This document shows positions 1-37,717 of a stretch of DNA of 37,717 nucleotides, piece after piece. Position 1 is the stretch's first letter. Every line of letters starts with the position of its first letter. The notes beneath the pieces are model-generated. The model ran no database searches, was not told where the DNA came from, and was given only the letters and a program-made list of their open reading frames with translations. The stretch comes from Gemmatimonadales bacterium (GTDB lineage Bacteria > Gemmatimonadota > Gemmatimonadetes > Gemmatimonadales > GWC2-71-9). Made by a program: the position numbers and the translations under genes. The DNA lies in NCBI GenBank assembly GCA_036265815.1, contig DATAOI010000067.1:1-37717 (forward strand), given 5' to 3'.

Positions 1-46
1 TACCGGTTTTCGAGACCGGCTCCTTCAGCCACTCGGACACCTGTCC
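1..46 (-). tRNA. tRNA-Ser(CGA), partial (3' part outside window)
   Basis: Read on the minus strand, position 46 begins the acceptor strand GGACAGG, followed by a D-arm (TCCGAGTGGCTGAAGGA) and an anticodon arm with stem CCGGT/ACCGG around the loop CTCGAAA. The anticodon CGA lies at positions 12-10 and would read the serine codon UCG. The window edge removes the variable arm, T-arm and 3' acceptor strand. The GTGTCCGAGTGGCTGAAGGAG segment is typical of bacterial tRNA-Ser. No other tRNA was recognised in the window. Confidence 0.9.
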
Positions 47-336
47 TGATGCGATTCGGCTGTGTTCCGGCGGGAAGTCTACATCGTCGCCGTCGACTTT
101 TGCAGCAGCGGCCTCCCGCAGCGCCAAGTCTGGCGGCGAACGCGCCGAGCATGGCCCTGGAGAACCGGCAGCCCCGCATTTCGCCCGTGCAAGGATCAGG
201 AGATCCCGGCCCCTCGGCTCCCATCTACAGTCAATTGAACCACCTACGGCTGAGGCCGGAGGTTGGCACCCGGATTGCCTCATGCGAGCCGCAACCGATG
301 ACCACGGCTATGAACGTCTCTCCCCCGGAGTCCTGA
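47..336. other. Intergenic stretch between the divergent tRNA-Ser and lipoprotein genes
   Basis: I see no convincing gene here. A 95-codon plus-strand frame (49-336) has no ribosome-binding site, low-complexity composition and no recognisable family. The region should hold the promoters of the leftward tRNA-Ser gene and the rightward lipoprotein gene. I could not pick a pair of -35/-10 boxes I would defend. A GGAG at about 326-329 serves as the ribosome-binding site of the ATG at 337. Confidence 0.4.
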
Positions 337-1239
337 ATGCTGCGGAAGCTGCTGCCGGCGATGGTACTCGCGCTGCTCACCCTGAGCGGCTGCGGCAAGG
401 ATAGCGGCACCCTCACGGACCCGGGTGGCGGTGGTGGTATTATCGGTGGCGGTGGTACCGGTGGCGGTGGCGGAGACCAGACCGGTGGCGACCCGGTGAG
501 CAGCGACCCGGTGACGAACGGCGGCTGGCCCAACCCGGACGGCACCACGCCGACCCCGCAGCCCGTCGATACCACGGTGTTCACGCCCTCGGACAGCGGG
601 ACCGCCGGCAGCGGTGGGCTCAGCACCCCTCTTCTGTTCCAGACCTCCGGCGTCGCGCGCTACAATCTGGGCACCTGCGGAGCCAACGGGACGTGGACCG
701 ACCCGCAGGGGCACAAGTACGGTCCCCACAATCCGAACTGTTTGCTGTACTACAGCGATGGCCGGCTGGGCAACAACAACAAGGGCAAGTGTGTGTCCTC
801 GTCCCAAGGATATGCCGGGCTCTGGCTGAATCCGGGGGGACATGCAACCCAGCCGTACAGCTCCAAGTGTCTCGCCACGGGCACGTCCACCCTCTCGCTG
901 GCATTGGCTTTTCCGGCCCAGGCCGAGCTCTACACGGCGAACGACGGCTCGGGTGCTCGCATTCTCAACTTCAGCTCGAGCGACACCGTTCTGGCCCAGC
1001 TCGTCTACCACGGGCCGGCCGACGGGACCACGACCGGGGCCGGCGTCCTGGTCGGAACGGACACCTTGGTGCCGCCCAGGACCTGGTCCATCGGTTTCGG
1101 CCAGCCGGCGCTCAACTACAGCACTGGGGTCCCCAACGGTGATGTGATCGCCGAGCTGCAGGACACGGGCGTCGAAGTCGTGGCCTGCTCATCGGCGGTC
1201 GGATGCTCTCTGGTGACGCTCAAACTCTCGACGCCTTAG
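337..1239 (+). CDS. Putative secreted lipoprotein with Gly-rich linker, function unknown
   Basis: A 300-residue protein with a typical lipoprotein signal: a positively charged start (MLRK), a hydrophobic stretch and the lipobox LSGC with the lipidated Cys at residue 19. A Gly-rich low-complexity linker (about residues 30-51) and a Pro/Thr/Asp-rich spacer follow, then a folded-looking C-terminal region. That region has six further cysteines, which would suit three disulfides outside the cytoplasm. A GGAG sits 7 nt before the ATG. It is the only plus-strand gene in the window, divergent from tRNA-Ser and convergent with chrA. I do not recognise the family. The signal, ribosome-binding site and cysteine pattern support a real gene; the role is unknown, and surface anchoring is an inference from the lipobox. 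Confidence 0.75.
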   Translation: MLRKLLPAMVLALLTLSGCGKDSGTLTDPGGGGGIIGGGGTGGGGGDQTGGDPVSSDPVTNGGWPNPDGTTPTPQPVDTTVFTPSDSGTAGSGGLSTPLLFQTSGVARYNLGTCGANGTWTDPQGHKYGPHNPNCLLYYSDGRLGNNNKGKCVSSSQGYAGLWLNPGGHATQPYSSKCLATGTSTLSLALAFPAQAELYTANDGSGARILNFSSSDTVLAQLVYHGPADGTTTGAGVLVGTDTLVPPRTWSIGFGQPALNYSTGVPNGDVIAELQDTGVEVVACSSAVGCSLVTLKLSTP

Positions 1240-1359
1240 GCTGTCAGCCGGCGACGGCGGGGCCCACGCTGCCCGCGGACGGAGCTCCGCCTCGCCAACC
1301 AGGCTATCCCTGCAAGCCGATGCTGTCGGCAAACATATGATGCCGAGCTCGAGTTCTTT

Positions 1360-2535
1360 CTAGGTGGCTGCGTGACCCAGGGCCACGCCAGCGAGCCCCC
1401 CTCCCAGCACGAGCCAGGCCGAGTTGACCCGGTAACGCGTCAGCAGCACCCAGCTCACAAGTGCGATCGCGATGGTAAGCGGATCGACCAGCGCGGCCCT
1501 CGCCAGTTCCCAGGTGACCACCGCCATCAGCGCGAGCGAGGCGACGTTCACCCCGTCGAGCACTGCGCCTGCCGTCGAGGAGCGGCGCAGCCTGGGCACC
1601 AGTGGGCCGCTCAGCGCCACGAACACGAAGGCCGGCAGAAAGATCCCGACCGTAGCGACGGCCGCGCCGGGGGTGCCGCCCAGCACGAAGCCGATGAAGG
1701 TGGCGGTGCTGAATACTGGGCCTGGGGTGATCTGTCCGACGGCCACCGCATCGAGCAGCTGGCGCTCGGTGAGCCAGCCCAGCCGCTGCACCAGGTCCGC
1801 CCGCAGGAACGCCAGCAGGACGTAGCCGCTGCCGAAGAGGACCGCTCCTATCTTGAGGAACACCGCAAAGAGCGGCCACAGCGCAAACGGCGTGGCGCCG
1901 GCCGATCCCGAGGCGATCCCGGTCATCGTGAACGCCGCGGTCGATGACATCGCCGGTCGGTCGCGCAGGCGGGCACCGCCGGCCATGACCGCGCCCGCCA
2001 GCGCGAGAATAACCAGCTCGTGCACTCCGAGCGCTGCCGCGACCGTGGCCACGGCGCCGAGCATCACCAGCGCGCGAGTCTTGAGCGCGGTCCGCCCCAG
2101 TCCCCAGAGTGCCTGGACGATAACAGCGATCACCACCGGCTTGACCCCATACAGCACGCCGGCGGCGGCCGGGAGTGTGCCGAGCCGCACGTAGGCCCAG
2201 GCGATCGCGGTGACGATAAGCGCCGCCGGCAGAATGAAGCAGGTGCCGGCCACTAGGAGTCCCGGCCAGCCGGCGCGTGCGTGGCCGATGTGGATGGCCA
2301 GCTCGGTGGAGTTGGGCCCGGGGATGAGGTTGGTGGCGCCCAGGTAGTCGAGGAACGCGTCCCGGGTCAGCCATCTCCGGCGGCGCACGACCTCCTCCTC
2401 CATCATCGCGATGTGCGCGGCCGGCCCGCCGAAGGCGACGGTTCCGAGCTTGAGAAAGAGACCAGCGAGGGTCGTGAGGGAGGTGCGCTCCTGGCTCGGC
2501 TCGCGGATCAGGGGGCCCCTTCCAGTCGGAGTCAT
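1360..2535 (-). CDS. chrA: ChrA-family chromate/anion transporter
   Basis: A 391-residue integral membrane protein made of two homologous ChrA halves. The N-terminal half shows FGGP (residues 35-38) and NLIPGPN (69-75). The second half repeats the pattern with an LFGSG segment followed by QITPGP. Both are hallmarks of the long, two-domain CHR family, whose characterised members export chromate; in an arbitrary genome the true anion is not certain. The ATG at 2535 (MTPTGRG) was chosen because the frame stays open for another 87 codons only as Arg-rich sequence lying over tadA. It is 47 bp downstream of tadA and probably the last gene of clpB-tadA-chrA. It converges with the lipoprotein gene; the 120 bp between them contain only weak hairpins. 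Confidence 0.9.
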   Translation of the reverse strand: MTPTGRGPLIREPSQERTSLTTLAGLFLKLGTVAFGGPAAHIAMMEEEVVRRRRWLTRDAFLDYLGATNLIPGPNSTELAIHIGHARAGWPGLLVAGTCFILPAALIVTAIAWAYVRLGTLPAAAGVLYGVKPVVIAVIVQALWGLGRTALKTRALVMLGAVATVAAALGVHELVILALAGAVMAGGARLRDRPAMSSTAAFTMTGIASGSAGATPFALWPLFAVFLKIGAVLFGSGYVLLAFLRADLVQRLGWLTERQLLDAVAVGQITPGPVFSTATFIGFVLGGTPGAAVATVGIFLPAFVFVALSGPLVPRLRRSSTAGAVLDGVNVASLALMAVVTWELARAALVDPLTIAIALVSWVLLTRYRVNSAWLVLGGGLAGVALGHAAT

Positions 2536-2582
2536 CGGTCGGTGGAGCTCGGCGCGACAGCCTCGCCGCCACCCACCGCCCG

Positions 2583-3051
2583 CTAGAGCGCCTCCCGCCT
2601 GCTCTGGAAGAACCGCTTGAGCAGATCGGCGCACTCGTCCGCCATGAGGCCGCCGACCACTTCGGGACGGTGATTCATCCGCGGATGGCGCAGCAGGTCG
2701 TACACCGAGCCGGCCATTCCCACCCGCGAGTCGTACGCGCCGAAGATGACCCGGCCGACCTTGGCGAGGACCATCGCGCCGGCGCACTGGGCACACGGCT
2801 CCAGCGTCACGTACAACGTGGCGAACGGCAGCCGGTCCTGCCCCACCTTGGTCAGCGCCCGGTGCAGGGCCAACAGCTCCGCGTGCGCCGTCGGGTCCCG
2901 ACGCTGTTCCGTCTCGTTGTGCGCCTCGCCCAGGATCTCGCCCTCGGCGATGATCACCGCGCCGATTGGCACCTCTTCCCTCACGGACGCTGCCCGCGCC
3001 AGGCGCAGCGCGGCCTGCATTCCGGTCAGGTCGCTGGGAGAGGGCGTCCCT

Positions 3052-3059
<8 letters not shown>
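2583..3059 (-). CDS. tadA: tRNA-specific adenosine deaminase TadA
   Basis: A 158-residue cytidine/deoxycytidylate deaminase fold protein. It has the zinc ligands and catalytic Glu in HAE (residues 59-61) and PCAQC (88-92), and EVPIGAV upstream as in TadA. TadA converts A34 to inosine in tRNA-Arg(ACG). The GTG at 3059 is used; an internal ATG at 3020 would remove 13 residues that precede the usual first helix. The start overlaps the end of clpB by 8 nt, so the two are probably translationally coupled. A guanine deaminase or other small deaminase is the alternative, but the EVPIGAV, DPTAHAE and LEPCAQC combination fits TadA well. Confidence 0.93.
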
Positions 3060-5679
<2,620 letters not shown>

Positions 5680-5770
5680 GCAGAGCCTCGTGTTAGGTGC
5701 GGCCCCCGAGGGCAACCACCGTACCTGGAATCTCTGCCGATCTGGCAGTCAGCCCCGGCACAACGGAAGA

Positions 5771-5793
5771 GGGATAGCCCGGAAGGCTATCCC
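5771..5793 (-). terminator. Intrinsic-type terminator after the tail-domain protein gene
   Basis: A perfect 9-bp inverted repeat (GGGATAGCC / GGCTATCCC) with a 5-nt loop begins 4 nt past the stop codon of the 5798-6232 gene. On the minus strand it is followed by a short pyrimidine-rich stretch (TCTTCC) rather than a pure T-run. It separates that gene from clpB and is the strongest hairpin of its kind that I found in the window. Confidence 0.65.
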
Positions 5794-5797
5794 TCGT

Positions 5798-6232
5798 TTA
5801 CTGCTGGCTGGTGACCTTCCGCTGGGCGATCATTTTCCGGGTATACCGCTCGCCGTCGACGGTGAGCTGGTAGTAGTACACCCCAGGGGTGGCCTCTCGC
5901 TTACCGTCCAGGTACTTCCCATCCCAGTAGGCGAGGTATTCCCCGCATTTGAGCGCGAGACTGTCCAACCGCTCCGACGACCCGCCCAACCTGGGCACCG
6001 CCACCACCTGTACCAGCACGTTGTAGATCTTCAGGCTCACCACCGGCTGACGTCCCCCGGTACAGACTTCGGGATCGATCGTGAACGGGATCGTCGTCGC
6101 CGGGAAAAATGGATTGGGGTAGTTCTCCTTCAGCTCGACGCGCGGCGGTGAAACGTTCGCCTGTGCAGCCACCGGGGAGCCCACCCCAACCAGTAGCCCG
6201 AGCCACCACCCCGGCCGCACCATCCGGACCAT
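5798..6232 (-). CDS. Small exported protein with FlgD/T9SS-like C-terminal tail domain
   Basis: A 144-residue protein with an N-terminal signal peptide (hydrophobic core about residues 9-20, likely cleavage after VAA near residue 23). Almost all of the rest is a single beta-sandwich tail. The motif NYPNPFFPATTI (37-48) and the later GVYYYQLTVDGE resemble the FlgD-Ig-like or Por-secretion-type C-terminal domain that normally ends much longer secreted proteins. Here the tail has no cargo domain. The ATG at 6232 has AGGAG 5 nt upstream; a second in-frame ATG lies three codons in. Two Cys (in PEVCTGG and ALKCGEY) may form a disulfide. A strong hairpin follows the stop. The role is unknown; export is well supported, T9SS-dependence is not shown. 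Confidence 0.8.
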   Translation of the reverse strand: MVRMVRPGWWLGLLVGVGSPVAAQANVSPPRVELKENYPNPFFPATTIPFTIDPEVCTGGRQPVVSLKIYNVLVQVVAVPRLGGSSERLDSLALKCGEYLAYWDGKYLDGKREATPGVYYYQLTVDGERYTRKMIAQRKVTSQQ

Positions 6233-6309
6233 GGGCGCTCCTCTTCACACAAGTTGTCGAACGGTAAGCACCTCCGCGATGTCGGAGCGCAAGACGGGTA
6301 TGTACAGGG

Positions 6310-6339
6310 AAGATGGCGGCGGCCGAGTCGGGGTGTCAA
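6310..6339 (-). promoter_or_regulatory. Candidate promoter for the small exported protein
   Basis: On the minus strand a consensus -35 box TTGACA (6339-6334) overlaps the selB stop codon. A weak -10 candidate, CATCTT (6315-6310), follows after an 18-bp spacer. This would give a leader of roughly 70 nt before the ATG at 6232. Only the -35 box is a strong match, so this is a suggestion. Confidence 0.3.
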
Positions 6340-8174
6340 GCGTTCCGAAGATGCCTCACGTCTCCCACTCTGACGGTGATGCCCCGGCCGTCGGCCCATT
6401 CGAGCAGCGGGATCAGGTACTTCCGGCTGATCCCCAGCCGGTCGCGCAGCGCAGCCGGCACGATGTCCCCAGCGTGCCCCAGCTCCACCAGCGTCTGGCG
6501 AAAGTGGTCGAGTGCCCCCCGGGCGTAATAGCGGTCGCGCTCCACGGCCTCGACTCGGCCGCTGGCCGCGGCCAGCCGCAGTACCGCGCCCACGTCGGCC
6601 CGTCCGCTCTGGCGCTGGAGCTCGGCCAGACTCGGCGGGCTCAGGTGGGCGGCCTCGACGAGGCCGACGATCCGGTCGATCTCCTCCTCCCCACCGGCGA
6701 CCCGCGGTGCGAAGCCCGCCAGCGCGGCCAGCCCCTCGAAGATCCGAATCCGACCGGGGGCGGACAGCTCGGCGAGCGCCGCTTCAACCAGCGACTCGGA
6801 CCCGTCGAGCGACCGGCGCAGCGTCTCCAGCGGCATGCCGCGATCGCTCGGATGTGAGCGATGATACGCCTTGAGGACCTCCAGTGCCCGCGCGGCGATC
6901 GCCTCGACCACTCCCGCGCCAAGCCAGAGCTCCCCCACCCGCCGCGACGATGCCTCCCGGGCGGCGCTCTCCGCCGCGCCACGCGGGACTCCAAGTATGA
7001 TCGGGAGCGCCGCCACCGGTATGCCGCCGGGATGCCGCTCGAGCAACGCGCCGAGTCGCTCGGCAGGGCGCCGGGAAGCGAGCGCCACGGGCCAGGTGCT
7101 TCGTCGGCCAGGAGGCTGGGGATCCAGCACCCGGCCGCCGCCGATCGTGGTCACCGGGCTGTAGCTCCGGAGCACGAAGCGATCCTCGCCCCGGGCCACC
7201 AGTGGCTCCTCCAGCCTGACCCGCGCGAGGCCGCTGCCGCCGGGCTCGATGGACGCGCGTGGTATGACCCGGGCCATCGCTTCCGCCGTCCCCAGATGGA
7301 AGCGTACCCGGGTCCGGTTGACCAATGGACGAGGCGCGTCCGGCTGGAGCGTGATCTCCACATCGAGCGCGCTGGCAGGAAGCCACGCCGAGCCGGGCGT
7401 GACTACCATCGCGCCCCGCTGCACATCGCTGCGCTCGATCCCCGCGATACCGAGCGCGGTGCGGGCGCCGGGCTCACTCCGGGCGAGGGAGCAGCCGTAG
7501 GATTCGATCGAGCGCACCTTCCCCTCCAAGCCGGAAGGCAGCAGCAGCACCGGATCACCCATGGCGACGCGGCCGGACCAGACCGTGCCGGTGACCACCG
7601 TGCCGACGCCCGCGACCGAGAAGGCACGGTCGACTGGCAGCCGGAAGAGATCGGCCACCGAGCGCTCTGGCAGCTCCGCCGCCAGGCTGGCCAGGCGGGA
7701 GCGGAGCTCCTCGATCCCTTGTCCCGTCTTCGCAGAGACGGCGATGGGAGCCTCGAAGCCGACCGATGAGGACGCCAAGCGCTGCGCGACCTCCGCCATC
7801 ACCAGCTCGAGCCACTCGGGCTCGACCAGATCGGCCTTAGTGAGCACCGGGATCGCGGCGCGGATGCCGAGCTGCTCGAGCACCGTCAGATGCTCCACCG
7901 TCTGGGGCATGATCCCTTCGTCCGCCGCCACCACCAGCAGCGCCAGGTCGATCCCCGACGCGCCTGCCACCATGGTGCGCACGAAGTCTTCGTGCCCGGG
8001 TACATCGACCACACCCGCCACCAGATCGGCCCCGAGCGGCAGGGGCGCAAAGTTGAGGTCGATCGTGATGCCGCGCCGGCGCTCCTCCGCCAGCCGGTCC
8101 ATCGGCCGGCCGGTCAGCGCCGTGATCAGGGCCGACTTCCCGTGGTCGATGTGGCCCGCCGTGCCCACGATCAT
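6336..8174 (-). CDS. selB: Selenocysteine-specific translation elongation factor SelB
   Basis: A 612-residue translational GTPase that delivers Sec-tRNA to UGA codons marked by a SECIS hairpin. The GTPase motifs are GHIDHGKS (residues 7-14), RGITID (34-39), DVPGHE (57-62), TKAD and VSAKTG. EF-Tu-like beta-barrel domains follow, then winged-helix repeats ending in RKYLIPLLEWAD and GDVRHLRNA, the signature of the mRNA-binding end of SelB. Length matches the family (about 610-640). The ATG overlaps the recO stop by 4 nt (ATGA), so it is coupled to recO and is the last gene of the long cluster. No selA, selD or tRNA-Sec gene is visible here, so they must lie elsewhere if the pathway works. Confidence 0.95.
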   Translation of the reverse strand: MIVGTAGHIDHGKSALITALTGRPMDRLAEERRRGITIDLNFAPLPLGADLVAGVVDVPGHEDFVRTMVAGASGIDLALLVVAADEGIMPQTVEHLTVLEQLGIRAAIPVLTKADLVEPEWLELVMAEVAQRLASSSVGFEAPIAVSAKTGQGIEELRSRLASLAAELPERSVADLFRLPVDRAFSVAGVGTVVTGTVWSGRVAMGDPVLLLPSGLEGKVRSIESYGCSLARSEPGARTALGIAGIERSDVQRGAMVVTPGSAWLPASALDVEITLQPDAPRPLVNRTRVRFHLGTAEAMARVIPRASIEPGGSGLARVRLEEPLVARGEDRFVLRSYSPVTTIGGGRVLDPQPPGRRSTWPVALASRRPAERLGALLERHPGGIPVAALPIILGVPRGAAESAAREASSRRVGELWLGAGVVEAIAARALEVLKAYHRSHPSDRGMPLETLRRSLDGSESLVEAALAELSAPGRIRIFEGLAALAGFAPRVAGGEEEIDRIVGLVEAAHLSPPSLAELQRQSGRADVGAVLRLAAASGRVEAVERDRYYARGALDHFRQTLVELGHAGDIVPAALRDRLGISRKYLIPLLEWADGRGITVRVGDVRHLRNA

Positions 8175-8932
8175 GCGGCGGCCCAGGATCGGCGGGTCCA
8201 GAACTCGAGGGCCGGAAGCTCGGCCTCCTCCGCGAGATGATGACGGATGTAGCGGGCCAGGAGCCGCCGGTGCGCCGCCGCGTGCTTTGCGTCCAGCAGC
8301 GGAAGCGGTGCCTCGGGATCCAGCAGAGCAACGAGATCCGCACGCGCCTGCTCGGGAAGCTGGGTGGCGCCGACCTGCGCGGCGCAGGTGGAGCAGAGCG
8401 CTCCGCCTTCTCTGGCGTTGAAGGCGAGCGGCCCTGACGGGAGCAGCCGAGTCCCGTCACGGATGCAGGCATCGAGCGACGGAGCGAAGCCGAGCACGCT
8501 CACCAGATGCCAGAGGCTGCGGAAGCCGAGCGCCTCGACCTCCCCCCTCGGCGCGGTCTCCAGCCGTGCCAGCGCATCACGAAACAGATCGAAGCTCTCG
8601 GGATGCCGGTCCGCCGGGGCAAAGCGGAGCATCACTTCAGCCAGGGCCGAAGCGGTGGCGTACCGCTCGAGATCGGAGGCGAGGCCATGGAAAAGGTGGG
8701 TCAGGTCGAACGCGGTGAGCACGTGCAGCTCGCGGTGCTCTTTGGTGAGAAACTGAGCCTGCCCCTCGCTGAGGACCTGGAGGGCGGCCCCGAACCGACT
8801 CCTGGGTCGCAGCGCGCCCTTGGCGATCGCATTCTGGACCCCGAGCTCCCGGGTGGCCAGGCGCACCACCTTCGAGGTCTCGCTGTAGCGCACCGTCGAA
8901 AGCACGATCGCGCGAGTGGTCACCAGGGGCAT
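8171..8932 (-). CDS. recO: DNA repair protein RecO
   Basis: A 253-residue RecFOR-pathway protein that anneals ssDNA and helps load RecA. The N-terminal OB-fold begins MPLVTTRAIVLSTVRYSETSKVV, the normal RecO start, so the ATG at 8932 was chosen rather than a start 97 codons upstream in low-complexity sequence. The C-terminal region has a zinc-finger-like GGALCSTC pair. The first half of the finger reads CIRDG instead of the common CxxCG, so one of the four usual cysteines is missing, as in several RecO lineages. It begins 4 bp after the propeller lipoprotein and overlaps selB by 4 nt. Its place between a vitamin B12 operon and selB looks like operon packing rather than a functional link. Confidence 0.92.
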   Translation of the reverse strand: MPLVTTRAIVLSTVRYSETSKVVRLATRELGVQNAIAKGALRPRSRFGAALQVLSEGQAQFLTKEHRELHVLTAFDLTHLFHGLASDLERYATASALAEVMLRFAPADRHPESFDLFRDALARLETAPRGEVEALGFRSLWHLVSVLGFAPSLDACIRDGTRLLPSGPLAFNAREGGALCSTCAAQVGATQLPEQARADLVALLDPEAPLPLLDAKHAAAHRRLLARYIRHHLAEEAELPALEFWTRRSWAAA

Positions 8933-8936
8933 CGGC

Positions 8937-9986
8937 TTACTCCGGGGGGATCTGCACCACGGCCGCGCCGGAGGGGCAATCTCCCAGGGTGATGGTCCGC
9001 AGCTCGGCCAGGTCGGGGCCCAGGACGTGAGCCTTCCCCGGCCTTCCGGCCCGGCACGGACCAGCTTCGATGGCGTAGATCCGGTTTCGGCTGTCCACCG
9101 CCACGGCCGAATTGGAGGGGATCGGCACGCCGTCGCCCGCCCCGCGCACCACCTTGTTGCTGTCGGTGTCGAACACCAGCAGCCCCTCGACGTAGGAGCT
9201 GGCGTAGACCTTGGAATCGGCATCGGCGGCGACGCTGCCGGGGTTGGCGCCGAAGCCGGAGAAGCTGGCGGTCTCGACCCGGGCCACCGGATCCACGATC
9301 GAGAGCCGCCCTTCGTCCTGGTTGGAGCTGCCCGTGCTCATGACGTACATGAGACCGTTCACGGCAACCGTGGCGAACCCCGCGTTCCCCGGCCCAGTGA
9401 GCGGAATCGAGTCGCGGCCGGAGGCCAGCTTGTTGCTCGCCGGGTCGACCACGCTGAGCCAGCCCGGCCCTATGGTGACCAGCGTATCGTCCAGCTTGCC
9501 GCTCAGGACGAACAGCCTGCCCCGGGTGAAGATCAGCCCTCGCGGGTGGCGGCCCACCACCAGCTCCGCGGTGGTACCCTCGAGGTAGTTCACCCGCGAG
9601 ACGCTGTTGAGGTTGGGATTGGCCACGTAAGCGATCGAGTCGTCGATGACCGCCGAGCCGGTCGCGCCGGAGCTGTCCGGCAACGCCACCCGCCGGACCA
9701 CCGCCCGCGTCCGGAGGTCCACCACGGCCACCGCATCGGCCAGCCCGAGTGGCACGATGGCCATGGCCCCGCGAGCGGAGACCCCGGTGGGGGTAGACCC
9801 GGTCCCGCCGAGCGGCACCGACGCCGCCGAGGACGGATCATCCACCGGCACGATGCTGAGCGTGTTGGCCGTCCGGTTCACGGCGAGCAGCACCTCCTGC
9901 GGCTCCGGCAGCGGCGCGTTGGTATCGGCGCAGCCGGCGAGGAGAGCGACGCTGAGCGGGAGCGTGGACCACCGTGGGTGACTCAT
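8937..9986 (-). CDS. Beta-propeller (YVTN/YncE-like) lipoprotein linked to cobalamin uptake genes
   Basis: A 349-residue lipoprotein: signal peptide with lipobox LLAGC (Cys at residue 19), then repeated blades of about 45 residues. The blades carry patterns such as NTLSIVPVD, DAVAVVDLRT, GWLSVVDPASNK, GRLSIVDPVAR and GLLVFDTDSNKVV. This is the YVTN/YncE type of seven-bladed propeller. The ATG at 9986 (MSHPRW) is placed directly before the signal peptide; a GTG 26 codons upstream would put charged, Pro-rich sequence in front of it. It is 43 bp after btuD and 4 bp before recO. In Bacteroidetes, propeller proteins of this general kind occur in cobalamin-uptake loci, so a surface or periplasmic accessory role in B12 capture is possible. 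The substrate is inferred from neighbours only. Confidence 0.82.
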   Translation of the reverse strand: MSHPRWSTLPLSVALLAGCADTNAPLPEPQEVLLAVNRTANTLSIVPVDDPSSAASVPLGGTGSTPTGVSARGAMAIVPLGLADAVAVVDLRTRAVVRRVALPDSSGATGSAVIDDSIAYVANPNLNSVSRVNYLEGTTAELVVGRHPRGLIFTRGRLFVLSGKLDDTLVTIGPGWLSVVDPASNKLASGRDSIPLTGPGNAGFATVAVNGLMYVMSTGSSNQDEGRLSIVDPVARVETASFSGFGANPGSVAADADSKVYASSYVEGLLVFDTDSNKVVRGAGDGVPIPSNSAVAVDSRNRIYAIEAGPCRAGRPGKAHVLGPDLAELRTITLGDCPSGAAVVQIPPE

Positions 9987-10029
9987 GGGATCTGAAAGAT
10001 GGGGGTATCGGGGAGGGTGCGGCCAGGTC

Positions 10030-10839
10030 TCACTCGGGAGGGAGGTCTCCCTCGGGTGACTCACCCGTGCGGAGCGGTACCACCTGGGGCGAGCCGTCCG
10101 CCCAGGTGGTGACCGCGACCGGCCACTGGAAGACCCGCCCCAACGTCTCCCGCGTGAGCACGGCCCGCGGCATGCCCTCCGCCACCACCTGCCCGCCGCT
10201 CAGCAGGAGCATGTGATCGGCGAAGCGGGCGGCGAGATTGAGGTGATGGGTGATGACCAAGCCGGCGAGTCCGCCATCCACCAGCCGCCGGATCAGCTCG
10301 AACAGCTCCATCTCGTGCCGCACGTCGAGGGAGGCGGTCGGCTCGTCGAGCACCAGGGCGCGCGGCTCCTGGGCCAGTGCCCGCGCGACCCGCACCCGCT
10401 GCCACTCCCCGCCGGACAGCGAATCGGTGGACCGGTCCGCCAGCTCCACGACGTCGCATCGCTCGAGCGCGGAGTGGACTGCCGCCCGATCGGCCGCGCC
10501 GGGCGCGGACCACGGCCCCAGTCTGGCGTAGCGCCCCAACATCACGGTCTCCTGCACCAGGAGTGGAAACGCCACCTCCTCCCGCTGCGGAACGACCGCG
10601 ACGATGCGCGCCAGCTCACCCCGGCGCCATTCCCGCAGCGGGCGGCCCTCGACCAGCACGGTCCCCTGCTCCAGCGGCAGCAGTCCCGAGAGTGCGCGGA
10701 CCAGGGTCGTCTTCCCGCTGCCGTTGGGCCCCACCACCGCGACCAGCCGGGCACCAGCCACCGCGCAGCTCACGCCCTCCAGCGCAAGGTGGGGAGACGG
10801 GCCATAGCGCACCGTAAGGTCCCGTGCTTCCAGGATCAC
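10030..10839 (-). CDS. btuD: ABC transporter ATPase, BtuD-like (cobalamin import)
   Basis: A 269-residue ABC ATPase that powers the BtuC permease. Visible motifs are Walker A GPNGSGKTT, the Q-loop region VVPQREEVAFPLL, signature SLSGGEWQRV, Walker B LVLDEPTASLD and the H-loop segment VITHHLN. This is the FecE/BtuD/FepC subfamily of metal-chelate importers. The GTG at 10839 starts inside the btuC stop (GTGA), and the sequence from there (VILEARDLTVRYG) is the normal beginning of an ABC ATPase; the frame upstream is shadow sequence over btuC. Substrate assignment follows the adjacent BtuF, so a siderophore-type importer remains a weaker alternative. Confidence 0.92.
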   Translation of the reverse strand: MILEARDLTVRYGPSPHLALEGVSCAVAGARLVAVVGPNGSGKTTLVRALSGLLPLEQGTVLVEGRPLREWRRGELARIVAVVPQREEVAFPLLVQETVMLGRYARLGPWSAPGAADRAAVHSALERCDVVELADRSTDSLSGGEWQRVRVARALAQEPRALVLDEPTASLDVRHEMELFELIRRLVDGGLAGLVITHHLNLAARFADHMLLLSGGQVVAEGMPRAVLTRETLGRVFQWPVAVTTWADGSPQVVPLRTGESPEGDLPPE

Positions 10840-11810
10840 GCCAGCGTTCTCCGCAACAGCAGCGCGAACAAGGGAACGCCGACCAGCGCCGTGATCACCC
10901 CGACGGGGAGCTCCAGTGGCCGCACCACGGTGCGCGATACGACGTCGGAGAGGACCAGGAAGCAGCCGCCGGCCACGAACGCGATCGGCAGCAGGGTGCG
11001 ATGGATCGGGCGGGAGACCATGCGGACCGCGTGGGGCACGACGAGCCCGACGAATCCGATGATCCCACAGGCCGCCACGCTCGCGGCCGTGAGCAGCGCG
11101 GTGCAGAGATACACCAGCCGCCGGGTGCGCTCGACCTCCGCTCCGAGGTGATGCGCCGGCTCCTCGCCCAGGGCGATCAGGTCCAGACCCCGCGCGCTCA
11201 GTCCGATCACGATCAGCGGCGGCACGGCGTAGCTGGCGAACACCGCCAGCGCCTGCCAGGAGGCGGCACCGAAGCCACCCAACAGCCAGAGAAACGCGTT
11301 CCGGGTGGTGGCGGAATCGGAGACCACGATGATGGCGCTCATGAGCGCTCCGGCGAATGCTCCCACCACCACGCCCGAGAGCAACAGCACCCGCGGGTCC
11401 AGCCGGTGACCCGCCACCAGGCTCAGCCGGTAGACCAGGGCCACGGCGGCGAGCGCGCCGAGAAAGGCGGCGAGCGGCACAGCCCAGGGACCCGCCGCGC
11501 GGCTCGCGATGGCCAGCACCGCGCCGAGGCCCGCGCCGCCGGAGAGTCCCAGCAGGTACGGCTCGGCCAGAGGATTTCGGATCATCGCCTGTAGGGCGGC
11601 GCCGCACACCGCGAGGCTCCCGCCGACGAGGAAGGCGAGCAGCACCCGGGGCGCCCGGAGCTCGCGCACGATGACGCTCGCCTGGGCATCCGGCCGGTGG
11701 AGGCCGGCCCAGACCTCGCCAAGCGAGAGCGGCACCGTACCCGCGCCGAGTCCGATCACCAGGCACGCGGCTACCAGCAGGGCCAGCAGCGCGACGCGCG
11801 GGCCGCTCAC
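10836..11810 (-). CDS. btuC: FecCD-family permease, BtuC-like (cobalamin import)
   Basis: A 324-residue inner-membrane permease with about ten hydrophobic segments, forming the dimeric translocation path of a type II importer. Family features include RAPRVLLAFLVGGSLAVCGAALQAMIRNPLAEPYLLG (positions about 11563-11673), the GWLLGG-like segment FLWLLGGFG, and FVGLVVPHAVRM near the end. These are diagnostic of the FecCD/BtuC family. The GTG at 11810 overlaps the btuF stop by 4 nt (GTGA). The sequence from there (VSGPRVALLALL) is a proper first membrane segment, whereas the 107 upstream codons in frame are antisense-like shadow over btuF. It is coupled in the same way to btuD. Confidence 0.93.
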   Translation of the reverse strand: MSGPRVALLALLVAACLVIGLGAGTVPLSLGEVWAGLHRPDAQASVIVRELRAPRVLLAFLVGGSLAVCGAALQAMIRNPLAEPYLLGLSGGAGLGAVLAIASRAAGPWAVPLAAFLGALAAVALVYRLSLVAGHRLDPRVLLLSGVVVGAFAGALMSAIIVVSDSATTRNAFLWLLGGFGAASWQALAVFASYAVPPLIVIGLSARGLDLIALGEEPAHHLGAEVERTRRLVYLCTALLTAASVAACGIIGFVGLVVPHAVRMVSRPIHRTLLPIAFVAGGCFLVLSDVVSRTVVRPLELPVGVITALVGVPLFALLLRRTLA

Positions 11811-12712
11811 CGGGATGCGCTCCGGATGCGCGCCGCCAGCTCCCGCACCGCCACCGGCGCCCGCGGACTCGGCCGGTTGAACTCCGACCCGGTGATCCTG
11901 AGGAAATGGTGCTCCCGGACCGCCCGGACCACTTGCCACTCGGGTCGCGTGGCAAACGACGGCGGCCCGTCGGTGGTGGTCAGGATGAGATCGGGATCTC
12001 TCACCGCCACGGCTTCGATGCTGACCGTGCCGGCGGTCTTCCGAAGATCGGCAAAGAGGTTCCTGCCGCCCGCGCGCTCCACCAGCTCGTTCAGGAAACT
12101 CTGGCCGATGGTCATCGGCGGCTGCTCCCATACCAGGAGGAGCACCTTGGGCCGGGGTCCGCTGACTCGAGGCGCCGCCGCAGCGAGTGCGGTGTCGAAC
12201 ACGGCGATGACCGAATCGGCGCCGCGCATGTGGCCGGTGAAGCGTCCCAGCAGTCGGCCGACGCGCCCCACATCACTCAAGGCGTCGGTGTTGAGCCGGA
12301 GTGCCGCGACGCCGAGCCGCCGGAGCCGCGTCGCGGCCGGCGCGTTCTGGGCGGAGTTGTAGAGGATGACCAGATCGGGATGGACCGCGAGGATGGCCTC
12401 GAGATTGGGATTGATCCCATCCCCGAGATTGGTGACTGCGGCGGCCGCCGGCGGATAGTCACACCAGGTGGTACGCCCGACTAGCGCCTCCCCTGCCCCG
12501 ATGGCGAAGAGGAGCTCGGTGGTGGCCGGGATCAGCGAGGCGATTCGGTGGGCCGGCGCGGGCACCGTCACAGTGTCGCCTGCGTCGTCCACCAGCCGAA
12601 GCGAGCCCGTGGGCCGCGAGGCGGCGCGGCACCCGCCGGAGGCGAGACCCAGGACCAGCCCCGCGGCCACCGCGCCGAGCCCGAGAACGCGAAGCGCGAG
12701 AGACCTGCTCAC
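11807..12712 (-). CDS. btuF: Cobalamin-binding ABC transporter substrate protein BtuF
   Basis: A 301-residue periplasmic or lipid-anchored binding protein of the BtuF/FecB type. The signal peptide (residues about 3-25) ends in a Cys-containing LASGGC, a weak lipobox. The binding-protein core starts RLVDDAGDTVTVP. The segments ASLIPATTELLFAIG and GRTTWCDYPP resemble BtuF, where the DYP loop contacts cobalamin; siderophore binders generally lack this WCDYP pattern. The GTG at 12712 lies in a GTGA overlap with the upstream gene. With btuC and btuD it makes a full BtuFCD importer. No TonB-dependent BtuB receptor is in the window. Confidence 0.9.
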   Translation of the reverse strand: MSRSLALRVLGLGAVAAGLVLGLASGGCRAASRPTGSLRLVDDAGDTVTVPAPAHRIASLIPATTELLFAIGAGEALVGRTTWCDYPPAAAAVTNLGDGINPNLEAILAVHPDLVILYNSAQNAPAATRLRRLGVAALRLNTDALSDVGRVGRLLGRFTGHMRGADSVIAVFDTALAAAAPRVSGPRPKVLLLVWEQPPMTIGQSFLNELVERAGGRNLFADLRKTAGTVSIEAVAVRDPDLILTTTDGPPSFATRPEWQVVRAVREHHFLRITGSEFNRPSPRAPVAVRELAARIRSASR

Positions 12713-13827
12713 CGTGCCCCGCTCCGGTTCGCCAGGGACGATGCCAGCTCGTCCTTGAGCCGGGCCCGCTCGGACTGATACCGCTGCCACTCCTCGGTGG
12801 GGGTCTCCTGCTCCTTGCCGGCGTAGCGCGCGTCCAGCATGGCGATGGCGTCGAGTGCCGGCTCCAGCGCTGGCGCCGGGGCGGGCTGACGGAGAATCCG
12901 CCAGGCCGCCAGCACGAGCGTTAGCCCGACCGCGGCCACCAGGCCGGCCAGCAGGGTGACCGGGGTACGGGGCAGCAGGGGCAGGTGAAGGCGTACGGAG
13001 CCGCCTGGCGGCACCACGCCGGTCCAGCGGAGGAACGATCGGCCTTCGATGACCTGGCTGTCGGCCAATGCCAGCGTGCCGCCGGACACCGTAGCGCCGC
13101 GCTCTTCCACCAGCAGGTTGACTCGCCCGCCGGTGCGCCCGATGGGGAAGTCGACCACCGGGCGACCCGGTGGGATCAGATACTCAAGGGAGAGCTGTTT
13201 CTGTCCCGGCGCAATCGGCGCGGAGACTAGCGCGGAGTCGTGCTGGCGGCGGACGGCCTCGGGAGAGACATCGCTCTCGCCCAGCTCGAGACCGGTGCTG
13301 GCGGCCGGCAGCGGCAGGCTCCAGGAGGCCCGCAGGCTATCCGGCGCCACCCGGGCCCGGAGGCCCGAGTTGAGCAGCACGACCAGATCCAGCACCGCGC
13401 GCGACCCATTTTCGCTGGGCCGCGGCACCACGATGTGCCGGGCTTCCAGGGTGACCGGCGCCGAGCTGGAGGTGTCGTACACCGCCAGGGCGATGGCGGT
13501 GTCGGGACGGGCGGGGTTGGTATGGACGGGGGTGGAGAAGTATTCGATTCCGCCATACCGCGCGCTCAGCAGGTAGATGGCGGTGGTGTCGGCGCGGAAG
13601 CGGAAGCGGAAGCGGCCCCGCGCATCGGCGCGGGTGGAATCGACGGCTCCCTGGAGCTGCCGGCCGACCCGGTGGAGCAGCACGCGCGCGCCGGCGAGCC
13701 GGGTGGTGTCCCGTTCGTGGGGGACCACGACCGATCCCGCCACCAGGGTCGAGGGGGCCGGGGTCTGCGCCGCTGCCGGCCGTGCCCCGCCCAGTCCGAG
13801 CAGCAGTGTGACGAAGAGCCTACGGAT
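12709..13827 (-). CDS. Exported, C-terminally anchored protein with carboxypeptidase-regulatory-like domain; start codon unusual
   Basis: About 372 residues: a signal peptide (RRLFVTLLLGLGGARPAAA, cleavage near residue 20), an extracytoplasmic region beginning with a transthyretin/carboxypeptidase-regulatory-like sandwich (about 27-115), a second beta-rich region to about 285, one transmembrane helix (about 289-312), and a charged tail with LDARYAGKE and QSERARLKDEL. The tail is a helical pattern also seen at the end of cytochrome c biogenesis-type membrane proteins. The signal peptide would begin at an ATC (13827) or an ATT (13842). No ATG, GTG or TTG lies in frame between these and an ATG at 14010 deep in the upstream gene, so the start given is provisional. 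The stop overlaps btuF in a GTGA. Function unknown. Confidence 0.7.
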   Translation of the reverse strand: MRRLFVTLLLGLGGARPAAAQTPAPSTLVAGSVVVPHERDTTRLAGARVLLHRVGRQLQGAVDSTRADARGRFRFRFRADTTAIYLLSARYGGIEYFSTPVHTNPARPDTAIALAVYDTSSSAPVTLEARHIVVPRPSENGSRAVLDLVVLLNSGLRARVAPDSLRASWSLPLPAASTGLELGESDVSPEAVRRQHDSALVSAPIAPGQKQLSLEYLIPPGRPVVDFPIGRTGGRVNLLVEERGATVSGGTLALADSQVIEGRSFLRWTGVVPPGGSVRLHLPLLPRTPVTLLAGLVAAVGLTLVLAAWRILRQPAPAPALEPALDAIAMLDARYAGKEQETPTEEWQRYQSERARLKDELASSLANRSGAR

Positions 13828-14311
13828 TGAACTTGCCGAAATCCTGCGGGTCCATCTTCTCGAGGTAGTCTTTGAGCTTGTCGGCCTCGAGCGAGGGATC
13901 GGGAGAGGGCTCGTCGGTCTCGACTCCGCTCTGGTCCAGCAGCTGGTCGCTGGTGAAGATCGGCGCCCGCATCCGAAGCGCGAGCGCGATACTGTCCGAG
14001 GGCCGCGCATCCACCTGGAAGACATGGTCTTCGCGCCGGATGAGGAGCTCGGCGAAGTAGGTGTTCTCCTTGACCGCGCTGATGACCACGCGGCGGAGGT
14101 CGCCGCCGAGGCCGACCAGGATCTGCTTGAGTAGATCGTGGGTCAGCGGGCGCTGCGCCTTCATGCCCTGGAGCTCCATCGCGATGGCGCTGGCCTCCGC
14201 GGGGCCGATCCAGATGGGGAGCACCCGGGTGCCGTCTTTCTCCCGGAGGATCACGACCGGTGTGTTGGTCGTGCGGTCCAGGCCCAGGTGCGCCACCGTC
14301 ACTTCGATCAT
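13820..14311 (-). CDS. Bifunctional nuclease family (DUF151/BFN) protein
   Basis: A 163-residue protein with the BFN fold from residue 1 to about 125: VVILREKDGTRVLPIWIGPAEA, then VHDLL-like THDLLKQIL and FQVDARPSDSIALALRM. These are the most conserved segments of DUF151. Plant and mycobacterial relatives have been described as nucleases or regulators; a specific role cannot be read from sequence. The C-terminal 40 residues are acidic and low-complexity, ending in MDPQDFGKFNP. The ATG at 14311 is 4 bp past the ahcY stop. Its 3' end overlaps the next gene, whose signal peptide begins around this stop codon. Confidence 0.9.
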   Translation of the reverse strand: MIEVTVAHLGLDRTTNTPVVILREKDGTRVLPIWIGPAEASAIAMELQGMKAQRPLTHDLLKQILVGLGGDLRRVVISAVKENTYFAELLIRREDHVFQVDARPSDSIALALRMRAPIFTSDQLLDQSGVETDEPSPDPSLEADKLKDYLEKMDPQDFGKFNP

Positions 14312-14315
14312 ACCG

Positions 14316-16902
<2,587 letters not shown>

Positions 16903-16943
16903 GGCTAGCGGGTTCCGTGGGTGAGAGAGAGGCAGAGCGCCCG

Positions 16944-18755
16944 TCAGGACGCCGGCTTGCCGGCTGGCAAGGTAGCCACCCGTCCCCGCCCGGGCAACGC
17001 CGAATTGGGATCGAGCAGGCGGACGTCGATGTATTCCCCGACCACGCTGCGGAGCGCTTCGGAAACGTCGCTCGAGCTCGCGGCCGAGAGGGCGGACTCG
17101 GCCGCCTGCCGCGCGGCCGGCTCGGGCACGGTTCGCACCACCCATTTGACCAAGGGCAGCGCGGGCGGCGAGACGCTCAACTGGTCGTATCCCAGACCGA
17201 TCAGCAGCACGGCGCTCAACGCCTCCGACGCCATCTCGCCGCAGACGCTCACCGGCACACCCGCTGCACGGCCCACGGCGAGCACCTGCTGGAGCTGGCG
17301 CACGATCGAGGGGTGGTGAGGGGTGAACCGGTCGGCCAGTCGCGCGTTCCCACGATCCACCGCCATGGTGTACTGGGTGAGATCGTTGGTCCCCACGCTG
17401 AAGAAGGCGCTCACCTCGGCCAGCCGGTCGGCGATCAGCACGGCCGCCGGGGTCTCGATCATGACGCCTACCGGCACGGACTCCGCCGCCCGGATCCCAG
17501 CCGCCTTGAGGGCGGCCGCCTCCTCCTCCATCATCGCCCTGGCCTCCTCCACCTCCTCCACCAAAGTGACCAGCGGCAGCATGAGGCGGATATCGCGGCC
17601 GGCGGCCGCGCGCAGCACCGCGCGCAGCTGGGGCCGGAATACCTCGGGCTCATCCAGGCAGACCCGGATCGAGCGCCAGCCCAGGAACGGGTTGGCCTCC
17701 GCCGAGGTTTTGAACGCCACTGGGAACTTGTCGCCGCCGAGATCGTAGCTGCGGATCACGATCGGATGGTCGCGAAAAGCGGATGCGACCCGGCGGAAGT
17801 AGTCGGTCTGCTCGTCCTCGGTCGGCAGCGTGGCGCGGCCGGTGAGGAGGAACTCGGTCCGCAGCAGGCCAACCCCCTGGGCGCCGAAGCGGACGGCCTG
17901 CTCGATCTCCTCCGGCAGGTCGACGTTGCCCATGAGCTGGATCTCGCGCCCATCGGGCGTCACCGCAGGTGCTTCGACCACCGCCTCGAGCTGCAGCTCC
18001 AGGCGGCTCCGGCGGCTCACCTGTGTCTTGGCATCGTCCAGCTCGTCGCGGGTGGGGTCGAGGATGATCGTGCCGCTCTGCCCATCGAGCAGCAGCATCG
18101 TGCCGCCGGGGATCTGGGCGAGTGCGCCGACCGCGCCCATGACCGCCGGGATGCCGAGGGAGTGCGCCAGGATGGCGGCGTGGGCGGTGCGGGTGCCCTC
18201 CTCGCTCACCAGCCCGACCACGTGCTCGCGGTCGAGCTGCACGGTGAGTCCGGGGGAGATCTCCTGGGCCACCACGATCACCTGCTCGTCCGCGGGGATG
18301 GACCACAGCTCGTGCGCCGAGCGTCCCATCAGGTGCGAGAGCATCCGGAGCTGAATGGCGTTGAGGTCGGCCAGCCGCTCCCTCAAGCGGGCGGCCCCGG
18401 CCCAGTGGTTCCGGAATTCCAGTGCCTTGAATTCGTAGGCGGTCTCGGCGCTGAGCTGGTTGTTCCGGATCAGGGTCTCGACGGAGGCGAGGAAATCCCG
18501 ATCCTGCGCCATGAGGATCTGGGCGTCGAAGATGCGGGACTCCTCGGGGCCGGCGCGCTGGAGCACCCGTTCGCCCAGCTCGGTGAGGTGGGAAACGACG
18601 TACTCCACTGCCTCGTGCAGGCGGCGCACCTCGGCGTCGACCTGGTCGGGGCGGACGGCCCGGTCGGGAACGTCGGGAAATTCCCAGCGCACGACGAAAG
18701 CCGGGGCGCAGACCACCCCTGGCGAGACGCCGATTCCTCGAAGTGCGCGAGTCAT
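16944..18755 (-). CDS. ptsI: PTS enzyme I (PEP-protein phosphotransferase)
   Basis: A 603-residue enzyme that takes phosphate from PEP and passes it to HPr. The N-terminal phosphohistidine domain carries [18 protein letters not shown] with the active His at residue 192. The C-terminal PEP-binding barrel includes [38 protein letters not shown] and the active Cys segment [10 protein letters not shown]. The ATG at 18755 ([13 protein letters not shown]) follows the HPr stop after 2 nt. Length is near the usual 570-600, with a slightly long C-terminal tail. The Man-type EII genes and HPr lie directly upstream, so it most likely serves that system. It is not the nitrogen-type enzyme I, since no GAF domain is present. 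Confidence 0.95.
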
Positions 18756-18757
18756 GG

Positions 18758-19024
18758 TCACTCCTCTCCGAATCCGCTGGCCACCAGCTTCGCGAGTGCC
18801 TCCACGGCCTGCGCGGCATCCGGGCCATCGGCCCGGATGATGATCGAGCTGCCGCATTCCGCCGCGAGCATCATCACGCCCATAATGCTCTTCCCGTTGA
18901 CCCCCACTCCATCCTTGGCGAGCTCCACCTCGGAGTTGAAGCTGCTGGCCAGGCGCACGATTCTCGCGGCCGGGCGGGCGTGCAACCCGTCGCGGTTCAC
19001 GATGGTGGCTTCTCGCTCGATCAC
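18758..19024 (-). CDS. ptsH: HPr phosphocarrier protein
   Basis: An 88-residue HPr. GLHARPAA places the catalytic His at residue 15, and NGKSIMGVMML places the regulatory Ser at residue 46, exactly the classical numbering. His-15 is phosphorylated by enzyme I and passes phosphate to EIIA; Ser-46 is the target of HPr kinase, whose gene lies five genes upstream. The GTG at 19024 overlaps the EIID stop (GTGA), and the frame further upstream is shadow over EIID. Retention of both sites argues for a dual catalytic and regulatory HPr. Confidence 0.96.
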   Translation of the reverse strand: MIEREATIVNRDGLHARPAARIVRLASSFNSEVELAKDGVGVNGKSIMGVMMLAAECGSSIIIRADGPDAAQAVEALAKLVASGFGEE

Positions 19025-19755
19025 AGTCCGACCCACCGGAAGAACAGCAGCAGCGCCACGGCGAGCAAAGCGAACCGCACCGTGGTGAGCGCAGTGCCGT
19101 ACCAGCGGGTCACGGCCGCGCCCACCACAGCCACGGCCAGCGCGCCGACCCCGCCCGCCCAGCCGAAACCGGTGAGATACCAGCCCGCCACCACCGGTAC
19201 CGCCGCCCCGATGGTGAATCCCGCTACCGGGCCGATCCGCTCGATGGCGCGCGGAACCCAGGAGCCACCGATGGCCGCGCCCACCCGCATGCCCGAGTCG
19301 AACCCGGTGCGAAGCGCCCAGACCGCGGTGCCGAGCCGGAGCAGGTTGTAGCCGAGCAGGAGACCGGCGATGGCCCACCAGCCGGCGCCCAGGACGGCCG
19401 CCACCAGGGCAGCACCGACCAGTGCCGGTACCAGCCCGGCCCAGAACAGCTCATCCCCCATGGCGCCGAGCGGGCTGCAGAGCGCCCGGCGCAGCCGGTC
19501 GATCTGGTCGCCGGGGACCGCCTCGTACTCCGCCCGGACGGTGGCGCCGAGCGCGAGTCCGGCGAGGTTGGGGTTGCAGTTGAAGAACTCGGTCGACCGG
19601 ACCACGGCCTCGCTGTGCCGCACCGGATCCACGGTCTTGAGGTCCTCCAGCAGCGGCTCCGCCGCGTAGCCTATGCCGACGCCGAGCATGCGCTCGTAGT
19701 TCCAGGTCCCCTGCACGGCGAAGAGCCGGAGCAGCGCCCGCCAGCCGCCGGTCAC
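19021..19755 (-). CDS. PTS mannose-family EIID subunit
   Basis: A 244-residue membrane protein of the EIID-Man family, which pairs with EIIC to form the sugar channel. Recognisable segments are LRLFAVQGTWNYERMLGVGIGYA at the start (positions about 19665-19737), EFFNCNPNLAGLALG and LCSPLGAMGDELFWAGLVP. The membrane part is at the C-terminal end (residues about 110-244). At 244 residues it is shorter than the usual 270-300. The GTG at 19755 overlaps the EIIC stop, and its own stop overlaps HPr, both as GTGA. The transported sugar cannot be inferred; no sugar kinase or isomerase specific to it is adjacent. Confidence 0.9.
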   Translation of the reverse strand: MTGGWRALLRLFAVQGTWNYERMLGVGIGYAAEPLLEDLKTVDPVRHSEAVVRSTEFFNCNPNLAGLALGATVRAEYEAVPGDQIDRLRRALCSPLGAMGDELFWAGLVPALVGAALVAAVLGAGWWAIAGLLLGYNLLRLGTAVWALRTGFDSGMRVGAAIGGSWVPRAIERIGPVAGFTIGAAVPVVAGWYLTGFGWAGGVGALAVAVVGAAVTRWYGTALTTVRFALLAVALLLFFRWVGL

Positions 19756-20432
19756 CGCAGCACCGCCAGCAGGATGCCGGCGGCGACGCCCGCCAGCAGC
19801 CATTTGAGTCGAGCGCCCCGGCCCGCGCTCCGGACCGCGCCGCCGGCGGCGGCGGAGATGCCCGCGCCGATCACGACGAGGGTGAGGCCCACCGCGGTGC
19901 GCCGGTCCAGGTGCACGTAACGGGTCATGCCCGATGCGAGGGCGAGTCCCAGGAGCGTGAGGCCCGCTCCGCGCGCGGCGTCGCGCAGCAGCGCCCCGTA
20001 CTGCAGCCGGCGGATCGCCCGGCTCTCCCCGGCGGCCAGCGCGGCGGCGTGCTGTTGAATCGCCCGCGCATTCGACCGCCGCACGAGCTGCAACGTCCAC
20101 CCGCCGAGCACGGCCAGCAGCAGGCCGAGGGTGACGCTCAGCCCCAGGCCCAGCTCCCAGGGAGCGCCGGCGGCGAGGGTCGCGGCGGCCACCGTGGCCG
20201 GTCCGTAGTCAGGGTAGCGCACCGCCCCAATTGGGAGCACGTCGAGCGCGAAGAGCTCCAGCAGCACTCCGACCCTGAGGCCGGCTTCGAGGTCGCCCAC
20301 CAGCCAACCCGCCACGGTTCCCGCGACCAGCGGCCGGGAGAGCATCGCCTGGGGAACGCTCACCAGGTCGAGCGCGACCAGAGCGCCCCAGAGCACCAGG
20401 AGGCCGGCCGCGTGCAGTGGCAGCTCGCTCAT
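19752..20432 (-). CDS. PTS mannose-family EIIC subunit
   Basis: A 226-residue polytopic membrane protein of the EIIC-Man/Sor family. The family core is visible as SVPQAMLSRPLVAGTVAGWLVGDLEAGLRVGVLLELFALDVLPIGAVRYPD (positions about 20207-20361), including the conserved PIG...PD turn. It is short for the family (usually 250-270). The ATG at 20432 overlaps the EIIB stop by 4 nt (ATGA) and was preferred to the 176-codon upstream extension, which lies over EIIB and has shadow composition. Together with EIID it would form the membrane part of the system. Confidence 0.9.
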   Translation of the reverse strand: MSELPLHAAGLLVLWGALVALDLVSVPQAMLSRPLVAGTVAGWLVGDLEAGLRVGVLLELFALDVLPIGAVRYPDYGPATVAAATLAAGAPWELGLGLSVTLGLLLAVLGGWTLQLVRRSNARAIQQHAAALAAGESRAIRRLQYGALLRDAARGAGLTLLGLALASGMTRYVHLDRRTAVGLTLVVIGAGISAAAGGAVRSAGRGARLKWLLAGVAAGILLAVLR

Positions 20433-20905
20433 GGCAGCGACCTGAGCGCCACCGCCGCCGTGGTCGGCAGGTCCTGGGCGGAGACGTCGGCACCGGCCGC
20501 CTCGATGGCGAACAGGCGGCGCAGCTCGTCGTCGGTCAGATACAGATAGGGGAGCCGCTCCCGCCGGCCCGGCCGGTGGTGGATGCCGCCAAGGTTGATC
20601 CGGTGAACCGCCACCGGGTTGGCGGTGTGGAGCGCGCCCATGGTCTCGACGTCGCCGGTCAGGATCAGTCCCCGCCGTCCGTTGGAGCTGAGCTCGGGCA
20701 GCAGGGCCGACGCGTCGGCCAGCGTGACGAACCGGATCTCGATCTCCGGGGAGAGCGCCATCCGGTAGAGCTCCTGCTCCCAGGGGCTCGCGGCCACGGT
20801 GTCGTCGACCAGCACGATGAGGTCGATGCCCAGCGGCCGACCCCAGCCGATGACCACCTGGCCATGCACCAGCCGGTCGTCCACCCGGCACAGCACGATC
20901 GCCAT
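20429..20905 (-). CDS. PTS mannose-family EIIB subunit
   Basis: A 158-residue cytoplasmic EIIB of the Man/Fru/Sor family. RVDDRLVHGQVVIGW is the family signature, with the phosphorylated His at residue 14. The length is normal for a free-standing EIIB (about 160). EIIB passes phosphate from EIIA to the incoming sugar. The ATG at 20905 shares one base with the EIIA stop (TGATG). Separate A and B genes, rather than an EIIAB fusion as in E. coli ManX, match the arrangement of many non-enteric Man systems. Confidence 0.94.
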   Translation of the reverse strand: MAIVLCRVDDRLVHGQVVIGWGRPLGIDLIVLVDDTVAASPWEQELYRMALSPEIEIRFVTLADASALLPELSSNGRRGLILTGDVETMGALHTANPVAVHRINLGGIHHRPGRRERLPYLYLTDDELRRLFAIEAAGADVSAQDLPTTAAVALRSLP

Positions 20906-21279
20906 CAGGGGATCCGGATACCCTTGGCGCCGGCGGCGGCCGCCCGGCTCGCGGCCTCATCGGGCGGGAGCGCGCGGTGGAAGACGAAATCGACCAGCAT
21001 GGCGAGGTTCACGCCGGTCACGACCTTGACGCCGTCCATTGCGCGGAGCCGGTTCAGCACCGCGAACAGGCAGGAGCCACTGGCCAGGTCGACGAAGACG
21101 ATGGCCGGGCCATGGTCCACCGCCCCGGCGACCCGGTCCTCCAGGGTGCCACGGTCACAGCCGGTGTTGGACACCGGGGTGAGCGCGTCGGCGACGCCGC
21201 TGATCTGCACCGCCGCATCGACCAGCGCCTTGGCCAGCGCCCCATGGCAGACCACCACGCCGCGGAGCGACTCACTCAT
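20905..21279 (-). CDS. PTS mannose-family EIIA subunit
   Basis: A 124-residue EIIA-Man domain protein. The segment GVVVCHGALAKAL puts the phosphorylated His at residue 12, with Cys in place of the common Ser before it. IVFVDLASGSCLFAV corresponds to the conserved TDLxGGSP loop. The ATG at 21279 (MSESLRG) was chosen because the family begins a few residues before this beta-strand; an ATG seven codons upstream is the alternative. It overlaps hprK by 8 nt. In many proteobacteria a homologous EIIA follows rapZ in an hpf-hprK-rapZ operon; here it follows hprK directly. Confidence 0.92.
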   Translation of the reverse strand: MSESLRGVVVCHGALAKALVDAAVQISGVADALTPVSNTGCDRGTLEDRVAGAVDHGPAIVFVDLASGSCLFAVLNRLRAMDGVKVVTGVNLAMLVDFVFHRALPPDEAASRAAAAGAKGIRIP

Positions 21280-22234
21280 AGTCTTCCTGGAGATACTCAC
21301 GCACCCCGCGTTGCTCCTTCATCCGCTTGATCAGCCGCTGGTTGAACGCCGCGGCCACGTCCACCCCGGAGTAGCGCAGGAGGTGCATCATCGCGACCAC
21401 CTCCGAGATCACCGTGATGTTCTTTCCCGGATTGAGCGGCACCACGACTCGCGGCACCGCGACGTCCAGAATCATGGTCTCCTCCCGGGCGAGGCCGGTC
21501 CGGTCGGTGTCACGGGCGGTCTCCCAGTCGTCCAACTGGACCACCACCTCGATCCGCTTCTGCTGCCGCACCGAGCGGACGCCGAACAGCGCCGGGATGT
21601 CGATCAGCCCGATGCCCCGGATCTCCATGTGGTGTGCCGCGAGCTCGTGTCCTCGGCCGATCAGCACGTCGTTGCCCCGGCGGGTCACCTGCACCACGTC
21701 GTCGGCAACGAGCCGGTGCCCACGCTCGACCAGATCGAGCACGCACTCGCTCTTGCCGATCCCGGAGCGGCCGATGAAGAGGAGCCCGACGCCGTACACA
21801 TCCGCCAGCGACCCGTGCAGCGTGGTGCGCGGGGCGAAGGCTTCTTCCACAATCGGCTTCACCCGGCGGTAGAACTCCGCGGTCTTGAGCTTGGTCCGGA
21901 GCACCGGCACGCCGCGCCCCCGGGCCAGCTCGAGCAGCTCGGCCGGCACCTCCAGCCCCTTGGTGACGAAGATGCAGGGAAGGTCGAACCCGAAGAACTT
22001 GGTGAGGGTCGACTGCCGCTCCTCCGCGGCCAGGGAGTTGAGATAGGTGATCTCGGTCTCGCCGAAGACATGGATACGGTTGGGGGCGAACCGGCCGGTG
22101 TAGCCGGCCAGCGCCAGGCCCGGGCTCGCGACTTCGGCTTCCGGCAACTGGCGGTCCAGCCCGAGGTCCCCGGTCAGGGCCTCGAGCTGGAGCGGGTCAC
22201 CCCGCCGGGAGACGAAATCGCGGAGTCGGAGCAT
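21272..22234 (-). CDS. hprK: HPr kinase/phosphorylase
   Basis: A 320-residue bifunctional enzyme that phosphorylates HPr on Ser-46 and reverses this. The N-terminal domain (about 1-130) is followed by the catalytic domain: TLHGSLADVYGVG (His-140), Walker A GRSGIGKS (155-162), VADDV, HHMEIRGIGLIDI (the HprK signature) and VPLNPGKNI in the C-terminal region. All the residues expected of an active kinase and phosphorylase are visible. The ATG at 22234 shares a base with the hpf stop (TGATG), and the gene overlaps EIIA by 8 nt. Its target HPr is encoded in the same operon. Confidence 0.96.
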   Translation of the reverse strand: MLRLRDFVSRRGDPLQLEALTGDLGLDRQLPEAEVASPGLALAGYTGRFAPNRIHVFGETEITYLNSLAAEERQSTLTKFFGFDLPCIFVTKGLEVPAELLELARGRGVPVLRTKLKTAEFYRRVKPIVEEAFAPRTTLHGSLADVYGVGLLFIGRSGIGKSECVLDLVERGHRLVADDVVQVTRRGNDVLIGRGHELAAHHMEIRGIGLIDIPALFGVRSVRQQKRIEVVVQLDDWETARDTDRTGLAREETMILDVAVPRVVVPLNPGKNITVISEVVAMMHLLRYSGVDVAAAFNQRLIKRMKEQRGVREYLQEDYE

Positions 22235-22548
22235 CAGGAGGGCTTGGGCTCGGAGGGGCGGGAGCGCCGGGGGCGGGTGGACGCGCGCTCCAGCTGGCGG
22301 CGGAGCCGCTCTTCCGCGCGGTCCAGCGCGCTACGATGATCGGCTCCCTCGCCCCGGGCCACCAGGGTCTCGCCACCGGCCACGTGCAGCCGCACCTCCA
22401 CCGTCTGCTGGGTTCCCTCCGCGTCGAACACGACGGTCGACTCCATCGCCCGGGGGGCCATGCTCCCCAGCCGATCCACGATCGTCTGGGTGCGCTCCCG
22501 CAGTCCGTCGGAGATTTCGCAGTGGCGGGCGGTGATCGTGGTCTGCAT
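22234..22548 (-). CDS. hpf: Ribosome hibernation promoting factor, short form
   Basis: A 104-residue HPF/YfiA-type protein. It starts MQTTITARHCEISDGLRER, the beginning of the S30AE domain, and continues with the beta-strands VVFDAEGTQQTVEVRL and VARGEGADHRSALDRA. It lacks the extra C-terminal domain of long HPF and ends in a basic, Pro-rich tail. HPF binds the 30S decoding region and helps store idle ribosomes as dimers. The strong ribosome-binding site AGGAGG is about 6 nt before the ATG at 22548. It lies 16 bp after the glycosyltransferase and is the lead gene of the hpf-hprK-PTS block, an old association seen in many bacteria, often with rpoN upstream (not here). Confidence 0.92.
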   Translation of the reverse strand: MQTTITARHCEISDGLRERTQTIVDRLGSMAPRAMESTVVFDAEGTQQTVEVRLHVAGGETLVARGEGADHRSALDRAEERLRRQLERASTRPRRSRPSEPKPS

Positions 22549-22564
22549 AGTGCCTCCTCCTGAC

Positions 22565-23686
22565 TCAGCCCAGCGCCGAGCCGGCGATGATGTCTTCGAG
22601 ATGACGCTCAGTCATGTCCGCGGTGCGATCCCAGGTCAGCCCTTTTGCGAACGTCCGGGCGGCTCGGCCCAGCCGCTCGACCAGCGCGGGCGCGCTCGCC
22701 AGCTCCAGCATTCGGGCGCTCAGCGCCGCCACGTCGCCGTGCGGCACCAGGAACCCGGTCTCTCCATGCCGCACCGAGTCGCGCAGCCCGGGGCTGTCGG
22801 AGGCCAGCGAGAGAGTGCCGCACGCGGCCGCCTCCACGACCGTGATGCCCCAGCCCTCCTTGGGCGACGGAAAGACGTTGGCCCAGCAGCTTCTGAGCAG
22901 CGCCAGCTTTTCGGCGTCGCTGACGAACCCATGGAAGGTTACCGCGTCGGCCACTCCCAGGCTGGCGGCCAGGCGCTTGAGCTCCGGACCATGGTTGCCG
23001 GCGCCAGCGATGTCGAGCCGGAGGTCGGGGCGCAGCCGGCGGCTCACGGCCAGCGCTTGGATGGCGAGCCCTATTCCTTTATAACGCTTCAGCCGTCCCA
23101 CGTACAAGAAGCTGGGCGCCGCCGTCCGGGGGACCGCCGGATCGGGCGCGTAGTGGACAGCGTCCACCCCGGGATGGATCACTCGCACTCGGCCGGGCGG
23201 CACCCCGCGTCTTACCAGATCGTCACGGGTGCTCTCACTGATCGCGTGGAACGCCGCGTGACGATAGGCCCGCGCCAGCGGCCGTTCCGCCGCCCACACC
23301 GTCGCCGCGATCGGCCAGGACGCCTCCTGGAACGCGGTCTCGCCGAACAGGTGGGGAACGATCGCACAGAAGGGCAAGTTGGTGACACCGGCCAGGAAGA
23401 GCGGGAGCTTGTTGATGTCCTCCACCAGGATATCGGGGCGTCGCTCGCGCAGCGCGGCCCGGACAGCGCCTCGCCCGCGGAGCGCGAAGCTGTTGCGTCC
23501 GCCCACCCGAAGCACATCCACACCATCGACCCACGCTCGGGCCGGGGCCAGGCCCCAACCGGAACAGACCAGGCGCACCTGGTGCCCCCGCGCCGCCAGC
23601 CGGGAGAAGATCTCGAAGAGATGGATCTCCGCGCCGCCCGCTTGCGGATTCAGGCGGTCCTGCCAGTTGACGACCAGAACGTTCAT
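22565..23686 (-). CDS. Glycosyltransferase family 4 protein
   Basis: A 373-residue GT-B glycosyltransferase. The N-terminal domain begins MNVLVVNWQDRLNPQAGGAE, with the GGAE loop. The C-terminal domain has FLYVGRLKRYKGI, a nucleotide-sugar region and SPKEGWGITVVEAAACGT, the GT4 E-x7-E-type signature. It probably uses a nucleotide-activated sugar for a lipid- or cell-surface-linked glycan, but donor and acceptor cannot be read from sequence. The ATG at 23686 was taken because the 19 codons upstream are Arg/Pro-rich and lie in the gap after nusB. Neighbours nusB (25 bp) and hpf (16 bp) do not help define the pathway. Confidence 0.9.
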   Translation of the reverse strand: MNVLVVNWQDRLNPQAGGAEIHLFEIFSRLAARGHQVRLVCSGWGLAPARAWVDGVDVLRVGGRNSFALRGRGAVRAALRERRPDILVEDINKLPLFLAGVTNLPFCAIVPHLFGETAFQEASWPIAATVWAAERPLARAYRHAAFHAISESTRDDLVRRGVPPGRVRVIHPGVDAVHYAPDPAVPRTAAPSFLYVGRLKRYKGIGLAIQALAVSRRLRPDLRLDIAGAGNHGPELKRLAASLGVADAVTFHGFVSDAEKLALLRSCWANVFPSPKEGWGITVVEAAACGTLSLASDSPGLRDSVRHGETGFLVPHGDVAALSARMLELASAPALVERLGRAARTFAKGLTWDRTADMTERHLEDIIAGSALG

Positions 23687-23711
23687 CGGCGGTCGGCGCG
23701 CCGGGTTCCGG

Positions 23712-24125
23712 TCACAGGCGGCCGAGCGTGCGGGCGATGCCATCGAGCACGCCGTTCACGAACCCGGGCGCCCGAACGCCGCCGAACCAGTGGGCCAGGT
23801 GGACCGCCTCGTCGATGATCACCTTGGGCGGCACCTCTCCCCGCTGGAGCTCGTGAATGCCCAGCCGCAGGATGTTGCGCTCCACCACCGCGATCCGGCT
23901 CATCCGCCAGTTCTCGCTGGCGCGCGCCGCCTGCTCGTCGAGCGCGCCGACCTCCGCCACCACTCCCCGCGCCAGCTCCTCCGCCCGGTCAAGGATGCGT
24001 GGCTCCGGTCCAGTGAGGCGGGACAGCCCGCTGGCGACCGAGGGTATCGGTGGCCCGCCCTGCAGCTCCCAGGCGTACAGCAGCTGGACCGCGCGGGCAC
24101 GGCTCTTGGTCTCAGGGCGAAGCAT
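23712..24125 (-). CDS. nusB: Transcription antitermination factor NusB
   Basis: A 137-residue all-helical NusB, which with NusE binds boxA RNA in rRNA antitermination. The N-terminal segment KSRARAVQLLYAWE, central RMSRIAVVERNILRLGIHEL and C-terminal PPKVIIDEAVHLAHWFGG/FVNGVLDGIAR are the conserved parts. The ATG at 24125 (MLRPETKSRAR) overlaps the end of ribH by 14 nt. The ribH-nusB order is common across bacteria. The length is typical. Confidence 0.95.
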   Translation of the reverse strand: MLRPETKSRARAVQLLYAWELQGGPPIPSVASGLSRLTGPEPRILDRAEELARGVVAEVGALDEQAARASENWRMSRIAVVERNILRLGIHELQRGEVPPKVIIDEAVHLAHWFGGVRAPGFVNGVLDGIARTLGRL

Positions 24126-24591
24126 CGGCGCCCCGGAGCTGGGCCAGCACGTCGGCGGCCTCAAGGGCCGCGGCGGCCGCCTCGTGCCCTTTGTTGCCCG
24201 CGCTGCCACCGGCACGGTCGACCGCCTGCTGCATGGTATCGACCGTGAGCACGCCGAAGCCGACCGGCAGCGAGTGGCGCAGCGCCACCGCGCCGAGCCC
24301 ACGGCTCGCCTCGCCGGCCACATAGTCGAAGTGCCGCGTATGGCCCCGGATGACGGCGCCCAGGGCCACCAGACAGGCGTACTTCCCGGTGGCGGCCGCT
24401 CCCTCCGCCACCACCGGCAGCTCGAACGCGCCCGGCACCCACACCACGTCCACCTGCTCGCGCGGAACGCCCGCCTCGCGGCAGCAGGCGAGCGCGCCAT
24501 CGAGGAGCTTGGCGGTGATCACCTCGTTGTACCGGCTCACGAGGATCGCCACGCGCCCGGTCGGGCGGAGGCGGGAGGTGAGATCAGCCAC
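24112..24591 (-). CDS. ribH: 6,7-dimethyl-8-ribityllumazine synthase
   Basis: A 159-residue lumazine synthase that condenses the ribitylaminopyrimidine with dihydroxybutanone phosphate, the penultimate step to riboflavin. Conserved segments are VSRYNEVITAKLLDGA, WVPGAFELPVVA, GAVIRGHTRHFDYVAGEASRG (with the catalytic His) and VLTVDTMQQAVDRAGGSAGNKG. The gene starts with GTG at 24591, 3 nt after the ribBA stop. The length and motifs fit the icosahedral or pentameric family. Confidence 0.96.
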   Translation of the reverse strand: MADLTSRLRPTGRVAILVSRYNEVITAKLLDGALACCREAGVPREQVDVVWVPGAFELPVVAEGAAATGKYACLVALGAVIRGHTRHFDYVAGEASRGLGAVALRHSLPVGFGVLTVDTMQQAVDRAGGSAGNKGHEAAAAALEAADVLAQLRGADASP

Positions 24592-24594
24592 GGG

Positions 24595-25803
24595 TCAGTG
24601 GGCGAGAAGGTGGCCGAGCTTGTCGCGCTTGACCTGGAGATACCCGCGATTCTCCTGGTTGGGATCGGTCACCAGCGGCACCCGCTCGACGATCTGCAGG
24701 CCGTAGCCGTCGAGGCCGACCAGCTTGCGCGGGTTGTTGGTCATGATGCGGATCGAGGAGAGCCCGAGATCCCGCAGGATCTGGGCGCCGATGCCGTAGT
24801 TCCGGAGGTCGGGCGCGAAGCCGAGCCGCTCGTTGGCCTGCACGGTATCGGCACCGGCATCCTGCAGGGCGTAGGCCCGCAGCTTATTGAGCAGGCCGAT
24901 CCCCCTGCCCTCCTGGTCCAGGTAGACGATCACGCCCTTTCCCTCCTGCGCGATCATCTGCATGGCCCGGTGGAGCTGGAACCCGCAGTCGCACCGCTGG
25001 GACCCGAACACGTCACCGGTGAGGCATTTCGAGTGCATGCGCACCAGCACGTTGCTCTGCCCGGCTACCTCGCCGTAGACCAGCGCGACGTGCTCCGCGC
25101 GGTCCACGTCGTTGCGGTAGCCGATGATGGTGAACTCGCCGAAGTCGGTTGGAATGCGCGACTCCGCCACCCGGTGCACCAGCTGCTCGGTCTGCAGCCG
25201 GTGCGCCACCAGCTGGGCCACGGTGACGAACGTGAGCTTGTGCTGCTGGGCGATCTCCTGCAGCTCCGGCCGCCGCGCCATCGACCCATCGGCATTGAGG
25301 ATCTCGCAGATCACGCCGCCGGGCATGAGCCCCGCCATGCGGGCCAAGTCCACGCTCGCCTCGGTCTGTCCTACCCGCTGCAGCACGCCGCCGGGCCGGG
25401 CCCGAAGCGGAAAGATGTGGCCCGGCCGCCGGAGGTCGGAGGGGAGCGTGGCCGGATTCATGGCGACGTGAATGGTGGTAGAGCGGTCGCTGGCCGAGAT
25501 CCCGGTGGTGACCCCGAAGCGCCGCTCGGCGTCGATGCTCACGGTGAACGCGGTCGAGAGCTCTTCGGTGTTGCGCTCGGTCATCTGGGGGAGCCCGAGC
25601 TGGTCGCAGCGGTCGCCGGTGAGCGCCAGGCAGATCAGCCCGCGCCCGTGGAGCGTCATGAAGTTGATCATCTCCGGGGTGGCCAGCTCGGCCGCGCAGA
25701 CGAAGTCACCCTCGTTCTCGCGGTCCTCGTCGTCCGCGACGATGATGATCTTCCCGTTGCGCAGGTCCTCGACGGCCTGCTCGATAGTGCCGAAGGTGCT
25801 CAT
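24595..25803 (-). CDS. ribBA: RibBA: DHBP synthase / GTP cyclohydrolase II fusion, DHBP motif altered
   Basis: A 402-residue two-domain protein. The N-terminal DHBP synthase (residues 1-200) has the acidic loop DDEDRENEGD (24-33), ISASDRSTT and the CEIL Glu. The GHTEA motif reads GQTEA, with Gln at residue 146 (CAG, 25368-25366) where the metal-binding His is expected. The C-terminal GTP cyclohydrolase II (about 205-402) has the zinc cysteines in CLTGDVFGSQRCDCG, YLDQEGRGIGLLNKL and TNNPRKLVGLDGYGL, all intact. The protein would feed both branches of riboflavin synthesis if both domains work; the Gln makes DHBP activity uncertain. The ATG overlaps the ribE stop by 4 nt. Confidence 0.95.
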   Translation of the reverse strand: MSTFGTIEQAVEDLRNGKIIIVADDEDRENEGDFVCAAELATPEMINFMTLHGRGLICLALTGDRCDQLGLPQMTERNTEELSTAFTVSIDAERRFGVTTGISASDRSTTIHVAMNPATLPSDLRRPGHIFPLRARPGGVLQRVGQTEASVDLARMAGLMPGGVICEILNADGSMARRPELQEIAQQHKLTFVTVAQLVAHRLQTEQLVHRVAESRIPTDFGEFTIIGYRNDVDRAEHVALVYGEVAGQSNVLVRMHSKCLTGDVFGSQRCDCGFQLHRAMQMIAQEGKGVIVYLDQEGRGIGLLNKLRAYALQDAGADTVQANERLGFAPDLRNYGIGAQILRDLGLSSIRIMTNNPRKLVGLDGYGLQIVERVPLVTDPNQENRGYLQVKRDKLGHLLAH

Positions 25804-26405
25804 GTCGCTCCCGGTTCCCCGCGGGGCCGCAGCAGCTCGGCCACGTACTTGCCGATCGTATCCGCCTCGAGATGGACCCGGTCTCCCGGGCGGCGGTCCC
25901 CCAGCGTGGTGTGCTGTAAAGTAAACGGGATCAGCGAGATCTGAATCAGCCCGGGCGCGGGAATGGCGTTCACCGTGAGGCTCACACCGTCCACAGTGAT
26001 GGAGCCCAGCGGCACCGAGACCCGGGCCACGTCCGGCGGCACCCGGAGGTCGAGCAGCCGCGCGTCCTCGCGCTCCACCACGCGCTCCACCGTTCCGACC
26101 CCGTCGACGTGCCCCTGCACCAGGTGCCCGCCGAGCCGGTCTCCCACCTGAAGCGCACGCTCCAGGTTCACCCGCTGCCCCGGCGCGTAGCTCTCGAACC
26201 GAGTGCGCTCGAGCGATGTGCGAACGATCTGGGCGTTGAACCCACCAGGCTCGACCCGCTGCACCGTGAGGCAGGCGCCGTCCACCGCGATGCTCTCGCC
26301 CGGCTCGAGTCCGGAGTAGGGACACTCGATGGTGAGCTCGAGCCCACCCGAGGTCGGCGACGCGGCGCTTACCCGGCCGACCGCGGTGACGATGCCGGTG
26401 AACAT
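25800..26405 (-). CDS. ribE: Riboflavin synthase, alpha subunit
   Basis: A 201-residue protein with two tandem lumazine-binding barrels. The first starts MFTGIVTAVGRV, the invariant opening of the family; the second starts at GGHLVQGHVDGVGTV. Internal repeats include IAVDGACLTV and ITVDGVSLTV. It dismutates two lumazine molecules to riboflavin and a pyrimidine. The ATG at 26405 shares a base with the ribD stop (TGATG), and the long upstream extension in frame is shadow over ribD. The C-terminus overlaps ribBA. Confidence 0.96.
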   Translation of the reverse strand: MFTGIVTAVGRVSAASPTSGGLELTIECPYSGLEPGESIAVDGACLTVQRVEPGGFNAQIVRTSLERTRFESYAPGQRVNLERALQVGDRLGGHLVQGHVDGVGTVERVVEREDARLLDLRVPPDVARVSVPLGSITVDGVSLTVNAIPAPGLIQISLIPFTLQHTTLGDRRPGDRVHLEADTIGKYVAELLRPRGEPGAT

Positions 26406-27478
26406 CAGGCCCGATCCAGGACCAGCAAGGTGTCCTCGCCCAGGGCGCGCCGCTCCACCACGCTCCATCGGTCGGCGCCGGCCAGCGGAATCGAGGGCAG
26501 GCCGGCGAACGCGGGCGCGCCTCCCGCGCCGAGCCAGAGCGGGCTCTGCACCCAGTAGTAGCGGTCCACCAGCCCGGCCGCCAGCATGGCTCCCGCCAGA
26601 CGCCCACCGCCTTCCACCAGAAGCGAGTTGATACCCCGGGCGCGGAGCGCCCCCAGCGCCGCGGCCAGATCCCTGGACCGCTCCACCTGGACACCGCACC
26701 GCTGGAGCGACTCCACCCGAGCAGCGGCCGCGAGCGGTGACACGACGGCGAGGGTCGGAAGGTCGCCGGCAGTGCGCACCAGGGCGAGGGAAGTCGGTAG
26801 ATCGGCATCCGCGGCAAAGACCACCCGGACCGGAGCCACCCTGGGGCGACGTTCCCCGCGGACGGTGAGCTCCGGATCATCGGTGCGGGCGGTGACCCCG
26901 CCGACTGCGATGCCGTCGAAACCGGCGCGCAACCAATGCACGTGGTCCCGCGCTGCCGGCCCCGAGATCCAGCGGGAGTTCCCGTTGGCGTCGGCGATCT
27001 TGGCGTCCATGGTGGTGGCGAGCTTGAGGGCGACGAACGGCCGGGAGGCGTCCCGGATGCGGTGGAGGAACACGGCATTCTGAGCCGCCGCGGCGTCGGC
27101 CAGCAGGCCGATCTCCACCTCGATGCCCGCATCTCGCAGGCGCGCGGCGCCGCCCGCGGCGACGGGATTGGGATCGGCCAGCGCGGCAACCACCCGGCGC
27201 ACGCCCGCGCGGATCAACGCTTCGGTGCAGGGCGGCTGCCTGCCCTGATGGGCGCACGGCTCCAACGTGACCACCACGGTGGCCCCTCTCGCCTGCTCCC
27301 CCGCCGCCGCGAGCGCCACCGTTTCCGCGTGGCGCCCTCCCAGCTCGGCATGCCAGCCCTCGCCCACGACCTGGTCGCCGGCGAGCACCACGGCACCGAC
27401 CAGCGGATTGGGCTGCACCCGCCCCCAGCCCCGCCAGGCGAGCTCGATTGCTCGGGTCATCGCCTCCCGTTCGTCCAC
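26405..27478 (-). CDS. ribD: RibD: bifunctional pyrimidine deaminase / reductase
   Basis: A 357-residue fusion carrying out the second and third steps of riboflavin synthesis. The N-terminal deaminase has HAE (residues 50-52) and a Cys pair in PCAHQGRQPPC (75 and 84) for zinc. The C-terminal reductase has VALKLATTMDAKIA, WISGPAARDHVHWLRAG, and LLVEGGGRLAGAML. The GTG at 27478 (VDEREAMTRAIELA) was chosen because the DExxxM residues align with the usual start of RibD; an ATG six codons later has a closer GGGAGG but removes those residues. It begins 7 bp after purM. Confidence 0.94.
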   Translation of the reverse strand: MDEREAMTRAIELAWRGWGRVQPNPLVGAVVLAGDQVVGEGWHAELGGRHAETVALAAAGEQARGATVVVTLEPCAHQGRQPPCTEALIRAGVRRVVAALADPNPVAAGGAARLRDAGIEVEIGLLADAAAAQNAVFLHRIRDASRPFVALKLATTMDAKIADANGNSRWISGPAARDHVHWLRAGFDGIAVGGVTARTDDPELTVRGERRPRVAPVRVVFAADADLPTSLALVRTAGDLPTLAVVSPLAAAARVESLQRCGVQVERSRDLAAALGALRARGINSLLVEGGGRLAGAMLAAGLVDRYYWVQSPLWLGAGGAPAFAGLPSIPLAGADRWSVVERRALGEDTLLVLDRA

Positions 27479-27485
27479 CCGGACG

Positions 27486-28547
27486 CTACGTGCCCGTGCG
27501 GCCGGTGAACCGCACCACGGCTCGCCCGGGCCGGATCTCGCCCAGACGCCAGGCGGCCACGCCCTCCGCCTCGGCGGCCTGCTGCGCGGCCGGTACGGCG
27601 TCGGGCGGCAGCACGGCGATGAAACCGACGCCGAGGTTGAAGACTTCCCGCATCTCGTCGGTGGAGATCTGTCCTGCATCCTGCAGTGTCGCGAAGAGCG
27701 GCGGCAGGCTCCAGGAATCAGCATCGACCACCGCCTCGGTGCCCTCACGAAGTATTCGCACCAGGTTGCCCGGAATGCCGCCGCCGGTGATGTGGGCCAT
27801 TCCGTGCATCCGGCCGAGGACCGGCATCACGCTGCGGAAATAGCTCCGGTGCACGGCGAGAAGCGCATCGGCCACGCGCCGGCCGGTGCCGGGAAGTGGA
27901 TCGTCCAGCTTGAGCTGCATCCGCTCGAAGAGGATGCGTCTGGCGAGGGTATAGCCGTTGGTGTGCAGGCCGCTGGAGGCGTACGCCAGCAGCACGTCGC
28001 CCGGCATGATGGCATCCCCGTGCAGCGCGGCGTCCTCGTCCACCACGCCGACGATGGTGCCGGCGAGATCGTAGGTGCCGCTCCGGTACAAGCCCGGCAT
28101 CTGCGCGGTCTCGCCTCCGGCCAGCGCCATGCCGTGGACCCGGCAGCCGCGGGCAATGCCTTCGACCAGCCCGGCGATCTGCTCCACGCCGAGCGCAGAC
28201 CCGGCGATGTAGTCCATGAACGCAATGGGCACGGCACCGTGCACCAGGATGTCGTTCACGCTGTGATTGACCAGGTCCTCGCCCACGCTGTCGAACCGAT
28301 TCGCCTCCAGCGCGACCAGGACCTTGGAGCCGACCCCGTCGGTGCTGAGCACCAGTGTCGGACTCCGCATCCCCGCCGGCACCCGCACCATTCCGCCGAA
28401 GGCTCCGACCTTGCCGACCGACAGCGCTGTCCGGGTACCGGCCACGGCGGCCGTGATCCGCGCCTTGGCCGCCTCGGCCGCGACGAGATCGACCCCCGCA
28501 GCCGCGTACTCCCGGGCCTCCGTCCGGATCTCACCCGTGCTCTTCAC
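27486..28547 (-). CDS. purM: Phosphoribosylaminoimidazole (AIR) synthetase
   Basis: A 353-residue ATP-dependent ligase closing the imidazole ring of purines (FGAM to AIR). Conserved segments are YAAAGVDLVA, LVLSTDGVGSKV, DLVNHSVNDILVHGAVPIAFMDYIA, ALAGGETAQMPGLY, SSGLHTNGYTLAR and HITGGGIPGNL. It starts with GTG at 28547 in a GTGA overlap with the PfkB-type kinase. AIR is also the precursor of the thiamine pyrimidine, but nothing else of that route is here. The length is normal. Confidence 0.96.
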   Translation of the reverse strand: MKSTGEIRTEAREYAAAGVDLVAAEAAKARITAAVAGTRTALSVGKVGAFGGMVRVPAGMRSPTLVLSTDGVGSKVLVALEANRFDSVGEDLVNHSVNDILVHGAVPIAFMDYIAGSALGVEQIAGLVEGIARGCRVHGMALAGGETAQMPGLYRSGTYDLAGTIVGVVDEDAALHGDAIMPGDVLLAYASSGLHTNGYTLARRILFERMQLKLDDPLPGTGRRVADALLAVHRSYFRSVMPVLGRMHGMAHITGGGIPGNLVRILREGTEAVVDADSWSLPPLFATLQDAGQISTDEMREVFNLGVGFIAVLPPDAVPAAQQAAEAEGVAAWRLGEIRPGRAVVRFTGRTGT

Positions 28548-29464
28548 GGCATGGCCTCGGCGAAGCTCACGTGGGTGAGGTCCTGGAATGCCCGGACCCG
28601 TGCCTCCACCTGTTCCCGGGTGATGCTCTCGAAGCCACGGATGCCAAACTGCTCGACCGCATAGGAGCCCATCGCCGCGCCGTAGACCATGGCCCGGCGG
28701 ATATTGTCCTCCGAGACGGTCCCCGTCCGGGCCAGATAGGCCATGAACCCGCCGGCGAATGCGTCGCCCGCGCCGGTCGGATCGAAGACGTTCTCCAAGG
28801 GGAAGGCGGGGACGTAGAACGTGCGGGTGGGCTCGATCAGGAGGGCCCCGTGCTCGCCTTGCTTGATGACCACCCGGGTGGGGCCGTTCGCGAGGATCCA
28901 GCGGCCGGCGCGATGGATGTTCCAGTCACCGCTCAGCTCCCGCGCCTCGCTGTCGTTGACCAGGAGCACGTCGACCCGGCTCAAGAGCTCGAGCAGCACC
29001 GACTTCTTCAGCTGGATCCAGTAGTTCATCGTGTCGCACACCACCAGCTTGGGCCGCTGGACCTGGCTCAGCACCCCGAGCTGCAGCTGCGGGTCGATGT
29101 TGCCCAGGAAGAGGAACTCGGCCGAGCGGAACGCGTCCGGCAGCTTGGGCTGGAAGTCGGCGAAGACGCCGAGCCGGGTCTCCAAGGTCTCCCGGCTCTG
29201 GAGATCGTAGGAATACTTTCCCTTCCAGCGAAAGCTCTCGCCCTGGGCGTGCTCCACACCCGACCAGTCGATGCCGCGAGGTGACAGCCGCTCCAGCTCC
29301 GCGAAGGGGTAATCGGAGCCCACCACGCCCACCACCTGCACCGGACAGAGCAGCGAGCCCGCAACGGCGAAGTAGACCGCCGACCCGCCCAGCGCGTCCG
29401 CGGTCTCGCCGAACGGCGTAAAGATGGAATCGAGCGCGATGCTGCCGACGACGAGGAGGCTCAT
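28544..29464 (-). CDS. PfkB/ribokinase-family sugar or nucleoside kinase
   Basis: A 306-residue ribokinase-fold kinase. GGSAVYFAVAG forms the N-terminal substrate-binding glycine pair, and DPTGAGDAFAGGFMAYLA is the PfkB signature 2 with the catalytic Asp in GAGD. The middle (ADFQPKLPDAFRSAEFLFLGNIDP, then CDTMNYWI) matches a widespread, uncharacterised PfkB subgroup rather than a named kinase. The gene begins 4 bp after argS and overlaps purM by GTGA. Adenosine kinase is one possible role, since AhcY in the same gene run releases adenosine, but this is inference from context only. Confidence 0.88.
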   Translation of the reverse strand: MSLLVVGSIALDSIFTPFGETADALGGSAVYFAVAGSLLCPVQVVGVVGSDYPFAELERLSPRGIDWSGVEHAQGESFRWKGKYSYDLQSRETLETRLGVFADFQPKLPDAFRSAEFLFLGNIDPQLQLGVLSQVQRPKLVVCDTMNYWIQLKKSVLLELLSRVDVLLVNDSEARELSGDWNIHRAGRWILANGPTRVVIKQGEHGALLIEPTRTFYVPAFPLENVFDPTGAGDAFAGGFMAYLARTGTVSEDNIRRAMVYGAAMGSYAVEQFGIRGFESITREQVEARVRAFQDLTHVSFAEAMP

Positions 29465-29468
29465 CCAG

Positions 29469-31112
29469 TCACATCCGGTCGGGGGCGCTGATGCCGAGGA
29501 CGGCAAGCGCGTTGGCAAGGACGATGCGGGCGGCACGGGCCAGCAGCAGGCGGGCATGCTCGGTGGCGGGCCCCTCGGGCGCGCCGACCGCGCGGGTGTG
29601 GTGGTACCAGCCGTGCACCACGGTGGCGAGCTCGTGGAGGTAGACGGTGACCCGGTGCGGCTCGCGATCGCGCGCGGTCTTCTCTAGCACCTCCGGAAAG
29701 GTGACCAGCTTCTTGAGCAGCTCCATGTCCTGCGCGGCCGGCAGCGCCCCCAGGTCGAGCGCTCCGCTGACCGATTCCGCCGCACGCTCGGCGGTGCGGA
29801 AGATGCCGCTCAGCCGGGCGTGGGCCATCTGCACGTAGAACACCGGGTTCTCGTCGGTCTGCTTGAGCGCGAGCTCCACGTCGAAGACCATCGGGGTTTC
29901 GCCCTTGGTCCGAAGGAAGAAGTAGCGCGCCGCATCGACGCCGACTTCCTCAAAGAGATCGCGCAGGGTGACGAATTCGCCCGAGCGCTTGGACATCTTC
30001 ACCTCTTCGCCGCCCCGGACCACCTTGACCAGCTGCACCAACGCGACGTCGAAGAACTCCGGCGCGAGGCCCAGCGCGGCGAGCACCGCGCGCATCCGGG
30101 GGATGTACCCGTGGTGGTCGGCACCCCAGACGTCGATGGCCCGGTCGAAGCCGCGGTCGCGCTTGTCCAGGTGATAGGCGATGTCGGGCACCAGGTAGGT
30201 GAAGCTGCCGTCACGCTTCCGCAGCACCCGGTCCTTGTCGTCGCCGAACTGGGTGGTTCGCAGCCAGAGCGCGCCGTCCGCGTCGTAGGTGAGGCCGCGC
30301 TCCGCGAGCAGCGCCAGGCCGCGCTCGACCTCGCCGGAGCGGTAGATCGCCTGCTCCGACGACCAGACGTCGAACTTCACGCCGAAGAGCTCGAGATCGT
30401 GCTCCTGCTCGGCGCGCTGGAGCTCGAGACCGAGCGCGCGGCAACGCCGAAGCCCCTCCTCCTCCGGAAGATCGGCGAAGCCGGGTCCCTCCCGTTGCAG
30501 CACCTGGCGCGCGTTCTCCCGCAGGTACTCGCCATGGTAGCCGCCCTCCGGAATGGCGGCAGGATAACCCGCCTCCTCCCGCACGCGGGCCCAGAGGCTC
30601 TGGCCCAGCTTGTCGATCTGGACCCCGGCGTCGTTGATGTAGAACTCCCGCACGACGGTGTGGCCGCTCCACTCGAGCAGGGAGGCGATGCCATCGCCCA
30701 GGGCAGCCCCGCGGCCGTGCCCCACGTGCAGGGGCCCGGTGGGATTGGCGGAGACGAACTCGACGTTCACCTTGAGCCCCGCGCCAAACGTGGATCGCCC
30801 GTACGCCGGACCGGCCTCCAGGATCTGGCGGTGGGCCGCGGCGAGCTGATCTTGCGCCAGCCAGAAGTTGATGAAGCCGGGCCCGGCGATCTCCGTCCTG
30901 GACACGACCGTGGGAGAAAGCTCCAGTTCCTGCAGCACCCGCTCCGCGGTTTTCCGTGGATTGGCGCGCTCCCGCTTGGCCAGCACCAGGGCCAGGTTGG
31001 TGGCAAGATCGCCGTGCCCGGCGTCGCGGGGACGCTCCAGCACGAAGTCGATCCCGTCGGCGCCGAGCCGCGAGGCCACGCGCGCGAGCTCGAGGCGCAG
31101 GGTCTCGGTCAC
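29469..31112 (-). CDS. argS: Arginyl-tRNA synthetase
   Basis: A 547-residue class I synthetase. The N-terminal additional domain (about 1-110) is followed by VEFVSANPTGPLHVGHGRGAALGD (positions about 30687-30758), where HVGH is the HIGH motif. VKMSKRSGEFVTL is the KMSKS motif, and the C-terminal anticodon-binding helical domain ends ALAVLGISAPDRM. It starts with GTG at 31112 in a GTGA overlap with fmdB. The GHGDLATNLAL segment early in the protein is typical of ArgS. The length fits. Confidence 0.96.
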   Translation of the reverse strand: MTETLRLELARVASRLGADGIDFVLERPRDAGHGDLATNLALVLAKRERANPRKTAERVLQELELSPTVVSRTEIAGPGFINFWLAQDQLAAAHRQILEAGPAYGRSTFGAGLKVNVEFVSANPTGPLHVGHGRGAALGDGIASLLEWSGHTVVREFYINDAGVQIDKLGQSLWARVREEAGYPAAIPEGGYHGEYLRENARQVLQREGPGFADLPEEEGLRRCRALGLELQRAEQEHDLELFGVKFDVWSSEQAIYRSGEVERGLALLAERGLTYDADGALWLRTTQFGDDKDRVLRKRDGSFTYLVPDIAYHLDKRDRGFDRAIDVWGADHHGYIPRMRAVLAALGLAPEFFDVALVQLVKVVRGGEEVKMSKRSGEFVTLRDLFEEVGVDAARYFFLRTKGETPMVFDVELALKQTDENPVFYVQMAHARLSGIFRTAERAAESVSGALDLGALPAAQDMELLKKLVTFPEVLEKTARDREPHRVTVYLHELATVVHGWYHHTRAVGAPEGPATEHARLLLARAARIVLANALAVLGISAPDRM

Positions 31113-31462
31113 TCGTCGCTTGCCTTCGCGCGACTCTTGCCGGAGCTGGGCTTGGTCGAGGCGGGCTGAGACCTGGAGGCAGGCTCCGGCTTGGCCACGG
31201 CGTCTGTTTTCGCTTCGGTCTTCGGCTGGGCCTTGGGCTCCGCCGCGGTGGGCTCGGACTCGGTTTTCCGGGGACCCTTGCCGTCCTTACCGTAGTCCGT
31301 GATGTAGAAGCCCGACCCCTTGAACACCAGTCCGGCGCCGCCCGAGATCTTTCGCGTGGCGATCTTACCGCAGGCCGGGCACTTGGCCCGCGGCTTGTCG
31401 GTCATTTTCTGGAACCTGTCGAAGACGTGACCGTCGGGGCACAGGTACTCGTATGTCGGCAT
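31109..31462 (-). CDS. FmdB-family zinc-ribbon protein
   Basis: A 117-residue protein whose first 55 residues are the FmdB putative regulatory domain: MPTYEYLCPDGHVFDRFQ, then KCPACG and a GSGFYITDYG ending. The zinc ribbon uses CPDGH instead of the commoner CxxCGH, so a His may replace the missing Cys; this CPDGH form appears familiar in other phyla. The C-terminal half is a low-complexity Ala/Lys/Pro/Glu tail, probably disordered. The ATG at 31462 leads the 28-gene run. A putative promoter lies 35-63 bp upstream. No partner is known. Confidence 0.85.
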   Translation of the reverse strand: MPTYEYLCPDGHVFDRFQKMTDKPRAKCPACGKIATRKISGGAGLVFKGSGFYITDYGKDGKGPRKTESEPTAAEPKAQPKTEAKTDAVAKPEPASRSQPASTKPSSGKSRAKASDE

Positions 31463-31496
31463 GGTCGCTCGCAGGGATAAACGAAGTCAGCCGATA

Positions 31497-31525
31497 AAGT
31501 TAGCCGAGACTCCGCGGCACCTCAA
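31497..31525 (-). promoter_or_regulatory. Candidate promoter upstream of fmdB-argS cluster
   Basis: On the minus strand TTGAGG (31525-31520) and TAACTT (31502-31497) are separated by 17 bp, with about 34 bp from the -10 to the fmdB ATG. The -10 is weak (3 of 6). A 6-bp inverted repeat, GCACCT/AGGTGC (31517-31522 and 31532-31537), overlaps the -35 region and could be an operator or part of a weak terminator for the mutase gene. Confidence 0.3.
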
Positions 31526-31548
31526 GCGGGCAGGTGCTGGAGCGCCGG

Positions 31549-33084
31549 TCACGGCGCGCGGTAGACGCCCCAGACCTCGCGCATGGTATCGCTGATCTCG
31601 CCCAGCGTAGCCCGGGCGCGGACGGCGGCCAGGATCGGAGGCATGAGGGGGGCGGTGCCGGCCGCGGCCGCACGCAGCGAGGCGAGTGCTTCCCCGACCT
31701 TGGCCTGGTCCCGCGTCCGCCGGGCTTCGCCTACCCGGTTCCGCTGGCGCTCCTCCAGCGCGGAGAAGTCCGGCACCTCGAGCGCGAGCGGTGGCGATTC
31801 GTCGGTGAACCGATTCACCCCGACCACCACGAGATCTCCCGCCTCCTGCGCCTTCTGCACCTCGTACGCGCTCCGGGCGATCGCGTCCTGGAAAAACCCC
31901 AGCTCGATCGCCCGGGCGGCGCCGCCGAGCTGGTCCACCTGATCGATCAGCTCGCGCGCCCCGGTCTCGATCGCGTCGGTCAGGCTCTCGACGTAGAAGC
32001 TGCCGCCCAGCGGATCCACCACCTCGGCCACACCAGACTCGTAGCCCAGCACCTGCTGAGTGCGCAGCGCCAGCGTGGCCGAGGCCTGGGACGGCAGCGA
32101 CAATGCTTCGTCGTAGCCGTTGGTGTGCAGCGATTGCGTCCCGCCCAACACCGCGGCCAGGGCCTGCAGGGTCACCCGCACGACGTTGTTGAGCGGCTGC
32201 TGCGCCTGCAGGGTGACCCCACCGGTCTGGGTGTGGAATCGCAGTCGAGCGGTGGCATCTCCCGCCCCGAAGCGCTCTCGCACCAGTCTGGCCCAGAGAC
32301 GCCGGGCGGCGCGGAACTTGGCGGCCTCTTCCAGGACCTTGTTGTGACTGGCGAAGAAGAAGGAAAGCCGGGGGCCGAAGGCATCGACGGCGAGCCCCGC
32401 TTCGGTGGCCACCCGGATGTACTCCAAGGCGTTGGCCAGGGTGAATCCCACCTCCTGCACCGCCGTCGCCCCCGCCTCGCGCATGTGGTAGCCGCTGATC
32501 GAGATGGGGTTGAAGCTCATCCCCTCCTCGGTCACGAAGCGGAAGATGTCGGCCACCAGGCGGAGCGACGGCGCCGCGGGATAGATGTACGTCCCCCGGG
32601 CGATGTACTCCTTCAGGACGTCGTTCTGCACCGTCCCGGTGAGCCGGGCGCGCGGGATGCCCTGCTCCTCTCCCACCACCACGTACATGGCGAGCAGGAT
32701 AGCCGCGGTGGCGTTGATGGTCATCGAAGTCGACACCCGGTCGAGCGGAATCTCGCGGAAGAGCTCGGCGAGATCGTCTACCGTGTCGATCGCCACCCCG
32801 ACCCGCCCCACCTCGCCCAGGGACATCGGGTGATCCGAGTCGTAGCCCATCTGGGTCGGGAGGTCGAACGCGGTCGAGAGGCCCATCTGGCCAGCCGCGA
32901 GGAGCTGGCGGAACCGACGGTTGGTATCCTCGGCGGTACCGAACCCGGCATACTGGCGCATGGTCCAGAGCCGGCCGGCGTACATGTCGGGATAGATCCC
33001 GCGGGTGAAGGGGAACTCCCCGGGGCGGCCGAGATCTCGCGCCGGATCTCCGGCCCAGTCGCCGGGGCCGTACACCTTCGTCAC
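31549..33084 (-). CDS. Methylmalonyl-CoA mutase catalytic (alpha) subunit
   Basis: A 511-residue TIM-barrel subunit that uses adenosylcobalamin to interconvert methylmalonyl-CoA and succinyl-CoA. The substrate-contact segment GIYPDMY retains the Tyr that marks methylmalonyl-CoA specificity, and ARGTYIYP retains the matching Arg; isobutyryl-CoA mutases have Phe and Gln at these sites. [12 protein letters not shown] has the active His. The protein ends after the barrel and linker, without the DxHxxG cobalamin-binding domain, so a separate small subunit must be encoded elsewhere. The GTG at 33084 overlaps the fbp stop (GTGA). The frame upstream of it is shadow. Confidence 0.93.
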
Positions 33085-34127
33085 AAGGCCGGCTGGTAGT
33101 ACGAGCCGCTGACCCGGGAGGAGCTGAACACCCGCCGGATGGTGTCCGCCACGAACCCGACGTCTTCCCGTGAGCCGATCACCAGAGGCGTACGCTGGTG
33201 CAGGCTGGCGGGCACGATGTCGAGGATTCGGGCCACTCCGTCGGTGGCGCTCCCCTCGGCCTGCTCGGCGAGAAAGGCCATCGGACTCGCCTCGTAGAGC
33301 AACCGGAGCTTGCCATTCGGGTTCCGGGTATCGGCTGGATAGAGGAACACGCCCCCGCTGATCAGGTTGCGGTGAAAATCCGCGACCAGTGAGCCGATAT
33401 ACCGGCTGTTCTTGGGCTTGAGCCCGTCGGGTATGTCCCCTTTGAGGCCCCGCACCGCCGTCTGCACCGCCTTGTCCCAGCGGCCGAAGTTGCTCTCGTT
33501 GACGCTGTAGTAGGTGCCGACTCTGGGCGTGATGATCTTGGGATGCGAGAGGAGGAACTCGCCAATCGTGGGGTCGAGGGTGAACCCGTGGACTCCCTGG
33601 CCCGTGGTGTAGACCAGCATGGTGCTGGAGCCATACATCACGTACCCCGCCGCCACTTGGCGGCATCCGGGCTGGAGCACGTCGGCGGAGGTCCCCCGCC
33701 CCTCCAGACTGACCCGCCGATAGATGCTGAAGATGGTCCCGACCGCGGAGTTCACATCGATGTTGGAGGAGCCGTCGAGTGGATCGAACAGCACGGCGTA
33801 CTTGCCCGCGGGATATTCCGGCGGCACCGGGATGATCTCAGCATCTTCCTCCGATCCCATGGCGCACACCCGGCCCGTGTGCTTGAGACAGTTCTTGATG
33901 GTCTCGTTGGCCAGCACGTCGAGCTTCTGCTGGCGCTCGCCCTGCACGTTCTCTCCGCCGGCGGCACCCAGGACATCGACCAGGCCCGCCCGGCGGATGG
34001 CGGCCGCGATCAGCTTGGCAGCCAGCGCGATATCGTAGAGCAGATTGGAGAGCTCCCCGGTGGCCTCGGGGAAGCGGACCTCCTGATCCAGGATGAAGCG
34101 CTCGATGGTGGTGACGGATGTCTGCAC
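33081..34127 (-). CDS. fbp: Fructose-1,6-bisphosphatase, class I
   Basis: A 348-residue gluconeogenic phosphatase. [20 protein letters not shown] is the metal-binding signature, [10 protein letters not shown] contributes Glu ligands, and [15 protein letters not shown] and [19 protein letters not shown] belong to the substrate-binding C-terminal region. It begins with GTG at 34127 ([11 protein letters not shown]), preceded by a modest G-rich ribosome-binding site. It is 62 bp after comEC, the largest gap in the right-hand group, so its own promoter is possible there. Its stop is coupled to the mutase gene. Confidence 0.96.
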
Positions 34128-34189
34128 AGGCCCCCGAGGATGGAAGGATAGGCAACGAACCTCAAGCAGATCGGTTTACGGCTTCCGGC

Positions 34190-36433
34190 TCACCGCACAT
34201 CATAGCTCACCCGCGCGCGCTTCGATTCGATGGTCATCCGCACCCCGTCGGTGACCACGCTGACGGTGCCCTCGCGGTCGGTCCGATGCATGTCCACACC
34301 GTGGGCCGCCAGCCGCTCGAGCGTGGCGGGCGCGGGGTGTCCATAGTCGTTCCTGCCCACTGAGATCACCGCGGCGGTCGGGTGCAGGCTGTCCAACCAC
34401 TCGTCACCGGTGGCTCCGCGGCTGCCATGGTGCCCCACCTTGAGGAGGTCCACGCGGCGCAGCCGGCTCCGCATGTCCGCTTCGGCCGGCAGTCCGGCGT
34501 CGCCCGCAAAGACGGCCTGAAACGCCCCGAACTCCACCAGGAGGACCAGCGAATCCTCGTTCACGTCCTCTCCCCAGCCGGACCACCCCGGGCTGGGGTG
34601 CAACACCGTGAAGCTCACGCCATCCACGCTGAAGTGCTCGCCGGTCCGGCCAGGGTGCCAGGGCACCCGCCCCACGCGCAAGCCGTCGAGGAATCGGAGA
34701 TATCGCGGATCGGGCACCGGTGCTCCCGGCTCGAGCACCAACGCTGCCGGCAGCCGCCGGAGCACGCTGGGCACCCCACCTTCGTGGTCCGCATGGGCAT
34801 GGGAGACGACGACCAGGGTGAGGCTTCGGACCCCGTGCCGCTCCAGAAACGGGACCACCACCCGACGGCCGGCGTCCGCGCGCTCGTCGGCCGGTCCGGC
34901 ATCGACCACGATCCAATGTCCCCGGGGAGTCCGCAGCACCGCGGCATCGCCCTGTCCGACGTCGAGAAAATGTAACGTCAGGTCCCGATCACTGTCAGCC
35001 GATCCGGGGACCGCGGTGCGGGCCAGACTGAGCCACAGCACCGCCGCCGCGCACCAGCCCGTCCGGCGCCCGGCTTCCGCCAGGGTGTTTCGGGTTCCCA
35101 TCACCCAGAGGGCCACCCCCAGGACCGCCACCCAGACGAGCACCACACGCGGGTCTCCCGGCTGCACCAGCATGTGCCCGCCGGGAATGGCCGCACCGGC
35201 GGACGCGGCGAGCTCCAGCAGATGGAGCCCGAGCCCCGCGCCGGCGGCAAACGGCCGGGCCAGGGCCGGAGCGAGCGGGTAGAGCAGCAGGCTCGCCAGC
35301 ACACCCGGCACGGCGATGGCCGCCAGTGGAATCGCCACGAAGTTGAGCGCGATACCTGCCAGCGCCACGGTGCCGAGCGCCCCCGCGGTGATCGGGGCGG
35401 TGGCGAGCGTGGCGCCGACCGAGGACCCCAGCGTGCGCCAGAGCGCACCGGTGCCGATCGCGCGGTCGGTCCAACGGGTGAACCGCGACGCACCCCAGAG
35501 CGCCGCTGCCGAGAGCCAGCCGCCCAGATCCAGAATGGCCCACGGGTCCACCAGCAGGACCGAGAGGCAGGTAGCGGCGAGTAACGCGTCCGACTGCACG
35601 TGCCGCTGGTGCACCCGGGAGCGCGCCGCGATCGCGGCCAGTGCCGCGGCCCGCGTGGCCGGCGCCGGCCAGCCCAGAAAACCGACGTATGCCGCGCTGA
35701 CTGCCGCGGCGAGGACCAGCGCGCGGGAACGACCGAGCCCGAGCAGACGGCCGAGCAGGAAGACCCAGGCAGTGATCAGGCCGACGTGGAACCCCGAGAT
35801 CGACAGCAGGTGCACCAACCCGGACTGGGCGAACCGATCCTGCAGCTCGGGATCGATGCCCCCCCGGCGGTTGAGCATCAGGGCGTCGACCAGCGGGGCC
35901 CGCGCGCCGTAGAGTGACAGGCTCGCGCCGGCGAGGACTGTGCGTAGTCGCGCCGCGAGCCCCGGATGGCCGCCAAGCGGCCCGACCTCGATCACTGCCA
36001 GCGACCCTGCGGGCCGGCCACCCGGGCCCGGCGCCGGTATCCAGACCGCCACCGCAGGGCCGTGCAGCCCCGCGTCGGCTGGCCGTCCCGGCGGCCAGCG
36101 GGCGGCCACCGCCCCCACGCATCCCGTTCCGACGGGTTTCACCATGAGTCGCCCGCCTTCCCGCGGGGCAGGCTCCAGCAGCTCGATGGTGAGACGCAGC
36201 CGCCCGGGCGGCAACCGAGCCGGACAGCGGGTCCGCTCGCCCTCCCGGGCGAGCTCACCGGTCACCCGCCCCGCTGCCGCGGCAGCCGACAGCACAATGG
36301 GTAGCGGTCCGCCGATCAAGGGCGCGGCGAGGAGAAGCACCGCCATGCCGAGCGGGCTGCCGAAATGCAGAAGGCCGGTCGCGAGACCGGCCCCGTAGCA
36401 CGCCGTCAGCAGAATGGAGGGTCGCGGCTTCAC
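34190..36433 (-). CDS. comEC: ComEC/Rec2 competence DNA channel
   Basis: A 747-residue inner-membrane protein that carries single-stranded DNA into the cytoplasm. In order: a short N-terminal membrane pair and extracytoplasmic OB-like domain (about 1-165), the competence domain with LVDALMLNRRGGIDPELQDRF and GLVHLLSISGFHVGLITA, multiple helices to about 490, and a metallo-beta-lactamase-like domain with LDVGQGDAAVL, VVSHAHADHEGG (HxHxDH) and KVGHHGSRGA. The MBL motifs look intact. It starts with GTG at 36433, 10 nt after the ComFB-family gene. No comEA or pilus genes are adjacent. Confidence 0.95.
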   Translation of the reverse strand: MKPRPSILLTACYGAGLATGLLHFGSPLGMAVLLLAAPLIGGPLPIVLSAAAAAGRVTGELAREGERTRCPARLPPGRLRLTIELLEPAPREGGRLMVKPVGTGCVGAVAARWPPGRPADAGLHGPAVAVWIPAPGPGGRPAGSLAVIEVGPLGGHPGLAARLRTVLAGASLSLYGARAPLVDALMLNRRGGIDPELQDRFAQSGLVHLLSISGFHVGLITAWVFLLGRLLGLGRSRALVLAAAVSAAYVGFLGWPAPATRAAALAAIAARSRVHQRHVQSDALLAATCLSVLLVDPWAILDLGGWLSAAALWGASRFTRWTDRAIGTGALWRTLGSSVGATLATAPITAGALGTVALAGIALNFVAIPLAAIAVPGVLASLLLYPLAPALARPFAAGAGLGLHLLELAASAGAAIPGGHMLVQPGDPRVVLVWVAVLGVALWVMGTRNTLAEAGRRTGWCAAAVLWLSLARTAVPGSADSDRDLTLHFLDVGQGDAAVLRTPRGHWIVVDAGPADERADAGRRVVVPFLERHGVRSLTLVVVSHAHADHEGGVPSVLRRLPAALVLEPGAPVPDPRYLRFLDGLRVGRVPWHPGRTGEHFSVDGVSFTVLHPSPGWSGWGEDVNEDSLVLLVEFGAFQAVFAGDAGLPAEADMRSRLRRVDLLKVGHHGSRGATGDEWLDSLHPTAAVISVGRNDYGHPAPATLERLAAHGVDMHRTDREGTVSVVTDGVRMTIESKRARVSYDVR

Positions 36434-36443
36434 CGGCCGCGCC

Positions 36444-36728
36444 TCAGGAAGGACTTCGGCTCTTCCTGCCGCATCGCGGCGCCGCGGAGATCTTGCGGAG
36501 GGATTCCATCATGGCCACGTCGATCGGCGCCCGACTCTGCTCTTTTTCCAGGTTGATCTCGGTGACCACCGACCCGGTGGGGCTGGACACGTACCGTGGC
36601 GGAACCCGGTTGAGCGCGTACACCATGGCATCGTCGCGGCACACCTCGCACCCACAGAAATCGGGGAAGTGCGCCCGCAACGCTTCGTAGGCGGCGAGGA
36701 CATGCTCCTCGGCCAGATTGCGGATCAC
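36444..36728 (-). CDS. ComFB-family protein (late competence/cyclic-dinucleotide type)
   Basis: A 94-residue protein matching the ComFB family: EEHVLAAYEALRAHFPDF, Cys-rich FCGCEVCRDDAMVYALNRVPPRYV (positions about 36588-36659; Cys at residues 25, 27 and 30), then TGSVVTEINLEKEQSRAPIDVAMMESLRKI. ComFB was named from the Bacillus comF operon; related proteins have recently been described as cyclic di-nucleotide receptors. It starts with GTG at 36728 in a GTGA overlap with miaB and ends 10 nt before comEC, which suggests a role with the uptake channel. The C-terminal 15 residues are basic. Confidence 0.85.
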   Translation of the reverse strand: MIRNLAEEHVLAAYEALRAHFPDFCGCEVCRDDAMVYALNRVPPRYVSSPTGSVVTEINLEKEQSRAPIDVAMMESLRKISAAPRCGRKSRSPS

Positions 36729-37717
36729 AGGACCGCCAGTTCGGGCGTGACCACCGCGCCGGTGAAGGTGGAACCGGTCGTGCCGGTGAGCCTGACGTCG
36801 TAGTAGCGTCCCACCGCGTCGGCCGGGAGATCGAGCAACACCAGATGATTGGTCCGGCTGCGGGCGAGCATGAGCCCGCCCCGCCGGGCCGGCCGCTCCA
36901 CCAGCACCTCGTGCACCTGGCCCACCCGGGCCACGTTCTTACGGCGCGCATTGGCGCGGACCGCCTCGATGAGCCGCTCCAGCCGTTCCGACGCCACCTC
37001 GGCGGCAACGTGGTCCCTGAGCCGCACGGCGGGCGTGCCCTCCCGAACCGAGTACTTGAAGGTGTAGGCGTCGTCGAAATCGGCATCGGCCACCAGGCTC
37101 AGCGTCTCGGCGAACTGGGCCTCCGTCTCGCCGGGGAAGCCGACGATGATGTCGGTGGAGAAGGTGATGCCCGGGACGGCTTGCCTGAGGCGCTCGACCA
37201 CCTCGAGGTAGACCTCGCGGGTGTAGCGCCTCAGCATGCGGCGCAGCACCGCGTTGGAGCCGCTCTGCACCGGCAGGTGGACGTGCTCGCACACCGCCGG
37301 CGTATCGGCCATGGCCTCCGCCACCCGGTCCGAGAAGTCGGTCGGATAGGGGCTGGTGAAGCGCAGGCGCCGCACGCCGTCCAGGGCTCCGACGGCCCGG
37401 AGCAGGTCGGCGAAGTCGTGCTGGCCGTCGTAATACGAGTTGACCGTTTGCCCCAGGAGTGTGACCTCGGTGGTGCCGGCCGCCGCCAGCTCACCGACCT
37501 CGCGCACGACCTCGCTCAGCCGGCGGCTCCGCTCCGGGCCGCGGGTCTGCGGCACGACGCAGAAGGTGCAGCGGTAGTCGCAGCCTCGCTGTACCGTGAC
37601 GAACGCGGTGGGGCCTTTCTCACGCGCCGGTGGGACGTCCTCGTAATGCTCCCACTCCCGGAACTCGACGTCGCTGACCCGCCGTCCCGCTCCGGCCAGG
37701 CCGATGAGGGTGGGAAG
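36725..37717 (-). CDS. miaB: tRNA-2-methylthio-N6-dimethylallyladenosine synthase MiaB, 5' end cut off
   Basis: The visible 330 residues are the C-terminal three quarters of a methylthiotransferase. The radical-SAM cluster RGCDYRCTFCVVP (three Cys, codons near 37558-37582) is followed by LLGQTVNSY, HVHLPVQSGSNAVLRRM, FSTDIIVGFPGETE and the TRAM domain ending TGTTGSTFTGAVV. The N-terminal UPF0004 domain lies beyond the right edge. QTVNSY and QSGS favour MiaB over RimO or MtaB. It methylthiolates i6A37 in tRNAs reading UNN codons. Its stop overlaps the ComFB-family start. Confidence 0.95.
   Translation of the reverse strand, partial: LPTLIGLAGAGRRVSDVEFREWEHYEDVPPAREKGPTAFVTVQRGCDYRCTFCVVPQTRGPERSRRLSEVVREVGELAAAGTTEVTLLGQTVNSYYDGQHDFADLLRAVGALDGVRRLRFTSPYPTDFSDRVAEAMADTPAVCEHVHLPVQSGSNAVLRRMLRRYTREVYLEVVERLRQAVPGITFSTDIIVGFPGETEAQFAETLSLVADADFDDAYTFKYSVREGTPAVRLRDHVAAEVASERLERLIEAVRANARRKNVARVGQVHEVLVERPARRGGLMLARSRTNHLVLLDLPADAVGRYYDVRLTGTTGSTFTGAVVTPELAVL

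Follow-up and report, generated by a model that had tools for sequence, protein, structure and literature searches.

The window, the whole 37,717-nucleotide stretch of DNA analyzed here, carries a gene block that probably encodes a complete, vertically inherited Man-family PTS with an HPr kinase, of the rpoN-cluster type and working as proposed below. We consider it most likely to be a working sugar importer whose relay also serves regulation, rather than a sensor-only device. It represents a phylum-wide, single-copy Man-PTS with an HPr kinase where 190 of 200 genomes gave no PF02378-type permease, and its natural loss intermediates, in which transport and regulation come apart, bear on the origin of regulatory PTS relays. 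In our literature search we saw no earlier work on this PTS in Gemmatimonadota.

Results

All genes of the block lie on the minus strand. The leading gene, hpf (22234..22548), encodes a ribosome hibernation factor-like protein of 104 aa (PF02482, E 3e-14; TIGR00741, 39.3 bits, slightly below the cut-off of 40.9) and is followed by hprK (21272..22234), encoding an HPr(Ser) kinase/phosphorylase of 320 aa (TIGR00679, 343 bits against a cut-off of 240). Then come a Man-family EIIA (20905..21279; 124 aa, phospho-His12; PF03610, E 2e-11), a sorbose/Man-family EIIB (20429..20905; 158 aa, phospho-His14; PF03830, E 9e-33), the Man-family membrane subunits EIIC (19752..20432; 226 aa; PF03609, E 3e-18) and EIID (19021..19755; 244 aa, GTG start; PF03613, E 2e-25), HPr (18758..19024; 88 aa, GTG start, His15 and Ser46; PF00381, E 8e-32) and EI (16944..18755; 603 aa, phospho-His192; TIGR01417, 474 bits against a cut-off of 342). 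Adjoining genes overlap by 1–8 bases, and HPr and EI are separated by 2 bases. A GT4-family glycosyltransferase gene lies directly upstream (22565..23686, minus strand; PF00534, E 3e-39) and metK downstream (15667..16902, minus strand; TIGR01034, 563 bits against a cut-off of 309), both being conserved neighbors by synteny. A scan for transcription signals told little: it gave 1 promoter-like site where 0.8 would be expected, and for terminator-like sites the count was 6 with an expectation of 3.9.

Pfam curated cut-offs were passed by EI (PF05524/PF00391/PF02896), HPr, the N- and C-terminal domains of HprK and hpf, and all four Man-PTS domains (EIIA-man, PTSIIB_sorb, EII-Sor and EIID-AGA) also scored above theirs. 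Together with the coordinates, this bears out the initial annotation of a single hpf- and hprK-led block with EI, HPr and EIIA to EIID. The EIIA-man of the block is the only one in the window genome. Against NCBIfam TIGR00828/00822/00854/00824 the EII subunits scored 73.9, 50.6, 82.6 and 26.3 bits, respectively, compared to cut-offs of 292.75, 339.85, 163.6 and 98.35, and for this reason we do not place them in these subfamilies, which are close relatives of characterized transporters.

No sugar-catabolic gene linked to the block was found. The earlier remark that no sugar enzyme is nearby holds for the genes adjacent to the block but not for the window, which contains, away from the block, a PfkB-family kinase (28544-29464) and a class-1 fructose-bisphosphatase (33081-34127). 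The kinase was rejected as a 1-phosphofructokinase (TIGR03828, 41 bits against a cut-off of 292), and its nearest solved chain, 3kd6, is named simply as a carbohydrate kinase.

The phosphorylation sites are strongly conserved. HPr His15 and Ser46 were each present in 125/125 sequences and the EIIB phospho-His in 116/116. The phospho-His of EI occupied 122 of 124 rows, with 2 gapped, and that of EIIA occupied 65 of 96, the other 31 being gapped there through start choice. HprK His140 and Gly160, which we take to be the catalytic His and part of the P-loop, were found in all 85 aligned sequences. With TIGR00679 above its cut-off and these two elements present, HprK has the features of an HPr kinase/phosphorylase and would phosphorylate HPr-Ser46. 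Where dN/dS was computable, it was 0.04–0.19 for EIIC, 0.09–0.26 for EIID and 0.03–0.20 for EI; EIIA reached 0.83 in one pair, and HPr gave 1.30 in one pair with a suspect alignment.

The initial annotation had singled out EIIC and EIID as short. They are indeed shorter than E. coli ManY and ManZ, whose PDB chains have 266 and 283 residues, but this is the norm of the phylum (median lengths 222 aa for EIIC and 244 aa for EIID). The residues absent from the short subunits are C-terminal parts, and the sugar-binding core is retained. The predicted EIIC model (pLDDT 91.1) matched ManY (6k1h_B) with Z 19.6 and rmsd 3.3 over 217 aligned residues, and the EIID model (pLDDT 91.5) matched ManZ (6k1h_C) with Z 17.1 and rmsd 2.6 over 188, its last 54 residues falling outside the alignment. 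In these models both subunits adopt the Man-PTS fold (Z about 17–20), at 21–29% identity to solved Man-PTS chains.

Conservation was followed in alignments of closed ORFs from the named loci plus the window (63/72 ORFs for EIIC in A3 and 61/79 for EIID in A4); two further alignments, A1 and A2, used 34 of 38 and 32 of 39 closed ORFs plus the window. In both subunits conservation was higher in the N-terminal, core-containing parts than in the C-terminal ones (p 3e-5 for EIIC and 5e-9 for EIID). Asn19 in the EIID pocket, present in 62/62 rows, aligns with Asn28 of Lactococcus lactis PtnD, where the substitution N28K is described as abolishing mannose uptake (PMC10783117). In EIIC, Asp22 is only a tentative counterpart of L. 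lactis PtnC Asp25: the turn near the pocket (residues 25-27) has pLDDT <50 in the model, and in an HMM alignment to Lactococcus garvieae EIIC it is the invariant Gln28 that falls opposite the Gln following this Asp. Degenerate, truncated membrane subunits were rejected on the phylum-wide lengths, the Man-PTS folds and purifying selection.

Among 200 Gemmatimonadota genomes, EIID was found in 162, as a single copy in each, and the listed matches were free of internal stops. The canonical seven-gene order on one strand occurs at 62 of the 80 named loci, and many of the other 18 lie on short or end-cut contigs. Four of the 18, loci of roughly 20 kb (L063, L098, L125 and L127), lack only a detected EIIC, as judged by profile. 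EIIC and EIID distances correlate with those of metK and ribBA (rho 0.68–0.79, 49 loci). EIIB/C/D have been lost repeatedly, with the losses grouped by clade, and soluble HprK, HPr and EI remain in genomes without them; HprK and HPr together are retained in 21 of the 38 EIID-less genomes. As far as gene content goes, the soluble relay is kept longer than the permease.

In most of the phylum the block sits beside rib-nusB and metK, apart from rpoN. The absence of RpoN noted earlier does not hold for the window genome, which carries rpoN on another contig (G000:C30:91752-92228) and so is not an RpoN-less genome; RpoN is present in 198/200 genomes. RapZ is missing as stated, but as a phylum-wide trait (1/200 genomes with a marginal match), which rules out its loss as a local peculiarity. 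Linkage of rpoN with hpf-hprK-ptsH-ptsI was not seen in the window genome but was seen in three loci: in L138 and L048 rpoN directly adjoins the block, and in L034 it adjoins hpf-hprK-HPr-EI. In one family rpoN-hpf-hprK-A-B-C-D-HPr-EI is contiguous, and the window block therefore looks like a relocated rpoN-cluster PTS. Since rpoN is split from the block in the window genome, we do not file it as a standing member of the rpoN cluster (EI-R); it is likely a derived, split form of it.

The initial annotation had proposed looking for PTS-regulation domains elsewhere in the genome. PRD domains were found in 0/200 genomes, which removes PRD-type regulators as an output. Two PtsN-like proteins are encoded in the window genome; their TIGR01419 scores of 79.9 and 78.2 bits lie below the cut-off of 138.7. 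Such EIIA_2 proteins (E<1e-15) occur in 181/185 genomes with any of EIID, HprK or HPr compared to 2/15 without, counts that represent genomes and not events because the losses are clustered by clade. The PtsN-like proteins track the relay and not the permease; two EIID-containing genomes (G141 and G163) are without EIIA_2. From this co-occurrence, the HPr of the block may phosphorylate PtsN. A hallmark of PTS-Ntr is an EI (PtsP) with an N-terminal GAF domain, and Pfam found no GAF domain in the EI of the block. A CcpA-like LacI partner was also considered. LacI matches were found in 13/41 genomes, and the sole match in the window genome was weak (27.8 bits), so there is no conserved LacI partner.

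Discussion

What the sequence shows is the gene content, the conserved sites, the predicted fold, the selection on the genes, their synteny and the series of losses; the mechanism we propose builds on these. EI would draw phosphate from PEP and pass it through HPr-His15 and EIIA-His12 to EIIB-His14, which would phosphorylate the sugar carried by the EIIC/EIID elevator. HprK, with ATP, would phosphorylate HPr-Ser46 and throttle the relay. Stand-alone PtsN-like EIIA proteins are probably also phosphorylated by the EI and HPr of the block, and the relay would in that case report PEP/energy status whether sugar is present or not. The block would formerly have adjoined rpoN and LPS genes and, in most Gemmatimonadota, have since shifted to the rib-nusB/metK region.

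The initial annotation favored a phosphorylation sensor over an importer. A regulatory role of the relay stands, as HprK, HPr and EI persist without EIIB/C/D, Ser46 is invariant and two PtsN-like proteins are present; a degenerate or sensor-only permease is not supported, given the retained core, EIIB His and EIID Asn and the purifying selection. In the strict form of the sensor reading, EIIC and EIID would bind sugar without carrying it, and binding would change how EIIB, EIIA and HPr are phosphorylated. We regard this as unlikely. The lack of catabolic linkage and the retention of the relay where EIIB/C/D are gone are consistent with it, and a separate glucose-type PTS in the window genome, with its own EIIA-HPr-EI fusion, could do the importing. 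Against it, the EIIB His is invariant, the EIIC/EIID core is conserved, the fold agrees with that of transporting Man-PTS chains, and the phylum offers no PRD output device. Moreover, a PF02378 EIIC, a PTS permease of another type, occurs in only 10/200 genomes, leaving the Man-PTS as the only permease found in most.

Recovery of cell-wall or LPS sugars, that is, recycling of envelope amino sugars, appears less likely still. E. coli ManXYZ has been related to glucosamine intermediates of the cell wall, as described in PMC3162934. The block or its relay adjoins LPS genes or rpoN in L048, L138 and L034, a GT4 glycosyltransferase often adjoins the block, and the best NCBIfam matches of EIIA and EIIB are of galactosamine type. 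These matches are weak, with scores far under cut-off, and the LPS linkage is gone in most of the phylum. A vestigial, slowly decaying permease retained merely through its position inside an important operon is very improbable: of all components EIIC shows the lowest conservation (41.9% mean identity), and EIIB/C/D have been lost repeatedly, but the low dN/dS, the invariant sites and the single copies in 162/200 genomes, stop-free within the listed matches, speak against it.

We return to the importer with a regulatory relay and to its known relatives. The EIIC/EIID fold, the EIID motif QGSWNY and the phospho-His chain are shared with E. coli ManXYZ and the Lactococcus/Listeria Man-PTS (6k1h, 8hfs, 7vlx, 9wjr). 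Unlike in these systems, EIIA and EIIB are separate and HPr, EI and hprK lie within the block; compared to ManXYZ, the window EIIC stops near ManY 227 and EIID aligns only to ManZ 211. As in PTS-Ntr, described in PMC13104625, the genome has PtsN-like proteins and RpoN, but its EI is without a GAF domain, HPr takes the place of NPr and RapZ is missing.

A close likeness is also seen to the rpoN cluster described by Comas et al. 2008 (PMC2405797), with hprK, ptsH, ptsI (EI-R type by position), IIA-Man and putative IIB/IIC/IID, a Man-class PTS given there as putative in Desulfovibrio vulgaris and proposed for the proteobacterial ancestor. Unlike the D. vulgaris cluster, to which it is likened by its published description, the Gemmatimonadota cassette is phylum-wide and mostly off rpoN, beside rib-nusB/metK. 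The block looks like an intact form of a cluster that other bacteria may have reduced to regulation only. We tentatively suggest, as a possibility we rate below an even chance, that Gemmatimonadota retain this ancestral-type rpoN-linked Man-PTS and that living members display the decay of importer to regulator at one fixed locus. In that reading A-B-C-D gives way stepwise, first to A alone, next to none and finally to HPr-EI alone. For Xanthomonas and Brucella the PTS is described as incomplete and regulatory (PMC6916182 and PMC2937029). It resembles loci L038 and L040, where HprK or a Man-type EIIA accompanies soluble PTS proteins and a permease is lacking; the window differs in retaining EIIB, EIIC and EIID. 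If the suggestion is true, regulatory relays of the Xanthomonas/Brucella type descend from a sugar importer via permease loss, a course that can be tested inside one phylum.

The window PTS and its distribution

On the minus strand, the window PTS genes run hpf, hprK, EIIA, EIIB, EIIC, EIID, HPr and EI, with 1–8-base overlaps between neighbours from hpf through HPr and a gap of 2 bases between HPr and EI. The genome carrying them spans 4.59 Mb in 119 contigs. Pfam confirmed all eight components, and the initial annotation of a complete EI, HPr and EIIA–EIID chain with hpf and hprK in one block was thereby borne out. HprK, EI and HPr passed their NCBIfam cut-offs (TIGR00679, TIGR01417 and TIGR01003, respectively), and hpf narrowly missed its own. 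Because EIIA, EIIB, EIIC and EIID all scored well under the cut-offs of their NCBIfam subfamily models, the window PTS represents a divergent Man-family branch.

EIID was found in 162 of 200 phylum genomes, as a single copy in each, and HprK in 182 of 200, one of them (genome G136) under the curated cut-off. The best 80 of 159 EIID relatives were assigned to Gemmatimonadetes/Gemmatimonadota or lower taxa, with four exceptions: loci L085 (Bacterium HR33), L108 (Longimicrobiales), L123 (unidentified) and L125 (Candidatus Kutchimonas). Seven components lay in canonical order on one strand in 62 of the 80 named loci, with ribD-ribE-ribBA-ribH-nusB-GT4 recurring upstream and metK (ahcY, DUF151) downstream. 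EIIC was undetected by profile in L063, L098, L125 and L127, loci of ~20 kb with the other six components; it is either divergent or broken there. Elsewhere in the window, a PfkB-family kinase (28544–29464; closest solved chain 3kd6, E 2e-96) is a recurrent neighbour of purM and rib genes, and 6336–8174, judged by eye, is presumably selB (selenocysteine elongation factor).

Integrity of the permease subunits

Median lengths over the loci were 222 aa for EIIC (213–234, n = 110) and 244 aa for EIID (n = 118; upper values inflated by start choice). The shortness of both subunits therefore stands as an observation and not as an oddity, being normal for the phylum. EIID ORFs of 329 aa, above this norm, occur at L050:7935–8924 and L023:1492–2481; HPr and EI were undetected after the former.

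The predicted EIIC model (pLDDT 91.1) aligned over 217 of 226 residues with E. coli ManY 2–227 (6k1h_B; Z 19.6, rmsd 3.3). Residues 1–190 of the EIID model (pLDDT 91.5) matched ManZ 16–211 (6k1h_C; Z 17.1, rmsd 2.6), and the last 54 were unaligned. Judged from these models, EIIC lacks its C-terminal tail and EIID residues within its C-terminal part, and both are predicted to retain the sugar-binding core. A study of the L. lactis transporter describes mannose uptake as abolished by PtnD N28K and by PtnC D25Y, changes close to the sugar pocket (PMC10783117). By alignment, PtnD Asn28 corresponds to window EIID Asn19, which is Asn in 62/62. PtnC Asp25 had no clear counterpart in window EIIC, where the loop is poorly modelled. 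Wherever dN/dS could be computed for EIIC and EIID, it was low. At L140, a block in genome G048, EIIC is 43% identical to that of the window, compared to 78% for EIID; this EIIC, which has no dN/dS value, looks frameshifted or misassembled.

Conserved residues along the chain were EIIB His14 (116/116), HPr His15 and Ser46 (125/125 each), EI His192 (122/124, the remaining 2 gapped) and EIIA His12 (65/96, the other 31 gapped through start choice). EIIC and EIID distances tracked those of metK and ribBA across 49 loci, which fits vertical inheritance. For Man-class transporters, Comas et al. name horizontal transfer as the chief driver (PMC2405797).

The window genome also carries a glucose-type PTS on another contig (G000:C71, locus L032:5251–11263), comprising an 849-aa EIIA(Glc)-HPr-EI fusion, EIICB (PRK11089, 765 bits against a cut-off of 647) and trehalase, with a TonB receptor adjoining. 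This system is a patchy addition, since PF02378 EIIC occurs in only 10/200 phylum genomes. In most genomes, the searches for Man-type and PF02378 EIIC detected no permease other than the Man-type block.

The relay without a permease

HprK and HPr were both kept in 21 of the 38 EIID-less genomes, HPr only in 2 (G066 and G120, the latter assembly possibly broken) and neither in 15; HPr itself was searched in 40 genomes. The syntenic position is occupied by hprK-EIIA-HPr-EI in L038 and L040, by hprK-HPr-EI in L037 and L039, and by HPr-EI in L041. Conversely, HprK was missing in only one of the 162 EIID-positive genomes, G034, whose EIID sits at a contig end. The initial annotation proposed that the system may act mainly as a phosphorylation-based sensor rather than a sugar importer. 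The relay kept without a permease speaks for a regulatory role; with sugar-binding cores predicted to be retained, a block acting as a sensor only seems unlikely, and we consider that the Man-type block is probably an importer plus regulator.

Among the 185 genomes with at least one of EIID, HprK and HPr, 181 had EIIA_2 (PtsN-like, E<1e-15), compared to 2 of the 15 that had none of the three (Fisher p 3e-15, inflated by shared ancestry); this co-occurrence suggests that HPr may feed PtsN. The window genome encodes two such proteins (L033:9514–9966 and L134:8561–9013). One gene is flanked by a radical SAM gene with PEP carboxylase and, on the opposite side, by a class II tRNA synthetase; the second precedes a large TPR-like protein. 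PRD regulators, which carry the PTS-regulation domains to be looked for elsewhere in the genome, occurred in 0/200 phylum genomes. LacI regulators were patchy (13/41 genomes).

rpoN and the origin of the block

RpoN, noted initially as absent, is present in the genome, on contig C30. We take the genes before it to be kdsA, kdsC, kdsD, lptC, lptA and lptB, and those after it to be glycosyltransferases. L138 has rpoN as a 259-aa C-terminal part (sigma-54 match at G177:C18:6640–7116), directly followed by hpf-hprK-A-B-C-D-HPr-EI. L048 has the same order with a Pfam-confirmed rpoN, and metK-ahcY-DUF151 downstream. At L034, from a different class, genes for a SIS-domain protein, an LptA-like protein, an ABC ATPase and rpoN lead into hpf-hprK-HPr-EI without EII. 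The simplest reading of these gene orders is that an rpoN and PTS cluster was split, and that its PTS half moved to the rib-nusB/metK region.

The Man-type block is a divergent, phylum-wide PTS of familiar type, and offers a useful evolutionary series. In their picture of the rpoN-cluster PTS, proposed for the proteobacterial ancestor, Comas et al. give D. vulgaris as the example (PMC2405797). Gemmatimonadota fit this rpoN-cluster picture, from outside the Proteobacteria.
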